From Pyxidicoccus sp. MSG2 (GTDB lineage: Bacteria; Myxococcota; Myxococcia; Myxococcales; Myxococcaceae): 64,000 nucleotides of DNA. The notes below the pieces were generated by a model, which made no database searches, had not been told where the DNA came from, and was given only the letters and a program-made list of their open reading frames with translations. The position numbers and the translations under genes are program-made. Numbering within the stretch: position 1 is the stretch's first letter; each line of letters begins with the position of its first letter. Below are positions 1 through 64,000 of this stretch, one piece after another. The stretch lies in contig NZ_JAPNKC010000001.1 in NCBI RefSeq assembly GCF_026626705.1, positions 4,898,001 through 4,962,000 on the forward strand, given 5' to 3'.

Positions 1-1688
1 AGGTCCGCCTGGTGGCGCGGCCCACGCGCGTCTACGCCAACCTCCTCTCGGAGAGCGCGCACCCGCACCACCTGCAGGATGCGATGGAGCGCGAGTGTCT
101 CTTCGACAGGCTGTGGCTGGGAGCCGCCGACGCCCCCTTCCTCCAGGCGCTGATGGGTCCAGAGAAGGAGGACCTGGAGCGCGCCGACATCCCGCGCTTC
201 TCCACCCGCGTGGGCTCGCGCACCGTCTGGGACAGCCAGGGCCGCCCGCTACCGGTGTCCCTCGGGGAGAGCGGCCTGGAGCGCGTGCGCCGCCGGCTGG
301 AGCGCGCGGACGACGCCGACCTGGAGCGGCAGCTCCACCTCATCCGCCAGGCCGTCCAGTTGGATGCACTGGCGCGGCGGCCCACGCCACGAACGCGCTC
401 GAGCGGAGTGCCCGGCGCGGCGCCCGCCAGCCGGGACGCGCTCCTGGCCGCCAGCTCGGCCGTGGCGGAGCGGCTCGCGGCGCTGTGTTTCCGGGGGCCC
501 AGGCGGGCGCGCTGGCTCGTGCCGCGCCGTCTGGAGGGACGCCACTGGACGCTCGCGGAGGCCGGGGCGGACCTCTACTTCGGACTGCCGGGCATCGCCC
601 TGTTCCTCGGCCAGCTCGGCGCGGTGGGTGGAGAGCCACGGCATCGCGCGCTCGCCGAGGCCGCCACCGTCGCCTTGCGCGACCAGCTCCGCGCCACATC
701 GGGGCGACGGACGTCCGGCGCCCTGGACAAGGTGGGCGCCTTCGACGGCTGGGGTGGCGTCCTCTACGCCTGCACGCACCTGGCGGACCTGTGGCGCGAG
801 CCGGAGCTCTGGACGCTGGCGGAGTCCGTGCTCGAGCGGCTGCCCGAGGCCATCGACGCGGATGGGCACCATGACCTCGTCAGCGGCAACGCGGGCTGTC
901 TGCTCGGCCTGCTGCGGCTCGCGGAGCAGCGCCCCACGTCCCAGGCCCTGTCCCTGGCGCGCAGGTGCGGCGAGCGGCTCCTCGCGGCGGCGCGGCCGGC
1001 GGGCGAGGGGCTCGGCTGGCTTCCACTCCGAGGCGCCTCACGCCCGCTCATGGGGCTGTCGCACGGCGCGGCGGGCATCGCCTGGGCACTGCTCGAGCTG
1101 GGCGCCGCCACGGGCGAGCCCCGCTGCTTCGAAGCCGTCAGGGGCGCACTGGCCTATGAGCGCGGAGGCTTCTCCCGTGAGCAGGGCAACTGGCCCGACC
1201 TGCGCGACGGCGCGCCCGAGGACGAGGCCGCCGAAGGAGGAGCGGCGGGCGGCGGGCATTTCCTCACGGCCTGGTGTCATGGCGCGCCCGGCATCGGCCT
1301 GTCGCGGTTGGTCATGCGCAAGCACCTGAAGGACGAGGCCCTGGAGCGCGAGCTCGACGAGGCCGTGGCCACCACGCTTCGCGCCGGCTTCGGCCTCAAC
1401 CACAGCCTGTGTCATGGCGATTTGGGCAACCTCGATTTCCTCCTGGACGCCGCGCGGGCGCGAGGTGATGAAGCGCTCAAAGCGCGGGTGTATCTCCAGG
1501 CGGCGGGAGTGCTCGACGACATCCAACGGCAGGGGTGGCTGTACGGCACGCCCGGGGGAACACAACCCCCGGGGTTGATGGTGGGCCTCGCGGGCATCGG
1601 TCATGGGCTGCTGCGGCTGGCGTCGCCGGAGGACGTGCCTTCGGTGCTGAGCCTGGGAGCTCCGGGCAGGGCCGGTTTACGCCGTTGA
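1..1688 (+). CDS. Class II lanthipeptide synthetase LanM, 3' part (partial)
   Basis: Bifunctional enzyme that dehydrates Ser/Thr in a precursor peptide and adds Cys to form lanthionine rings. The frame is already open at base 3, so the gene begins upstream of the window. The first ~115 codons (motifs RPTRVYANLL, SESAHP, DIPRFSTR) match the end of the LanM dehydratase domain. The remainder is a LanC cyclase domain with the expected zinc ligands: His in SHGAAG (codon 1062-1064), Cys in WCHGAPG (1275-1277), and the Cys-His pair in LCHGDLG (1410-1415). All ligands are present, so the cyclase should be active. The likely precursor gene starts 49 bp downstream on the same strand, so the two probably form one operon. 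Class II is assigned because dehydratase and cyclase are fused in one chain. Confidence 0.92.
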   Translation, partial: VRLVARPTRVYANLLSESAHPHHLQDAMERECLFDRLWLGAADAPFLQALMGPEKEDLERADIPRFSTRVGSRTVWDSQGRPLPVSLGESGLERVRRRLERADDADLERQLHLIRQAVQLDALARRPTPRTRSSGVPGAAPASRDALLAASSAVAERLAALCFRGPRRARWLVPRRLEGRHWTLAEAGADLYFGLPGIALFLGQLGAVGGEPRHRALAEAATVALRDQLRATSGRRTSGALDKVGAFDGWGGVLYACTHLADLWREPELWTLAESVLERLPEAIDADGHHDLVSGNAGCLLGLLRLAEQRPTSQALSLARRCGERLLAAARPAGEGLGWLPLRGASRPLMGLSHGAAGIAWALLELGAATGEPRCFEAVRGALAYERGGFSREQGNWPDLRDGAPEDEAAEGGAAGGGHFLTAWCHGAPGIGLSRLVMRKHLKDEALERELDEAVATTLRAGFGLNHSLCHGDLGNLDFLLDAARARGDEALKARVYLQAAGVLDDIQRQGWLYGTPGGTQPPGLMVGLAGIGHGLLRLASPEDVPSVLSLGAPGRAGLRR

Positions 1689-1737
1689 AGCACAACGGCT
1701 ACCATGCCCGGGCGGCACCACCTGCACGGAGGACACA

Positions 1738-1986
1738 ATGAAGGAACTCTCCAGGGAAGACATCGTTCGCGCGTGGCGTGACCCGGACGTCTACCGCTCG
1801 CTCGACGAGACGCAGCGCGCCGCGCTCCCCGCGCATCCCTCGGGCCTGGTCGAGCTCTCGGATGCCGTGCTCGACGCCGTCCACGGCGGCTACAAGGACT
1901 CCGAGGGCACCCACTACTCGTTCTGTGACCCCACGGCCGACTGGTGCGACGACTGCAAGGGTGACGTCAACGCCGCCGCTTCGTGA
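1738..1986 (+). CDS. Lanthipeptide precursor, mersacidin/lichenicidin-type leader
   Basis: An 82-aa peptide, the probable substrate of the LanM immediately upstream. The leader (residues 1-51) carries DIVRAW, ALPAHPSGLVELSD and a double-glycine end (AVHGG), as in mersacidin/lichenicidin-type leaders. Cleavage after GG51 leaves a 31-residue core with Cys at core positions 12, 19 and 22 and Ser/Thr at 4, 7, 10, 15 and 31, enough for up to three thioether rings. The core is unusually acidic (several Asp/Glu) and has no lysine-rich tail. GGAGG at 1728-1732 lies 5 nt before the ATG. The assignment is firm for a modified peptide; ring pattern and activity are unknown. Confidence 0.88.
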   Translation: MKELSREDIVRAWRDPDVYRSLDETQRAALPAHPSGLVELSDAVLDAVHGGYKDSEGTHYSFCDPTADWCDDCKGDVNAAAS

Positions 1987-2004
1987 CGTGGCGGGCGGCG
2001 GACC

Positions 2005-3198
2005 TCAGCCCCCACGCGAGGCGGCGTTGCGAGCGGCGTGAACCAGCGCGGACAGGTCCCTGACGTCCGCGCCCACGTCCGCCGCCGGAGGCCGTGCCCG
2101 GTCCGGTGAGAACAGGCGCGCGGGCGTCTGGGATTGACCGCGCAGGAGGATGAACAGGCGCAGCGCGTCCCGCAGTCGCTCCACGTCCGGGCCTTCCTCA
2201 CGACGGGCCTGCTGCGCCGCGCTCCACAGCCGCACCCACGCGGCCTCTTCGTTCCACGCTCCAGAAGGCCGCTCGCGCGCCAGCGCCGCCAGCTCCGCGG
2301 CCAGCTCGAACAGGGCCGCGCGTCCCTCACCGAAGGCCGCGCATGGCTCGAGCCGCGCGTCATGTGCGGAGCCCTCGCGAGCCGCCAGCCACACGAGCAG
2401 CTCCGGCACCTCCGCATCACCGGGCACCACCGGCGCAAGCCTCGCCTCCAGCAGCGCGCGCAGCCGGGCCCGGGCGACACCCGTCCAGAAGGCCGCGTGC
2501 AGCAACAACTCCGGCCCGCTGCGCGGCACCTGCAACGGCACGCGGGACGCGCGCTTCTCCAGGAACTCCTTCACGCGGCCGCTGGTGTCGAAGTGCTCCA
2601 GCCGCTGCCACAGCGTGGCCAGCGCCGTTTCCGCCAGGGGCAGCGCGCGCCGCAATTCATCCGCCTCGGCCGAGGTGAAGGGCAGCGGCCCTTCCGGCGC
2701 GGGGCGCTTGAAGACGCGCTCGAACACCTCGGCGGCGGCGCACGCGGCGCGCAGCTCCGGCAGGTTGCGCGGCAGCAGCTCCACGGCCCGGGCCCAGGTG
2801 CGCCGGCCCAGCAACGGGCCCGCCTCCAGCACCACCTCCTCCAGCTTCAACAGCGCCTCGCCGAGCGACTCCGGGCGCTCCTCCTCGGGCAGCCGCCGGA
2901 AGGCCGCGTGCTCCACGGCCTCGCGCAGCCGCTCCACCTCGGCCATCAGCTTCACGGGCGCGGCGTCGGCCGGCCAGCCTTCCGCGGCGGCGCGGCGTTT
3001 CAGCGCGGCGAGCGCGGCGTCCACGTCCGGCTGGGCCTGGGCCACCTCGCGGAGCAGCTCGAACTGCGCACGCACCCGGTCCTTCCAGAAGAAGGCGTCC
3101 AGCATGCCGCGCAGGGCCCGGTAACGAAGCCGCGTGGCCTCCAGGAGGTCCGCGCGGTCCTCCAGCCGAGCCCGCAGGTTGTCCGGGTGGGTGGCCAC
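2005..3198 (-). CDS. Conserved hypothetical protein, helical
   Basis: A 397-aa protein I do not recognise. It is rich in Ala, Leu, Glu and Arg with long predicted helices and no signal peptide or clear membrane segment, so it is probably cytoplasmic. The frame stays open further upstream, but the GTG at 3198 (protein begins MATHPDNLRARLEDR) follows a GAGGG motif, and the sequence upstream of it is Pro/Arg-rich and not protein-like. It converges on the lanthipeptide precursor gene (18 bp between stops) and lies downstream of dnaN on the same strand. No function is offered. Confidence 0.7.
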   Translation of the reverse strand: MATHPDNLRARLEDRADLLEATRLRYRALRGMLDAFFWKDRVRAQFELLREVAQAQPDVDAALAALKRRAAAEGWPADAAPVKLMAEVERLREAVEHAAFRRLPEEERPESLGEALLKLEEVVLEAGPLLGRRTWARAVELLPRNLPELRAACAAAEVFERVFKRPAPEGPLPFTSAEADELRRALPLAETALATLWQRLEHFDTSGRVKEFLEKRASRVPLQVPRSGPELLLHAAFWTGVARARLRALLEARLAPVVPGDAEVPELLVWLAAREGSAHDARLEPCAAFGEGRAALFELAAELAALARERPSGAWNEEAAWVRLWSAAQQARREEGPDVERLRDALRLFILLRGQSQTPARLFSPDRARPPAADVGADVRDLSALVHAARNAASRGG

Positions 3199-3406
3199 GC
3201 CCTCACTATACGAAGGCGGCTCGCGGCCGGCAGGCCCCCCCAGCCCCCGGGCCCTCACACGAGTGAACGGTGCGCGGCCTGCTTCCGTTGGCTTGGAGGC
3301 GCGACGCGAGCGGGAGGCGCCTCCGGGTACGTCCGTCGAGTTCAGGATGCGGCACGTCCACCCCGCGCGCGGTACGGCGCTCCGGGGTGGACCGCGCGGA
3401 TCCGAC

Positions 3407-4513
3407 TCAGACGCGCATGGGCATGACGACGGCGGTGAAGCTGCGGTCGCCGGGGGCGTGGAGGACGCCCGGGCTGTGCTCGTCGCCCAGCTCGAAGGAG
3501 ACCTCATCCGTCTCGGTGACGGTGAGCACGTCCATGAGGTAGCGCGCGTTGAAGCCGATGGTGATGTCGTTGCCCCGGTAGGCCAACTCCAGCACGTCCT
3601 TGGCCTCGCCCAGGTCCGGGTTGCTCGCGGTGATGACGAGCTTGTTGTCCTCCAGGCCGATGCGAACCGCGTTGCTCTTGTCCGCCGACAGCAGGGCGAT
3701 GCGCTTGAGCCCTTCGAGGAAGCGCGTCTTCGGCACGAGGACGACCTTCTCGCCCTGCTTGGGGATGACGCGCTGGTACTCGGGGAACTGGCCGTCGATG
3801 AGGCGCATCACCATGGTGAGGCCGGGCTTCTTGAACAGGGCGGAGTTCTCCGCGAAGCCCAGGTGGCACTCGGCGTCGGGGGCCTCGTCGAGCAGGCGCT
3901 TGAGCTCCATCAGGCCCTTGCGGGGGATGATGACGCCGCTCTTGAGCTTGAAGTCGCCTGGCACCTCGCGCTCGATGAGCGACAGGCGGTGGCCGTCGGT
4001 GGCCACCATGCGGACCTTGCCGTCCTCCTGGGGCTCGAAGAAGACGCCGTTGAGGATGTAGCGCGTCTCGTCGCTGGAGATGGCGAACTGGGTCTTCTTG
4101 ATCATCTCCAGGAGGGTGTTGCCGCCCACCTGCACCAGGGGCGCGTTCTCCTCCTTGGGCAGCTTGGGGTACTCCTCGGCGGCCATGCCGACAATCTTGA
4201 AGTGGGCCGAGCCACTGGAGATGTCGACGTAGTTGTTGGCCAGCTTCTTGAGGGTGACCTGGGCGTCCGGGAGGTTCTGGACGATGTCGAAGACGTACTT
4301 GGCGCTGAGGGTGACGGCGCCCGTCTTGATGACCTCGGCGGGGTGCTCGGAGACGATTCCGATGTCCAGGTCGAACGCGGTGACGGTGATGCCGCCCTTG
4401 TTCGCGGTGACGAGCACGTTGGCGAGGATGGGCATCGTCGTCTTGCGCTCGACGATTCCCTGCGCGCGGTAGAGGGCCTTCTTCAGCTCGTCGGCGGCGA
4501 TGCGGAATTCCAT
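3407..4513 (-). CDS. dnaN: DNA polymerase III subunit beta (sliding clamp)
   Basis: A 368-aa homodimeric ring that tethers replicative polymerase to DNA, of the usual family length. The N-terminus MEFRIAADELKKAL, the segment ATDGHRLS in the central domain and the C-terminal end FTAVVMPMRV are all typical, and the three clamp domains (about residues 1-120, 129-245 and 247-368) are intact. No dnaA, recF or gyrB lies beside it, so this is not the classic dnaA-dnaN-recF origin arrangement. The leader upstream of the start contains a perfect 6-bp stem (4536-4550). Confidence 0.98.
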   Translation of the reverse strand: MEFRIAADELKKALYRAQGIVERKTTMPILANVLVTANKGGITVTAFDLDIGIVSEHPAEVIKTGAVTLSAKYVFDIVQNLPDAQVTLKKLANNYVDISSGSAHFKIVGMAAEEYPKLPKEENAPLVQVGGNTLLEMIKKTQFAISSDETRYILNGVFFEPQEDGKVRMVATDGHRLSLIEREVPGDFKLKSGVIIPRKGLMELKRLLDEAPDAECHLGFAENSALFKKPGLTMVMRLIDGQFPEYQRVIPKQGEKVVLVPKTRFLEGLKRIALLSADKSNAVRIGLEDNKLVITASNPDLGEAKDVLELAYRGNDITIGFNARYLMDVLTVTETDEVSFELGDEHSPGVLHAPGDRSFTAVVMPMRV

Positions 4514-4535
4514 CGGAAGGTGTCCTTACGGGTCA

Positions 4536-4550
4536 CGCCCCGGAGGGGCG
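4536..4550 (-). other. Small perfect inverted repeat in the dnaN leader
   Basis: CGCCCC-GGA-GGGGCG, 23 nt before the dnaN start codon. In the mRNA it would form a 6-bp G/C hairpin with a 3-nt loop near the ribosome binding region. It is seen directly; a regulatory role is only a guess and chance is possible at this G+C. Confidence 0.3.
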
Positions 4551-4608
4551 ATCAACGAGGCCGGATGTAGCCCCTGACCGGGGGGACGTCAATGAACGCC
4601 GAAGCCCT

Positions 4609-5184
4609 CTAGCCCGCCAATGTCCGAGCTCGGTCGAGCAGGGCCGTCACCCCAAGTTGCCCTGCCCAGGAGTTCAGGTAATCCACATCCATCTGACCGC
4701 CGGTCACCCGGAGGACCTGAACGATATCCCGCCATTGCGTGGTGGAGGTCTCCCCACCCTCACGGAACCACAACAGCTTGCGCAGGACGGAGTCCTCCGG
4801 GCTCTTGATGAAGAGTCCCCTTCCGTCCGGGGTCAGCGCCACCCGGCGGCGACGCTCGAACTCGCTCCGGTCGAACGCCCCGGAGCGCAGCAGGAAGAGG
4901 TCCACCTTCGTGACGGTGGGGAGGTGGAAGATGTTCCAGGAAGCGCCCTGCCGGACGGCGTCCCGGAGCGACTCTTCATCCACGTCGAAGTCAGCCCCCA
5001 GGGCCTGAACGAACGCCGGGAGCTGGGGCAGGCGCAGGTCGATGACGAAGTCGATGTCGTTGGTGGCCCGGGGTTCGCCCTGGAGCGAGCTCGCCAGACT
5101 GCCTCCGAGGAAATATCCCACCCCGGCCACTTCCAGCGCATCGGCGCACTGGAGGGCCACGGCGATGACATCCGGCTCGCTCAT
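4609..5184 (-). CDS. Nucleotidyltransferase-fold protein (AbiEii/DUF6036-like)
   Basis: A 191-aa protein with the pol-beta-type nucleotidyltransferase signature GGSLASSL (residues ~27-34) followed by the DIDFVID acidic motif (~43-49), and a downstream KVDLFLL segment that can supply the third acidic residue. Size and layout match the stand-alone family found with a short partner gene. It overlaps the upstream partner (5181-5441) by 4 bp (ATGA), so translation is probably coupled. Members of this fold act as toxins or antitoxins in some two-gene systems; whether this pair does so is inference. Confidence 0.8.
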   Translation of the reverse strand: MSEPDVIAVALQCADALEVAGVGYFLGGSLASSLQGEPRATNDIDFVIDLRLPQLPAFVQALGADFDVDEESLRDAVRQGASWNIFHLPTVTKVDLFLLRSGAFDRSEFERRRRVALTPDGRGLFIKSPEDSVLRKLLWFREGGETSTTQWRDIVQVLRVTGGQMDVDYLNSWAGQLGVTALLDRARTLAG

Positions 5185-5441
5185 CCGCGCAGTGCCGGGT
5201 GGGGACCGAACAGCCGGGTCGCCACCTCACGCCCGTAGAGCCGCTCTGTGAGCCGGACGCGGACCTCCGTCTCGTCCGCCAGGGGAAACGCCTGGCGGAT
5301 ACCCGCGGTGGCCATCTGCCGCACCGCACGTGTCAGCGCGCCCGCCTTGCGCAGCCGGTCCACCGGGGACTGGGCTCGCAGCAGCTGCAGGTAGCGCTCG
5401 CGTCGGCGTGGATCCGTGTCCTGGTCCATGTTCCGGAACAT
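5181..5441 (-). CDS. Small partner protein of the nucleotidyltransferase
   Basis: About 86 aa, Arg-rich and helical, with a conserved-looking C-terminus (RLTERLYGREVATRLFG). Small proteins of this type are often encoded directly before a GGS/DxD nucleotidyltransferase, which is the arrangement here (4-bp overlap). The start is uncertain: the ATG at 5441 is chosen, but ATG at 5429 or codons up to 5486 are possible and none has a strong ribosome binding site. Function unknown; a toxin-antitoxin-like or regulatory partner is a possibility. Confidence 0.6.
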   Translation of the reverse strand: MFRNMDQDTDPRRRERYLQLLRAQSPVDRLRKAGALTRAVRQMATAGIRQAFPLADETEVRVRLTERLYGREVATRLFGPHPALRG

Positions 5442-5551
5442 AGTCCGCCCCGCGAGCGTCGCCACTCCGCCGGCCCCTGGAAGCAAGCGCGGACTGGCCC
5501 CAATCTCTCAAGAGGAGGACACTGCGCCTCCCTTCCCTTCCGGAGCCCTTC

Positions 5552-6049
5552 ATGAACGTCCGCCCGCTGCTGCTCGCCGCCCTGGCCCTTGGCTTCGCCG
5601 CCGGCTGCACCACGCCCTCCTCCTCTCCCACCCCCCCGAGCGAGCCCGGCACCCCGTCCACCGAGGCCGCCCGCCCCGCCGCCGAGGCCGCCCCCAAGGG
5701 CAACGAGCCCGGCACCGAGGCCGCCCCCACGCCCCCGCCCCCCGCCGGTGGCGAGGTGAAGCAGGGTGAGAGCACCGTCTACCTCGTCAAGAACAGCGGC
5801 ATCCGCTGCATCGCCCCGCCCTGCCCCACCTACAACGCCTACCGCGCGGACAAGCCGGACTCGGAGCCCATCCCCGTCCACGAGCTGGACCTGTCCGCCC
5901 TCTCCGGCGGCTCCGACGAGCGCGCGAACGAGCTGGAGCTGCAGACGTTCAAGGAGGGCCTGCGCGTGGAGGCCACCCTGGAGACCCGCGCCAACGCCGG
6001 CCCCGCCGGTGCCGCCACCGTCCTGCGCGCCAGCCGCATGCTCAAGTGA
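5552..6049 (+). CDS. Putative lipoprotein with Cys-containing C-terminal domain
   Basis: A 165-aa exported lipoprotein: signal peptide MNVRPLLLAALALGFAAGC with the lipidated Cys at residue 19, then a ~50-residue Pro/Ala/Glu-rich linker, then a globular domain of about 90 residues with RCIAPPCPTYNAY. The RCxxPxC pattern recalls the small DUF6748-type secreted domain, but that match is from memory and weak. It is divergent from the nucleotidyltransferase pair. No enzymatic motif seen. Confidence 0.75.
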   Translation: MNVRPLLLAALALGFAAGCTTPSSSPTPPSEPGTPSTEAARPAAEAAPKGNEPGTEAAPTPPPPAGGEVKQGESTVYLVKNSGIRCIAPPCPTYNAYRADKPDSEPIPVHELDLSALSGGSDERANELELQTFKEGLRVEATLETRANAGPAGAATVLRASRMLK

Positions 6050-6065
6050 AGCCGAACCGGGCCGC

Positions 6066-6671
6066 CTAGATGTGCAGCCCCACCTGGAGCCCGGGCCAGT
6101 GCTGCAGGCGCTGGTCCGGCTTCGGCTGGCTCTCACTCGCGGAGAAGCGGGTGATGGAGTCGAAGTCCGGCTGCCCCCAGACGAACCACAGGTTGTAGGT
6201 GGGCCCGGCGAACACCGCCAGCCGCGGCAGCACCTGGAAGCCCAGCATCAGCCGCGCCTGCCCCAGCACGTTGCCGCCGTCACCCTCCAGCGGCTTCTGC
6301 ACCGGCTGCACCGCGCCGCCCGTCACGTCCCCGTCCAGCCAGAGCCGGTGGCCCAGCGTCAGGTGGCCGCCCAGCCCCGCGCCGAAGCTGAAGCGCGCGT
6401 CCCGCCCCGGCTCGAAGCCCGACAGCAGCGTGAAGTAGAACGGCCCGCCGCCGAACTTCACGGCCAGGTTGGCGAACTGGATGTCGCTCGCCCACAGCTC
6501 CACGTGCACCTTGCCCTTGCGCAGCGCCCGCGAGGACGCGGGCACCTCGCCCGCCGACTGCGCGAGGGCGGATCCACCCGCTTCCGCCACCAGACGGGAA
6601 GCCCCCGGAAACTGCCCGGCGACCGCCGCCCCTGCCCACAGCCACGATGCGAGGAGCGCAAAGGAGTTCAT
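6066..6671 (-). CDS. Exported, probable outer-membrane beta-barrel protein
   Basis: About 201 aa with an N-terminal signal peptide (ending AAVAG) and a C-terminal part of alternating Gly/aromatic beta segments (SFGAGLGGHLTLGHRLWLDGDV, split by turns) typical of small outer-membrane barrels. The start ATG overlaps the stop of the anti-sigma gene (TGATG), so it is the third gene of the sigma/anti-sigma operon and a likely target or sensory partner. Specific function unknown. Confidence 0.65.
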   Translation of the reverse strand: MNSFALLASWLWAGAAVAGQFPGASRLVAEAGGSALAQSAGEVPASSRALRKGKVHVELWASDIQFANLAVKFGGGPFYFTLLSGFEPGRDARFSFGAGLGGHLTLGHRLWLDGDVTGGAVQPVQKPLEGDGGNVLGQARLMLGFQVLPRLAVFAGPTYNLWFVWGQPDFDSITRFSASESQPKPDQRLQHWPGLQVGLHI

Positions 6672-7480
6672 CACCTCTGCTTTTCCAGCGTGAACGACAC
6701 CTGCGTCAAGTCCCCGGGCAAAGACAGGGGGGCCGTCCGGGCGTCCGGGCCCTCCGCAAGGGCCTTGGCCGCGGCCAGCACGGGCTCCAGGGAGAACGAC
6801 TCCTCCGAGGAGATGAAGAAGAAGCGCTCGAAGTCCGGCGCGTCGTCCAGCTCGTACGCACGGGGGAGCATGTGGGTGCCGGACGGAGACAGCACGGCGG
6901 AGTCGCCGCCCCCTTCCGGCGCGTGCAGGGTGACGGCGCCGCGCCCGTCCACGGAGAGGATGACGCCGTGCCCGCGGCCCGCGGCCACATACGCCAGCTG
7001 CACCACGTCACCCGCGGCGGCGGGAGCCCCGTCGGTGAGGCGCTCGGGGCCCGCGGCGGCCTGACGGTGGACGAGCAGCTGGGGCGCCAGGCCCTTGATG
7101 CGCGTCGTCTCGGCGGAGCCGCCGGATGCCGTCAGGTCCGACCCGGTCACTCCCGAGCCGTCGGGCGAGGTGTCGGGGCGCGCCAGGACGAAGAGGGCCA
7201 CGGTGGCGAGCGCCGGCACCAGCAGGCCCCATGCCGGTGCCAGGCGCCGCGAAGGGGAGGGCGCCTCCTTCCGGGACGCGCGGGCCGCCACCTCGCGAAC
7301 GACGCGCGCGGGGGGCAGCCGCTCCAGCGTGGCACGCGTGTCGGCCTCGAGGGCGGCCAGGCGCGCGGGGCCGTCGGGCTCGGCGGAGAGCCGGGCGCGC
7401 GCGGCGGCCAGCTCGTCGGGGGAGAGCTCTCCCAGTGCGATTCGCTCCAGCAGCCAGTCGGGTGTGCGGGGGGAGTTCAT
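6671..7480 (-). CDS. Membrane-bound anti-sigma-like protein
   Basis: A 269-aa protein encoded directly after an ECF sigma gene with a 4-bp overlap. It has a cytoplasmic N-terminal helical region (ELSPDELAAARARL, like the short zinc-less anti-sigma domains), one transmembrane segment at about residues 84-100 (LLVPALATVALFVLA), and a C-terminal extracytoplasmic domain of ~150 residues with VILSVDGRGAVTLHAP, similar to DUF4384-type domains attached to such regulators. It probably sequesters the sigma factor until an envelope signal is received. The signal is not evident. Confidence 0.75.
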   Translation of the reverse strand: MNSPRTPDWLLERIALGELSPDELAAARARLSAEPDGPARLAALEADTRATLERLPPARVVREVAARASRKEAPSPSRRLAPAWGLLVPALATVALFVLARPDTSPDGSGVTGSDLTASGGSAETTRIKGLAPQLLVHRQAAAGPERLTDGAPAAAGDVVQLAYVAAGRGHGVILSVDGRGAVTLHAPEGGGDSAVLSPSGTHMLPRAYELDDAPDFERFFFISSEESFSLEPVLAAAKALAEGPDARTAPLSLPGDLTQVSFTLEKQR

Positions 7481-7962
7481 GCGGCCTCCAGCTCCAGCTC
7501 TTGCAGCACGGCGGACAGCGCGCGCAGGCGCTTGCGCACGCCGGACACGGACAGGCCCACCTCCCGGGCCGTCTCCTCCAGCGTCATTCCATCCACCAGG
7601 TGCAGCACGGCGATGTCGCGGCTGGACGCGGGCACCCGGCCGAACAGCCGGTCCAGCATCCCGCGCGCCGCGGCGCGTGATTCGGTGTCCTCGGCGGAGG
7701 CAATCTGCAGCACCAGCTCGTCCTCCCGGTCCTCCGGCCGCCGCTTCGCCCCGCGCAGCTTGTTGAGGGACACGGTGGTGGCAATGCGGTGCAGCAGGCT
7801 GGACGGCGCCTGGTCCTTCAGCGCGCCCTGGTAGCGCAGGAGCTGGACGAACACGTCGTGCATGGCGTCCACGGCCTTCTCCTCGTCACGCAGGAGGAAG
7901 CGGCAGCGCCGGAGCACCTGGGGGCCGTAGCGGCGGTAGTAGGCCTCCACATCGATTGACAC
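7477..7962 (-). CDS. RNA polymerase ECF sigma factor
   Basis: An alternative sigma-70-family factor of about 161 aa with only regions 2 and 4. Region 2 includes AMHDVFVQLLRY; region 4 contains the helix-turn-helix MTLEETAREVGLSVSGVRKRL. The GTG at 7962 follows GAGGGAGG; a GTG at 7998 is an alternative, giving 173 aa. It is the first gene of the three-gene operon with the anti-sigma protein and the outer-membrane protein, and probably activates its own operon. Confidence 0.88.
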   Translation of the reverse strand: MSIDVEAYYRRYGPQVLRRCRFLLRDEEKAVDAMHDVFVQLLRYQGALKDQAPSSLLHRIATTVSLNKLRGAKRRPEDREDELVLQIASAEDTESRAAARGMLDRLFGRVPASSRDIAVLHLVDGMTLEETAREVGLSVSGVRKRLRALSAVLQELELEAA

Positions 7963-8228
7963 CGGCGTCGCGCCTCCCTCGTTCGCGGAGGGGAACACCG
8001 GCCCCGCGAAGAACTGTTACCGCGCCTTTGCGTCCGTACCCCTTTTTCCCCGGCCGGGCCACCCGCCACCGCGCCATTCCGGCTCTGTCGCACGCCTGGA
8101 GCGCGACCTGCCGGCGCCCGGTGCGCCTTCACGCCCGGTGCGTCCGGACCCCGGCTCGGGCCAGTACCCGACATCATGGGGACTCAAGCGGAAGAAAGCG
8201 GAAGTAGCGTGGGTAATCCTTCCCAGCG

Positions 8229-9755
8229 ATGGCCACCGACCTCCCCCGCCAGACAGCCCGGCCCGCGCCCGTGATTCTCGTGGTGGATGACCACGAGGCG
8301 AGCCGCTACCTGCTCTGCGTCACCCTGAGGCGCGCGGGCTTCGCCACGGTGGAGGCGGAGACGGGCGAGGACGCGCTGCGGCTCGCCCTGGGACAGCCGG
8401 ACGCCATCCTGCTCGACGTGAAGCTGCCGGACATCCTCGGCTTCGAGGTGTGCCAGCGGCTCAAGCGCGACGTGGAAACGGCCGCCATCCCCGTCATCCA
8501 GCTCTCCTCGGCCTTCACCTCCACGACCGACCGGGTGGAGGGCCTGCAAGGCGGTGCGGACAGCTACCTCATCGCCCCGGTGAATCCCGAGGAGCTGCTG
8601 GCCACGCTCCACGTGCTCCTGCGCGCGCGGGCGTCCGCGCGCAGGCAGTCCAACCTGCTGGATGAAGAGCGGGCGATGCGCGCCGAGCTGGAGCGGGCCA
8701 ACGCGCTCCTGCGCGAGCAGGCCATCATCCTCGGCAACGTGCGCGACAGCGTGGTGGTGACGGACCTGCACGGCCGCATCACCCACTGGAACCACGGCGC
8801 CGAGCACCTCTTCGGCTACACGTCCGGCGAGATGTTGGGGGAGACCACGGCGCGCCTCTACCCGGAGCAGGACCTCGCCGAGGCGGCACGCGACATCGCC
8901 CGCATCCGCGAGGGCCTGGACTACCGGGGCGAGTGGAAGGGGCGGCGCAAGGACGGCGCCACCGTCTGGGTGGACATCCACACCACCCTGCTGCGCAGCG
9001 AGCGCGGCGAGGCGCTGGGCTTCATCGGCGTGGCCAAGGACATCACCGAGCGCAAGCGGGTGGAGGACGAGCTGCGCCGGCGCGCGGACTTCGAGCAGCA
9101 GCTCATCGGCATCGTCTCGCATGACCTGCGCAACCCGCTCTCGGTGATGCTGCTGTCGGCGTCCATCCTCCTGCGCGGGGAGGACTTCAACGAGCGCACC
9201 ACGAAGCACCTCACGCGCATCGTCTCCAACGGCGAGCGCGCGAGCCGGATGATTCGCGACCTGCTGGACTTCACCCAGGCGCGGCTGGGTGGGGGAATCG
9301 CCCTGGAGCGCACGCAATCGGACCTGCACCGCGTGGTGCGCGGCGTGGTGGAGGACATGCGCGTGGCCCACGCGGAGCGCGAGGTGCGGCTGGAGCTGTC
9401 CGGAGATGGCCGGGGACTCTGGGACACGGACCGCATGGCCCAGGTGATGACGAACCTCCTGTCCAACGCGCTCACCCACGGCGCCACGGAGACGCCCGTC
9501 ACCGTGCGGGCCTGGAGCACGGAGGCCGCCTGGCACTTCTGCGTCCACAACGACGGCGAGCCCATTCCCCCCGAAGTCCAGGCGAGCCTCTTCGAGCCGA
9601 TGCGCCGGGGACCGAGGACGGGAGACACGACGAACCGCTCGATTGGCCTGGGGCTCTACATCGTCAAGCACCTCGTGGACGCGCACGGCGGCACGGTGGA
9701 CCTGGACTCCGCCCCCGGCCGCGGCACCACCTTCACCGTGCGGCTGCCACGCTGA
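8229..9755 (+). CDS. Response regulator-PAS-histidine kinase fusion
   Basis: A 508-aa cytoplasmic signalling protein. Order: REC domain (residues ~15-130, phospho-acceptor Asp63 in LLDVKLPD), short coiled coil (~140-165), PAS/PAC sensor (~170-285, ending FIGVAKDITERK), HisKA with His298 in SHDLRNPL, and an HATPase_c domain with N-box NLLSNALTHG and G-box GLGLYIVKHL. The REC domain at the N-terminus lets an upstream kinase gate this one. The kinase core closely resembles that of the kinase at 13087-15639 (both have FEQQLIGIVSHDLRNPLS), so they are paralogues. No partner regulator is adjacent. Confidence 0.93.
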   Translation: MATDLPRQTARPAPVILVVDDHEASRYLLCVTLRRAGFATVEAETGEDALRLALGQPDAILLDVKLPDILGFEVCQRLKRDVETAAIPVIQLSSAFTSTTDRVEGLQGGADSYLIAPVNPEELLATLHVLLRARASARRQSNLLDEERAMRAELERANALLREQAIILGNVRDSVVVTDLHGRITHWNHGAEHLFGYTSGEMLGETTARLYPEQDLAEAARDIARIREGLDYRGEWKGRRKDGATVWVDIHTTLLRSERGEALGFIGVAKDITERKRVEDELRRRADFEQQLIGIVSHDLRNPLSVMLLSASILLRGEDFNERTTKHLTRIVSNGERASRMIRDLLDFTQARLGGGIALERTQSDLHRVVRGVVEDMRVAHAEREVRLELSGDGRGLWDTDRMAQVMTNLLSNALTHGATETPVTVRAWSTEAAWHFCVHNDGEPIPPEVQASLFEPMRRGPRTGDTTNRSIGLGLYIVKHLVDAHGGTVDLDSAPGRGTTFTVRLPR

Positions 9756-9856
9756 GCAGCGTGCCAGTCAGGAGCTGGCCCCGACGGCCGTACCAGGACT
9801 GGAAGCCTGGGACTTCGCACGGAGCCGATGGTGGTCACGGCATGGAGGAAGAAGCG

Positions 9857-10348
9857 ATGAAGTGCATGCAGTGCGGTGGGAGCATGACGTCCCGGCAGGA
9901 GACGCGGAGGTCCTACGGCGGACTGGAGCGCGTCATCATGGAGGGCGTCCAGGTCCGCCATTGCCCGGACTGCGGGGAGGAGGAAATCAGCTACTCGAAC
10001 GTCGAGAAGCTCCACACGGCGCTCACGCTGCAACTCGCGTGGAAGGAGGCGGGGCTCACGCCACGGGAGATCCGCTTCCTGCGCACGTACCTTGGGCTGT
10101 CGGGCTCCGACCTGGCCCGCCGCATGGGAGTGACGAAGGAGACGGTGTCCCGCTGGGAATGCGTCGACAAACCCCTGTCCATGGGCCCCATGGCGGAGCG
10201 ACTGCTGCGCCTGATGGCCGTGCGCGAGCAACCCGTGACGGAGTACCCGCTGGAGCGACTCGAGCACGTCGCGACCACCGAGGCCACCCCGCTGCGCGTG
10301 CGCCTCAAGCCGAGGAAGCAGGACTGGACGGTGGAGCTGTCCACGTAG
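9857..10348 (+). CDS. YgiT/MqsA-type zinc-finger HTH regulator, orphan
   Basis: A 163-aa DNA-binding protein. The N-terminal zinc ribbon has two CxxC knuckles (CMQCGG at residues 3-8 and CPDCGE near 36-41); the middle holds a Cro/C1-type helix-turn-helix (LGLSGSDLARRMGVTKETVS). This matches the MqsA/YgiT antitoxin architecture. GGAGG at 9844-9848 sits 8 nt before the chosen ATG. No small toxin gene (MqsR-like) lies directly up- or downstream, so it is an orphan antitoxin-like regulator. Confidence 0.85.
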   Translation: MKCMQCGGSMTSRQETRRSYGGLERVIMEGVQVRHCPDCGEEEISYSNVEKLHTALTLQLAWKEAGLTPREIRFLRTYLGLSGSDLARRMGVTKETVSRWECVDKPLSMGPMAERLLRLMAVREQPVTEYPLERLEHVATTEATPLRVRLKPRKQDWTVELST

Positions 10349-10415
10349 AAGTCGGAGTGGCCAGCGCCCTTACGGGTATGTACTTGGAGACATGCCCTGG
10401 TAGGTTGTGCGCACC

Positions 10416-11339
10416 ATGCGAGCCCTCATGCCTTGTCGGGCCACCCTGCTGCTCGTCCTGCTGACTTCCGCGGCTGCGGCCCATGAGCGAGAGGACCTCG
10501 CGATACGGCCCATCCTCCTCTCGGAGCACCCAGACGACAGCACCCATCGGGTCTACGTGAAGGGACAGGTCGCTACCGTTCTGCGGTTCGAGCAGTCCGT
10601 GGTCCGGGACAAGACGAAGATGATGGGGTGGGAAGGCAGATTCGAGCCGCTGGTCGTCGCCGGCGGGAGGGTGCTCCTGGAGCCACTCCACGACCTCGCC
10701 TCTGACGAAGCTGTTCCCCTGTTGGTGACGCTCGCGGATGGGACGCAGATTGCCTTCCTGCTGAGACCACCGGACCGTGAGAGTGGAGCGAGGACGGACC
10801 AACAGGTCAACGTGTTCAAGGACCGTGAAAGCTACGAGGCCATGCACGCGGCCTTGCTGCGAGCGCTCAAGGACAATCACGTCCTGGGCGAAGAGAACGA
10901 ACGCCTCCGCAAGGAGGAGACCTCCCCGGACCATGCGCTCGCCGCGCTGCTGGTCTCTGGCTCGGTCAGGCAGACGCCTTTTGTCGTGAGGCGTCGATGG
11001 TTCTTCAAAGAGGCGGATGCGGATGTCGAGGTCGTCGTCTTCTCCGGCAAGACCAAGGCCGCTGTCGTCTTCAACATCGTCAACCATGATTCCGAGCAGT
11101 CCTGGAGCCTGACGCGAACCCGCGCATGGAGCGCCTCGAGTGGCCAACTCCGACAGGTGGCGGTGAAGGCGGCGAGACCCTCGATTCCTCCTGGCGAGTC
11201 CGGCTCTCTCGCCATCGTTGCGGATAGGAGCGCCTTCATGGACACGGAAGGACCGGGGCAGTTGGCTCTGGAGATCTTCCGGCACGATGGACAGAGGCAA
11301 GCCTACGTCGTGCTGGATCCCCGTTTGACCCGTGAGTAA
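10416..11339 (+). CDS. DUF2381 family exported protein
   Basis: About 307 aa with a signal peptide (MRALMPCRATLLLVLLTSAAAA; cleavage near AAA-HE). It belongs to the DUF2381 paralogous family that is expanded in Myxococcus and related genera; the beta-rich body and the heptad-like helix around LLRALKDNHVLGEENERLR are as expected. GTG at 10407 is an alternative start. The stop is directly followed by the lipoprotein gene at 11340, a pairing often seen for this family. Molecular function unknown; an envelope-associated role is inferred. Confidence 0.85.
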   Translation: MRALMPCRATLLLVLLTSAAAAHEREDLAIRPILLSEHPDDSTHRVYVKGQVATVLRFEQSVVRDKTKMMGWEGRFEPLVVAGGRVLLEPLHDLASDEAVPLLVTLADGTQIAFLLRPPDRESGARTDQQVNVFKDRESYEAMHAALLRALKDNHVLGEENERLRKEETSPDHALAALLVSGSVRQTPFVVRRRWFFKEADADVEVVVFSGKTKAAVVFNIVNHDSEQSWSLTRTRAWSASSGQLRQVAVKAARPSIPPGESGSLAIVADRSAFMDTEGPGQLALEIFRHDGQRQAYVVLDPRLTRE

Positions 11340-11846
11340 GTGCGGCACATGCGCCACAAGCCCTTCGCACTCCTCTGCTGCGCGACGCTCCTCGTGACGG
11401 CATCTGGTTGCCCCGGTACCGCCACGGGTGGGGTGACGCTGCGTCCTGATGGAAGCCCGGGACCGGAGAAGTGCCCGGAGAAGGCGCTGGAGACCATGCG
11501 CATTCTCAGGCTGTATGTGGGGGACTCCGCGCGAGTCGAGCTGGATGTGAACCAGGACGACACCAGCCCCATCACGCTGTACGAAGGCCCCATCGAGAGC
11601 ATGGTGGACGAGGACTTCGGTCCTTTCGAATCGCCCACCCGGCTCTACGGCAGGGTCTGGACGGAGGGACCACAGGTGGTCATCCGCTACTACGAGGCGC
11701 ACCCGCCCCGGGCGGACAAGGTGCCCATCTGCGCGGTCGCCCGCCTCTCGAAGGGGCAGCTCAGGAAACGCCCTGAGTCCAAGCCAGGAACGGCCATCCT
11801 CGAGTTCTCCTCGGCCGGCGTCTACATCGTGAACGAGTTCCGCTGA
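11340..11846 (+). CDS. Putative lipoprotein paired with DUF2381 gene
   Basis: A 168-aa protein with signal peptide and lipobox ending TASGC (Cys ~24). The mature part is short and beta-rich, without known motifs. It starts (GTG 11340; ATG 11349 also possible) at the base after the stop of the DUF2381 gene, so the two are translationally linked and probably work together at the envelope. No function recognised. Confidence 0.75.
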   Translation: MRHMRHKPFALLCCATLLVTASGCPGTATGGVTLRPDGSPGPEKCPEKALETMRILRLYVGDSARVELDVNQDDTSPITLYEGPIESMVDEDFGPFESPTRLYGRVWTEGPQVVIRYYEAHPPRADKVPICAVARLSKGQLRKRPESKPGTAILEFSSAGVYIVNEFR

Positions 11847-11918
11847 CCCGTCGCACTCCCAGGCCAGCCCGGACTGCACGTCACGCCATCCCGTGAGCAG
11901 GGCCGGCGCTCCCGCGAC

Positions 11919-12488
11919 TCAGGGCACCCGTGCGGGCTCGCTCAAGAAGAGCGCATGGAACAGGGTGGTCTCCGGAGGCTCCCGTGGCTCCACGATGAGC
12001 GGAACGGGAGTATCGGCGACCTCGCGTGGAAGCAGCGTGGCCTCGTACCGCGTTTCGATGTTCCGGGCGATGATGCGCGCGGGCGCCCGCAGCAACTCCG
12101 GGAGTGGCTCGAAGAGCACCTCTTCGATTCGCTTCTTGCCACGGTACTCGCGCCTCACTCCATAGACAGTGTAGACGGGCGCCAGGATGCTGAGGCAGCC
12201 GACCACGACCCAGCTGAGGGTAGGGTCCTGGCGGTTGGATTCCGGGTAGGCGCCACAGCGGAGGCAGGCGTCACATGTGGACGTGATGTTCCCAATCCTG
12301 AAGTCAGTCAACTCCTCCCTGACAGAGCCCAGCAGGGCTCTCCATCGGTCCATCTCTTCAACCGCCCGCTCCCAGCGCTGGTCGAGCCGCTGCGTTTCCG
12401 GGCTCCTGTCGAGCCGGAAGTCGTAGTCCTTGTCCGCACGCCAGTGGTCCCGGGCAATCGCCATCAGCTTCTCGACCGAGAGAATCAT
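11919..12488 (-). CDS. Hypothetical single-pass membrane protein
   Basis: A 189-aa protein not recognised. The first ~65 residues are charged and helical; a CDACLRCG motif follows (two CxxC-like Cys pairs, a possible metal site), then one hydrophobic segment (WVVVGCLSILAPVYTVYGV) and a ~75-residue C-terminal domain. It lies 3 bp downstream of the lipoprotein gene at 12492-12950 and so is probably co-transcribed with it. Confidence 0.65.
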   Translation of the reverse strand: MILSVEKLMAIARDHWRADKDYDFRLDRSPETQRLDQRWERAVEEMDRWRALLGSVREELTDFRIGNITSTCDACLRCGAYPESNRQDPTLSWVVVGCLSILAPVYTVYGVRREYRGKKRIEEVLFEPLPELLRAPARIIARNIETRYEATLLPREVADTPVPLIVEPREPPETTLFHALFLSEPARVP

Positions 12489-12491
12489 GAG

Positions 12492-12950
12492 CTAGAACCC
12501 CACCTTCACTGGCGTCGTCTTCTTGTGGCACGTCGTCCTGACAATGGAACCCTGAACAGCCCCGTACAGGGTCTCCTGGTAGGTCTTCTTGAAGCTCTCA
12601 CACGCCAGCCCTGGAGGCAGCGCGGCCGTGGCGGGACGGAAGACACGCTCTGCTGCCACCGTGGCACAGTCTGCGGCGATTCGCTGCGCAAGCGCTCGGG
12701 AGATGGAACCTTCCTGCTCGGTCTCCATCGGCATCTCGACCCCGAACTTGCAAACGAACGACTCCCTCGTCGTCATATTCTCCATGAGTGCGTGAACACA
12801 CGCCGCCCGCCATCCGTCCGGCCCAAGCTCGGTCTTCTCGACGATGGTGACGAAGTCGAAGTGCCCGGGCTGGAGTCCCCCGGTGGCACAGCCCCAGCAC
12901 ACGGGAAGCAGCAGGGCGACCGCGCAGCCCCAGACGCCGGAAACGGCCAT
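12492..12950 (-). CDS. Hypothetical lipoprotein
   Basis: About 152 aa. The ATG at 12950 is chosen because GGAGGG lies 6 nt before it and it gives a clean lipoprotein signal peptide (MAVSGVWGCAVALLLPVCWGC). A longer frame to 13007 has no such signal. The mature protein has four further Cys and no recognisable domain. First gene of a two-gene unit with the membrane protein at 11919-12488. Confidence 0.65.
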   Translation of the reverse strand: MAVSGVWGCAVALLLPVCWGCATGGLQPGHFDFVTIVEKTELGPDGWRAACVHALMENMTTRESFVCKFGVEMPMETEQEGSISRALAQRIAADCATVAAERVFRPATAALPPGLACESFKKTYQETLYGAVQGSIVRTTCHKKTTPVKVGF

Positions 12951-13086
12951 TTCGAGCCCTCCAACCCCATTGCAACAGAGCCAGGAGCGAACGGGCCTCG
13001 GCCACAAGGGCCGCTCCGTGTCGGGTGGGCGATGAAATCAGCCACGGCCACACTCGCGGTCTTCGGGTGGCACGCCTCCAACCGGG

Positions 13087-15639
13087 CTAACCGCCGGACG
13101 CCGTGCCCTTGACGTCGCGCGGCAGCCGCACCGTGAAGACGGTGCCCTGCTCGGAGTCCGAGTGCACGTCCACGTGCCCACCGTGCGCACGCACCACCTG
13201 GTCCACGATGTAGAGGCCCAGCCCCACGCTGCGGCGGGTGCCGTCCGTGGGGACACCGCGCTGCATGGGCCGGAAGAGGCGCGGCAGGACGTCGGCGGGG
13301 ATGGTGGCCCCCAGGTTGCGCACTTCCATCACCACCCGCTCCGCCTCGCCGCGCGTCGTCACCGTCACGGGCATATCCGCGGGGCTGTAGTCGAGCGCAT
13401 TGGAGAGCAGGTTGCCCACCACCTGCGCGATGCGGTCCGCATCCCACGTGCCCCGGCCTTCGCCCTGTTGCTCCACGCGCACGGCGCGCTCCGGGCGGGA
13501 CACCTGCACCTCGTCCACCACCTGGCGGACCAGGGCATGCAGGTCCATGGGCGCGGGCCTCACCGGAAGCCCGCCCGTCAGGCGCGCCTGGGTGAAGTCG
13601 AGCAGGTCGCGAATCATCCGCACCGCGCGCTCGGCCGAGGTCTGGATGCGCAGCGTGGTGCGCAGTTGCCTGTCGCTCAGCTCCTCTCCGCGCAGCACCG
13701 CCTGCGCTCCGAGGAGGATGGCGCTCAAGGGATTGCGCAGGTCGTGGCTGACGATGCCGATGAGCTGCTGCTCGAACTCAGCGTTCCGGCGCGCCTGCGC
13801 CTCGACCTCCTTGCGCGCGGAGATGTCCATGGCCGTGCCGAGGAAGCGCTCGGGGCGCCCGTCGGCGCCGAAGTACGCGCGCCCGCGTCCCTCCAACCAG
13901 TGCAGCGCGCCATCGAGCGTGGCGACGCGGTACTCGGCGGCGAACACACCCGCGCGCTCGCCCCGCAGCGCGGACTCCACCGCCTCACGCACCAGCTCAC
14001 GGTCCTCGGGGAGGAGGACGGCGAAGACGTCCTCGAGCGCCGGGTCGCCCACCCCCGGCATCGCGAGCAGCTCGCTCGTGAGGGCGTCCAGCCGCAGCCT
14101 CCGGGTGGACAGGTCCAGCTCCCAGGTGCCGACGCCCGACGCCTGCTCCACCATGCGGCTGCGCTCCTCGCTCCGCCGCAAGGCGTCCGCGACGGCCTCC
14201 ACCCGCCGGCGGGCGTGGACCTGCTCCGTCACCTCGAAAGCGAAGACGTCGATACCCTCCACCGCTCCCCCGGCCCCACGCCGCGCCTGGTAGTTGAAGG
14301 TCAGGAACACCTCGTCGAGGTGGCCCGTCAGCTGGCGGTCCAGCAGGATGCGCACCTCCTGCCCGACGAAGGGCCTGCCCGTGCGGTACACATCATCCAG
14401 CAACTCGACGAAGCCCTGCTCCACGACCTCCGGCAGGGCCTCGGCGACGGGGCGGCCCACCAGGGGGCGCTTGCCGGCGACCAGCTCCAGGTAGAGCGGA
14501 TTGGCCAGCTCGAAGACGTGCTCGGGGCCCCGCAGCGTGCAGATGACCGCGGGCGCCGCCTCGAGCAGGTTGTGCAGGCGTGTGCGCTCGGCTTCTGCCC
14601 GCGCGTGCGCCCGCTCCACCGCCACCAACAGCCGCTCGCGCTCGGCGCCCGCGCGGGCCCGCGCCAGCACCGCGCCCAGCTGGCCGGCGAGCAACGCGAA
14701 GAAGTCCTGCAACTCCGGTCCGAACGACAGGCGCGGGCTGCACCCCACCAGGAGCACGCCGCGCACGCCCCCGCCCGCCGGCTCGGGCAACGGCAACACG
14801 CAGGCGGTCTGGATGGGCTCGGGCCACAGGCCCGCCACGAGGCCCGGCACGCGCGCCTGCACGTCGTCCACCCACACGGGCCTGCCGGTGCGCACGGCCT
14901 CCCAGAGTGGCCACACGGAGTGGGCCTCCAGGGGCTCCACGCGCGGGGGCGTGGCGGGCGAGCGGGGCTCGAGCCCGGTGAGCCCCACCCGCCGCAGGAA
15001 GGGGCTGTCGGCCCCGCCCAGGTACACGGCGGAGAAGGGGACGTCGGCCGCGTTGCGGACGAGCACCTCCGCCGCGGCCGTGCCCACGGACTCCTCGTCG
15101 CCCGCGTCCAACGCGCTCACGGCCAGGTCCTTGAAGGTCCGCAGCCGGCGCTCGCCGAGCACCTTCTGCGTCGTCTCGGTACAGACGACCAGCACGCCTC
15201 CCACGCCGCCGCCGTCGTCGAGCACCGGGCTGTAGCTGAACGTCCAGAAGACCTCCTGGAAGCCCCCATCGCGGTGGATGGGGATGAGCTGGTCCTCGAA
15301 CCAGACGGACTCGCCTCCCTGGACGCGGCGGATGAGCGGGCCGATGACGTCCCAGATGTCCGTCCAGAACTCACGCCCGCGCGCGCCCAGGGCCTGGGGA
15401 TGGCGGTCTACGCCGAGGCTCGGCCGGTACGCGTCGTTGTAGAACTGGACCATCTCCGGCCCCCACCACAGGAACATCGGCTGGCGGCAGGTGAGCAGCG
15501 TGGAGAGCGTGATGCGCAGCGAGTGGGGCCACGTCTCCATGGAGCCCACGGGAGTCTTCGACCAGTCCAGGTCGCGGGTGAGCGAAGCGAGCTCACCTCC
15601 TCCCGGTAGCCATGTCGTGGCAGGAATCGGCACGAACAT
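13087..15639 (-). CDS. Multi-sensor histidine kinase (PAS/GAF)
   Basis: An 850-aa soluble sensor kinase. Order: PAS-like sensor (about 30-155; DWSKTPVG, FLWWGPE and FYNDAYRPSLG are typical), GAF domain (~165-330), PAS (~350-460), PAS/PAC (~480-605), HisKA with His632 in SHDLRNPL, HATPase_c with NLLSNALDYS and GLGLYIVDQV. No transmembrane helices, so signals are likely cytoplasmic (small molecules, redox or light). No receiver domain and no adjacent response regulator, so it probably feeds a separate partner. Divergent from the cobalamin-protein operon. Its kinase core is a paralogue of the one at 8229-9755. Confidence 0.92.
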   Translation of the reverse strand: MFVPIPATTWLPGGGELASLTRDLDWSKTPVGSMETWPHSLRITLSTLLTCRQPMFLWWGPEMVQFYNDAYRPSLGVDRHPQALGARGREFWTDIWDVIGPLIRRVQGGESVWFEDQLIPIHRDGGFQEVFWTFSYSPVLDDGGGVGGVLVVCTETTQKVLGERRLRTFKDLAVSALDAGDEESVGTAAAEVLVRNAADVPFSAVYLGGADSPFLRRVGLTGLEPRSPATPPRVEPLEAHSVWPLWEAVRTGRPVWVDDVQARVPGLVAGLWPEPIQTACVLPLPEPAGGGVRGVLLVGCSPRLSFGPELQDFFALLAGQLGAVLARARAGAERERLLVAVERAHARAEAERTRLHNLLEAAPAVICTLRGPEHVFELANPLYLELVAGKRPLVGRPVAEALPEVVEQGFVELLDDVYRTGRPFVGQEVRILLDRQLTGHLDEVFLTFNYQARRGAGGAVEGIDVFAFEVTEQVHARRRVEAVADALRRSEERSRMVEQASGVGTWELDLSTRRLRLDALTSELLAMPGVGDPALEDVFAVLLPEDRELVREAVESALRGERAGVFAAEYRVATLDGALHWLEGRGRAYFGADGRPERFLGTAMDISARKEVEAQARRNAEFEQQLIGIVSHDLRNPLSAILLGAQAVLRGEELSDRQLRTTLRIQTSAERAVRMIRDLLDFTQARLTGGLPVRPAPMDLHALVRQVVDEVQVSRPERAVRVEQQGEGRGTWDADRIAQVVGNLLSNALDYSPADMPVTVTTRGEAERVVMEVRNLGATIPADVLPRLFRPMQRGVPTDGTRRSVGLGLYIVDQVVRAHGGHVDVHSDSEQGTVFTVRLPRDVKGTASGG

Positions 15640-15898
15640 CGGACTCTCAATCCAGGGCGCGCGGGATGTCCAGCCTCACGAAGGGCCCGGGGCGCGGCGG
15701 CGGGTACTGAAGCTCCCATCACCGGGCAGAACGGCAAAATCTACAGGACGGGCAGGCAGCCAGGCCACCATCCGCGGGCCCGCACAGTGTCAGGTTGGCG
15801 ATGAAAACGGCCCCCGTCCGCTGTAACTGAGAAACGGGTCACCCTTACCCTACCGCTCACCACTACCCTTCGGCACCCTGCCCGCCTCCTCCACGCCC

Positions 15899-16561
15899 GT
15901 GCTCCAACAGACCGAACCCTCCCTCACCACCCTGCGCGAGCAGTACCTCGCCGCGCAGCTCGCCGGAAACCGGCGGGAAGCCCTGCGCCTGTTGGTAGAC
16001 GAGGGGCTCCTGCGCGGCGTGCCCCTCCAGACGCTGCACCTGGAGGTCATCCAGCTGGCCCAGTACGAGATTGGCCGGCTGTGGCAGGAGAACATCATCT
16101 CCGTGGCGCAGGAGCACCTGGCCACCTCCATCTCCCAGCTCGCCCTGGCCCACCTCTACCGGCACCTGCCCAGAGACCCGGACAACGGCAAGCTCGTCAT
16201 GGTGTCGTGCGTGCAGGGAGAGCTGCACGAGGTGGGCGCGCGCATGGCCAGCGACTTCCTGGAGATGGCCGGCTTCGACGTCCGCTTCCTCGGCGCCAAC
16301 GTGCCGCCCGAGCACCTGGCGCGCATGCTGCGCGAGGTGCGGCCCGACCTGCTCGCCCTCTCCGTGACGATGACGTACCACCTGCCTCAACTGCGCGAGG
16401 CCGTGAACCACGCGCGCGAGGCCGTCCCCGGCATTGCCATCGCCGTGGGTGGACTCGCCTTCCGCTGGGCCCCGGACCTGGAACAGGACCTGGGCGTCAG
16501 CTTCTTCGGCAGGGACGCGCGCGAGCTCGTCGCCACCGCCTGCCGGACGCTTGGAGTCTGA
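15899..16561 (+). CDS. Cobalamin (B12)-binding sensor protein
   Basis: A 220-aa protein with a helical cap domain (~15-90) followed by a Rossmann-like B12-binding domain (~97-215). The cobalamin signature ExHxxG is present as E108-L-H110-E-V-G113 with the downstream FLGANVP segment. The cap carries W62 and E72-H73 in a spacing like the CarH/LitR photoreceptors, but there is no N-terminal DNA-binding domain. It is the first gene of an operon with an unknown duplicated-domain protein (6-bp gap) and two hybrid kinases, so it likely senses B12 state or light and signals through protein contacts. GTG start. Confidence 0.88.
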   Translation: MLQQTEPSLTTLREQYLAAQLAGNRREALRLLVDEGLLRGVPLQTLHLEVIQLAQYEIGRLWQENIISVAQEHLATSISQLALAHLYRHLPRDPDNGKLVMVSCVQGELHEVGARMASDFLEMAGFDVRFLGANVPPEHLARMLREVRPDLLALSVTMTYHLPQLREAVNHAREAVPGIAIAVGGLAFRWAPDLEQDLGVSFFGRDARELVATACRTLGV

Positions 16562-16567
16562 ACCCCG

Positions 16568-17275
16568 ATGGAGCAGCCGCTGAGCAGACTCGTGGAAGCG
16601 AAGGCGAGCCGTCTGGCCACCGCCTCCGTGGCCCCGCTGTATCAGGACCCCTTCTGGGAGGCGCGCTACGGCCAGGAGCGCTCGCGCCGCTTCGGTGACG
16701 AGGACGCCGCCTTCCACGTGCGCTACCTCGTCCAGGCGCTCGACGAGCAGCGCCCCTCCGTCATCGAGGGCTACGCGCGCTGGCTGCGCACGCTCCTCGT
16801 GTCGCGGGGCATGTGCTCACGCCACCTGGACAGCCACTTCGCGGGCCTGGCCCACGCGCTGGAAGCCGAGGGCTGGGGCCCCGGCACCCTGCCCCACGAC
16901 TACATGCAGGCCGCGCGCGCGGCGCTGCGCTACACCGAGGGGCCCGCCCAGAAGCTGGAGCAGGACGCCCCCGAGCTGGCCCACGCCGCCGCCGGCAGGC
17001 TGACGCTCTACATCCTCCCCGAGGACCGGCCGCGTCTTGAAGAAGAGTTGCAACTGCACCTGTCCTACCTCGCGGACTCGCTGGCGTCGGGCCGTCACGA
17101 GCTGATGGGTGACCACGTGCGCTGGTATGTCGGTTTCTGGCCACGGCGTGGCTTCGGATTGCTGGCATTTCCCAGCGTGCTCGGCATGTTGAAGTCCGTG
17201 CTGGGCGCCCGGCATCCGGAAGCCCGAACCCTGCTCGCCACGGCGGGCGTGTCCTGGGAGGAGACCCGTTCATGA
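16568..17275 (+). CDS. Internally duplicated helical protein in B12/kinase operon
   Basis: A 235-aa helical protein of unknown function. Residues 50-82 and 164-196 align without gaps over 33 positions and share H, YL, L, R, RW and RG at the same offsets (HVRYL...ARWLR...SRGM against HLSYL...VRWYV...RRGF), so it consists of two copies of one domain. It lies between the B12-binding protein (6-bp gap) and a hybrid kinase (4-bp overlap). The context suggests it links the cobalamin sensor to the kinases. No catalytic motif seen. Confidence 0.75.
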   Translation: MEQPLSRLVEAKASRLATASVAPLYQDPFWEARYGQERSRRFGDEDAAFHVRYLVQALDEQRPSVIEGYARWLRTLLVSRGMCSRHLDSHFAGLAHALEAEGWGPGTLPHDYMQAARAALRYTEGPAQKLEQDAPELAHAAAGRLTLYILPEDRPRLEEELQLHLSYLADSLASGRHELMGDHVRWYVGFWPRRGFGLLAFPSVLGMLKSVLGARHPEARTLLATAGVSWEETRS

Positions 17276-19323
17276 GGCACCCCGCTGCCCCCGATGGCCG
17301 CCTCTTCGACGACCTGAGCCGGGAAATCGCCCTCGTCTGTGACACGCAGGGCACCCTCACCTGGGTGGACGCGCGCGCGCAGTCCGTCCTCGCCGCGAAG
17401 CCGGGCCAGAGCCTGCGCAGCCTCGCGGCGAAGGGCGCCGAGGAGAAGGTGGACAAGCTGCTCGTCCAGGCCCGCGACGAGCGGGTGGAGGGCTGGGAGC
17501 TCATCCTCTGTCACGAGGACACCCCCACCACCTTCGCCTTCCGCGCACGCCCCGACGGTGACGGCGGCGTGCTGATGGTGGGCAGCCTGGTGCCGCAGGA
17601 CTACGGCAGCGCCCTGGACCAGGTGAACAGCGCGCTCAGCGAGGTGTCCACCCTCCACCGCGAGACGGAGCGCCAGCAGCGCGAGCTCAAGCGCCGCGCG
17701 GACGAGCTGGCCCGCCTCAACCGCGAGCTGGAGGAGTCCAACCGCGGCGTGCGCAGCCTCCACGTCGCCCTGGACGAGAAGGCGGAGAGCCTGCAGCTCG
17801 CCGCCGAAATCAAGAGCCGGGTGGTGGCCAACGTCAGCCACGAGTTCCGCACCCCGCTGCACTCCATCCTCGGCCTCTCGAAAGTCCTGCTCAACCCCAT
17901 CAACGGCGCACTCAGCGGCGAGCAGGAGAAGCAGGTCCAGTTCATCCGCAACTCCGCGGAGGCCCTCTTCGAGCTGGTGAATGATTTGCTGGACCTCTCC
18001 AAGATGGAGTCCGGCAAGACGACGCTGCGCCACAGCCGCTTCGTGGTGAGTGATTTGCTGAGCGCGCTGCGCGGCATGATGAAGCCGCTGGTGCCGCCGG
18101 GCGCGCCGGTGGAGCTGCGCCTGGTGGAGCCGGAGGAGGCGCTGGAGCTGGAGACGGACGAGTCCCGCTTGAGCCAGGTGCTGCGCAACCTGGTCTCCAA
18201 CGCGCTGAAGTTCACCGAGGCCGGCCACGTCACCCTGTCAGTGACGCCCGGCCCGCGCGACACCGTCGTCTTCACCGTGCAGGACTCGGGCATCGGCATC
18301 GCCCCGGAGAACCACGAGCGCATCTTCGAGGAGTTCTCCCAGGTGGACAGCCCGCTGCAGCGCAAGCTGAAGGGCACCGGCCTGGGCCTGCCGCTGGCGC
18401 GCAAGCTGACAGAGGTGCTGGGCGGCACCCTCTCCGTGAAGAGCGCCCTGGGCCAGGGCTCCACCTTCACCGTCACCATCCCCCGCGTCCACACCGAGGT
18501 GGCGGAGATGACGGGGCTCACCGCGCGCAGCGAGCAACTGGACCCCAGCCGCGCCCCGGTGCTGGTGCTGGAGGACGACCGGCAGACGCTCTTCCTCTAC
18601 GAGAAGTACCTGGCGCGCTCCGGCTTCCAGGTGCTGCCGGTGCGCAGCACGGAGGAGGCCCGGCGTGTCATGGAGCGCGTGCGCCCCGCCGCCATGGTGC
18701 TGGACGTCATGCTGGAGGGGGAGACGAGCTGGAACTTCCTCGCGGACATGAAGAACGGCGAGAGCACGCGCGACATCCCCGTGCTCGTCGTCACCGTGAC
18801 GGACCGCGAGCAGAAGGCACGCGCGCTGGGCGCCGACGAGTTCTGGCTCAAGCCGGTGGACGAGGTCCGGCTGCAGAAGAAGCTCCAGACGATGGCCCGC
18901 AGCGGGCCGGTGGAGCGGCTGCTCCTCATCGACGACGACGACGTCCACCGCTACCTGCTCAAGCAACTGCTCAAGGATTTGCCCTACGTGCTGCTGGAGG
19001 CGTCCGGCGGCAAGGAGGGCGTGCGGCTGGCGCGCGAGCAGGCCCCGCACCTCATCTTCCTGGACTTCGTCCTCCCGGACATCACCGCCTTCGACGTGCT
19101 GGACGAGCTGAAGGCGGACCCGCGCACGCGCGAGATTCCCGTCATCCTCCACACCTCGCACGAGCTGCAGGAGAACGAGCGCACGCGCCTGGCGAAGGAG
19201 ACGGCCGCCATCCTCTCCAAGCACACGCTGAGTCGCGAGGTGGCCATCAACCGCATTCGCGACGCGCTGACCAAGGCGGGCCTCGGCTCCCACGCCTTGC
19301 AGGAGGGTAGCCGCCGTGGTTGA
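17272..19323 (+). CDS. Hybrid histidine kinase with two receiver domains
   Basis: A 683-aa cytoplasmic protein. Order: PAS-like sensor (~10-110), coiled coil (~120-180), HisKA with His190 in SHEFRTPL, HATPase_c (NLVSNALKF; GTGLGLPLARKL), REC1 with Asp478 (VLDVMLEG), REC2 with Asp598 (FLDFVLPD). The REC1 catalytic lysine region (FWLKPVDE) looks intact. It overlaps the preceding gene by 4 bp and the next kinase gene by 8 bp, so the four genes 15899-20845 form one translationally coupled operon, a likely multi-step phosphorelay. Confidence 0.93.
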   Translation: MRHPAAPDGRLFDDLSREIALVCDTQGTLTWVDARAQSVLAAKPGQSLRSLAAKGAEEKVDKLLVQARDERVEGWELILCHEDTPTTFAFRARPDGDGGVLMVGSLVPQDYGSALDQVNSALSEVSTLHRETERQQRELKRRADELARLNRELEESNRGVRSLHVALDEKAESLQLAAEIKSRVVANVSHEFRTPLHSILGLSKVLLNPINGALSGEQEKQVQFIRNSAEALFELVNDLLDLSKMESGKTTLRHSRFVVSDLLSALRGMMKPLVPPGAPVELRLVEPEEALELETDESRLSQVLRNLVSNALKFTEAGHVTLSVTPGPRDTVVFTVQDSGIGIAPENHERIFEEFSQVDSPLQRKLKGTGLGLPLARKLTEVLGGTLSVKSALGQGSTFTVTIPRVHTEVAEMTGLTARSEQLDPSRAPVLVLEDDRQTLFLYEKYLARSGFQVLPVRSTEEARRVMERVRPAAMVLDVMLEGETSWNFLADMKNGESTRDIPVLVVTVTDREQKARALGADEFWLKPVDEVRLQKKLQTMARSGPVERLLLIDDDDVHRYLLKQLLKDLPYVLLEASGGKEGVRLAREQAPHLIFLDFVLPDITAFDVLDELKADPRTREIPVILHTSHELQENERTRLAKETAAILSKHTLSREVAINRIRDALTKAGLGSHALQEGSRRG

Positions 19324-20845
19324 CCCCAAGCTGGCCACCGTCCTCAACGTCAACGACGACGACGCCAACCGCTACCTCGTCAACCGCATCCTGGAGATGG
19401 CGGGCTTCAAGGTGCTGGAGGCCGCCACCGGCATGGCGGCGCTCCTCATGGCGGAGCAGCACCGCCCGGACGTCATCGTCCTGGACGTGAAGCTGCCGGA
19501 CATCAGCGGCTATGAAGTCTGCGAGCGGCTGCGCGCCAACCCCGGCACCGCGGCCATGGCGGTGCTGCACACCTCCGCCACCTTCGTCACCTCCGACAAG
19601 AAGGTGCGCGCCCTGGACGGCGGCGCGGACGCGTACCTCACCCAGCCCTTCGAGGCCTCGGAGCTCATCGCCACGGTGAAGTCGCTCCTGCGCCTGCGCC
19701 ACGCGGAGCAGGCCGCGCGCCTGCGCGCCGAGGAACTGGCGGAGATGGACCGGCGCAAGGACGAGTTCCTCGCCATGCTCGCGCACGAGCTGCGCAACCC
19801 GCTGGCCGCCATCATGACGGCCATTGGCATCCTGGAGCGCAAGCCCGCGGACGACCCCAAGGAGTCGCGCATGCGCGGCATCATCCAGCGCCAGACGCAC
19901 CACCTGGCGCGGCTCGTGGACGACCTGCTCGACGTGAGCCGGATTACGCGCGACAGGGTGGAGCTGCGCCTGTCCCGGGTGGACCTGCTCGCCGTCCTGC
20001 AGCAGGTGCTCCAGGTGGCGCGCCCCATGGCCGAGTCGCGCGGGCTGGGGGTGGAGGTGTCGCTGCCGCGCGAGCCCCTGTGGGTGCACGCGGACGCCAC
20101 CCGGCTGGAGCAGGTCTTCACCAACCTGCTGGACAACGCCTCCAAGTACACGGACGGCGGCCACATCAGCCTGCGCGTGGAGCACGAGGGCGTGGACGGC
20201 TCGGCGAAGGCGGTGGTGCGGGTGAAGGACACCGGCATCGGCATCCCCGCGGACGTGCTGCCCTACATCTTCGACCTGTTCGCCCAGGCGGACACGTCCC
20301 TGGAGCGCTCGCGCGGGGGCCTGGGCATCGGCCTGACGCTGGTGCGCAAGCTGGTGCGGATGCACGGCGGCGAGGTGCACGCCTTCAGCGACGGCCCGGG
20401 CCGGGGCAGCGAGTTCGTGGTGAAGCTGCCGCTGCTGCACGAGGTGGCCGTCCCCGCCGACAGCGGGAAGGGCACGGACACGCGGCGCAACGGGCGGCGC
20501 ATCCTCCTGGTGGAGGACAACTCGGACGCGCGCCAGGCCATGCGGGATTTGCTCGAGCTGTGGGGTCACCAGGTGGCGGTGGCGCCGGACGGCCTGCAGG
20601 GACTGGCGCTGGCGCTGACGCAGTCACCGGAGCTGGCGCTGGTGGACATCGGCCTGCCGGGGATGGACGGGTACCGGGTGGCGGAGGAGCTGCGCTCGCG
20701 GGTGGGGCAGCGCATCCGCCTGGTGGCGATTACGGGCTACGGCGGTCCGGAGGGGCATGACCGCGCGCTGCGCGCGGGGTTCGACCGGCACCTCGTCAAG
20801 CCGGTGAAGCCAGACGAGCTGGATCGGCTCATCTCCACGTTGTGA
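19316..20845 (+). CDS. REC-kinase-REC hybrid histidine kinase
   Basis: A 509-aa cytoplasmic protein. Order: REC1 with Asp57 (VLDVKLPD), linker helix, HisKA with His157 in AHELRNPL, HATPase_c (NLLDNASKY; GLGIGLTLVRKL), REC2 with Asp444 (LVDIGLPG). It lacks its own sensor domain, so the N-terminal receiver is probably the input, fed by the upstream hybrid kinase. No DNA-binding output is encoded in the operon, so the final target lies elsewhere. GTG start overlapping the previous gene. Confidence 0.93.
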   Translation: MVDPKLATVLNVNDDDANRYLVNRILEMAGFKVLEAATGMAALLMAEQHRPDVIVLDVKLPDISGYEVCERLRANPGTAAMAVLHTSATFVTSDKKVRALDGGADAYLTQPFEASELIATVKSLLRLRHAEQAARLRAEELAEMDRRKDEFLAMLAHELRNPLAAIMTAIGILERKPADDPKESRMRGIIQRQTHHLARLVDDLLDVSRITRDRVELRLSRVDLLAVLQQVLQVARPMAESRGLGVEVSLPREPLWVHADATRLEQVFTNLLDNASKYTDGGHISLRVEHEGVDGSAKAVVRVKDTGIGIPADVLPYIFDLFAQADTSLERSRGGLGIGLTLVRKLVRMHGGEVHAFSDGPGRGSEFVVKLPLLHEVAVPADSGKGTDTRRNGRRILLVEDNSDARQAMRDLLELWGHQVAVAPDGLQGLALALTQSPELALVDIGLPGMDGYRVAEELRSRVGQRIRLVAITGYGGPEGHDRALRAGFDRHLVKPVKPDELDRLISTL

Positions 20846-20870
20846 GGGGTGACGGCGGGGGGCGCGCGCT

Positions 20871-21242
20871 TCAGCGCCGCCCCAGCGCGTTGGCGACCAG
20901 GCCCAGCAGCTTCACCTTCGAGGGGTCCAGCTGGCGCACGGTGCGCAGCAGGCGGCGAACCTCGGGCCGCTCCTGGGGAGAGGGCGGCGGCTCGCTGGCG
21001 CGCGAGGCGTTGGATGCGCCGTGCGAGGCGGACAGGCCCAGCAGCTCGTCCGCGGAGACGTGCAGCTCGTGACACAGCTTCAGCAGTGTCTGCACGCTGG
21101 GGAGCATGCCGCCGCGCTCCAGGCGCCCGTACACCTCGGTGGCCACATCGATGCGCTCGGCTACGTCGGCCTGCGTGAGCTCCAGGCGGGTCCGGGCGGC
21201 GCGCGCCGCTGCTCCGATGGTGGTTGCGAGTTTCTTGTCCAT
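20871..21242 (-). CDS. XRE-family helix-turn-helix regulator
   Basis: A 123-aa DNA-binding protein with a Cro/C1 helix-turn-helix at residues ~8-65 (LELTQADVAERIDVATEVYGRLERG) split by the usual turn, followed by a short Ser/Pro-rich linker and a ~40-residue C-terminal helical tail. It converges on the hybrid kinase operon (25 bp between stops) and is divergent from the chemoreceptor gene. Target unknown. Confidence 0.85.
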   Translation of the reverse strand: MDKKLATTIGAAARAARTRLELTQADVAERIDVATEVYGRLERGGMLPSVQTLLKLCHELHVSADELLGLSASHGASNASRASEPPPSPQERPEVRRLLRTVRQLDPSKVKLLGLVANALGRR

Positions 21243-21666
21243 GCCTTACCGACCCGAAACGTTTGGCCGCTGGCATAGGACGTATGGAGGCAGACAGACA
21301 GAACTTGCCGGGTCAGCCTCAAGTTGTTCACCCGTAGGGTTGCTGCCCACGAGGTGGACTCTCGGGGTTCGGATGGGCGCTTTCTGAGCGTCCCTCCCTC
21401 GGCACCACGCCCCTCGGGGGAAGGGTTCGGGGGCCCTGCCCGCACGCTGGAAGGCCCCGGAACGCGGGTGACCTATAACGTTGGACGGCGACTTTCCTAC
21501 GGCTCCGGCAAGTCCTGCGACCGGTTCCTCCCCCCAGGGTTGGACGCGCGCGAGGGGTTTCGGGGCCTCGAGGAGCAGGCGGCCGGACGGCCAGGCGAGG
21601 CCAGCCAGGGAGGCGAGCCCCCGAGCCTGCGCGGTGTAGTCCCGCAGGGGCTACGCTCGCGGGTCG
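21243..21666. other. Intergenic region between XRE regulator and chemoreceptor
   Basis: 424 bp with no supported gene. It must carry the divergent promoters of both neighbours. A G/C-rich partly self-complementary stretch around 21409-21446 (CCCCTCGGGGG and nearby G-runs) could fold, but there is no T-tract, and I could not fit a known riboswitch. Confidence 0.4.
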
Positions 21667-23325
21667 ATGTCGCTTGGACGGCAAAGCCTGCTGGTGAAGC
21701 TCTGTGTGGCGATGGGAGTGGTGGCGCTACCACTGCTGCTCGCCATCCTCGCCTACGTGCTGCCGCAGCTTCGGGCGCAGCTCCACGAGGACCGGGTGCG
21801 GGGCCTGCGGCAGGCGGTGGAGACGGCCTACGGCATCCTGGAGTCCTACGAAGCGCGCGAGCGCGCCGGGACGCTGACGCGGCAGGAGGCGCAGGCCCAG
21901 GCGGCGGCGCTGCTGCAGGGGCTGCGCTACTCGGGGGTGGAGTACTTCTGGGTCAATGATTTGGACACGAAGCTCGTCATGCACCCGCACCTGCCGGCGA
22001 TGCTGGGCAAGGATTTGACGGGCTACCGGGACGTGCGCGGCCGGCCGGTGTTCGTGGACATCGTGAAGCTGGCACGCGCCCGGGGTGAGGGCTCGGTGGC
22101 GTACGAGGCCACGCGGCCGGGCTCGCCGGACGCCATCCCCAAGGAGAGCTACGTGAAGCTCTTCCCGCCGTGGGGGTGGGTGCTGGGCACGGGCGTGTAC
22201 GTGGAGGACATCGACCGGGAGGTGGCCGAGGTGCGCCAGCGCATCCTGGTGGCGGTGGGTGGCGCGCTGGTGCTGGCGCTCTTGGCGGGCGCGTACGTGT
22301 CGCGGCGGGTGGTGCGGCCGGTGCGGGCGCTGGCGGACGCGGCGCACCGGGTGTCGCGGGGAGAGCTGGACGTGCGGCTGGCGGTGCCCTCGGCGGACGA
22401 GGTGGGCCGGCTGACGGAGGCCTTCAACGGCATGGTGGCGGGGCTGCGCGAGGTGGTGGCCGCGCTGGTGGAGGCGGCGGGGGCCACGGCGGCGGACGCC
22501 GAGCGAATCCGGGTGTCGGCGGACGCGCTGTCACTCACCACGCGGGAGCAGTCGGAGTCGCTGCAGCGCGCGGCGGAGGCGGTGCAGGGAATGAGCGCGC
22601 GGGTGTCACAGGGCGCGGAAGCGGCGCGCACGGCGGCGGAGACGGCGGCGGACAACGGCGAGGTGGCGCGGGAGGGCGGCACGGTGGTGGGCCACGCGTC
22701 GAAGAAGATGGCGGAAATCGTGGAGGTAGTGGAGCGCTCGGCGCAGACGGTGGCGCGGATGCAGGCGTCCGGGCGGGTGACGGGGGACATGCTGCGGCTC
22801 ATCCAGCAGGTGGCGGACGAGACGCAGATGCTGGCGGTGAACACGGCGATTGAAGCGGCGCGCGCGGGCCAGCACGGCAAGGGCTTCTCGGTGGTCGCGG
22901 GCGAGGTGCGCAAGCTGGCGAACCGCACGCGCGACGCCGCGGGGCAGGTGCAGTCACTGCTGGGCCAGAACGAGACGGACACGGCGGCGGCGGCGGAGCT
23001 GATGCGGCAGGGCACGGCGAAGGTGCGCGAGGGCCTGAACCTGTCCTCCGCGGCGGGAGACGCCCTGGCGCGGCTGGTGGCCGGGGTGCGGGAGATTGGC
23101 GAGCACGTGGAGCGGATGGCGGAGGAGAATGCGCGCCAGTCCGCCTCCGGGGAGAGCATCGCCGGGCGCATCCAGCAGCTCTCGGTGCGCTCCACGGAGT
23201 CGGTGGCCGGCGTGCAGCAGATTGCCCGCTCCGTGGAGGACCTGCAGTCGCGGGCCTCGCGGCTGAAGGAACTGGCCGCGCGATTCACGGCGCGGGTGGC
23301 TGGGGGCAAACCTCCTCGAACCTGA
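21667..23325 (+). CDS. Methyl-accepting chemotaxis protein (single Cache sensor)
   Basis: A 552-aa transmembrane chemoreceptor. TM1 at ~10-32, a periplasmic single-Cache (sCache_2-like) sensor at ~35-190 ([24 protein letters not shown]), TM2 at ~198-215, HAMP (~216-270), then an MCP signalling domain with a recognisable hairpin tip region ([20 protein letters not shown], within ~380-400). No che genes adjoin it. Single-Cache receptors often bind small organic acids, but the ligand here is unknown. Its 3' end overlaps the convergent Imm11 remnant by about 40 bp. Confidence 0.93.
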
Positions 23326-23668
23326 CGCCCGAGGCGCCCAGGTGGGCCAGTGCTGCGGCCCTGACCTCGTCGGACACGATGAGGGAGAGGGTCCATCCCC
23401 AGGGACGGAACACCCGCGTGGCGCCGACCCTGATAGGGTCGATGCGCATGCCGTAGACAGCGCGGTACTGCCCCGTCTTCTCCGGCCGCCCATCTTCCGG
23501 CGTCCAGTACCTCACCTCTCTCGACGCCCGGTCATCGATACACTTCACGACCTGGACGGCGTTCAGGATGGAGTAGACGTCGGGCTGCCCCTGGATGCGC
23601 ACCGGAACGAGCTGTACGTCCGCGGGCGCGAGCTCCCTGGGCCCGGAGTACGGGAGCGCGTCAGAGAA
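23285..23668 (-). pseudogene. Imm11 (DUF1629) immunity gene, N-terminally truncated
   Basis: The frame reads ELAPADVQLVPVRIQGQPD, then VKCIDD, YWTPEDGRPEKTGQY, MRIDP and VFRPWGW, the C-terminal half of the Imm11/DUF1629 proteins abundant in Myxococcus (usually about 190-200 aa). Only ~127 codons remain. Reading upstream, homology fades near 23650 and the frame stops at 23669-23671, inside the end of the preceding gene. The N-terminal half is missing, so this is most likely a remnant. A GTG at 23602 could still give a 105-aa product. Its place at the end of a toxin-immunity cassette fits loss by recombination. Confidence 0.7.
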
Positions 23669-24266
23669 TCACGCCAGGGAGGGTGTCGAGGACGGCGCGG
23701 ATGGCTTCCGGGGTGGTGTCGTTGCGCTTCGCCACGGCGGGGGCGAAGTACGTCACGGCGAGGGTCTCCGGGAGGTCGTCCGTGAAGGACTCCACGTTGA
23801 TGCGCATGGTGCCGGGCCACTGGCGGGCGAGCAGCTCGCTCTTGCGTCCCACCGGGTCGAGCACGGTGAAGCAGGGCCAGGAAGGGAGCTTCATGCGACT
23901 GAGGTCACAGTCGACGAAGCGGCATGCATCCAGGCGCGCATCGGTGAAGTCGCAGTCTTCGATGCTGCCCCGCTCCGAGTCCTCGTCAAATGACCAGCGG
24001 CCAAAGTCACTTCCGGTCATGGCCCCCGTGAATCTGCAGCCCTTCAGATGGGCGTGAGTCCAGGGGAAGTTCTTGAGCTCCCTCTTGACCTCAATGGTGC
24101 AGTTGATGAGTCGCGGCTGGATGAGAATCAGGTTTCTCGCAGCCACCTTCAGGAGCAGGGTGCAGTTGCGGAGTGTCAGGTTGGGACCCAGGAAGCAGAC
24201 ATTCCCAGCATCGATTTCGAGTCGCTGGTTCTCGATGTCCTGGTTCTCGATGTTGAGCTGGCCCAT
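23661..24266 (-). CDS. Probable immunity protein of SitA-like toxin (SitI-like)
   Basis: A 201-aa cytoplasmic protein with pentapeptide-like spaced repeats (LTLRNCTLLL, LINCTIEV, LKGCRFTG, IEDCDFTDARLDACRF), predicting a right-handed beta-helix of about residues 25-130 and a separate C-terminal part. It lies 10 bp downstream of the lipoprotein toxin gene on the same strand, the position of the cognate immunity gene in sitBAI cassettes. Pentapeptide-type folds can mimic DNA, which would suit protection from a nuclease, but that link is inference. Confidence 0.65.
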   Translation of the reverse strand: MGQLNIENQDIENQRLEIDAGNVCFLGPNLTLRNCTLLLKVAARNLILIQPRLINCTIEVKRELKNFPWTHAHLKGCRFTGAMTGSDFGRWSFDEDSERGSIEDCDFTDARLDACRFVDCDLSRMKLPSWPCFTVLDPVGRKSELLARQWPGTMRINVESFTDDLPETLAVTYFAPAVAKRNDTTPEAIRAVLDTLPGVIL

Positions 24267-24276
24267 CCCGTGCGCC

Positions 24277-25749
24277 TCAGAAGGTAATCATCCGGAAGAG
24301 GTCCCTGACCATGCGTGTGCCATGCAGGGCCAGGTTCGAATCTGTCCCGGAGAGAAGCTCGTATTTGTACCCGGTTGAGGGGTCAACCGCATCGACCCCC
24401 TTGGGGCTCCATCTCAGTTGAGGAAACTGCCTCCGAAGAACCTTCTCCAGGAATCGGCCTCGTGCCTGACGCTCCAGGAGGCGCACCAGCCATTGCTCGC
24501 CCCGAGCCGCGGCTTTTCCGATGGCATCGCGCTCTTGCCGCGTGAGCCGATGGGGGCCCCATTCCCCAGCGACACGAGTCGCCGCCGCTTGGAGTTGGTC
24601 TCCCACGGGATCCGCCGTCGGGATGTCCTTGAGCGGCTTGTTCGTGGGCACGTGCCAGCGCTGGCCGTTGGTGAGTACCTGCCGGTTGCCACCCTGGTGC
24701 CGGATGATGGTGGTGGCCGCGTCCTCTGACTCCGCTGCTGCCGCGCCCGCCTGTCTCCCCGGGCTCTTCATCAGGACGGAGAAGGTGCCCTCGGACGAGA
24801 CGGCCACCGACTCCACCTCGGCCACCGACGCGAGCCGGAGTCCTCCCTGTGCCTCAGCCTGCACCGCTGCCTGCGTGAAGCCGGGCAGCTTCGGCATCAG
24901 CTTCGCCAGCTTGGGCATCGCGCCACCGAGTGCCGTCGTGGCCACCATCACCAGCACGCGCGCGGTGTTCTCGCCCATCACCCGGCCGAACGTCTCTCCG
25001 GCCTCGCTCAGCTCGTCGAAGGTGGTGGCCCTGTCCGAGTCCTCCACCAGGCACACCCAGCCGCGCATCAGGCTCCACAGGGTGTCCACGCCCAGCCAGC
25101 CCAGCAGCAGCACCGTCATCCCCGCCGCGATGGTTTTGGAGAGCGGGTCGGGTAGTGCCCACAACAGCAGGTAGACGACGGCCGTCCACACCAGCAGGGA
25201 CAGCACGGCGGACGGCTGCACCATGCCCTTGAGGGCCTGAGTCGTCTCCGCCAGCACGGAACCGAGTGAAATCGCCAGGGCCAGCGCGTACCTGTCGTCA
25301 CCGCGCACGGTGGGCCCGTCCACCAACAGGCGCAGGCAGTCACCGCCGCCCTGCATGCGCTGGCACCAGCGCAGGTACTCACGCGTCAGCTCCGCTTCCG
25401 CCCGCGACGCAGCGGCGCTCACGTTTACGGGCGCCAGCCGGATGACGCGTTCGCCGTCGACTCGTGCCTGGGCCTCACGCGTCTCCGCGAACAACCGCCG
25501 GGCCTCCGCTTGAGGCTGCGCCACGGGACGCGCTTCACGGGCCAGCTTCGCCACCGCCTCGGTGAAGTCGTCCTCGTCCACCTCCACCGGCTCATCCGAC
25601 ACCGTGCGCGCAGAGAAGACGCTCAGCCCGTACCGTGCCGCACCGGCTCCCACCTCACCGTCATCCAACGAGGCGCGCGTGACGCGGGGCACACCACTGC
25701 AAGCGGCCAGCAGCATCAGCATGACTGCACCGACTTGTCGCGGTGTCAT
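24277..25749 (-). CDS. SitA5/SitA6-like polymorphic lipoprotein toxin
   Basis: A 490-aa protein with a type II signal peptide (lipid Cys17 in LLAAC), the N-terminal region typical of myxobacterial SitA/AHH toxins (EDDFTEAVAKLA; YLRWCQRM), two hydrophobic segments about 188-230, DRATTFDELSEAGE, and the AVQAEAQGGLRLA segment around 310. After ~347 the sequence changes to a variable C-terminal domain ending GVDAVDPSTGYKYELLSG...RMVRDLFRMITF. Asp453/Asp456, Lys462 and Glu464 could form a restriction-endonuclease-like site. Sit lipoproteins are delivered between myxobacteria by outer-membrane exchange (established for the family). An immunity gene follows at 10 bp. No AHH motif seen. Confidence 0.75.
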   Translation of the reverse strand: MTPRQVGAVMLMLLAACSGVPRVTRASLDDGEVGAGAARYGLSVFSARTVSDEPVEVDEDDFTEAVAKLAREARPVAQPQAEARRLFAETREAQARVDGERVIRLAPVNVSAAASRAEAELTREYLRWCQRMQGGGDCLRLLVDGPTVRGDDRYALALAISLGSVLAETTQALKGMVQPSAVLSLLVWTAVVYLLLWALPDPLSKTIAAGMTVLLLGWLGVDTLWSLMRGWVCLVEDSDRATTFDELSEAGETFGRVMGENTARVLVMVATTALGGAMPKLAKLMPKLPGFTQAAVQAEAQGGLRLASVAEVESVAVSSEGTFSVLMKSPGRQAGAAAAESEDAATTIIRHQGGNRQVLTNGQRWHVPTNKPLKDIPTADPVGDQLQAAATRVAGEWGPHRLTRQERDAIGKAAARGEQWLVRLLERQARGRFLEKVLRRQFPQLRWSPKGVDAVDPSTGYKYELLSGTDSNLALHGTRMVRDLFRMITF

Positions 25750-25901
25750 GAGGATTCTCTGGACGTGGGGCGCGCGAGTTGAGCGGCCTGCGCCACCAGC
25801 CCGCCCATGGAATGGAGGTGCTTGAAATACGGGCGCGGCGTCAGATTCTTGTACTGCTCGTCCGCCAACTCGACTGACGCAATTGCATCAGCCGTCCCCG
25901 C
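25746..25901 (-). pseudogene. 3' remnant of a sitB-like gene
   Basis: Directly before sitA the frame reads SVELADEQYKNLTPR, PYFKHLHSMGG and LVAQAAQLARPTSRESS, then a TGA that overlaps the sitA ATG (ATGA). It is protein-like, G/C-ending in third positions and translationally coupled, so it is the end of a real upstream gene. Only about 45 codons remain; the frame then meets the stop of the esterase gene at 25902-25904. In sitBAI operons an accessory sitB precedes sitA, so I read this as a truncated sitB. The identification is from context and memory. Confidence 0.55.
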
Positions 25902-26798
25902 TCAGGGCGTCGCGGAGGTGGAGGGGGCAGCCTCCGCCGCGGGCGGCTCCGGGGGCACGGGCAGCAGCTTGCGCAGCGCCGTGAGCGCGGCCGGGTGGAA
26001 GATGGTGTGGTGGTACTCGTTGGGCATGGGCTCGTAGTGCCACTGCAGCCCCTCGGGCGTGTGCTCCTTCAGGGCGGCGACGAAGACGTCCAGGCCCTGC
26101 TGCATCTCCGGCATCTCGCCCCCCTCGTTGCCCATGGTCAGGAAGAGCGTGCGCGGGCCGGCGGGCTGCGCCCGCAGGAGCGCGGGCGCCTCCTTCGAGA
26201 GTGACTGATTGCTCCACCACAGGCTCGGGCTCACGGCGATGTAGCCGTTGAAGAGGTCCGGCTGGCGCAGGAACGTCTCCACGATGAAGAGGCCCGCCAG
26301 GGACTCGCCGATGAGGAAGGACTCGCCGCTCGTGCGGTAGCGCGCCTCCACCCACGGCTTCAGCTCGCGGGCGATGAACTCACGGAAGGCCGCGGAGCCT
26401 CCAGTCGTCGGCAGCGCCTTCTTCTCGTCGGGCACCGAGGTCGGGTAGGTGAAGTCCCGCCTGCGGTCCGTCTCCTCGATGCCCACGACAATCATGTCCC
26501 GGATGGTCTGGCTGAGGCTCCCCAGCTGCGCGAGGCCGGCGATGTGCGGGAAGTCCTCCTTCTCCCCACCGTCCAGCAGGTACAGCACGGGCGGGCGGGC
26601 CTTTCCCTCCGTGTAACCCGGCGGCAGGTACACGTTGATGCGCCGGGTCTCCTTCAGCACGCTCGACTCCAGCGTGTACGAGCGCGCGATGACGATGGGC
26701 CTCCCCTCCTCCACCTTCGCGGTGACTCCGGTGGACTCACGCGTGCCCGCGCACGCCGTCACCAGGCCCAACACCCCTGCCACGATTGCTGCCCGCAT
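25902..26798 (-). CDS. Exported alpha/beta-hydrolase, esterase D/Fes-like
   Basis: A 298-aa lipoprotein esterase. The ATG at 26798 follows GAGG at a 5-nt distance and opens a lipoprotein signal (MRAAIVAGVLGLVTAC). The hydrolase body has VYLPPGY, PVLYLLDGGE, the nucleophile elbow GESLAG (Ser), AVSPSLWW and a late His in EYHHTIF that suits the catalytic triad. This is the esterase D/enterochelin-esterase-like family, whose members hydrolyse ester bonds in siderophores or other small esters; substrate unknown. Gly/Ala/Pro-rich tail. Confidence 0.85.
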   Translation of the reverse strand: MRAAIVAGVLGLVTACAGTRESTGVTAKVEEGRPIVIARSYTLESSVLKETRRINVYLPPGYTEGKARPPVLYLLDGGEKEDFPHIAGLAQLGSLSQTIRDMIVVGIEETDRRRDFTYPTSVPDEKKALPTTGGSAAFREFIARELKPWVEARYRTSGESFLIGESLAGLFIVETFLRQPDLFNGYIAVSPSLWWSNQSLSKEAPALLRAQPAGPRTLFLTMGNEGGEMPEMQQGLDVFVAALKEHTPEGLQWHYEPMPNEYHHTIFHPAALTALRKLLPVPPEPPAAEAAPSTSATP

Positions 26799-26934
26799 CC
26801 GCACCTCGCGTGTACTCCGTCCAGATGGTTCCGGGGCCCAGGATGGCATCGCACCGCGCACGGAGCTACCCGGAGACACACCGCCCGGAGTCATGGCCGA
26901 TGCGTTCTACATCAAGCCGGCCAGCCCCCTGCTC

Positions 26935-27825
26935 TCAGAGGTGCACCTCGGTGGCCTCACATCCTCGGGCCTCCACCTGGACGGTGAGGTGGGCCACCTC
27001 GAAGCCGGAGCGGACGCACGTCTGGACCGCGTGGAGGACTTCATCTGAAAGGGAGGCGTCGCGGCGGACGACGTGCACACTCATGGCGTTGACCCCCGAG
27101 GTGAGCGACCAGACGTGCAGGTCATGGACGCTCTCGACGCCGGGGACGGCTTGGATCGCCTCCCGCAGCGCCATGAGGTTCACGGTCGCGGGCGTCCCCT
27201 CCAGGAGCACGCCCACCGCCTCGCGCAGGAGCCTCCAGGTGCGTGGGAGGATGAAGAGGCCGATGGCCGCGGAGATGAGCGGATCCGCGGAGTACCAGCC
27301 CGTCACCCACATCACCGCGCCCGCGAGGAGGACCGCCAACGACGCCAGCAGATCCGAGAGCACCTCGAAATAAGCCCCCTTCATGTTGAGGCTCTCGGTG
27401 GTGCCGCCGCGCAGGATGAGCAACCCCGCGATGTTCACGACGAGGCCCAGGGCCGCCACCCCCACCATCTCCGCGCTGGCGACGGTGGGAGGGCTGCGGA
27501 AGCGCACCCAGGCCTCGTAGACGACGTAGAGCGAGATGCCGATGAGCACCACGGCGTTGGTGAGGGCCGCGAGGATTTCGGCGCGATGGAAGCCGTAGGT
27601 GCGCTCCGGCGTCGCGGGCCTTGCAGCGAACTTCATCCCCATCAGCGCGAGCGCGATGCCGCCCGCGTCGGTCAGCATGTGTCCCGCGTCCGCGAGCAGG
27701 GCGAGGCTTCCCGTCCAGAGGCCCCCCACCACCTCCGCCGCCAGGTAGAGGGTGGTGAGGATGAGGACGAGTCGAAGCCGGCGCTGGTTGTCGGTGGTGC
27801 GCTCGTGAGCATGGCCGTGACTCAT
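26935..27825 (-). CDS. Cation diffusion facilitator (Zn/Co/Cd exporter)
   Basis: A 296-aa inner-membrane divalent-cation/proton antiporter with six transmembrane helices and a C-terminal cytoplasmic domain. The N-terminus is His-rich (MSHGHAHE). Helix 2 has the metal site HxxxD (H49, D53 in AGHMLTD); in helix 5 the second site is ExxxD (EVLSD), with Glu in place of the more usual His, as in some ZitB/CzcD relatives. C-terminal HDLHVWSL is conserved. GGAGGT precedes the ATG. Last gene of the metal-resistance operon. Confidence 0.93.
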   Translation of the reverse strand: MSHGHAHERTTDNQRRLRLVLILTTLYLAAEVVGGLWTGSLALLADAGHMLTDAGGIALALMGMKFAARPATPERTYGFHRAEILAALTNAVVLIGISLYVVYEAWVRFRSPPTVASAEMVGVAALGLVVNIAGLLILRGGTTESLNMKGAYFEVLSDLLASLAVLLAGAVMWVTGWYSADPLISAAIGLFILPRTWRLLREAVGVLLEGTPATVNLMALREAIQAVPGVESVHDLHVWSLTSGVNAMSVHVVRRDASLSDEVLHAVQTCVRSGFEVAHLTVQVEARGCEATEVHL

Positions 27826-27871
27826 GCGACCTCCGCCCGCCGGCTGGCGTGAAGTCCGAGGGAAGACTTCT

Positions 27872-28213
27872 TCACAGCGCACCTCCTCCGCGGGCGCCCG
27901 TGCGGATGCGCAGGGCATCCTCGACCGGCAGGACGAAGACCTTCCCGTCCCCCGGGTTGCCCGTATGCGCGTGCTTCTCGATGGTGGCGAGGACGGACGC
28001 CACCACGTCGTCCGGCACCGCGAGGATGAGCATGACCTTCTGCGTGTAGTTGACGGAGCCGCGCGCGGGCCGCTCCAGGCCGTTCTGCCCGCGCTGGTGC
28101 CCGAAACCCCGCACGTCCAGGGCGGTGATGCCGCCCACACCGGGGATGGCCTGGAGCGCGTCGGTGACAGCGCTCAGCTTGAAGGGCTGGATGATGACCT
28201 GAATCTCCTTCAT
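27872..28213 (-). CDS. P-II-like protein of the metal-efflux operon
   Basis: A 113-aa P-II-fold protein (MKEIQVIIQPFKLSAVTDAL; GKVFVLPVEDALRIRTG matches the P-II C-terminal region). The T-loop (about residues 38-57, GHQRGQNGLERPARGSVNY) lacks the usual uridylylated Tyr51 context, so normal nitrogen signalling by GlnD is unlikely. It overlaps the CzcA-like gene by 4 bp and is followed by the CDF gene. P-II paralogues linked to heavy-metal RND operons are known; a metal- or nucleotide-sensing role is inferred. Confidence 0.85.
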   Translation of the reverse strand: MKEIQVIIQPFKLSAVTDALQAIPGVGGITALDVRGFGHQRGQNGLERPARGSVNYTQKVMLILAVPDDVVASVLATIEKHAHTGNPGDGKVFVLPVEDALRIRTGARGGGAL

Positions 28214-31200
28214 GACACGCCTCCTTCAACGACACGGGGATGGGCCGCTCCGCCTGGAGCGTCTTCCGGAGGCACGGGGACCGCGGCCGGCCGGTCCCGG
28301 TCGAACCAGGTGTAGACGGTAGGCAGCACCAGCAACGTCAGGAGGGTGGAGCTGAGCAGCCCGCCGATGACGACGGTGGCCAGCGGCTTCTGCACCTCCG
28401 CCCCCGCCCCGGAGGCGAAGGCCATGGGGATGAAGCCCAGGCTGGCCACCAGCGCCGTCGTGAGGACGGGCCGCAGGCGCAGGTGCGCCGCGTCGCGGGC
28501 AGCTTCCGCCGGGGCGCGCCCCTCCTGACGCAGCTGCCGCATGTAGCTCACCAGCACCAGGCCGTTGAGGACGGCCACGCCGAAGAGGGCGATGAAGCCC
28601 ACGGCCGCGGAGATGGAGAGCGGCATGCCGCGCACCAGCAGCGCCAGGAGTCCGCCCGTCACCGCGAAGGGGATGTTGAGGTAGATGAGGACCGCGGGGC
28701 GCACCGCGCCAAAGCTGCTGTAGAGCAACACGAAGATGAGGAAGAGGGTGAGCGGCACGACGATAGCGAGCCGCCGGCCCGCGGACTGGAGGTTCTCGAA
28801 CTGGCCACCCCATTCGAGCCAGTAGCCGGGCGGCAGCGGCACCTCGCGCGCGACGACCGCCTGGGCCTCGGCCGCGAAGCCCTGCAAGTCGCGCCCGCGC
28901 ACGTTGCCTTCAATGGTGAGGCGGCGCTGGATGTTCTCCCGGCTCACCTGGGCCGGGCCCTCCTCCACCACCACCTTCGCGAGCTCGGACAGCGGGATGA
29001 GCTGGCCCGACGGGCTGGCCACCTTGAGCGTCCCCAGCCCCTCCACCGTCGCCCGCGCCTCGGGCTTGAAGCGCACCTGGAGGGCGAAGCGCTTCTGGCC
29101 CTCCAGCACCGTGCCGACTTCCCGGCCGCCGATGGTCTCAATGGTGTCCAGCACCTGGCGAACGTTGATGCCGTAACGGGCAATGGCCTGGCGGTCCACC
29201 TGGATGCGGGCCACCGGCAAGCCAGCCACCTGCTCCGCCTTGACGTCGGCCGCGCCGGGCACCTTCGCGAGCGCGGCCACCAGCCGGTCTCCCGTCTTCT
29301 TCAGCACGTCCAGGTCTTCCCCGTAGAGCTTCACGGCGAGGTCCGAGCGCACGCCGGAGATGAGCTCGCTCACGCGCAGCTCGATGGGCTGGGAGTAGCT
29401 GAAGACGCTCCCGGGCACCTCCTTGCGCAGGGCCTCGTCCATGGCCGCGATGAGCCCCTCCCGGTCCTTCGCGGTCGTCCACTCCTCATGAGGCTTGAGC
29501 ATCACGAGGATGTCGGAAATCTCGACGCCCATCGGGTCGGTGGCGATCTCCGCCCGCCCCGTGCGAGAGACGGCCGTCACCACCTCGGGGAAGCGCTTGA
29601 GCACCCGCTCGATGAGGGTCGTCTGCCGCACGGACTCCTCCAGCGACACGGAGGGCACGCGCCATGCCTGGAGCGCGAGCGCCCCTTCATCCAGCCGGGG
29701 GATGAACTCCGCCCCCAGGAAGGGCACGGTGGCGAGGCTCAGCGCGAGGACGCCCACCGCGATGCCCACCACCGCCTTGCGGCGCCGCAGACACCAGGCG
29801 AGCGCAGGCTCGTACACCTTGCGCGCCCCGACGATGAGGAAGCTCTCCTTCTCTTGCACCTTGCGCGGCAGGGCAAGGGAGGCGAGCGCGGGCACGAGGG
29901 TGAGGGAGAGAACGAAGGCCCCCGCGAGCGCGCAGATGACCGTGATGGCCATGGGGCGGAACATCTTCCCCTCGATGCCGGTGAGGCTGAGGATGGGCAG
30001 GTAGACGACCGCGATGATGCCCACGCCGAAGGAGGCGGGGCGAACCATCTCGATGGCGCTGCGGTACGCCACCTCGTCCCGCTCCTCACGGGTCAGGGCC
30101 CGGCCGAGCTGGTGGTTCTTCTCCGCGATGTGCCGCACCGAGTTCTCGATGATGATGAGCGCACCGTCGACGATGAGGCCGAAGTCGATGGCCCCCAGGC
30201 TCATCAGGTTGCCGGAGATGCCCAACTCGCGCATGCCGATGAATGCCGTCAGCATGCAGAGGGGAATCGCGCTGGCGACGATGAGCCCGGCGCGCAGGTT
30301 GCGCAGCATGAGGAAGAGCACCACCACCACCAGGAGGCCGCCCTCGATGAGGTTCCGGGCCACCGTGTGGATGGTTTTGCGCACCAGGTCCGTGCGGTCG
30401 TAGAAGGTCTCCAGCGTCACGCCCTGGGGCAGCGTGGGGCGGATCTTCTCGACCACGACCTTCACGTCCTCCACCACGGCGCGCGAGTTCTGGCCGATGA
30501 GCATCATCACGATGCCGGTGACGGCCTCGCCCCGGCCGTCGCGGGTGACCGCGCCCTGGCGCACCTGGGGCGCGAACTTCACCTCCGCCACGTTTCGGAT
30601 GAATACGGGCGTGCCCTGCGCGGAGGTGGAGACAACGATGTTGGCGATGTCGTCCAGCGACTCGACGACTCCCTCGCCGCGAATGAGGACCTGCTCCTGG
30701 GCCCGCGCGATGTAGGCGCCGCCGGCGTTGGCGTTGTTCTCCTCCAGGGCCTGGAAGACCTGCTCCAGGGACAGCCCGTAGGCGGCCAGTTGTGCCGGAT
30801 CCAACTGCACCTCGTAGGTCTTCAGCTCGCCGCCGAAGGCGTTCACCTCCACGACGCCGGGGACGCCGCGCAGGCGCGGGGAGATCTGCCACTCCAGGAT
30901 GGAGCGCAGCTCCATGGGGCTCTTGCCCTCGCCCCTCACCTCGAACTGGTAGATTTCACCCAGGCCGCTGGAGATGGGCCCCATCTCCGGCGTGCCGTAG
31001 CCCTCGGGGATGCTCTCCTTCGCGGTGGTGAGCCGCTCCTGGACGAGCTGGCGGGCGAAGTAGATGTCGACGTCGTCCTTGAAGACGACGGTGACGACGG
31101 AGAGGCCGAACTTGGAGACCGAACGGATCTCCTCGGTGTCCGGCAGCCCGCTCATCGCCGTCTCCACGGGGACGGTGACGAACTTCTCCACCTCCACGGG

Positions 31201-31371
31201 GCCCAGCCCGGCAGAGGTGGTGAGGACCTGGACCTGCACGTTGGTGACGTCCGGGACGGCGTCGATGGGCAGGCTCTTGAGCGCGTAGAGGCCGAAGCCG
31301 ATGAGGACCGCTGTCAGGACGAAGACGAGGAAGCGGTTGCGGATGGAGAAGTGGATGATTTTGTCGAACAT
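28210..31371 (-). CDS. czcA: Heavy-metal efflux RND pump, CzcA-like
   Basis: A 1053-aa inner-membrane proton-driven pump of the HME-RND family, of usual length with 12 transmembrane helices and two large periplasmic loops. Helix 4 has the charged relay D396-F-G-L-I-V-D402-G-...-E409-N, the pattern of CzcA-type Co/Zn/Cd exporters rather than the CusA (Cu/Ag) pattern. It forms a tripartite complex with the adjacent membrane-fusion and outer-membrane proteins, 11 bp upstream (CzcB-like) and beyond. Confidence 0.94.
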   Translation of the reverse strand: MFDKIIHFSIRNRFLVFVLTAVLIGFGLYALKSLPIDAVPDVTNVQVQVLTTSAGLGPVEVEKFVTVPVETAMSGLPDTEEIRSVSKFGLSVVTVVFKDDVDIYFARQLVQERLTTAKESIPEGYGTPEMGPISSGLGEIYQFEVRGEGKSPMELRSILEWQISPRLRGVPGVVEVNAFGGELKTYEVQLDPAQLAAYGLSLEQVFQALEENNANAGGAYIARAQEQVLIRGEGVVESLDDIANIVVSTSAQGTPVFIRNVAEVKFAPQVRQGAVTRDGRGEAVTGIVMMLIGQNSRAVVEDVKVVVEKIRPTLPQGVTLETFYDRTDLVRKTIHTVARNLIEGGLLVVVVLFLMLRNLRAGLIVASAIPLCMLTAFIGMRELGISGNLMSLGAIDFGLIVDGALIIIENSVRHIAEKNHQLGRALTREERDEVAYRSAIEMVRPASFGVGIIAVVYLPILSLTGIEGKMFRPMAITVICALAGAFVLSLTLVPALASLALPRKVQEKESFLIVGARKVYEPALAWCLRRRKAVVGIAVGVLALSLATVPFLGAEFIPRLDEGALALQAWRVPSVSLEESVRQTTLIERVLKRFPEVVTAVSRTGRAEIATDPMGVEISDILVMLKPHEEWTTAKDREGLIAAMDEALRKEVPGSVFSYSQPIELRVSELISGVRSDLAVKLYGEDLDVLKKTGDRLVAALAKVPGAADVKAEQVAGLPVARIQVDRQAIARYGINVRQVLDTIETIGGREVGTVLEGQKRFALQVRFKPEARATVEGLGTLKVASPSGQLIPLSELAKVVVEEGPAQVSRENIQRRLTIEGNVRGRDLQGFAAEAQAVVAREVPLPPGYWLEWGGQFENLQSAGRRLAIVVPLTLFLIFVLLYSSFGAVRPAVLIYLNIPFAVTGGLLALLVRGMPLSISAAVGFIALFGVAVLNGLVLVSYMRQLRQEGRAPAEAARDAAHLRLRPVLTTALVASLGFIPMAFASGAGAEVQKPLATVVIGGLLSSTLLTLLVLPTVYTWFDRDRPAAVPVPPEDAPGGAAHPRVVEGGVS

Positions 31372-31382
31372 GGGCGGAGGCC

Positions 31383-32615
31383 TCAGTCGTGCTCGCCCAT
31401 GCTCTCCTTGGAGAGCTCGGACTTGAGGATGAACGCGCCCTGGGAGACGACGTCGGTGCCGGCTTCGAGGCCCGAGAGCACCTCCACCTCCCGGGCGGAG
31501 CTCGCGCCGACGCGCACCTTCACGGGCTTGAACTGGTTGTCCTTCACCGGGACGAAGACGAACTGCTCCTCGCCCACCTTCTGGACGGCCTCACGGGGGA
31601 CCACGAGGCGCGAGGGCTCCGCGCTTCCCGCGTCTGCCTCCGCGCGCTGCGTGGTGAGGACCTCGGCCTGGGCGAACATGCCGGGCTTGAGGGCCCCGTC
31701 GGCGTTGGGGATGACCACCCGCACGGGCACCGAGCGCGTCTTCTCGTCGACGACGTCGCCGATATAGGCCACGCGGCCCTCGAAGCGCCGGTCGCCGAGC
31801 GCGGCGACGGTGAGGGCCACCGGCTGGCCCGCCTGGACGCTGCGCAGCTGGGACTCGAAGACGTCCAGCACCCCCCAGAGCTCCCGGAGGTCCGCCACGG
31901 TGAACAGCGGCGTGGCCGCATCCACCGTGGCGCCCACGACGCCGCCCATCTCCACCACCGTGCCCTCCAGCGGGGCGCGGGCGGGGAAGCGTGAGCTGTA
32001 GTGCTCATCGGCCTTGAGGGCGCGAATCTCCGCGTCGTTGAGGCCGAGCGCGTGCAGCCGTCCCTCCGCGGCGTTCATGTCCGCCTGGGCGGTGGCGAAC
32101 TCCGCCTCCGCCTGGCGCGCCTCGCGCTCCGAGGAGATGCCCTTGCCCAGCAGCTCCTTCTCGCGCCGGAAGTTCTCCGAGGCCACGCGCGACTTCGTCG
32201 CCGCGGAGAGGTAGTCCGCCCGCGCCTGGCCCAGCTCCGGGCTCTCCAGGAAGCCGAGCACCTGGCCCTGCTTCACCTTCTGCCCGAGCGTGACTTCCAG
32301 GCTGGCGATGCGGCCGGGGACGCGCGCGGCGACCCGGGCGAGGCCCTGCTGGGTGAAGGTGATGCGAGCGGGGGCGGAGAGGCCCTGGGTGAGCGGCATC
32401 ATCCGCGCCCGGACGCGTTGCAACTGGGCGTTCTCCAGCGCCTCGGGCGTGAGGGTGATGAGCTCTGAATGGCCCTCACCCTCCTCATGGGGCGCGCCCT
32501 TCTTCTCTCCCTCCTCGGCGGGGGGCTTCGGGCCCTGGGAAGGCGTTTCCTCCTTGCGAGAGCAGCCGGACAGGAGGACGCAGAGCGACAGGCACAGCAG
32601 TGCGGAACGAGTCAT
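31383..32615 (-). CDS. czcB: Efflux RND membrane-fusion subunit, CzcB-like
   Basis: A 410-aa periplasmic adaptor anchored as a lipoprotein (MTRSALLCLSLCVLLSGC). Order: His/Glu-containing N-terminal stretch (KGAPHEEGEGHSE) that may bind metal, barrel-sandwich hybrid (GRIASLEVTLGQKVKQGQVL), alpha-hairpin, beta-barrel (AALGDRRFEGRVAYIGD) and C-terminal domain. Start overlaps the CzcC-like gene stop by 4 bp. It bridges the CzcA-like pump and the outer-membrane channel. Confidence 0.93.
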   Translation of the reverse strand: MTRSALLCLSLCVLLSGCSRKEETPSQGPKPPAEEGEKKGAPHEEGEGHSELITLTPEALENAQLQRVRARMMPLTQGLSAPARITFTQQGLARVAARVPGRIASLEVTLGQKVKQGQVLGFLESPELGQARADYLSAATKSRVASENFRREKELLGKGISSEREARQAEAEFATAQADMNAAEGRLHALGLNDAEIRALKADEHYSSRFPARAPLEGTVVEMGGVVGATVDAATPLFTVADLRELWGVLDVFESQLRSVQAGQPVALTVAALGDRRFEGRVAYIGDVVDEKTRSVPVRVVIPNADGALKPGMFAQAEVLTTQRAEADAGSAEPSRLVVPREAVQKVGEEQFVFVPVKDNQFKPVKVRVGASSAREVEVLSGLEAGTDVVSQGAFILKSELSKESMGEHD

Positions 32616-33856
32616 GGAAGGCTCCCGATTGCGCGGGTGAGTTGTGCGTCCGCGGCGGCGAGCTCCCGCACCGCGTCGATGTATCCGCGCCGCGCGTCCA
32701 GCGACTCGCGGCGGATGACCAGCAGTTGCAGGAAGTCCACCTTGCCGGCCCGGTAGGCTTCGTTGACCAGCTCCAGGTTCTGCTGGAGCGCCGCGAGGAC
32801 GTCCGCGCTGTAGACGTCCGCGGCGGCGCTCGCGGTGCGGTAGCGCTCCAGCGCGAGGGCCACCTCGGAGCGCACCAGCTGCTCGACCGCGCGGAGCGTG
32901 CCCTCGGCCTCCACCCGTCGCGCGGCGCTCTCGCCCCGGGCGGCCTGGTTGCGATTGAAGAGGGGCAGCTCGATGCCCAGGGTGCCCTGGATGATGGTGG
33001 CGTCCTCCTCCCGGCTGTAGGTCGCGCCGAGGCGAGGGCTGGGCAGCACTTCCCGCGCGGCGAGCCGCCCCGCCGCGCGCGCGGCCTCGACCTCGGCGGC
33101 CGCGGCCTGCACCTCTCCCCGCTGCGCGAGGGCCTTCTCCTGCAGGGCCGCCAGCAGGGGCGCCTCCTTGCGCTCCGTGTCCTGGCCTCCCTCCAGCGTC
33201 AGCGCTTCGGTGGGCTCCAGGCCCAACAGCAGCCGCAGCTGGGCCAGGGCGCTGGAGCGGCGCTGGAGGGCCAGCGTGCGCTCCCGGGTGGCCCGTCCCT
33301 GTTCCACCCGCGCGGTGTTGACCTCGATGAGGGACGCGGCGCCGGCGCCCCGGCGCTCCTCAGCGGCCTGGAGGGCCTGCTCCGCCAGGGCACGGCCCTC
33401 CTCGGCGAGGAGGGCCTCCTGCTCGGCGGCGCGGGCCAGGGCGAAGGCCTCCCGGACGTCGGCGGCGAGGTCGATTCTCGCGGTTGCCAGGCGCGCGTCA
33501 CTGGCCGTCAGCTCCGCGCGCGCGACGTCCTTGCGCGCGGCACGCTGGCCGAAGACCTCGAGCCGCTGGCTGACCCCCAGGCCCAGGTCGACGGAGTTAC
33601 CCCCGGGGCGCGTGCGAGGCCCCACCGCGGCACTCACCTCCGGGTTCTGTTGGAAGAGGAGCCCGGCCCCCTCGACACGTGCCCGGGCGGCGGCGGACTG
33701 CGCGCGGACGGAGAGCAGATGCGGGCTGTGCTCCAGTGCGAAGGCCACCGCGCTCTCGGCGGTCAGCGTGCGTTGCGCATGGGCGACGGTTGGAAGAAGC
33801 CCGATGAGGCAGGGCAGGAGGAGTCTGCGTATGGGTTGAGTCAGACAAGGAGACAT
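32612..33856 (-). CDS. czcC: Outer-membrane efflux protein, CzcC-like
   Basis: A 414-aa TolC-family channel with signal peptide (MSPCLTQPIRRLLLPC...AHA) and the duplicated outer-membrane efflux domain (AVAFALEHSPHLLSVRAQS; VNEAYRAGKVDFLQLL). The ATG at 33856 is chosen for the signal peptide; the frame is open to 33979 but that stretch is Arg/Pro-rich. No clear ribosome binding site. First pump gene of the operon. Confidence 0.9.
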   Translation of the reverse strand: MSPCLTQPIRRLLLPCLIGLLPTVAHAQRTLTAESAVAFALEHSPHLLSVRAQSAAARARVEGAGLLFQQNPEVSAAVGPRTRPGGNSVDLGLGVSQRLEVFGQRAARKDVARAELTASDARLATARIDLAADVREAFALARAAEQEALLAEEGRALAEQALQAAEERRGAGAASLIEVNTARVEQGRATRERTLALQRRSSALAQLRLLLGLEPTEALTLEGGQDTERKEAPLLAALQEKALAQRGEVQAAAAEVEAARAAGRLAAREVLPSPRLGATYSREEDATIIQGTLGIELPLFNRNQAARGESAARRVEAEGTLRAVEQLVRSEVALALERYRTASAAADVYSADVLAALQQNLELVNEAYRAGKVDFLQLLVIRRESLDARRGYIDAVRELAAADAQLTRAIGSLP

Positions 33857-34156
33857 GGGGCATCCGCCACGGAGGCCGCACCGGGACACCGGCGGACGGC
33901 TTCCGCGAGGACAGCGAGGACGTGCCAAGGCCGACCCTCTCCACATGGCGCGAGGCCGGGCGGGAGGGAGCCGCTTCAAGGGAAGAAGGGCGGCAGCGCG
34001 CGCAGGCAGGCCCCGGGCGTCTCCGAAGTGATTCGCGGGAGAACCGAGGGCACTGACGAAGGCCGAAGGCCTGTCAGGGCATCACATGCCTCGATGATGA
34101 GCTCCCGCGTGGACACACGGGGGCCCTTGAGGGCAGGGGACGCGCGTGCGCGGAGC
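33857..34156. other. Gap between His/Cys-rich protein gene and czcC
   Basis: 300 bp without a supported gene on either strand. It contains a stable hairpin at 34053-34077 and otherwise G/C-rich untranslated leader for the czcCBA genes. Confidence 0.4.
34053..34077 (-). terminator. Hairpin in the leader of the metal-efflux genes
   Basis: On the minus strand: CTGAC, A, GGCC, TTC, GGCC, TTC, GTCAG. The inner 4-bp GGCC stem has a TTC loop and the outer stem has 5 bp. No T-tract follows. It lies 80 nt downstream of the small His/Cys-rich gene and 196 nt upstream of czcC, so it may be an attenuator or an RNA-processing point. The structure is seen; the function is inferred. Confidence 0.35.
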
Positions 34157-34489
34157 CTAGGCGGCTATGGGAGGACGCAGGAGGCGCCGGTAGGCCCCCA
34201 GCGCGAGGCGCTGGGTGGGGCCGAGGATGGCGCCGTCACCGGAGGGCGGCAGTGGCGGTGTGGCGCTCGCCACCTGGGTGGGAAGCACGGACTGGCTGGC
34301 GCAGCAGCCGCAGTGGTGAGCCACGGGACCGCAGCCGTGTTCCTTGTTCCCAGTGTCCAGATCCTTCTCGCCAGGCTCGAAATGCGCCAGATGGCCCGAC
34401 GTCGCGTAATGCACCACGAACTCGACCGCTTCCCCGAGGGAGGGCACGAGGCCGTGGAGCAACACGATGACGAGGAGAAGACGCAGCAC
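34157..34489 (-). CDS. Small His/Cys-rich membrane-anchored protein of metal operon
   Basis: About 110 aa. An N-terminal hydrophobic segment (LRLLLVIVLLHGLVPSLG) is followed by a metal-ligand-rich part, HYATSGHLAHFEPG and then HGCGPVAHHCGCCAS, and a Pro-rich tail. Similar small proteins precede heavy-metal operons in myxobacteria. A periplasmic metal-binding or sensing role is likely. The GTG at 34489 is chosen; no strong ribosome binding site helps decide, and a longer N-terminus is possible. Confidence 0.6.
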   Translation of the reverse strand: MLRLLLVIVLLHGLVPSLGEAVEFVVHYATSGHLAHFEPGEKDLDTGNKEHGCGPVAHHCGCCASQSVLPTQVASATPPLPPSGDGAILGPTQRLALGAYRRLLRPPIAA

Positions 34490-34997
34490 CGTGAGGCTGC
34501 TTAACGCACACGCCGCGTTACCGCAACCGACCCACCTCAATCCCAGGAGAAGCGGCCTGCCAACCGTTGCCGCGGAGACCGTCCACCGGGAAGCTGTCGT
34601 CCTCGACTGTCGGGAGTGCGGCGAGGCCTTCGCCGTCCACCGGCGCTGCCACAGGGGGCAGGCGTACAGCCGGCCGTGGTGCCGCTGGCTGAGTCGAGCC
34701 CGGATGACTCGCAGGGCTCGCACGAGGTTGCGACGCTCCGAGGTAGATGTTCGCCAGCCGAGGCGACGCTGGCGTGCTCGACGCCGAACACCTGCGGTCG
34801 CGGATTGACCGGCTCGAGCGCGGGAAGCGACACAGACAACGGGCCTCGAAGAGGGTGGCACGAACGATGACCCTCCAGGGCTTCGCGACATCGCCACCGA
34901 TTAGCCGCCGGGGTATGACGCTGCGCTCGTGCTCGCTCCAGACGGCAATGACGTGGAAGCGGTCTTCCGCGAGCGCTGAATCCCAGGAGTCACACAC
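34490..34997. other. Gene-poor region upstream of the metal operon
   Basis: 508 bp without an intact gene. It holds the decayed zinc-finger-like frame at 34590-34808 and presumably the promoters of the metal operon (minus) and of the EamA-type gene (plus). Base composition is slightly less G/C-rich than the flanking genes. Confidence 0.4.
34590..34808 (+). pseudogene. Degenerate small zinc-finger-like reading frame
   Basis: The frame reads LDCRECGEAFAVHRRC, HRGQAYSRPWCR and, further on, RQPRRRWRARRR ending at a stop. This layout (CxxC, H/C, a second Cys pair, Arg-rich tail) recalls a family of short Cys-rich proteins often found beside mobile elements in proteobacteria. Here the second knuckle is damaged (YSRPWC where two Cys are expected) and no good start is present. 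The link to a mobile element is inference from memory. Confidence 0.35.
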
Positions 34998-35414
34998 ATG
35001 ACGTGGTGGATCTACGCCCTGGCTTCCGCGGGTTTCGCCGCACTGACCGCCATTCTCGGAAAGGTGGGCGTGGAGGGCGTGCCTTCCACGCTCGCCACCG
35101 CCCTGCGCACGGTGGTGGTGCTCGTCTTCGCCTGGACCCTCGCGCTGGCCCGGGGAGAGGGGGCCGCCCTTCCCACGCTCCGCCATCGCACGCTCCTCTT
35201 CCTCGCACTCTCCGGTGTGGCCACGGGCCTGTCCTGGCTCGCCTACTTCCGGGCGCTCCAGCTCGCTCCCGCCTCGCGGGTGGCTCCCATCGACAAGCTC
35301 AGCCTGGCCCTCACGCTCGTCCTGGCGTGGGGTCTGCTGGGAGAGCCCATGTCGTGGAAGCTCGTCGTGGGCGTGGGGATGATGGTCTGCGGCGCGCTGC
35401 TGACGCTGGCCTGA
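34998..35414 (+). CDS. EamA-family (DMT) small membrane transporter
   Basis: A 138-aa protein with about five transmembrane helices and a single EamA domain (WWIYALASAGFAALTAILGK at the start; a central SWLAYFRALQLAPASRV). This is the one-domain form of the drug/metabolite transporter fold, half the length of two-domain members, and probably works as a dimer. AGGAG lies 8 nt before the ATG. Substrate unknown. Confidence 0.9.
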   Translation: MTWWIYALASAGFAALTAILGKVGVEGVPSTLATALRTVVVLVFAWTLALARGEGAALPTLRHRTLLFLALSGVATGLSWLAYFRALQLAPASRVAPIDKLSLALTLVLAWGLLGEPMSWKLVVGVGMMVCGALLTLA

Positions 35415-35423
35415 CGGCCGGAG

Positions 35424-36869
35424 TCAGGCGCCGGGGCCGCCGCCCCGCGTCGGGCGCAGATGCACCGGAGGCCCCTCGGGCGAGGGGAGAATCCAGGCCT
35501 TGGGCCCCAGGCCGTCTTCCTCCTTTGCCAGGTCCACCGCCGGGTCCACCAGCGGCTCCGCCATCCGGCCGTTCAGGGACACCCGCACGTCGGCCCGTAC
35601 CTCCATGGGGTGGTGCGTGGTCGCCTCGAAGTCCCGGGCAATCCGGTGGGCCAGTTGCAGGATGAGGTCCGGCTGTACCGCCATCTCCCGCTCCTGCAAC
35701 CGCGTGAGGTACTGGCTGGGCGGAACGTGCCACTCGCGGCCGGTGACGCTGTCACGCACCATGAACGTCGCGCTCCCGTTCTTCTCCCGCGTCATCACCC
35801 GCCACGAGAAGCGCATCCCCTGCTCGTGCCAGAGCACGTTGCCGCCATACACGTGCGTACGCAGCGGCAGCGCGACCTGGAGGAACGCGTAGGCCAACGC
35901 CGCCCCCAGCGCCACCCGGCCCTTCCAACCCGGCGCCGCCGGGAGCGCCCCTGCGCCTGCCGTGAAAGGACGCACGGCGGCGGGAAGCCGCCGCACCCGG
36001 GCGACGAGCGCGCGCGGCCACGACGGGTCGAAGAACACCAGCGCCGCCGTCACCATGATGAAGGGGAACATCCCGATGGGGAACAGCACGAACGTCACCG
36101 CGTGGAAGCCCAGCACCACGACGTACGCGAACGGCCGCGTGCGGCGCCACAGCAGGAACAGCACGATGGTGCTGTCGAACAGCATCCCGCTCCAGGCCGC
36201 CGCGTACGCCACCCAGCGCTGCTCCAGCAGCGGCCCCACCCACGGAAGCCCCGTGCGCGCGGCCAGCCAGATGTTGAGCGGCTGCGCGTGCACCAGCCAG
36301 TCCGTGGTGACCTTCGCCAGCCCCGCGAACACGTAGACGACCGACACCTGGAAGCGCAGCAGCACCGTGCACCACGCGGGCAGCCAGTCCCGCCGGAGCG
36401 CCGGCCTGCGCCACGCGTCCACGGAGAAGGCCCGGTGCGCAGGCACGAAGCACATCAGCGCCAGCAGCAGGCTCACCAGGTAGTAGTGGTTGAGGTAGTT
36501 CGTCACGTCGAGCAACTGCACGTAGGCGAACACCGCGAACAGCAGCACCACCGTCACCCGGTAGAACAACCCCACCATCAACAGCGCGCCCAGCACGCCC
36601 AGGGCCACGAAGAGCGCGGGCATCCACGGGCCGGGGAGGACGGGCACCCAACCGAACCCCCAATAGGAGAAGCGGAACCGGGGCTGAGCGAACAGCACGC
36701 CCACCCAGCCGTAGGCCAGGAAGCGCACCGCCGACACGGTGATGAGCAGCCCCAGCGCCACCCGGAACGCCGCCAGCGCGGCGATGTCCCGGGGCGCCAG
36801 CAGCCACGCCCACAGCCATGCCATGGGACGCGGGGACGTCCCGCCCCCACCGCCGGCCACGTCAGTCAT
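35424..36869 (-). CDS. HTTM (vitamin K carboxylase-like) membrane protein
   Basis: A 481-aa polytopic membrane protein with the HTTM domain, related to the membrane part of vitamin K-dependent gamma-carboxylase (DIAALAAFRVALGLL; LDVTNYLNHYYLVSLL; LLRFQVSVVYVFAGLAKV), and a ~150-residue C-terminal soluble part. It overlaps the imelysin gene by 8 bp and so is probably iron-regulated with it. HTTM proteins near imelysin genes suggest an iron-linked envelope role; the reaction is not known. Confidence 0.88.
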   Translation of the reverse strand: MTDVAGGGGGTSPRPMAWLWAWLLAPRDIAALAAFRVALGLLITVSAVRFLAYGWVGVLFAQPRFRFSYWGFGWVPVLPGPWMPALFVALGVLGALLMVGLFYRVTVVLLFAVFAYVQLLDVTNYLNHYYLVSLLLALMCFVPAHRAFSVDAWRRPALRRDWLPAWCTVLLRFQVSVVYVFAGLAKVTTDWLVHAQPLNIWLAARTGLPWVGPLLEQRWVAYAAAWSGMLFDSTIVLFLLWRRTRPFAYVVVLGFHAVTFVLFPIGMFPFIMVTAALVFFDPSWPRALVARVRRLPAAVRPFTAGAGALPAAPGWKGRVALGAALAYAFLQVALPLRTHVYGGNVLWHEQGMRFSWRVMTREKNGSATFMVRDSVTGREWHVPPSQYLTRLQEREMAVQPDLILQLAHRIARDFEATTHHPMEVRADVRVSLNGRMAEPLVDPAVDLAKEEDGLGPKAWILPSPEGPPVHLRPTRGGGPGA

Positions 36870-38085
36870 TGTCTCCCTCGAGGCCCGCGGGCGGCTCCAG
36901 GTCCAGCGTGGTGATGAAGTCCGTCTTCAGCAGGTCCGTGATGCCCTTGAAGTCGTTGTAGACCGCCTGCACGGACGCCTTGTCCTGCACCAGCGCCTGC
37001 TTGAGGTCGTCCTCCTCCACCGCGACCAGCGCCGCGTCGGCCTCCACCACCTCCTTGCGCAGCCGCGTGGCCACCGCTTCCGCGCCCGCCGCCACCAGCA
37101 CGTCGTCGAAGCCCGGGCCGGTGAAGTCCGGACCGCAGCCGTCCACGATGCGCCGGAAGCCCACGAGGTTCTGACGCAGGTTCTGCTTCGAGCGGCCCGC
37201 GAACTGCGACTCCAGCAACTCCGGGCAGATGTCCGACGCGCAGTCGCGCAGCGCCAGCGGACGCGCCAGCTTCTGGTCCTTGCCCTCGCGCTCCACGTAG
37301 AAGAGCGCGTCGCTCATCGCGTTGAGCGCCACCTGCGTCGTCGGGAACACCGTGTTGCCCGAGCCCGCCGTCGCCAGCGTCTTCAGGAAGTTGCCGCCTT
37401 CCGGCGCCCACGCGTCCACCAGGGCCTGCGCGCGCATGCGCACGTCCGCCCCCACCACCGCCGCGTAGGCCCGCTTGCGCGCCGCCCGCTCGTCCGCGGA
37501 CAGCGCCGCCCACGTCCCCTGCGCCACGATGGCGGAGTTCGGTCCGCACGCCGTCTCCGCGCCCTCGTAGAAGAGCAGGTACTCCAGAGCGAGGAACCCG
37601 CGCCGCGTCACCAGGCTGGAGGAGAAGCTGGCCGACTCGTAGCCCTTGGAGACGAGCTGCTCCTCGATGGAGCACCGGTTGTAGAGCGGGAACGAATGGA
37701 TGTTGTCGCGGATCTCCGCGCCGCCCGGGCTGCTGCGCGGCGCCGCCGGCCCCACCTGCATCGCCTCCATCACCTGCCAGACGTCCATCGCCTCGTGGAA
37801 CGCCGTGCGCGCCGCCGCCTGGGCCGCCGCGTCCGGCGCGTCCCGCAGCGCCGCCGTCGCCGCCTGGAGCGCCGCGGCCCTGGGCAGGAAGTCCCGCGCC
37901 GTCCCCAGGATGCACTCGCCCGCCGCGCTCAACAGCTGCGCGCGCACGTCCGTGCCGTCCCCGGGGGGAGGATCCACCGGCTTGGGCTTGCTGTCGCTGC
38001 ACGCCACGCACAGCACCGCGGTGAATGCCAGGGCCCTCACTCCCAGCCATGAGGGCACTTCAGGACGGGCTTTGAAGACAGTCAT
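36862..38085 (-). CDS. Imelysin-family (iron-regulated) lipoprotein
   Basis: A 407-aa secreted lipoprotein (lipobox LCVAC, then SDSKPKP) of the imelysin / insulin-cleaving peptidase family, which functions in iron acquisition and not clearly as a peptidase. The helical imelysin fold covers ~50-395. The family GxHxxE motif appears as GFLALE, with Leu in place of His, as in the GLPALE-type branch. Several Fur-box-like palindromes lie in its upstream region, which supports iron regulation. The ATG at 38085 follows GAGGG. Confidence 0.85.
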   Translation of the reverse strand: MTVFKARPEVPSWLGVRALAFTAVLCVACSDSKPKPVDPPPGDGTDVRAQLLSAAGECILGTARDFLPRAAALQAATAALRDAPDAAAQAAARTAFHEAMDVWQVMEAMQVGPAAPRSSPGGAEIRDNIHSFPLYNRCSIEEQLVSKGYESASFSSSLVTRRGFLALEYLLFYEGAETACGPNSAIVAQGTWAALSADERAARKRAYAAVVGADVRMRAQALVDAWAPEGGNFLKTLATAGSGNTVFPTTQVALNAMSDALFYVEREGKDQKLARPLALRDCASDICPELLESQFAGRSKQNLRQNLVGFRRIVDGCGPDFTGPGFDDVLVAAGAEAVATRLRKEVVEADAALVAVEEDDLKQALVQDKASVQAVYNDFKGITDLLKTDFITTLDLEPPAGLEGDND

Positions 38086-38115
38086 GACCCTCGCAGTATC
38101 AATCCAACTTGAAAC

Positions 38116-38130
38116 TGACAATTATTATCG
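38116..38130. promoter_or_regulatory. Fur-box-like site (weak)
   Basis: TGACAATTATTATCG, an A/T-rich island just upstream of the imelysin start, resembles the GATAATGATAATC Fur pattern. Near-dyad only, so less certain than the three palindromes further along. Confidence 0.4.
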
Positions 38131-38199
38131 AAACCAGGGTGGCACCTTGACTTCGAGTGTTTCGCGGTCTACTCAGGCGCCGCGTTGCGAGTCTGAAAA

Positions 38200-38214
38200 T
38201 GAGAATCGTTCTCA
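38200..38214. promoter_or_regulatory. Fur-box-like palindrome 1
   Basis: TGAGAA-TCG-TTCTCA, a perfect dyad with 6-bp arms, matching the Fur-type TGAGAATnnTTCTCA theme. It lies between the divergent imelysin and delta-60 genes in unusually A/T-rich DNA. Confidence 0.7.
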
Positions 38215-38231
38215 TATTCGACCACCGTAGA

Positions 38232-38246
38232 TGAGAGCCATTCTCA
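38232..38246. promoter_or_regulatory. Fur-box-like palindrome 2
   Basis: TGAGA-GCCAT-TCTCA, a dyad with 5-bp arms and the same 15-bp length as palindrome 1, starting 32 bp after it (about three helical turns). Confidence 0.6.
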
Positions 38247-38263
38247 TGTGTGGTCACCAAAAA

Positions 38264-38277
38264 TGAGAACCCTCTCA
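38264..38277. promoter_or_regulatory. Fur-box-like palindrome 3
   Basis: TGAGA-ACCC-TCTCA, a 14-bp dyad starting 32 bp after palindrome 2. The regular 32-bp spacing of the three sites and their place before the delta-60 lipoprotein gene suggest cooperative repressor binding. Confidence 0.55.
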
Positions 38278-38309
38278 TATTCACTCATCACCCATCCCGA
38301 GGGTTGAAC

Positions 38310-39842
38310 ATGACGAATCAGAGAAAACACCGGAGCTTCGAGAAGCTGCTGACCAGCATGCTGGTCCTGGGGGTCGCCGTGACCTACCTGGGCGGATGTG
38401 GCGAGGACGAAGAGCCCACTCCCACGCCCGACGCGGGCACCCAGACGGACGCGGGCACCGACGCCGGCACCCAGACGGATGCGGGCACCGACGCCGGCAC
38501 GGATGCGGGCACCGACGCCGGCACCGTCACGCCGGACACGGACCTGGCGTTCGTGCGGCTCAACGCCAACGGCACGGTGGACAACAGCTTCGGCGCGAGC
38601 GGCAATGGCATCTCGCGGGTGAACCTGGGCACGGGCTCCGGCACGGTGCGTGACTCCATGTGGGGCATCAGCCGCGCCGCGCAGGACCGGCTGGTGGTGT
38701 TCGGCACCAAGAAGGCGGACGGCACCCGCACGGACACCGACCGCGTGGTCGCTCGCCTCACCGCCAACGGCGCGCTGGACGAGACCTTCAACGCGACCCC
38801 CGCCGCCAACGCGCGCAAGGGCTTCTACGCGCTGGACATCGGCGGCCTGGGTGACTCCGCGCGCCACGGCTTCGTGCAGGACGACGGTAAGATCATGTCC
38901 GCCGGTTACCTGCCCCAGCCCTCGGGCGTGGGCGCGCAGTCCTCCAACCGCATCGTGCTGCTGCGCCTGGACGAGGCGGGCACGCTGGACAACACCTTCG
39001 GCTCCAAGGGCGTGCTGAACTCGGCGCCGTTCGCCACGACCGACCCGACCAAGGAGTGGGGCGTCTCCGAGGCCTATGCCGCCGTCCGGCAGTCCACGGG
39101 CGCCTACGTCACCACCGGCTACGGCCGCGCGGCGGGCGTTTCGGGCACGACGGTGGACCTCATCTCGTTCCGCTACAGCGCGGCGGGCCTGCTCGACACG
39201 ACGTACGGAACGAACGGCTCGTTCATCCTGAACCTGGCCGGCGACAACGACCGCGGCCGTGACGCGGTGGCGCTGAAGGACGACCGCGTGTTCATGGTGG
39301 GCAGCGGGACCCCGACGGCTGGCAACATCGACGCCATGGCGGTGCTGCTGACGGCGAACGGCCAGCCCGCGACGGCGGACGGCTTCAACGAGGGCTTCAA
39401 GCTCTACTCCTTCGACCGTCCGGACGAGGCCTTCTTCGACGTGGCGAAGGCCGACGTGAACAGCGATGAGTACGTGGCGGCCGCAGGCTACCGTGCCGGT
39501 GGCGGACAGGACGACGACGCCGTGCTGCTCATCCGCAACGTGACGACGGGCGCGGAGTTCGTGGGCGCGGTGCCCTTCTCCGAGACGGAGAACGACCGCT
39601 TCTGGGGCGTGACGTTCGGCGCGGACAACAAGGTGTACGCGACGGGCTTCGTCACCGAGGGCGGTGACAACCGCTTCGCCATCGCGCGCTTCAACCTGGA
39701 TGGCTCGCGCGACACCACCTTCGGCACCGGTGGCATCGTCACGGTGAACGTCATCGCCGGCAAGCTGGACGAGGCCGCTCGCGGCGTCGCCGTGCAGTCC
39801 GACGGCAAGATCGTCATCGCGGGCGCCGCCGAAGCGCAGTAG
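38310..39842 (+). CDS. Delta-60 repeat lipoprotein, probably iron-regulated
   Basis: A 510-aa surface lipoprotein. Signal peptide MTNQRKHRSFEKLLTSMLV... ends at the lipobox LGGC; GAGGG precedes the ATG. A low-complexity linker of seven DAGT units (DAGTQT interspersed) is followed by delta-60 repeats (motifs such as LNANGTVDNSFG, LDEAGTLDNTFG and FNLDGSRDTTFG with DGKI between), which are predicted to form a beta-propeller. Divergent from imelysin and upstream of a TonB-dependent receptor in the same direction, with Fur-like sites before it, so a role in iron or haem capture is inferred. Confidence 0.85.
   Translation: MTNQRKHRSFEKLLTSMLVLGVAVTYLGGCGEDEEPTPTPDAGTQTDAGTDAGTQTDAGTDAGTDAGTDAGTVTPDTDLAFVRLNANGTVDNSFGASGNGISRVNLGTGSGTVRDSMWGISRAAQDRLVVFGTKKADGTRTDTDRVVARLTANGALDETFNATPAANARKGFYALDIGGLGDSARHGFVQDDGKIMSAGYLPQPSGVGAQSSNRIVLLRLDEAGTLDNTFGSKGVLNSAPFATTDPTKEWGVSEAYAAVRQSTGAYVTTGYGRAAGVSGTTVDLISFRYSAAGLLDTTYGTNGSFILNLAGDNDRGRDAVALKDDRVFMVGSGTPTAGNIDAMAVLLTANGQPATADGFNEGFKLYSFDRPDEAFFDVAKADVNSDEYVAAAGYRAGGGQDDDAVLLIRNVTTGAEFVGAVPFSETENDRFWGVTFGADNKVYATGFVTEGGDNRFAIARFNLDGSRDTTFGTGGIVTVNVIAGKLDEAARGVAVQSDGKIVIAGAAEAQ
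38430..38525 (+). repeat. Tandem 12-bp repeat coding for DAGT units
   Basis: 96 bp made of seven 12-bp units (consensus GACGCGGGCACC) and two 6-bp inserts (CAGACG). It codes for the flexible linker between lipid anchor and propeller. Such a repeat may vary in copy number between strains. Confidence 0.85.
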
Positions 39843-39961
39843 TCATTCACGCAGTCGCGGTCGGCGGCGGTCTTCCGAGACTGGCGGAGGGGTTCCACTC
39901 CTCCGCCGGTACGGTCGACCGCCGCATCTCTTCGCACGTTCCTCCGGGAGTCTTCGTCCTC

Positions 39962-42358
39962 ATGGGTGCACCGACCTGGGCAGTCGCCGTGGTTTCCTTC
40001 GTTGTCTCCTCGTCGGCCCCGGCCCAGACGCCGCCGACACCGCAGGAGGCCTCCCCGGCACCGGCCGAGGCTCCGCTGGCACCGCCCCCGGCCGCGTCCG
40101 AGCCCCCGGCCGCGGAGCCCGCGCCCGAGCCGGCCACCGCCGCGGAGCCGGCCGTCTCCGCCCCCGTCACCAGCCCCACGCCGTCAGAGCCCGCGAGGAT
40201 GGAGCCCGCCGTGGCGGGAGCCGCTCCGGCCGACGCGCCCCTCGACGGGACGCCGCCCGCCGACAACCGCCGCTTCGAGAGCGTCGTGGTGGGCACGTCC
40301 GAGGCGAAGACGAGCGGCTCCATCCACATCCTCAAGCCGGAGAAGCTCCAGCGCTACGAACTGGACGACCCCCAGGCCATCCTCCAGTCCGTGCCGGGCG
40401 TGTACGGCCGTGGCGAGGACGGCTTCGGCCTGCGGCCCAACCTGGGCCTGCGCGGCGTCAACCCGGACCGCAGCAAGAAGGTCACCCTGCTGGAGGACGG
40501 CATCCTCTTCGGGCCTGCGCCGTACTCCGCGCCCGCCGCGTACTACTTCCCCCTGATGACCCGCATGCAGTCGGTGCGCGTGCTCAAGGGCCCCTCCTCC
40601 GTGCAGCAGGGCCCGCAGACGGTGGGCGGCTCGGTGGACCTCATCACCCGGGACGTCCCCGCGCAGGAGTCGTTCGGCCTGGACGTCGCGGGTGGCCAGT
40701 ACCTCTACGGCAAGGCGCACGGCTTCTTCGGCGCCAGCACCGAGCGCGCGGGCTTCCTCATCGAGGGCATCCACCTGCGCAGCAACGGGTTCAAGGACAT
40801 CGACAACAGCGACAACTCCACCGGCTTCCACCGCAACGAGTGGATGGCCAAGGCGCGCTACCGGCTGGTGCCGGAGGGTGAGCTGCGCCAGACGCTCCAG
40901 CTCAAGCTGGGCTACTCCGACGAGGGCTCCAACGAGACGTACCTGGGCCTGTCGGACGCGGACTTCGCGGCGAACCCGCTGCGCCGCTACAAGGCCAGCG
41001 AGTTCGACCACATGCAGTGGCACCGCACCCAGGCGGTGCTCAGCCACGTGCTGGAGGGGCACGACATCGCGGTGACGACGTCGCTGTACCGCCAGGACCT
41101 GGACCGCACCTGGCGCAAGGTGAACAGCTTCCGGGGCGTGTCCATCTCCGACGTGCTCGCGGACCCCACGAGCGCGCGCAACGCCATCTACTACGGCGTG
41201 CTCACCGGGGAGCTGGACTCGTCCACGCCGGGAGAGACCATCCTCATCGGGCCCAACCACCGCGTCTTCGTCAACCAGGGCATCCAGAGCGTCGCCCGCT
41301 GGACGATGAAGACCGGCCCGCTGTCGCACAACGCCGAGTTCGGCGTGCGCTACCACTACGACAGCATCAACCGCCGCCACACGCAGGACGGCTACCTCAT
41401 GGTGGGCGGCGAGCTGGTCGCCGAGGGCGGCACCACCGAGGTCACCGCCGACAACAAGGACTCCACGCACGCGCTCGCGCTGCACGCGACGGACGCCATC
41501 GCCTGGGGTCCGCTGGTGGTGACGCCGGGCGTGCGCCTGGAGGTCATCCGCTCCAAGTCCGTGGACAAGATGGAGGGCACCACCCAGAACGGGTCGCTGG
41601 AGGCGCTGATGCCGGGCCTGGGCGTCTATGGCGCGCTCAACCCCGCGCTGGGACTGTTCGCCGGTGCCTACCGGGGCTTCTCCCCGCCCGCGCCGGGCCA
41701 GCCCGAGGCCGTGGGCCCGGAGAAGAGCGTCAACTACGAGGCCGGCGCACGCTGGTCGCGGCGCGGTGAGCGCTTCGAGGTGGTGGGCTTCTTCAACGAC
41801 TACTCCAACCTCACCGACGTCTGCACCTTCTCCAATGGCTGCCTCAACGAGAACCTGGACCGCCAGGTGGACGCGGGTGCGGCGCACATCTACGGCCTGG
41901 AGGCCTTCGCGGAGAAGACCTTCCGTCCGGGCGGCGGCCTCACCTTCCCGCTGACGGTGGCGTACACGTTCACCCGCACGAAGCTGCTGGAGGACTTCCG
42001 CTCGTCGGACCCGCAGTTCGGCAACGTGATGGCGGGGGACGAACTGCCATACGTGCCCCACCACCAGCTCTTCGCCTCCATTGGCGTGGAGGGCGCGCGC
42101 TGGGGCGCCTTCGTCAGCTCCACCTTCCTGGGCAGCATGCGCGAGGAGGCGGGCCAGGGAGAGATTCCCGAGGGCCTGAAGACGGGCGCCCTGCTGACAT
42201 TCGACGTGAATGCCAACTGGAACATCACCCGCTGGGGGCAGCTCTACGTGAGCGCTCGCAACATCCTGGACGAGGCCGTCATCGTCGGCCGCCGTCCGTA
42301 CGGCGCGCGCCCCAACGCGCCCCGCACGCTCATCGCCGGCTTCAAGGTCCAGCTCTAG
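39962..42358 (+). CDS. TonB-dependent outer-membrane receptor, FecA-like
   Basis: A 798-aa outer-membrane transporter for an iron chelate or similar ligand. Signal peptide to about residue 22 (SSAPAQ), then an ~80-residue Pro/Ala/Glu-rich linker, a plug domain (~105-225; [22 protein letters not shown], split, VRVLKGP) and a 22-strand beta-barrel ending KVQL. The plug resembles FecA-type receptors but there is no N-terminal signalling domain and no FecI/FecR pair nearby. It follows the delta-60 gene and faces the RND gene, overlapping it by 17 bp at the 3' end. Confidence 0.92.
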
Positions 42359-45300
42359 CGCCGCTGGCGGCTCCCCTCCCGAAGCGCAGGTACAGGGAGG
42401 GGACGAGCAGCACGTTGAGCACGGCGGAGGAGAACAGCCCCCCGAGGATGACGACGGCCATCGGGTGTTCAATCTCCTGCCCGGGCTTCAGGCCCCCCGC
42501 CACCAGCGGGACCAGCGCCAGGGCCGTCGTCAGCGTCGTCATCGCCATGGGCTGGAGCCGCTCCAGCGTTCCGCGCAGGACGAGCTCGCTTCCGAACGGG
42601 ACGCCCTCGCTGGCCTCCAGGTGGCGGTAGTGGCTCACCAGGAGGATGCCGTTGCGCGCGGCGACGCCCAGCACGGTGACGAAACCCACGAGTGAGCCCA
42701 GGGAGACGACCCCGCCGGTGAGCAGCACGCCCACCACCCCGCCCACCAGCGCGAAGGGCAGCGTCCCCAGGGTGAAGGCCACGAGCCGGCCCGACTGGAA
42801 GTCCAGGTAGAGCACCAGGGCGATGCCCAGCACCGCGAGGACGGAGAAGCCCAGCAGCCGCGCCCGCGCGCTCTCGCGTTCCGCGTACTCGCCCAGGACC
42901 TCCGCGTGGTGGCCGGTGGGCCAGTCCAGGCCAGAAAGCGCGGCCCGGATGTCGGTGACCACCGCGCCCAGCGCACGGTCCCGGGCGTCGCAGGTGATGT
43001 CCAGCCGGCGCGAAGCGCCCTCGTGCTGGATGATGTTGGGCACGGACGCAATCTCCACCCGCGCCACGTCGCCCAGCCGGTAGGGCATGCCCGAAGGGGC
43101 CAGCAGGCGCAGCGCCCTCACCGCGGCCACGTCCTGGCGCAGGGAATCCTCGCCCCACACGACGACGTCCAGGGTGCGCTCGTCGCGGTAGACCTCACCC
43201 ACCTTCGTGCCTTGCAGCAGCGTGGCCACTGCCCGCTGCACGTCTCCCGGCGTCAGTCCCAGCCGGCGTCCCGCCTCCGGTTCGAGCCGCACCTGGAGCT
43301 GCGGCACCAGCACCTGCGGCTCCACCTTGAGGTTCACCACGCCGGGAATGTCCCGGAGCTTCGCTTCGATATCGCGCGCCTTCGTGCGCAGCGTGTCCAG
43401 GTCGGGCCCCGAGGCGCGCACCACGATGGAGCCGCTGGCGCCGCTGAGCACCTCCTTGATGCGCTCCTGGAGGTACGTCTGCACGTCGCGGTAGAGGCCG
43501 GGGTAGCCCTCCACCACCTCGTGGATGCGCTGGACGGTGGCCGGGTAGTCGTCCACGGCGTCCAGGCTGATCCACAGCTCCGCGAAGTTGGGGCCCACCA
43601 CCTCGTCGGCCACCTCCGCCCGGCCGATGTGCGCGCCGAAGTGACGGACACCCGGGATGGCCCGCAGCTCCTCGCTGGCCCGCAGGGCCGTGCGCAGCAC
43701 CGCGTCGCCGGACGTTCCCGGCTTCGCCACCCAGTGCATGAGGAAGTCGGACTCCTGGAAGTGGGGCAGGAAGCCCTCGCCCAGCATCGCCGCCAGGATG
43801 CCTCCCCCCAGCAGCACGGCGAGGACGCTCCGGACCGCCACCCGGGGCCGCTCCATCATCCAGGCCACGAGCGGGCGGACGCGCTCGCGCAGCCAGCCGC
43901 CCAGCCGGGGCGTCCGCGCCTCGCCCTTCCCCGCCAGGAACAGGAGGCACAGCACCGGCGTCAGCGTGAGCGCGACCGCCATGGAGGCGCCCACCGCCAG
44001 CACGTAGGCCACCGCGAGCGGACGGAAGAAGGCGCCGCTCACCCCCTCCAGCAGGAACACCGGCAGGAAGACGAGGACGACGATGACAGTCGCATAGACG
44101 ACGGCGCTGCGGACCTCGAGCGACGCGTCGAGCACCACCTGGAAGGCGGAGCGGGGATGGCCCAGCGCCCGGTTCTCCGCCAGGCGCCGCTGCACGTTCT
44201 CCACGTCGATGATGGCATCGTCCACCACCTCGCCCAGTGCCAGCACGAGCCCGGCGAGCACCATGGTGTCCAGGGTGGCCCCCACCAGCCGCAGCGCGAC
44301 GATGGCGCCCACCAGGGACAGCGGAATCGCCACGAGGCTGATGGCCGCCGTCCGCACGTCCTGGAGGAAGGCGAAGAGGACGACGATGACCATGACGCAG
44401 CCAAGCAGCACGGCATGCCGGAGGTTGCCCACCGCGGTCTCGATGAAGGTCGCCGGCCGGAAGATGCCGGGCACCACGGTGACGCCCTGGAGTGCCGGAC
44501 GCAGTTGTTCGAGCGCGGCCTCCACCTGTTCGGTGACCTCCAGGGTGTTGCCCCAGGGCTGCTTCTCGATGATGAGCAGGATGCCGGCCGTGTCGTCGAC
44601 GATGCCCTCGCCGATGGGCGGTGGATGTCCTTCCCGCACCGTGGCCACGTCCGCCAGCCGGATGGACGCTCCGTTGCGGAAGGCCACGGGCACCTCCTCC
44701 AGCGCCGCCAGCGTGGTGGAGCCCGGCAGGCTGACCGCCAGTCGCTGGTTGGGCGTGTCGATGAAGCCACCCGAGGACGGAAGGCTCGCATCGCGCGCGG
44801 CGCGGAGGACGTCATCCAGGGTGACGTTCGCGGCGCGCAGCCGCTCGGGGTCCACCTTCACCTGGAACTGGCGGTCCCGCTGTCCCCAGATGGCGACGTT
44901 CGCCACGCCCGGTATGCCCATCAACCGGGGGCGGAGGGTCCACCGCGCCACGTCCGACAGCGCCATCCGGTCCAGCGTGTCGGAGCGCAGGCCCACCTTG
45001 AGGACCCGGCTCGTCGCCGACACGGGGGAGAGCATCACCGGTGGGCGCGCCACGGAGGGCAGCGTGGGCGCCAGGCGCGCCAGCCGCTCCTGCACCAACT
45101 GCCGCGCCCGGAACAGGTCCGAGCCCCGCTCGAAGATGAGCACCACGGACGACAGGCCCAGCACGGACTTGGAGCGCAGCGTCTTCAGCGCGGGCACGCC
45201 CGCGAGGCCGTTCTCCAGGGGCGTGGTGACGAGCTTCTCCACCTCCAGGCTGGAGAGGCCGGGGACCTCCGTCTGGATCTCCACCAGCGGCGGCGCGAAC

Positions 45301-45419
45301 TCGGGGAAGACATCCAGCGGCATGCCACGAAGGCTCGCGTAGCCGAGGATGAGCAGCAGGACCGCCGCGGCGATGGGGATGAGTCGGAAGTGGAGGCAGG
45401 CGGAGATGAGCTTGTGCAT
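42342..45419 (-). CDS. RND efflux pump, heavy-metal (HME) type
   Basis: A 1025-aa inner-membrane RND pump with 12 transmembrane helices. The helix-4 motif [16 protein letters not shown] differs from that of the CzcA-like pump (DFGLIVDG) and of CusA, so the substrate may differ from the first system. Twin periplasmic loops are of normal length. Third gene of an operon with the adaptor and channel at 45438-47964; a two-component system is divergent from the operon. Confidence 0.92.
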
Positions 45420-45437
45420 GTTGGAATCAGGTCTTCC

Positions 45438-46613
45438 TCAGTGGCCCGCGCCGAACTCCGTGCCGAACAGCTCCGCCGCGCCCACCGCCACCACGGGGGT
45501 GCCCTCCCGTGGGCCCCGCCCGAGCAGCAGGTCCGTGCCCTCCAGGCGCACGACGTCCACGCGGTTGCGGGCGTAGACGTGCTCCGCCTCCCGCACGTAG
45601 ACCCAGGCCCCGCCCAGCGCGTCGTAGACGACGGCGGACGCCGGCACGGCGAGGAGCTCGTCTTCCGCGTCGAAGCGCAGCGACACTCCGACGCGCTGGC
45701 CCGGCGCGAAGCGCGCGGACGTGGGCAATTCGTAGAACCGGTCCACCGTGGCGGAGACCGGGTCCGCGCTGGGCGGTCCCATCACCGGCAGCGCTTCCAC
45801 GCCCTCGTCCTGGCCGGACAGGAGCGCGTGCACGCGCACGGGCGCGTCCGGCTTCACGCGGTGGACCTCGTCGACGAAGAGGGGCACGCGCACCCAGTTC
45901 GCGGTGACTCCCACGACCTCGAAGAGGGGGGCTCCCGCGGTGACGGACTGTCCGGGCGCGACCGACACCTGGCGCAGGACGCCATCTCGCGGCGCGAGGA
46001 TGCGCATGCTGACGTCCGACTCCAGCGGTGAGCGGCCCACCAGCTCCAGCCGCTTGCGCGCGGCCTCCAGCTCCGACCCGGCGACGGCGCGCTCGGCCCG
46101 GGCCTCCTCGACGGCCCGCTCCGTGCCCGCGCCATCCTCGAGGAGCCGTTGCGTGCGGGCGAGCCGTCCCGCCGCGGCCTCGTCGCGGGCACTGGCCGCG
46201 TCCACCGCCCTGCGGGCCTGGGCATGGAGGTCCCGGTCCACGGTGGCGAGCGGCACCAGCCGCAGCAGCACGTCGCCCCGCTTCACCGTGGCCCCGGGAC
46301 GCAGCGCGGTGGCGCCCTCCGCCACGACGCCGCCCGCCACGGGCGCGGTCACCACCAGGGCATTGCCGGACGGCACCACGACCTCGCCGCCCAGCAACTG
46401 CCGCCGCGCCGCACTGCGCTTCAGCACCGGCTGGACGCGCAGGGCCAGCCTGGCTTCCGCCTGGGGCTGGAGCGTCACCGTCGCCAGCGAAGCCTCTGCC
46501 ACGTGGGAGCTCACCGCCGCCGCGGGTGGCGGCGCCGCGGGCTTCTGCTCCCGGCAGGACAGCGACGGAGCGACGAAACCGGCGACAGCGACGAGCCGGA
46601 CAAACCTATTCAT
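45438..46613 (-). CDS. RND efflux membrane-fusion lipoprotein
   Basis: A 391-aa adaptor. The ATG at 46613 opens a lipoprotein signal (MNRFVRLVAVAGFVAPSLSC); the frame extends further but without such a signal. Barrel-sandwich segments (AEGATALRPGATVKRGDVLL; ILAPRDGVLRQVSVAPGQSV) flank the alpha-hairpin. Overlaps the outer-membrane channel gene by 8 bp. Joins the channel to the pump of this operon. Confidence 0.88.
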   Translation of the reverse strand: MNRFVRLVAVAGFVAPSLSCREQKPAAPPPAAAVSSHVAEASLATVTLQPQAEARLALRVQPVLKRSAARRQLLGGEVVVPSGNALVVTAPVAGGVVAEGATALRPGATVKRGDVLLRLVPLATVDRDLHAQARRAVDAASARDEAAAGRLARTQRLLEDGAGTERAVEEARAERAVAGSELEAARKRLELVGRSPLESDVSMRILAPRDGVLRQVSVAPGQSVTAGAPLFEVVGVTANWVRVPLFVDEVHRVKPDAPVRVHALLSGQDEGVEALPVMGPPSADPVSATVDRFYELPTSARFAPGQRVGVSLRFDAEDELLAVPASAVVYDALGGAWVYVREAEHVYARNRVDVVRLEGTDLLLGRGPREGTPVVAVGAAELFGTEFGAGH

Positions 46614-47964
46614 GAGCCACTCCCTGTTTGCCCAGACCGCGGTCCAGTTGGGCGAGCGCGCGGCGCAGGTCCGCTTCGAGGTCAAGGGCGCGGAGCCGGG
46701 CGTCGGCCAGCCGGCGCAGGGCATCCAGCACCCACACGAACGGCGCATCTCCGGCATCGAAGGCCTTCCGCGCGCCGTCGCTCGCGGCCGTCAACGCGGG
46801 GAGGATGTCCGCCTGGAAGGCCGCGAGCGACGTGGACGCCTGGAGCACGCGCTCCCGGGCCACGAGGACCTCGTTCGCGACCTGCTGCCGCAGCAGCACG
46901 TAGCGGGCGGAGGCGCGCATCAGCTCCGCCTCCGCGCGGCCGACGCCACCGGGGTTCCAGTTGAAGATGGGAACGTCCAGCTGCACGCCCGGGACCCACA
47001 GCGCCTGGGGCGAGCCGTTCGCGGACGTCGACGGCTTCACGTCCAGCCGCGCGAGCAGGTTGACGATGCGCGCCTGCTCCCAGCCCAGCCGGCTCCCCGC
47101 CGCCTGGATGCCCAGCTCCGTGGCGAGCACGTCGGGCCGGGCGGCCTGCGCCAACTGGATGAGGTCGGGGAGCGGACGCAGGGCGCGCGACTCGCGGGGG
47201 GACTCCCTGGGGAGGGCCTGCGCGAACAGGGGGCTCTGGACCACGCCCATCAGGAGCCGCAACCGCTCTCGGGCCAGCAGCACCTCCGTGCGCGAGCGCC
47301 GGGAGGCGTCCTCCGCCAGCAGCTTCTCCGCACGCAGCGCGGCCACCTCCATGCGGCTGGCATCCCCTGCGGCCAGGCGCGCCTCGGCCAGCTCCAGCGT
47401 CCGTGACCACAGGCCCGCGAGCTCCTCCAACGCCCCGCGCCGCCCTTCCGCGAGCACCCAGTCCGCGTGGGCGACGCGGACATCCCTGGCGACATCCAGG
47501 CCGTTCTGCACGAGTCCGCGAGCAACCTGCTCCACCTGCGCCTTCGCTGCGGCGACGCGGGCCGGGCGCTGCCAGAGAGCGAACAGCGGGAGCAGCAGCG
47601 AGGACTCGATGGTCCGGGGGCCCACGGGCAGCAGCAGGGAGAACGTGGGATTGGGAAGCGCTCCGGCCTCGGCCAGGTCGGCCCGCGAGACGCCGAGCTG
47701 TGCCATGTCCGCCTGGAGCGCGGCGCTGTTCCAGAGGGCGACGGCGACGGCCGTGCCTTCATCCAGGGTCGCCGCGTCCGCGAGGCCTGGCGGCAGGGAG
47801 GGGGCCCCATCCGCGCCGGGGCCCAGGGGGGCGGCACGCGCCGCGAGCTCCGAGGACACCCACGCCCGGTCGTAGGGCGAGGTGGCACAGGCCGTGGCCA
47901 ACAGCAGCCACGTGAGCATCATCAGGCGAACATCGGGTCTTCGAAGCCTGCACCGCGAAGGCAT
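46606..47964 (-). CDS. TolC-family outer-membrane efflux lipoprotein
   Basis: A 452-aa channel with a lipoprotein signal (LTWLLLATAC) and the two-fold outer-membrane efflux domain (VALWNSAALQADMAQLGVSR; RVLQASTSLAAFQADILPAL). ATG at 47964 has AGGG 8 nt upstream; ATG at 47922 would start directly at the signal peptide. First gene of the second RND operon. An 11-bp-spaced direct repeat lies just upstream. Confidence 0.88.
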   Translation of the reverse strand: MPSRCRLRRPDVRLMMLTWLLLATACATSPYDRAWVSSELAARAAPLGPGADGAPSLPPGLADAATLDEGTAVAVALWNSAALQADMAQLGVSRADLAEAGALPNPTFSLLLPVGPRTIESSLLLPLFALWQRPARVAAAKAQVEQVARGLVQNGLDVARDVRVAHADWVLAEGRRGALEELAGLWSRTLELAEARLAAGDASRMEVAALRAEKLLAEDASRRSRTEVLLARERLRLLMGVVQSPLFAQALPRESPRESRALRPLPDLIQLAQAARPDVLATELGIQAAGSRLGWEQARIVNLLARLDVKPSTSANGSPQALWVPGVQLDVPIFNWNPGGVGRAEAELMRASARYVLLRQQVANEVLVARERVLQASTSLAAFQADILPALTAASDGARKAFDAGDAPFVWVLDALRRLADARLRALDLEADLRRALAQLDRGLGKQGVAHE

Positions 47965-47987
47965 GCGGCGACCCTGCCAGCCGAGGT

Positions 47988-48007
47988 TGAACGGCGGCTG
48001 AACGGCG
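47988..48007. promoter_or_regulatory. Direct repeat, likely response-regulator site
   Basis: TGAACGGCG twice, 47988-47996 and 47999-48007, with an exact 11-bp period (one helical turn). This is the usual geometry of OmpR/PhoB-family binding sites. It lies between the divergent RND operon (starting at 47964) and the response-regulator gene (48069), a position suited to controlling both. Confidence 0.5.
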
Positions 48008-48068
48008 CCGGGAGCCCCCCGGCAGGAGCCTTCCCGCCAGTGGTATAGCTCTGGCCGGGAAGCCCGCC

Positions 48069-48725
48069 ATGCGAGTCCTCGTCGTCGATGACCACCAGGA
48101 ACTGCGCGCCCTCGTCGCTCAGGCGCTGGAGCGCGACGGCCATGTCGTCCGGCAGGCCGGCGACGTGGAACAGGCGCGGCAGGCGCTCCTGGACGCGGTG
48201 GACGTCATCGTGCTCGACATCGGGCTACCGGATGGCTCCGGGCTCTCGCTCTGCCGGGAGCTGCGCGCGGACGGCGTCCAGACGCCCATCCTCATCCTCA
48301 CCGCCCACAACCGCGTGGCCGAGCGGGTGGAGGGGCTGGACGCGGGCGCGGACGACTTCCTGGGCAAGCCCTTCGCCATCGCGGAGCTGCGGGCGCGGGT
48401 GCGCGCCATTGGACGGCGGAGGGAGCGGGCCAGCACCGTCCTCGTCCAGCTGGGCGACGTGGTGCTCGACTTCGGCCGGAGGGAAGCGCTCCGCGCCGGC
48501 CGTGCCGTGCCCGTCACCGCGCGGGAGTGGGCCATCCTGGAGACGCTGGCCGCGCATGGAGACCGCGTCGTGGGCCGGGACGCGCTGCTGGAATCCGTCT
48601 GGGGCGAGGTCTCCAGCGGGGCCGCGAGCAGCCTGGAGGTCCTGGTCGGGAGGATCCGCCGCAAGCTGGGCGAGGACGTGGTGCGCACGCTGCGCGGCGA
48701 GGGGTATGGCCTTGGAAGCGGCTGA
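48069..48725 (+). CDS. OmpR-family response regulator
   Basis: A 218-aa transcription regulator: REC domain (1-118) with Asp50 as phospho-acceptor (VLDIGLPD) and Lys in LGKPF, then an OmpR-type winged helix (~125-217; VTAREWAILETL, VGRIRRKLGEDVVRTLRGEGYGL). Divergent from the second RND operon and followed by its cognate kinase. Probably controls the pump genes in response to metal or envelope stress (CusR/QseB-like arrangement). Confidence 0.93.
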   Translation: MRVLVVDDHQELRALVAQALERDGHVVRQAGDVEQARQALLDAVDVIVLDIGLPDGSGLSLCRELRADGVQTPILILTAHNRVAERVEGLDAGADDFLGKPFAIAELRARVRAIGRRRERASTVLVQLGDVVLDFGRREALRAGRAVPVTAREWAILETLAAHGDRVVGRDALLESVWGEVSSGAASSLEVLVGRIRRKLGEDVVRTLRGEGYGLGSG

Positions 48726-48747
48726 CGGCGGGCGCCCCAGGGCGTCG

Positions 48748-50070
48748 ATGGTGCACAGGCTGACGCGCGCCATGCTGGCGGTCACCCTGGCCGGCAGCGC
48801 GCTCACGGCCGGAGCCACCGGGCTGATTGCCTACCGCCTGCTGCTGGCGGGCGAGGACCGGCGCCTGCGGGACGCGGCGGTGGACCTGGTGGAGGAGTCC
48901 GCCAGGATGACAGCCGCGGAAGCGGCGGCCGCGGCCCATGACGAGCAGAAGGAGCTCTCCGCCTTCGGCATCCACATCGCCCTGTTCTCGGGGAACGAAT
49001 GGCTGGGCGGCACGCCCGGCGTCCCCGTCCACGTTGGCTGTGATTGGTCCCGGCTTCCGGGCGAGTCGGGTGTGAGGCTTTGCGGCGTGCCGGGCCACGG
49101 GCGGCTGGCGGTGGCGATGGAGCGACTCGAAAGCATCCCCCTCTTGCGGCTCGCCCTCCCGCTGGCCGCGCTGATTGCCGCGGGCTGCTCGGCCCTGCTG
49201 AGCCTGTGGGTGAGCCGGCGCGTGGCGCGCTGGGCGGCCCGGCCCCTCACGGAGCTGAGCGAGGCGCTTTCGCGCATCGAGCCCGGCGGTCCCCTCCCCG
49301 CCCCCCTCCATGCCCCGGCCCGCTACAGCGAGGTGAACGCCGTGCGCACCGCGCTGGTGGACCTGCTCACGCGCCTCCATGAAGCCCTGGACCAGTCGCG
49401 CCGCTTCGCCGCCAATGCCGCGCATGAGCTCCGCACGCCCCTGACCACGCTGCGGGCGGAGCTGGAGCTCCAGGCGGAAACCCCACAGCCCACGGACACC
49501 GCACAGGCGCTGGAGCGGATGCTCCGGACGGTGACGTCGCTGGGGGTGCTGGTGGAGCGGCTGCTGGTGCTGGCGGATGGGACGCGGGGCGCGCTCGAGC
49601 TCTCCGAGCCGGTGAGCCTGTCGGACATCGTGGAGGACGTCTTGCGCGCCCTGCCCGAAGGCGAGCAGCGCCGCATCGAGGTCGAAGCCCTTACCCGGGG
49701 CATCATCCCAGGGGATGGCCATCTCCTGCGGCAGCTCGTCGACAACGTGGTGGAGAACGCGCTCAAGTTCTCCAACGGCGGGCGCGTCCGCGTGTCCCTC
49801 CAGCAGACCGGGGAAGCCACGCTCCTCGAGGTGCGCGACGAGGGGCCGGGCATCGCGCCCGAGGACTCGATGCGCGTCTTCGAACCCTTCTACCGAACGC
49901 CGAACGCCCGCGCCGGGAAGCAGGGCCATGGAATCGGCCTGTCCCTGGTGGCCCTCGTCGCCCAGGCCCACCGGGCCCACGCGGAGTTCCTCCCCTCGCC
50001 GCGGGGAGCCCACCTGCGGTTGTCATTCCCCCGGGACGGCCACCCCGGTGCCCCCGGGCCTGGTTGCTAG
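48748..50070 (+). CDS. Sensor histidine kinase, cognate to the upstream regulator
   Basis: A 440-aa membrane kinase: TM1 (~8-28), a short periplasmic sensor (~30-125, with a Cys pair), TM2 (~130-150), HAMP-like linker, HisKA with His226 in AAHELRTPL, HATPase_c (NVVENALKFS; GKQGHGIGLSLV). The ATG at 48748 is used; an in-frame ATG at 48706 with GAGGGG before it would overlap the regulator gene by 20 bp and add 14 residues. It pairs with the regulator at 48069-48725. Confidence 0.9.
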   Translation: MVHRLTRAMLAVTLAGSALTAGATGLIAYRLLLAGEDRRLRDAAVDLVEESARMTAAEAAAAAHDEQKELSAFGIHIALFSGNEWLGGTPGVPVHVGCDWSRLPGESGVRLCGVPGHGRLAVAMERLESIPLLRLALPLAALIAAGCSALLSLWVSRRVARWAARPLTELSEALSRIEPGGPLPAPLHAPARYSEVNAVRTALVDLLTRLHEALDQSRRFAANAAHELRTPLTTLRAELELQAETPQPTDTAQALERMLRTVTSLGVLVERLLVLADGTRGALELSEPVSLSDIVEDVLRALPEGEQRRIEVEALTRGIIPGDGHLLRQLVDNVVENALKFSNGGRVRVSLQQTGEATLLEVRDEGPGIAPEDSMRVFEPFYRTPNARAGKQGHGIGLSLVALVAQAHRAHAEFLPSPRGAHLRLSFPRDGHPGAPGPGC

Positions 50071-50080
50071 GAATCCCATC

Positions 50081-50755
50081 GTGTCCATCCTCATCGTCGA
50101 AGACGAACTGCGGGTCCGCGCCTTCATCTCACGGGGCCTCACGGAAGAGGGCTTCCGCGTGCGCGAGAGCGTGGACGGCGCGCAGGCCCAGGAAATGATG
50201 CGTCACGAGCGCTTCGCGCTCATCATCCTGGACTGGATGCTGCCGGGGCTGTCCGGGCTGGACCTGCTCCGGGCGCTGCGTGCGAAGCAGGACACCACGC
50301 CCATCCTCATGCTCACCGCGAAGGACGCGGTCGCGGACCGCATCAGCGCGCTCAATGCCGGCGCGGACGACTATCTCATCAAGCCCTTTGCCTTCGAGGA
50401 GCTGCTGGCGCGCATCCGCGCCATCCTCCGCCGCGTCGACAACCGCGCCACGCCACTGCTGAGCCACGAGGACCTGACCATGGACCCCACCACCCGGAAG
50501 GTGGTCAGGGCCGGCGTGGAGATTCCGCTGACCACCCGGGAGTACGCGCTCCTGCAATTCATGCTCGAGCACGCGGGCGAGGTCCTGTCCCGGACCCGCA
50601 TCGTGCAGGCCGTGTGGGAGCACGACTTCGAGACCTTCTCCAACGTCGTGGAGGTCTACATCCGCTATCTCCGGGCCAAGGTGGACAAGCCCTTTCCCAC
50701 CAGGCTCATCCACACCGTGCGCGGCGTGGGCTACGTGCTCCGGAGCCGCGCGTGA
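50081..50755 (+). CDS. OmpR-family response regulator
   Basis: A 224-aa regulator: REC domain with Asp51 (ILDWMLPG) and Lys in LIKPFAFEE, then a winged-helix DNA-binding domain (~128-222; TTREYALLQFMLEHAG, VYIRYLRAKVDK, TVRGVGYVL). GTG start 10 bp after the stop of the previous kinase, with AGGA at 50069-50072. It overlaps its kinase gene by 4 bp. Four regulatory genes in a row (48069-51885) may be co-transcribed. Confidence 0.93.
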   Translation: MSILIVEDELRVRAFISRGLTEEGFRVRESVDGAQAQEMMRHERFALIILDWMLPGLSGLDLLRALRAKQDTTPILMLTAKDAVADRISALNAGADDYLIKPFAFEELLARIRAILRRVDNRATPLLSHEDLTMDPTTRKVVRAGVEIPLTTREYALLQFMLEHAGEVLSRTRIVQAVWEHDFETFSNVVEVYIRYLRAKVDKPFPTRLIHTVRGVGYVLRSRA

Positions 50756-51885
50756 GGCGTCCGCGCACGCTCCGCGAACAGCTGACCTCCTTCTTCGTCG
50801 GCGCCGTCCTGGGAACCACCCTCCTCTACGGTGTGCTGGTGACGGCGGTGCTGGCCACCGGGGAGTACATCGAACACTCCGCGGACCCCAGCCAGGGGCT
50901 GCACGAGGGAATCTTCGACGAAGCCCTGCAGGCCCTGGGCGCCATCCTCCTCAGCATGCCGTTCGCGGTGCTGGGGTCCAGGGCGATTGGCGGCGCGCTG
51001 ACCCGCAAGGCGCTGGCACCGCTGCGTGAAGCAAGAGACCGGGTCCGCGCCGCGCGGGCCTCGGAGCTGGACCTGTGCCTTCCCGACGGGGGAACCGGGG
51101 ACGAGTGGGACACGCTGGCAGCGACCCTGAATGAGCTCCTCTCGGATGCCCGCGCGTCGCTCGCACGCATCCGTGCCTTCACCTCCGACGCGGCGCACGA
51201 GCTGCGCACGCCGCTCACCATCATCCTGGGCGAGACGGAGGTCAGCCTGCGCAGGGAGCGGACGCCTGAGGAGTACCGCCACACGTTGGCCATCGTGCTC
51301 GATGAGACCCGCCGGCTCACCCACCTGGTGGACGCGCTGCTCCAGCTGGCGCGCTCGGATGCCGGCACCCAGGTGATGACCGTGGAGCCCGTGGACCTGT
51401 ACGCCCTGGCGCGGCTGTCGCTCCAGCGCACGGAGCAGCACCTGGCGGCGCAATCCCGGAGCCTGACGCTGGAGCTGAAGGGCGGCCCCACGCAGGTCCG
51501 GGGCAGTCCGGTCCTGTTGACCCACGTGCTGGACAACCTGCTCTCCAATGCACGCCGCCACGCCCGCGAGCGCATCCGCGTGGAGCTGGACGCGACGGAC
51601 ACGGGCGTCCACGTCACCGTGGGGGATGACGGCGAGGGTGTGGACGCCGCCTTCCAGGCCCGGCTCTTCCAGCGCTTCGCCCGGGCGGACCCGTCGCGGC
51701 AGGGCGACGGCACCGGCCTGGGGCTCGCGGTGTCGCGGACCCTCGCCGAGGCACATGGCGGGACGCTCGACTACGCGCGGGTCGACGGCGAAAGCCGCTT
51801 CACCTTGCGCCTCCCGAAGCCGGAAGCGTCTGGCGCGCCGCCACTTCCGGCCGGGCATGCCAGCCCTGACAGGACCACATCTTGA
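50752..51885 (+). CDS. Sensor histidine kinase
   Basis: A 377-aa membrane kinase: TM1 (~12-35), very short periplasmic loop (~36-60), TM2 (~62-82), HAMP, HisKA with His149 in AAHELRTPL, HATPase_c (NLLSNARRHA; GDGTGLGLAVSRTL). A periplasmic loop of only ~25 residues suggests sensing in or near the membrane (as in antibiotic- or envelope-sensing kinases). GTG start. Its last 86 bp overlap the 3' end of the convergent glycosyltransferase gene. Confidence 0.92.
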   Translation: MRRPRTLREQLTSFFVGAVLGTTLLYGVLVTAVLATGEYIEHSADPSQGLHEGIFDEALQALGAILLSMPFAVLGSRAIGGALTRKALAPLREARDRVRAARASELDLCLPDGGTGDEWDTLAATLNELLSDARASLARIRAFTSDAAHELRTPLTIILGETEVSLRRERTPEEYRHTLAIVLDETRRLTHLVDALLQLARSDAGTQVMTVEPVDLYALARLSLQRTEQHLAAQSRSLTLELKGGPTQVRGSPVLLTHVLDNLLSNARRHARERIRVELDATDTGVHVTVGDDGEGVDAAFQARLFQRFARADPSRQGDGTGLGLAVSRTLAEAHGGTLDYARVDGESRFTLRLPKPEASGAPPLPAGHASPDRTTS

Positions 51886-53350
51886 AGGTCGTCACCGGCC
51901 GGTCGCCGCGGTGCACCGTCACAGGGGGCAGCTCGCGCACCGCCGCGCAATGCGCCTCCAGCCGCACCGCCGCGTCGCGCAGTGGCTGGCGCAGGTCCGC
52001 GACGACGAGGGCGTCCGCGCCGGGACGCACCCGGTCCAGCCAGAAGTCATACGCCAGCCCGTCGCCGCCCAGCGCGGAGTCGGACTGGGTCTCCGGGCGG
52101 TCGGGCAGGTAGTAGGCCAGCTCGCTCGCCGTCTTGTAGCCCCATCCCACCACCAGCGGTGCGGGCGTGCCGGCAGCCTCGCGGTGCCGTTGCACGGCTT
52201 CGGCCAGCTCACGCCAGCCGCTCACCAGGTTGTCGCGCTCGCGAAAGGGAATCCACGGGCAGAGCGGCATCAGATACATGCCTGTCATCAGCACCGCGCC
52301 CAGGCCCACGCTCAGCGCCGCGTAGCCGCGCACGGCCCGGTGCTGGCGCAACGCCCACGCCCCCGCGGCGGCGGCCACCATCAAGCCCAGGTACGCGGGG
52401 GCCACCCAGTTCATCTTCACCCAGTGCAGGGGGCTCATCAGGGTGAACAGGGCGAGTCCTGGCACGCTGGCGAATGCCAACAGCCGTGCGCGGGCATCTC
52501 CCCTCCACGCCTGGCGCACGAGGACGCCCGCCGTCAGCAGCAGCGCCAGGTAGAGCAGCGGCCCCACGGCCAGCGCCTGCAGTCCCACGTAGCGGCCAAC
52601 GAGATAGCCATGGAAGCCATCCACCGTCCGGGCGCGACCGGTGGTCTGGAACGCGAAGGACGCCCAGTCATGCGCCTGGTTCCAGAGCAGCACCGGTGAG
52701 AACACCGCGAGCATGAGGAGGCACGCGGCGTAGGGATGCGGGGTGCGCAGGGCCTCACGGCCCCGCCGTGTCACCAGCGCCGTCCCCAGCACCTGGAGCG
52801 GCAGCAGCGCGGCGGTGTATTTCGACAGCAGCCCGCCCCCACAGAACACGCCCAGCAGATACCAGCGCCATCCAAAACGCCCGGGGCCCTGGCCATCGGG
52901 CAGCACCAACTCGCAGAGCACGCGCAGCGCGGCGGCCCAGAACAGCACGAGCGGGACATCCGGCGTCATCACCACCGCTCCCAGGCCGAAGAGGACCGTG
53001 GCATTCGCGGCGATCGCCGCCAGTACCCCGGCCGCGGGCGAGTACAGCCGCTTGCCGAGCGAATACAGGACCCCCCCGAGTGCGGCCGAGGACAGGATGG
53101 CGGGCAGGCGCAGGGCGAGCTGCGAGTCGCCCAGGAGCCGGACGGACAGCGCCATCCACCAGGCGCACATCGGAGGATGGTCCAGATAGGACAGGTCCAG
53201 GTGGCGCGTGTATTGCCAGTAATAGGCCTCCTGCGGCGCCAGCTCCACCTGCCCCGCGTAGAGCAGCCGCACGAGCACGAGCCCCAGGGTCGCCCCCAGT
53301 CCCCATGGCCACCCAGGGCGATGGGCGGCTCCTCCGACCGTGCTCGGCAT
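51800..53350 (-). CDS. GT39/ArnT-like membrane glycosyltransferase
   Basis: A 516-aa polytopic protein of the PMT/ArnT superfamily, which transfers a sugar from a polyprenyl phosphate donor to lipid A or another envelope acceptor. The conserved first periplasmic loop is present: ELAPQEAYYWQY, then LDLSYLDHPPMCAWWMAL (HPP motif), followed by about 11 transmembrane helices and a C-terminal soluble domain. ATG 53350 follows AGGA. Convergent with a two-component system (86-bp overlap), which is a plausible regulator of surface modification. Confidence 0.88.
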   Translation of the reverse strand: MPSTVGGAAHRPGWPWGLGATLGLVLVRLLYAGQVELAPQEAYYWQYTRHLDLSYLDHPPMCAWWMALSVRLLGDSQLALRLPAILSSAALGGVLYSLGKRLYSPAAGVLAAIAANATVLFGLGAVVMTPDVPLVLFWAAALRVLCELVLPDGQGPGRFGWRWYLLGVFCGGGLLSKYTAALLPLQVLGTALVTRRGREALRTPHPYAACLLMLAVFSPVLLWNQAHDWASFAFQTTGRARTVDGFHGYLVGRYVGLQALAVGPLLYLALLLTAGVLVRQAWRGDARARLLAFASVPGLALFTLMSPLHWVKMNWVAPAYLGLMVAAAAGAWALRQHRAVRGYAALSVGLGAVLMTGMYLMPLCPWIPFRERDNLVSGWRELAEAVQRHREAAGTPAPLVVGWGYKTASELAYYLPDRPETQSDSALGGDGLAYDFWLDRVRPGADALVVADLRQPLRDAAVRLEAHCAAVRELPPVTVHRGDRPVTTFKMWSCQGWHARPEVAARQTLPASGGAR

Positions 53351-53453
53351 CTGGCATCCTTTCGCCCCCGACGACACCTGGGCATCCGTGCTCCGAGGCG
53401 CGGGGGGCTTCCGAGTCATGCCTGATGCGGGAGGGCCGTGTCCGCGAGCCAAT

Positions 53454-53468
53454 GTCTCTCTGAGAGAC
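53454..53468. promoter_or_regulatory. Perfect 15-bp palindrome
   Basis: GTCTCTC-T-GAGAGAC, 7-bp arms around one base, about 105 bp upstream of the glycosyltransferase start. It sits 3 nt from the TTCATC repeats. A dimeric repressor site is likely; the regulator is unknown. Confidence 0.45.
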
Positions 53469-53470
53469 TT

Positions 53471-53487
53471 TTCATCGCCGCTTCATC
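53471..53487. promoter_or_regulatory. TTCATC direct repeats, 11-bp period
   Basis: TTCATC at 53471-53476 and 53482-53487, separated by GCCGC, an 11-bp period typical of OmpR/PmrA-type response-regulator sites. They are 120-140 bp upstream of the ArnT-like gene, consistent with control by the neighbouring two-component system (50081-51885). Confidence 0.4.
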
Positions 53488-53673
53488 TTCGCGTGGGATT
53501 CGACGGAGGCCAGACACTCCGCCAGAGGGCGTCGCTGCATTCCGTGACGCGCGCCATCCATCCCATGGCCCGCACCGCGCTGCCCTGGAGTCGGTGAACG
53601 TGTCAGGCCGGCGTCTCATCCGCCCTGATACTGGCAGGGCGCAGCTTGCGCTTCGCGTGCAAGCGCCAGCGAA

Positions 53674-53687
53674 TGAGAATTCTCTCA
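53674..53687. promoter_or_regulatory. Fur-box-like dyad upstream of CYTH gene
   Basis: TGAGA-ATTC-TCTCA, the same 14-bp layout as the third site in the iron locus (38264-38277). It lies 46 bp before the CYTH start, in a promoter position. Suggests metal-linked or Fur-like control, by analogy only. Confidence 0.45.
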
Positions 53688-53732
53688 TCCCTTCCCCATG
53701 CGGTTCTCATCGGCGCTCCTCAAGATGCCCTC

Positions 53733-54323
53733 ATGCAAGAGGTGGAGCTCAAGAGCGTCGTGGACGACCTGCCGCTGCGCCGCAGGCGCGTCGAGGAAGC
53801 AGGCGGAAGACTGCGCTTCGCCGGACCGATGGTGGACCGGTACTACAGGCTCGAGGCATGTCCAGACGAAGGCGCCGGGCGGCTGCGGGTCCGCACCTAC
53901 GAGGCACCGGCGGGCGGCTGGACGGAGTTGACGTGGAAGGGCGGCGCCCGCCTGGAGCACGGATACAAGGTGCGAGAGGAGCTGACCACCCGGGTGGAGG
54001 ATGAAGCCCCGCTGCGGGAAATCCTCGAGCGCACGGGTTTCGCGGAGAGCGAGTGCCTCAGGAGGGAGATCGCCTGGTATGTGTTCGGCGATGCCACCCT
54101 TCGCTTCGAGCAGTTCCCACGCATGGACCTGCTCCTCGAAGTGGAGGGCGCCTCCGAGGCCATCGAGCACGCCATCCATGCCACGGGGATTCCCCGCGAG
54201 CAGTTCACCGCCGAGCCGCTGAAGGAATTCATCCGCCGCTTCGAGGCGCGGACCGGCACGAGCGCCCTGCTGGAGTGGCCCGTGCCTGCCGTCCGCGATT
54301 CCGCCGCCCCCCGGTTCTCCTGA
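53733..54323 (+). CDS. CYTH-domain protein (class IV adenylate cyclase-like)
   Basis: A 196-aa protein of the CYTH (CyaB/thiamine-triphosphatase) fold. The N-terminal ExExK signature is EVELK (residues 3-7); further charged barrel residues (RLRVRTYE, LTWKGG, REELTTRVED) fit the triphosphate tunnel. It hydrolyses or cyclises a triphosphate substrate (ATP to cAMP, thiamine triphosphate or inorganic triphosphate); which one cannot be told. Monocistronic, with a Fur-like dyad upstream. Confidence 0.88.
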   Translation: MQEVELKSVVDDLPLRRRRVEEAGGRLRFAGPMVDRYYRLEACPDEGAGRLRVRTYEAPAGGWTELTWKGGARLEHGYKVREELTTRVEDEAPLREILERTGFAESECLRREIAWYVFGDATLRFEQFPRMDLLLEVEGASEAIEHAIHATGIPREQFTAEPLKEFIRRFEARTGTSALLEWPVPAVRDSAAPRFS

Positions 54324-54460
54324 CACGGTGATGATGGCGACTCTGGAGCGAGCACGCCGACATCTCCCGAAACACAACGGCAAGGCACTGAAACAGACGC
54401 CTTGCTATCCATGAGCCTCGCAGCGGGTGCACCCAGCTCCCGAGCCGACAGAGGTGGCGG

Positions 54461-55039
54461 ATGGAAACGGTGACGGCGCAGCCCGTGGGTCGTGAGCCGG
54501 TGGTGTTCGGACATGCGCTGGAGGCACTGCTGGCGGCGGCGGACCCGCTGACTCCGGCCAGGCTCGCCGCGCTGGAGCAACTGGGACTCAACACCCACCG
54601 GCCGCTGCTCGCCGCCTACCCCTTCGCGGTGTGGCCGGAAGCCATCCGCCTGCTCGCGGGCACCGAGGCCGGGCAGTACGCCCTGGGCCAGCGCTTCCTG
54701 GAGTGCGTCCAGCAGTCGAAGGTGGGCGCCGCCCTGCACGACTTCGCGAAGGTGGTGGGCGCGGAGCGGATGCTGCTGCGCATGTCGCGCAACATCCGCT
54801 CCTCCAACAACGTTCTCGACGCCCTGGTGACGCCGCGAAGCGAGGACACGGGCTGGGAGCTCCTCGTGCGCCCGCTGGCGGAGTTCACCCACGTCCCGGG
54901 CCTGCGCGCGGAGCCACCGCACTTCGTCCGGGGCCTGCTCACCTCCGCCTTCCAGCAGGCCGGCGCGCGCCTGGCGAGGGTGGAGCTCCTCCGCCACGAC
55001 GCGGCCTGCGCCACCAGCACCTTCCACGTCACGCTCTAG
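54461..55039 (+). CDS. DUF2378 family protein
   Basis: A 192-aa soluble protein of the DUF2378 family, known mainly from myxobacteria and expanded there. Typical features: central YPFAVWPEAIRLLAG and GQRFLECVQQSKVG, and a C-terminal beta segment (VELLRHDAACATSTFHVTL). Function unknown. It stands alone on the plus strand, converging on the small lipoprotein gene. Confidence 0.85.
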   Translation: METVTAQPVGREPVVFGHALEALLAAADPLTPARLAALEQLGLNTHRPLLAAYPFAVWPEAIRLLAGTEAGQYALGQRFLECVQQSKVGAALHDFAKVVGAERMLLRMSRNIRSSNNVLDALVTPRSEDTGWELLVRPLAEFTHVPGLRAEPPHFVRGLLTSAFQQAGARLARVELLRHDAACATSTFHVTL

Positions 55040-55077
55040 CGCGCACGCTGGGGTGGAGGCTCGTGGTAGCGCGAGCG

Positions 55078-55425
55078 TCACGGACAGTCCCTCCCCTGCC
55101 GCCTGGCACACCACGTCCCCCACCACCGTGGGCGCCTCGCGCGAGCCGAGCTGCTCGCCGGGTAGCGCTCGCGGGTGGTGCCCTCGGGGCCCTGCTTCTC
55201 CTTCCAGGTGGTGACGAGCTGCCCGGGGTTCCGCGCCTCCTCCAGGGAGAACCCCTTCTCCTCCAGCACCTGGCGCGCGGTGGCCAGCGTCGTCTGCACG
55301 GGGACCTGGAGCGCCTGCGCGAACCGCATCGGCACCAAGGCCTCCGTGCGTGCGGCGTGCTGCGCGCACCCGGACAGACTCACAGCGAAGGACAGACCCA
55401 GGACGAAGCGCGAGAAGAAGGACAT
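55078..55425 (-). CDS. Small lipoprotein, possibly frameshifted at its 3' end
   Basis: A 115-aa lipoprotein: MSFFSRFVLGLSFAVSLSGC, then a folded region (ATARQVLEEKGFSLEE; LVTTWKEKQGPEGTTRERY). After ERY the frame gives PASSSARARRPRWWG and many Trp/Arg, unlike a protein end, while the adjacent frame from about 55165 reads GEQLGSREAPTVVGDVV with G/C-ending codons. A one-base frameshift there would explain it. Alternatively the short tail is real. ATG 55425 gives the best signal peptide. Confidence 0.55.
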   Translation of the reverse strand: MSFFSRFVLGLSFAVSLSGCAQHAARTEALVPMRFAQALQVPVQTTLATARQVLEEKGFSLEEARNPGQLVTTWKEKQGPEGTTRERYPASSSARARRPRWWGTWCARRQGRDCP

Positions 55426-55489
55426 CAGGGCTCCTTGCAGGAAGCGTCCCCTCAATGCCGGAACGCCTCCTGCATATCGCCCCGCCTGC

Positions 55490-56793
55490 TCAAGGGACCA
55501 TGGCGACCACCGAGTGGGGCTGGGTTCCCAGCGCCCGGGCCAGCGTGGCGCGCGCGGTGGCCAGGTCGTACGTGGCCTGCACGCGCTGGGCAGCGGCGTT
55601 GGTGTACTCCACCTGCGCGTCGCTCAGTTCGATGATGTTGCCCACGCCCGCCTGGTAGCGCCCCTCGGCCAGCCGCAGTCGCTCGCGCGCATTCACCAGG
55701 GCCTCTTCCGCCGCGGAGAGCGCCTCGCGCGAGGCCGTCACCGCCAGCCGCGCCTGCTCCACCTCCAGCCGCACCTGCTGCCGGAGCACGTCCTGCTGGG
55801 CCTGCGTGTCCCGGAGCAACGCCCGCTGCTCGCGCACCTCCGCGCGAGTGCGGCCGCCTTCGAAGAGGGGCCAGCTCAGAGACAGCCCACCGCTCACGTT
55901 CCACGTCGCGTCCGCCGGGTCCGTGCCCGTGTCGTTGGCTCCCGCCGTGGCGCCGAGGCTGGGCCAGAAGTCGCTCCGCGTCGCGCCCACCTGCGCCTCC
56001 TGCGCACGCACCTGGAGCTCGCGCGCCTTCACGTCACCGCGCGCCGCCAGGGCCCGCTCCACCAGCACGTCGGTCGCCGCGTCCTCACCCTCCACGGGCG
56101 CCACCGACACGTCCTCCACCGTGTATTCGGTGGAGCCCTCCACGCCCATCGCCTGGTTGAGCACCGCCTTCGCGGTGGCCTCCGCGTTGCGCGCCTGGAT
56201 GAAGCGCACCTGCGCGTTCGCCCGCGCGGTGCGCTGCTGGAGCAGGTCGATTTCCGGCCGGTTCCCCACCTCCACCGCGGCAGTCACCTGCCGCAAGCGC
56301 TTCTCTTCGCTCTCCAGCGTCTCGCGCGCCACGTCCAGCAGCGCCCGCTGGGTCAGCGCGTCGAAGTAGGAGGCGCGCACGTCGAGCAGCACGTCCTCCA
56401 GCGTCTGGGCCTGCGTCGCCTCCTGCGCCTCAGCGGAGCGGCGCGACGCCGTGAGCCGTCCGGACGTGCGGCCGAAGTCGTAGAGGAGCTGATTGGCGTT
56501 GAGGCCCGCGCTGAAGCGCCGCGCCGTGCCGCCGCTCACCACTCCGCCGGACGTGCCCACGCGGTTCGTCCCCACGTCGTAGCTCGCATTCCCACTCACC
56601 TGCGGCAGGAACCCCGAGCGCGCCTGGTCCACCCGGGCCCGCGCCGCGTCCGTGCCGGCCCGCGCCGAGCGCAACTGCGGCTGCTGCTCGCGCGCGGTGA
56701 CTTCCGCCTGCTCCAGCGTGAGCACCCGCGAGGGCTCCGCCGCCAGCGCACCCGCGCTCCATCCCAGCACCACCACCATGGCCAGCGTCCGCA

Positions 56794-56794
<1 letters not shown>
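55490..56794 (-). CDS. TolC-family outer-membrane channel (MacAB partner)
   Basis: A 434-aa outer-membrane efflux protein with signal peptide (MRTLAMVVVLGWSAGALAA) and two outer-membrane efflux repeats (VTAREQQPQLRSARAGTDAA; VTASREALSAAEEALVNARE). Its ATG shares one base with the stop of the MacB permease gene (TGATG). Last gene of the envelope-stress/export operon; exit duct for the MacA-MacB pump. Confidence 0.92.
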
Positions 56795-58022
<1,228 letters not shown>

Positions 58023-58026
<4 letters not shown>

Positions 58027-58904
58027 GACACCGCCTCCTCTTCTTCCGGGAGCGGCACCGCGGCCTGGGGCGCCTGCTTCCGGTCCGCGACGATGCGGCC
58101 ATCGCGCACCACCACCACGCGACCGGCATACGCGGCGATGTCCGGCTCATGCGTCACCACCACCAGCGTGAGCCCCTCGCGCTGCAACTCCTGGAAGAGC
58201 GCCATCACCTCCACGCTGGTGCGCGAGTCGAGGTTGCCGGTGGGCTCGTCCGCGAGGATGAGGCGCGGCCGGCCCACCAGCGCGCGGGCAATGGCCACGC
58301 GCTGCTGCTGTCCGCCGGAGAGCTGCTTCGGGTGGTGCTCCAGCCGCTCGCCCAGCCCCACCCGCTCCAGCGCGGCGCGGGCTCGCAGGTGGCGCTCGCG
58401 CGTGGGCACGCCCGCATACAGCAGCGGTAGCTCCACGTTCTCCAGCGCGGTGGTGCGCGCGAGCAGGTTGAAGCTCTGGAAGACGAAGCCCAGCGTGCGG
58501 TTGCGCACGCGCGCCAGCCCGTCCCTGTCCAACCGCGCCACGTTGCGCCCGTCCAGCAGGTACTCACCCGCGGTGGGCTTGTCGAGGCACCCGAGGATGT
58601 TCATCAGCGTCGACTTGCCGGAGCCGCTCGTCCCCATGATGGCGACCAGCTCACCCGGTTGGACGGCGAGGTCCACGCCTCGCAGCGCGCGCACCTCCAC
58701 GTCTCCCGTCCGGTACACCTTGCTCACCCCGCGCAGCTCCACGAGCGGCGGGACCTCACGTACGACCTCCATGTCCCTGCGCTCCTCGCCGCCCTGAAAG
58801 GCCTTGCCCGCACCGCCCGACTCACCGAGCGGCGGGGCTTCGCGTCCTGTGCGCATGCCCATGTTCTCCTCGCCGCCCTGAAAGGCCCTGTCTCGCGCGT
58901 CCAT
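58023..58904 (-). CDS. MacB-type ABC transporter ATPase
   Basis: An ATP-binding subunit with Walker A GTSGSGKS, Q-loop FQSFNL, signature LSGGQQQR and Walker B LILADEP. The usual family start corresponds to ATG 58772 (249 aa). Upstream is an in-frame 5' extension made of repeats of the initiation region; ATG 58904 (293 aa, GGAGG 8 nt before it) and GTG 58919 are also possible. The extension contains AFQGGEE twice. Energises the permease at 56794-58026. Confidence 0.9.
58782..58803 (-). repeat. Direct repeat copy near the MacB ATPase start (copy C)
   Basis: A 22-bp sequence (minus strand begins GGCCTTTCAGGGCGGCGAGG) repeated exactly at 58866-58887, 84 bp (28 codons) away, and imperfectly at 58914-58936. 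Encodes AFQGGEE. Confidence 0.85.
58866..58887 (-). repeat. Direct repeat copy near the MacB ATPase start (copy B)
   Basis: Exact second copy of the 22-bp element. A third, diverged copy (58914-58936) spans the stop codon of the MacA-like gene, where the CAG of copies B and C is the TAG stop. This suggests the junction between the two genes was duplicated. Confidence 0.85.
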
Positions 58905-58925
58905 GTCCCCGTCCTCCACGCCGCC

Positions 58926-60248
58926 CTAGAAGGGCCCGCCCCGTCCCGGTGGCCGCATGCCACCGGGCCGCGCGCCCGCGGCTCCACCTACCGGTGGCGC
59001 CGCTGCAGTGCTCGCGGTGACGGCCTGCCCCGTGACGACGGTGTCGCCCGCGTGCAAGTCGCCCTGCGCCAGCTCCGTATAACTGCCGTCCGTCAAACCC
59101 GTCCGCACGCGAGCGCGCACCGGCCCCAGCGCTCCCGGACGCAGCACGTACAGCACACGGCTTCCGTCCTCCGCGCGCTCCGGGGCCGCGGCCTCCTCGG
59201 AGGCCCCTTCGGGAGTCGCGGGCCGGAAGCGCAGCGCCGCATTGGGCACGGCGAGCACGCCGTCCTTCTGCGCGGTGACGATGGTGACGTTGGCCGTCAT
59301 CCCCGGCTTCAACTTCAGGTCCGGGTTGGCCACGTCGATGACGGCGTCATACGTGACGACGTTCTGTGTCGTCGTGGCCGCGTTGCGAATCTGCCGGATG
59401 GTGCCGGTGAAGCGCTCCCCGGGCCACGCGTCCACGGTGAAGGTGGCCGTCATCCCCGGCTGGAGCCGGCCCACGTCGGCCTCGGCCACGCTGGTGTTGA
59501 CCTGCATCTTCCGCAGGTCCTCGGCGATGGTGAACAGCTTCGGCGCCTGGAGGGACGCGGCCACCGTCTGCCCCACATCCACGTCACGCGAGATGACGAT
59601 GCCGTCCGTGGGCGAGACGATGGTGGCCTGCTTCAGGTTGACCTCCGCCTCGGACAGCGCGGCCTGGGCCTGCGCGAGCTGCCCCTCCATCGCGGCCACC
59701 TCGGCGCGCGCGCTGTCGGCCGTGGCCTCCGCGCTCTCCAGGTCGGCCTGCGAGATGAACTGCTGCTGGCGCAGCGTGCGAGCCCGCTCCGCCTGCTTGC
59801 GCGAGTTGTCCGCCATCACGCGGGCCTTGGTGACGTTGGCGCGCGCCGCCAGCTGGTTCGCCTTCGCCCGGTCCACGGCCGCCTGGACGAGCTGCGGGTC
59901 CAGCCGCGCGATGACCTGGCCCTTCTTCACCTCGGAGTTGAAGTCGACCAGCAGCTCCTGGATGCGGCCGGACACCTGGCTGCCGACCTCCACCGTCACC
60001 AGCGCGGAGAGGGTGCCGGTGGCCGTCACCTTCGTGGTGATGCGCCGGGGCTCCACCTTCGCCGTCTGGAACGCGGCCGCGGGGTCCACCGGGCGACTCC
60101 GGGCGCGCCACAGTCCCACCGCGCCCAACACCGCCACCACCAGCAGCGCCCAGCCCCACCACCGCACCCGGCGCTTGATGTCTTCCACCTCGGGAGCCGC
60201 GGGAGCGAGAACTTCGAGGCTCCGCGGTGCTTCAGTCGCGACCTTCAT
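58926..60248 (-). CDS. MacA-type membrane-fusion protein
   Basis: A 440-aa periplasmic adaptor with one N-terminal transmembrane anchor (~30-48, WWGWALLVVAVLGAVGLW), barrel-sandwich domains (GQVIARLDPQLVQAAVDRAK; IVSPTDGIVISRDVDVGQTV), an alpha-hairpin (~115-190), a beta-barrel and a C-terminal Gly/Pro-rich tail (GARPGGMRPPGRGG). Links the MacB pump to the TolC-like channel. Its stop lies inside copy A of the repeat family at the MacB ATPase start. Confidence 0.92.
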   Translation of the reverse strand: MKVATEAPRSLEVLAPAAPEVEDIKRRVRWWGWALLVVAVLGAVGLWRARSRPVDPAAAFQTAKVEPRRITTKVTATGTLSALVTVEVGSQVSGRIQELLVDFNSEVKKGQVIARLDPQLVQAAVDRAKANQLAARANVTKARVMADNSRKQAERARTLRQQQFISQADLESAEATADSARAEVAAMEGQLAQAQAALSEAEVNLKQATIVSPTDGIVISRDVDVGQTVAASLQAPKLFTIAEDLRKMQVNTSVAEADVGRLQPGMTATFTVDAWPGERFTGTIRQIRNAATTTQNVVTYDAVIDVANPDLKLKPGMTANVTIVTAQKDGVLAVPNAALRFRPATPEGASEEAAAPERAEDGSRVLYVLRPGALGPVRARVRTGLTDGSYTELAQGDLHAGDTVVTGQAVTASTAAAPPVGGAAGARPGGMRPPGRGGPF

Positions 60249-60306
60249 GCCCCCAGATGTACGGGGCTCTTCATTTCATTGAATGACGGCCGGATTACCG
60301 CCCGTG

Positions 60307-61815
60307 TCACCCGGCTGAAGAGGCGGACTCCGCCTGCCCGCCCGGCTGCACCTCGGGCGCGGCGGCAGGCAGGGTGATGCGGGCCGTGGTGCCCTCGCCC
60401 GCGCGGCTCTCGAGTGCCAGCGTCCCGCCGTGCGCGTCGATGATGCGCCGGGCCAGGGTGAGCCCCAGCCCCACGCCGCCCGTCCTCCGGGCGCGGCTGC
60501 GGTCGGTGCGGAAGAACGGCGTGCCCACGCGCGGCAGGTCCGCCGCGTCGATGCCGATGCCCTGGTCCGCCACCTCGAACAGGAGCCCCTGTCCGGTGGA
60601 CCGCGCGCGCAGGCGCACGGTGGTGCGTGGCTCGGAGTACTTCCCCGCGTTGTCGAGCAGGTTGTCCAGCACGCGCCGCAACATCACCGGGTCCGCCTCC
60701 AGCACGGGCAGGGACTCGTCCACGCTCACCTCCAGCGTGTGCGTGGGACGAGCGATGCGGAAGCGGCCCGCGGCCTTGTCCACCAGCGCGTGCGCGTCCA
60801 CGCGCTCCAGACGCAGTGGGGGCGTGCCGCCGCTGGAGCCCCCGTTGGCCAGGTCCAGCTTCGCGGCGGTGAGCACGTCCTCCACCAGTCGCTCCAGCTC
60901 GGACAGGTCCTCGGTGATGTCGGTGAGCAGCTCGCGCGCGGTGGCGGCGTCGCCCTCGGCGGCGATGTCCAGCGCCACGCGGATGCGCGACAGCGGCGTG
61001 CGCAGCTCGTGGGACACATTGGCCAGCAACTCCTTCTGCGAGCGCAGCAGGTGGGTGATGCGGCCGGCCATCTCGTCGAAGGCCTCCGCCACCTCGCCCA
61101 GCTCGTCGTGGCGGCGGAAGCCGGTGCGCGTGTCCAGCTTCCCCGCGCCGAACTCCCGCGCCACCTGCGCCAGCCGTTGCAGCGGCCCCGCCAGCGTGCG
61201 CGCGAAGACCAGCGACGTAATCGCCGTGCACACCAGGACCGCGGCCACGATGAACGTCGTGTTCTCCGACGGCGGAGTGGGAGGACGCATGAGGATGGAG
61301 ACGTACGCCTCCACCGGCCCTCGCTCGGGGATGGGCAACGTGAGCACCGGGAGGGGCGGCGGCGGATCCGGAGGCGACACGCCTGGCAGGGGCAGTCCGC
61401 CGGGTCCTCCGGGTCCTCCCCGTCCTCCTGGCCCGCCCCGTCCCGGCCCCCCCGGTGGACCGGCTCCTCCCGACCGGGAGAGCGCCTCGAGCTCGGCGGC
61501 GCTCAGCGGCGGCAGGGGCGTGGACGTGTTGCTGGCGATGAGCTGCCCGGACGCGTCCCGCACCGTCACCTGCGCATCAATCATCCGCGCCGCGCGGTCC
61601 AGCGAGGCCTGGAGCGCCGCCGGATTGTTCCGCAGCTCCCCCCACTCGCGCACGTTGTACTGGAGGTGCCGGTTGAAGCCGTGCCGGAAGGGCTTCTCGA
61701 CGATGAGCGAGCGCGCGAGGAACAACACGACGCTGACGAGCACGAGCTGCGCCAGGCCCACCAGGTAGATGCGCAGCAGCAGCCGGCCGGGACGCCGGAA
61801 GGAGAACCCGCTCAA
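60307..61815 (-). CDS. Sensor histidine kinase with collagen-like insert
   Basis: A 502-aa membrane kinase: TM1 (~14-36), periplasmic sensor (~37-185), TM2 (~186-205), HAMP, HisKA with His269 in VSHELRTPL, HATPase_c (NLLDNAGKYS; GGVGLGLTLARRI). Residues 116-142 are nine perfect Gly-X-Y triplets (GGAGPPGGPGRG...), then a Pro-run (PPDPPPPLP). The 4-bp overlap with the response regulator upstream and the MacAB-TolC genes downstream make a CpxA-like envelope-stress kinase likely. Confidence 0.92.
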   Translation of the reverse strand: MSGFSFRRPGRLLLRIYLVGLAQLVLVSVVLFLARSLIVEKPFRHGFNRHLQYNVREWGELRNNPAALQASLDRAARMIDAQVTVRDASGQLIASNTSTPLPPLSAAELEALSRSGGAGPPGGPGRGGPGGRGGPGGPGGLPLPGVSPPDPPPPLPVLTLPIPERGPVEAYVSILMRPPTPPSENTTFIVAAVLVCTAITSLVFARTLAGPLQRLAQVAREFGAGKLDTRTGFRRHDELGEVAEAFDEMAGRITHLLRSQKELLANVSHELRTPLSRIRVALDIAAEGDAATARELLTDITEDLSELERLVEDVLTAAKLDLANGGSSGGTPPLRLERVDAHALVDKAAGRFRIARPTHTLEVSVDESLPVLEADPVMLRRVLDNLLDNAGKYSEPRTTVRLRARSTGQGLLFEVADQGIGIDAADLPRVGTPFFRTDRSRARRTGGVGLGLTLARRIIDAHGGTLALESRAGEGTTARITLPAAAPEVQPGGQAESASSAG

Positions 61816-62558
61816 GTCTCGTCCCCGGTGGCGAGCATGTAGCCCGCACCACGCACCGTCTTGAGCAGCATGGGGTTGCGCGGATCCTCCTCCAGCTTCT
61901 GCCGCAGCCGGAAGATGTGCACGTCCACCGAGCGGTCGAACACCTCGTCCGCGCTGCCCTTCACCAAATCGAGCAACTGCTCGCGGCTGAGCACGCGCCC
62001 GGCGCGCTCGGCGAGCACACGCAGCAGGCCGAACTCGTAGGTGGTGAGGTGCAGCACCTTGCCGTCCAGCGTGGCCTTGAGGCTGCGCGGGTCCAGCGTC
62101 AGGCGTCCCACGTGGACGGGCTGGGTGGCGGGGCCGGCCTTGCCGCGGGCGCGCCGCACCTGTGCACGGATGCGGGCGAGCAGCTCGCGGGACGAGTAGG
62201 GCTTGGGCAGGTAGTCGTCCGCACCCGTCTCCAGGCCGAGCACCCGGTCGGCCTCCTCGCCGCGCGCGGTGACCATGATGATGGGCACGTCACTGCGGCT
62301 GCGCAGCTCGCGGCAGACCTCCAGGCCGTCGCGGCCGGGGAGCATCAGGTCCAGGAGGACGACGTCGAAGGAGTGGCGGCTGGCCTCCGTGAGCGCTTCG
62401 GTACCGGAGTACGCCACGGTGACGACGACACCGTGCTCCTGGAGGTAGCGGCTGGTGAGCCGGGCGAGTCGCTCGTCATCTTCGACGAGGAGGACCTGGA
62501 CGGTGCCTTCTTCCGGGGCCGGGGGAATGGGCTGCTCCATGAACTGTGTCTCCCGCAT
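61812..62558 (-). CDS. OmpR-family response regulator (CpxR-like context)
   Basis: A 248-aa regulator: REC domain (~20-135) with Asp70 (LLDLMLPG) and Lys in LPKPYSSRE, then a winged-helix domain (~150-246; TTYEFGLLRVLAERAG, HIFRLRQKLEED, TVRGAGYML). ATG 62558 has GGGAG 6 nt upstream; ATG 62540 is an alternative. First gene of a minus-strand cluster that continues with kinase, MacA, MacB and TolC genes. Divergent from a Spy-like gene. Confidence 0.93.
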   Translation of the reverse strand: MRETQFMEQPIPPAPEEGTVQVLLVEDDERLARLTSRYLQEHGVVVTVAYSGTEALTEASRHSFDVVLLDLMLPGRDGLEVCRELRSRSDVPIIMVTARGEEADRVLGLETGADDYLPKPYSSRELLARIRAQVRRARGKAGPATQPVHVGRLTLDPRSLKATLDGKVLHLTTYEFGLLRVLAERAGRVLSREQLLDLVKGSADEVFDRSVDVHIFRLRQKLEEDPRNPMLLKTVRGAGYMLATGDET

Positions 62559-62876
62559 CTCGAGCTCCCGGAAGGGTAACAACGAAAAGGTGTGGTCCGG
62601 AGGCCTTGGAGGGGTCTGGTCTCGTCTTGAGGGCGAGTCGAAAGACTTTACCGCCGGGCCACGACCGTAAGCTGTCACCCTCCCATGTCCGTAACACTTC
62701 GAGGCGATGACGAATTGTTACGGCGGCCTCCGGGGCCTTTCGACACATGCCGTAATGGACGGTTCATCTTCAGGACATGGGGCGCATCCAGATTGCATCG
62801 TGGAAGAGCCAGGGGACCTGCCGAGCAGGCAAAGGACGGCAGGGCCGCCCGGGCTCAGGTGCAACGGAGGAAGCCC
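62559..62876. other. Divergent promoter region, regulator / Spy-like gene
   Basis: 318 bp without a supported gene. It contains four CCGTAA half-sites (62665-62670, 62689-62694, 62718-62723 inverted, 62750-62755), likely targets of the adjacent OmpR-type regulator, between the two divergent starts. Confidence 0.5.
62689..62723. promoter_or_regulatory. Inverted repeat CCGTAACA / TGTTACGG
   Basis: Perfect 8-bp inverted repeat, CCGTAACA (62689-62696) and TGTTACGG (62716-62723), with further CCGTAA copies at 62665-62670 and 62750-62755. The G-T-A-A core recalls CpxR-type sites (GTAAA repeats). Located between the response regulator and the Spy-like gene, as expected for autoregulation and target control. 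Confidence 0.5.
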
Positions 62877-63407
62877 ATGTCGTTCCTGAAGAAGTTGCCC
62901 GTGGTGATGATGCTGGCCTTCCCGGTGCTGGCGTGTGCGCAGGATGCCCAGGCGCAGCGCGGCTCCGGTGGCGGGGAGATGATGCGCCGGCGCCCCCCGT
63001 CGTCGCTGCAGCTGCTGCTGGAGAACCGGGAGACGCTCGCCCTCACGCCGGAGCAGGTGGGCACGGTGAGCGGGCTGCAGGCGGCGCTGGAGGAGAAGAA
63101 CGCGCCGCTCATCGAGAAGCTGGAGGCCCTGAGGCCACCGCACCCGCCCCCGGGCGCTGGCGGCCGCGCGAATGGCGGCCCCCCGGCGGGCGCGCCGCCC
63201 GACGCGGCGACGATGGAGGCGCGGCGGCAGCAGTTGGAACCGCTCTTCCAGGAGGTGCGCGCCAATGACGACGCCGCGTACGCGCAGGCGGAAGCGGTGC
63301 TGAGCGACACGCAGAAGACGCGGGCGCGCGAGCTCATCACCCAGGCCCGCGAGCAGGAGCGCAGCCGGCACGAGGCGATGCGCCAGCGGATGCGGGGCGC
63401 GCAGTGA
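62877..63407 (+). CDS. Spy/CpxP-like periplasmic LTXXQ protein
   Basis: A 176-aa exported helical protein with signal peptide (MSFLKKLPVVMMLAFPVLACA) and LTPEQ, the family LTXXQ element, near residue 57. The C-terminal half is highly charged and helical (TQKTRARELITQAREQERSR), with a Pro/Gly/Ala-rich loop between. GGAGG at 62866-62870 precedes the ATG by 6 nt. Spy-type proteins are ATP-independent chaperones or feedback inhibitors of Cpx-type kinases, which suits the divergent regulator-kinase pair. Confidence 0.85.
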   Translation: MSFLKKLPVVMMLAFPVLACAQDAQAQRGSGGGEMMRRRPPSSLQLLLENRETLALTPEQVGTVSGLQAALEEKNAPLIEKLEALRPPHPPPGAGGRANGGPPAGAPPDAATMEARRQQLEPLFQEVRANDDAAYAQAEAVLSDTQKTRARELITQAREQERSRHEAMRQRMRGAQ

Positions 63408-63574
63408 GCCCGTGGCTCTGGCTGTGGTTCCTCGCGCCCCCATTGGAGGCGGCGAGGCAGTCCCGGCGCGCGGTGGACCCCACGCCCCCGCGTGCCCGGA
63501 ACCGGGAGCGTGCGACTCCCAAGCGGGCCCATCCACCGGAGATGCGGGTCGCGAAGGCGAAGAGCAGCCGCTGA
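63404..63574 (+). CDS. Possible small protein coupled to the Spy-like gene
   Basis: A 56-codon frame starting with GTG at 63404 that overlaps the stop of the Spy-like gene by 4 bp. The product begins MSPWLWLWFLAPPLEAAR (hydrophobic) and is then strongly basic (many Arg/Lys). The 4-bp overlap suggests coupling, but short G/C-rich frames arise by chance, so this is tentative. Confidence 0.35.
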   Translation: MSPWLWLWFLAPPLEAARQSRRAVDPTPPRARNRERATPKRAHPPEMRVAKAKSSR

Positions 63575-63783
63575 GCGGCGCAGGCCCGGGTAGCCATGCC
63601 CGGGCGCGCCCGTCTCACACGCGCGTGTGCCCGCCATCGACGTTCAGCACCTCGCCGGTGGCGAAGCGCAGCCACTGAGCAGTGCAGACCCGGACGGCCA
63701 TGCCCGGGGGCACCATCTCATACGAGCTTGTGCCCGCCATCGACGTTCAGCACCTCGCCAGTGATGAAGCCATTCCCCATCAG
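63565..63783. repeat. Tandem ~103-bp duplication of an SDR gene 3' end
   Basis: The 3' end of the SDR gene at 63718 is repeated about 103-104 bp away: CAGCCRCTGAGC at 63565-63576 and 63669-63680, and TGTGCCCGCCATCGACG at 63626 and 63729. On the minus strand the outer copy reads FATGEVLNVDGGHTRV and a stop, beside the genuine end FITGEVLNVDGGHKLV. A further remnant (LLFAFATRISGG) is seen still farther out. See findings. Confidence 0.75.
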
Positions 63784-64000
63784 GAAGAGGACCGCGCTGG
63801 AGGTATCCGCGGTGGTGCCGATGCGCCCGACGGGAAGCCGGCGCGCGTGCTGCTCGAAGCGCTGCTGCTTGGCGGCCCCCGCCACGACATCCCACGTCGG
63901 CGTGTCAATCCAGCCGGGAGAGATGACGTTGACCCGCACCGGCGCGAGCTCCAGCGCCAGCGCTCGAACGAGCGACACCAGCGCCCCATTCACAGCGGCA
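63718..64000 (-). CDS. Short-chain dehydrogenase/reductase (SDR), 3' part (partial)
   Basis: The C-terminal ~94 codons of a classical SDR oxidoreductase; the gene continues beyond the window. Typical segments are AAVNGALVSLVRALALEL (the end of the YxxxK helix), VRVNVISPGWIDT (substrate loop) and the terminal FITGEVLNVDGGHKLV. The cofactor site and catalytic Tyr-Lys lie outside the window. Substrate cannot be told. Confidence 0.9.
   Translation of the reverse strand, partial: AAVNGALVSLVRALALELAPVRVNVISPGWIDTPTWDVVAGAAKQQRFEQHARRLPVGRIGTTADTSSAVLFLMGNGFITGEVLNVDGGHKLV

Follow-up and report, generated by a model that had tools for sequence, protein, structure and literature searches.

A lanthipeptide synthetase gene, lanM, and the precursor gene directly behind it, lanA, form a real class II lanthipeptide pair in which both genes are intact, and the core of the precursor is new in the sense that nothing close to it turned up in the collections searched. 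The pair lies at the left end of the window, which is the whole stretch of 64,000 nucleotides analysed (C1:4898001-4962000 of Pyxidicoccus sp. MSG2, whose 13.3-Mb genome, G000, is in 2 contigs). It fills an insert which begins about 1.66 kb before the window; positions outside the window are given on locus L004, where the window position equals the L004 position minus 16001. The features are the following:

1..2003, no strand: right-hand part of the 3661-bp insert (L004:14344-18004), absent from the sister genome G022 by alignment to the empty site in L151
1..1688 (open frame 3-1688), plus strand: C-terminal 561 codons of LanM, class II lanthipeptide synthetase (TIGR03897, DUF4135 and LANC_like)
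1275..1277, plus strand: C953 in motif WCHG, presumably the first metal-ligand Cys of the cyclase, kept in LicM2
1410..1415, plus strand: C998 and H999 in motif LCHG, presumably the second Cys and the His of the cyclase metal site, kept in LicM2
1728..1732, plus strand: GGAGG, by its sequence the likely ribosome-binding site of LanA
1738..1890, plus strand: LanA leader, 51 aa with a GG end, TIGR03898 over residues 8-51 at 71.4 bits
1891..1986, plus strand: LanA core, 31 aa and stop codon, with a predicted cut after GG
2005..3201, minus strand: right flanking gene, 398 aa, convergent with the insert, found in 27/27 genus genomes, no Pfam hit

The window coordinates cover only the last 561 codons of LanM; the start of the gene, either GTG at L004:14420 or ATG at 14444, lies some 1.6 kb to the left of the window. 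The C-terminal part in the window scores 483 bits against TIGR03897 in a profile search, and the whole protein, covering profile positions 4-932 of 932, reaches 884 bits (cut-off 304). A dehydratase domain (DUF4135, PF13575, 388 bits) and a LanC-like cyclase domain (LANC_like, PF05147, 240 bits) in one protein above the TIGR03897 cut-off place it in the LanM class. The nearest solved structures are LicM2 (346 bits) and then CylM (144 bits). Seven motifs, DSH, YKPRS, DFHxEN, DLE, RPTRVY, WCHG and LCHG, are present and align with LicM2; we take them to be the dehydratase motifs and the Cys-Cys-His metal site. The insert also contains a 15-nt inverted repeat (93%, 41 nt apart, L004:14363-14377 and 14419-14433), one arm of which precedes the GTG start of LanM while the other covers it. 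The repeat is possibly a control element, or possibly a ground for preferring the ATG at 14444.

The LanA reading frame (1738-1986, plus strand, 82 aa) follows LanM after 49 bp. It matches TIGR03898 with E 4.4e-20 (71.4 bits, cut-off 23.5), and with its GG-ended leader it is a precursor of the mersacidin/lichenicidin type. A TIGR03898 search of the genome (13.3 Mb) listed 12 matches up to E 10, of which LanA alone is over the cut-off; this is far beyond chance. The core has Cys at core positions 12, 19 and 22, Ser or Thr at 4, 7, 10, 15 and 31, and 6 Asp and 1 Glu against 2 Lys, giving a net charge of -5. The initial annotation, made from the letters of the window, described LanM followed directly by a mersacidin/lichenicidin-type precursor with an Asp-rich core of 31 aa, three Cys and five Ser/Thr; the residue counts agree, and the two profile matches and the 49-bp gap bear out the pairing. 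The pattern TxTxEC, the lipid II motif of mersacidin according to the excerpt of PMC7268733, is absent from the LanA core.

The same annotation did not recognise the core, and comparison with collections has upheld that. Six peptide patterns run against one genome per species (84,980 species, a set from which very near records may be left out) gave no close relative of the core, the solved structures gave no match to LanA up to E 1, and a text search of one collection of papers with 14 letters of the core gave none either. Three distant matches to LanA are found on cyanobacterial plasmids, two of them in the leader only and the third, at 43%, also taking in 13 residues of the core. The best relative in 100 related genomes and 195 genomes of the phylum is 47% identical over residues 6-66; 20/100 of the former have a LanA match at E <= 1e-3 and 17/195 of the latter at E <= 1e-9, G000 being counted in each.

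The acidity of the core was judged against 71 distinct core entries, which were chosen by likeness to the LanA leader and are no random sample; the core of L064 is empty, and a few entries (e.g. L032, L158, L159) are cut at the wrong GG/GA. Within this set the LanA core is the most acidic, 41 cores are net negative, 17 have zero charge and 13 are net positive. Absence of a basic tail is thus common among peptides with related leaders. The cores of 94 experimentally defined lanthipeptides tend to positive charge (excerpt of PMC11251773), so the early impression that LanA stands out by lacking a basic tail holds against characterised peptides and less against its relatives, where a negative core is not unusual.

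A tree was built from 37 LanM proteins, of which L082, L064 and L080 are partial. In it our LanM is sister to eight LanMs of its own genus and family with support 100/99, on a long branch of 0.9. Its highest identity to any of the 83 others compared is 49% (L167), these being the ones matched out of 91 frames from fetched loci, some of them wrong frames. The precursor lies 53-116 bp behind LanM in 11/11 loci of the clade, which are the nine rows of the tree plus L186 and L192 (not in the tree; LanM 47% and 42% identical). The support value and the constant order make the pair a member of a myxobacterial LanM-first clade, and the gene order is a trait of that clade. Among 28 loci outside it the precursor is in front of LanM in 16 and behind in one (L086), and 10 have no leader match; L050 has another precursor 2.4 kb behind, and L085 is ambiguous with two LanM-like stretches. 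A cluster of Myxococcus xanthus listed in 2014 consists of LanM MXAN_2857, precursors 2856/2855 and LanT 2853 (excerpt of PMC3951391), and from the gene numbers we infer that it is also LanM-first. Enzyme before precursor had been put forward as an oddity of the pair; in its own clade it is the rule.

The genome has a second, distant LanM at L178:9271-12156 (G000 C1 13.139 Mb, 544 bits), which by eye is adjoined by an ABC-like gene. No TIGR03898-type leader was found near it in L006. LanMs similar to this second one occur in G011, G020, G022 and G026.

The insert is cleanly delimited. In G022, where the site is empty, 65 bp separate the two flanking alignments: the left one (96%) ends at the stop codon of a DUF1990/DUF4126 gene, and the right one (89%), with the right neighbour, begins at L004:18005; the 3661 bp of the insert hold LanM and LanA and leave no space for another gene. 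The two flanking genes are separated by 39-482 bp in 18/26 other genus genomes and by a further gene in G020; in 7/26 the left gene was not within the 0.9-1.5 kb of flank examined. A LanM match at this site was found in 0/26 of the other genus genomes, so that LanM-LanA occurs here in 1/27. Gain of the cassette in this lineage is the simplest reading, and it may instead have been lost in all other species. A repeat search over L004:14250-18100 (16 direct families, 11 inverted pairs) gave no repeats pairing the insert edges; the nearest candidate, I4, joins two coding stretches at 84% over 19 nt. Ends of a mobile element were considered and rejected, as no repeat pairs the edges and the insert has no space for an integrase or transposase beside the two genes. 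The composition of the insert is mildly unlike that of the host and no proof of foreign origin: its GC is 73.7% against 70.7% in the rest of the window, with 3.4% of host stretches equally high, and its tetranucleotide distance is matched by 5.8% of host stretches.

In G020 (L141/L152) and G002 (L126) the same site carries an ORF unrelated to the pair, about 280-290 aa long, whose N-terminus (AAAQxYEGKAC...) is signal-like, and the site beside the gene at 2005-3201 may take up different genes. The surroundings are a replication-gene neighbourhood: dnaN, for the DNA polymerase III beta clamp with three Pfam domains, is at window 3407-4513 on the minus strand, and the insert lies between it and a RecF/SMC-type gene at L004:3085-4224.

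The pair is not a complete class II cluster with an adjoining LanT. An exporter/protease and further precursors had been suggested as things to look for upstream of the window; neither the cassette nor the 14.4 kb upstream of LanM encodes a C39 exporter, and there is no second TIGR03898 precursor over the cut-off genome-wide. Four proteins of the genome exceed the C39 cut-off, three C39-ABC proteins (encoded at C1 4.88, 7.79 and 9.84 Mb) and one LysM/transglycosylase protein, none of them inside the window or L004. The C39-ABC protein L172, 15.5 kb upstream, was considered as a dedicated LanT and rejected, since G022 has it too (98.5% identity over 739 aa) among the same neighbours and has no such LanM. 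The C39-ABC exporter L171 (L183:2555-8625, G000 C1 ~9.84 Mb) is the one most like the exporters of the clade clusters (51-53% identical) and is a candidate for exporting LanA in trans. It stands beside two radical-SAM genes and, by eye, an HlyD-like gene, the locus looks like a separate radical-SAM peptide system, and L171 may serve only these neighbours; it has no match in G022 at E <= 1e-100.

Lack of an exporter is not peculiar to this pair. C39 exporters are missing in 4/7 other neighbourhoods of the clade (L175, L177, L185, L186; 18-19 kb each) and stand directly behind the precursors in 3/7 (L176, L179, L192), and G006 has one locus of each kind, L176 with exporter and L177 without. A layout without exporter thus recurs, and the pair conforms to it. 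According to the excerpt of PMC10885120, about one-third of more than 20,000 lanthipeptide clusters are without a protease and some lanthipeptides are matured by proteases outside their own cluster. Processing of LanA in trans is the likeliest course.

The model we favour, and consider probable, is that of a stand-alone class II lanthipeptide cassette in which LanM modifies LanA and a C39 exporter encoded elsewhere cleaves at the GG. LanM and LanA would be made from one transcript, as the 49-bp gap suggests, and LanM would bind the mersacidin-type leader. Ser and Thr residues of the core would then be phosphorylated and eliminated by LanM to give dehydroamino acids, to which the LanC-like domain would add the three Cys. 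The predicted result is a peptide with an acidic tail and, within core residues 4 to 22, at most three (methyl)lanthionine rings. The leader would be cut after GG by a C39-type exporter, placed elsewhere in the genome because the cassette brings none, and the peptide would be exported in trans and secreted. As to its role, our guess is a species-specific secreted peptide which acts on or signals to other cells. A bolder version, to which we give little credence, has a deeply diverged two-gene cassette that was gained in one piece at a neutral site. Its Asp-rich core, with up to three rings, would be no membrane-active antibiotic but a ligand for a divalent metal or for a partner of positive charge, and the product would be released via the C39 exporter of another system. 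Compatible with this are a core that is the most acidic of the 71, is without close relatives and has no TxTxEC, and a pair that stands without exporter where the sister genome has an empty site.

The lack of an exporter can also be taken to mean that the cassette arrived without one and is now silent or decaying, with no mature peptide made. That the insert holds neither exporter nor further gene, that the pair is present at this site in one of the 27 genus genomes, and that the core is without relatives all fit such an idle capture; both frames are however intact with a third-codon-position GC of 0.88-0.89, the catalytic motifs of LanM are kept, and exporter-less pairs recur in the clade, and we regard it as unlikely. 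The same missing exporter would suit a modified peptide which is kept inside the cell or freed by lysis and loses its leader to a general protease, and maturation by proteases outside the cluster is known for other lanthipeptides (excerpt of PMC10885120). The leader of LanA, however, ends in GG, the signature of C39 cleavage, and in L176, L179 and L192 the same type of leader goes with a C39 exporter directly behind the precursor; the chance that this explanation is right seems small. LanM might finally act mainly on another peptide in trans, LanA being a minor or lost substrate, as LanM enzymes can be promiscuous (reviewed in PMC12328550). Against this, LanA is the sole TIGR03898 precursor over the cut-off in the genome among the 12 matches listed and the adjacency of LanM and precursor is constant in the clade, which makes such a division of labour very improbable.

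The pair adds a new core to a known class; the system is not new and its biosynthesis looks ordinary. Neither its gene order nor the missing basic tail sets it apart. What distinguishes it, modestly, is the strength of its acidity, the deep branch of its LanM and the clean insertion. The lanthipeptide catalogue thereby gains one new core and one deep-branching LanM, the clean empty site presents the two genes, for LanM and precursor, as a unit that is gained complete, and the recurring exporter-less myxobacterial pairs turn borrowed GG exporters into a testable question.

Several known systems can be compared with the pair. The mersacidin/lichenicidin family, with LicM2 for the enzyme, shares the class II LanM and the TIGR03898 leader; unlike it, the LanA cassette has no TxTxEC (motif as in the excerpt of PMC7268733), no LanT, and a core of net charge -5. 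The lanthipeptide Mfu of Myxococcus fulvus is also class II and myxobacterial, with a GG leader cut by a C39-type exporter domain; it is described as pentacyclic, with a C39 exporter and an M61 protease in its cluster (excerpt of PMC10885120). Membership of LanM-LanA in the Mfu type was rejected, as LanA has three Cys only and the insert consists of two genes. The locus L193 in G017 (L193:7672-18546) resembles the published Mfu layout: besides LanM it encodes another LanC-like protein, a C39 exporter, an M61 peptidase and a precursor with a five-Cys core. There the precursor comes before LanM and its leader has no TIGR03898 match.

Closer at hand are the myxobacterial LanM-first clusters L176, L179 and L192, which are like LanM-LanA in clade or layout, with a TIGR03898 leader and the precursor directly behind LanM. 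They differ in having one to three precursors with a C39 exporter behind, their cores are of the CTPCPPxxC type with about 20 aa and 4-5 Cys, and their LanMs are 41-43% identical to ours. The M. xanthus MXAN_2857-2853 cluster (excerpt of PMC3951391) is probably one of their kind. The exporter-less pairs L175, L177, L185 and L186 share with LanM-LanA the two-gene layout, LanM in first place and the lack of a C39 exporter in 18-19 kb. They are found at other genomic places, their LanMs are 44-49% identical to ours, and their cores (DAEA..CPATPTPNELTC..., EPTSAYCTPCPPKYCY) differ from that of LanA.
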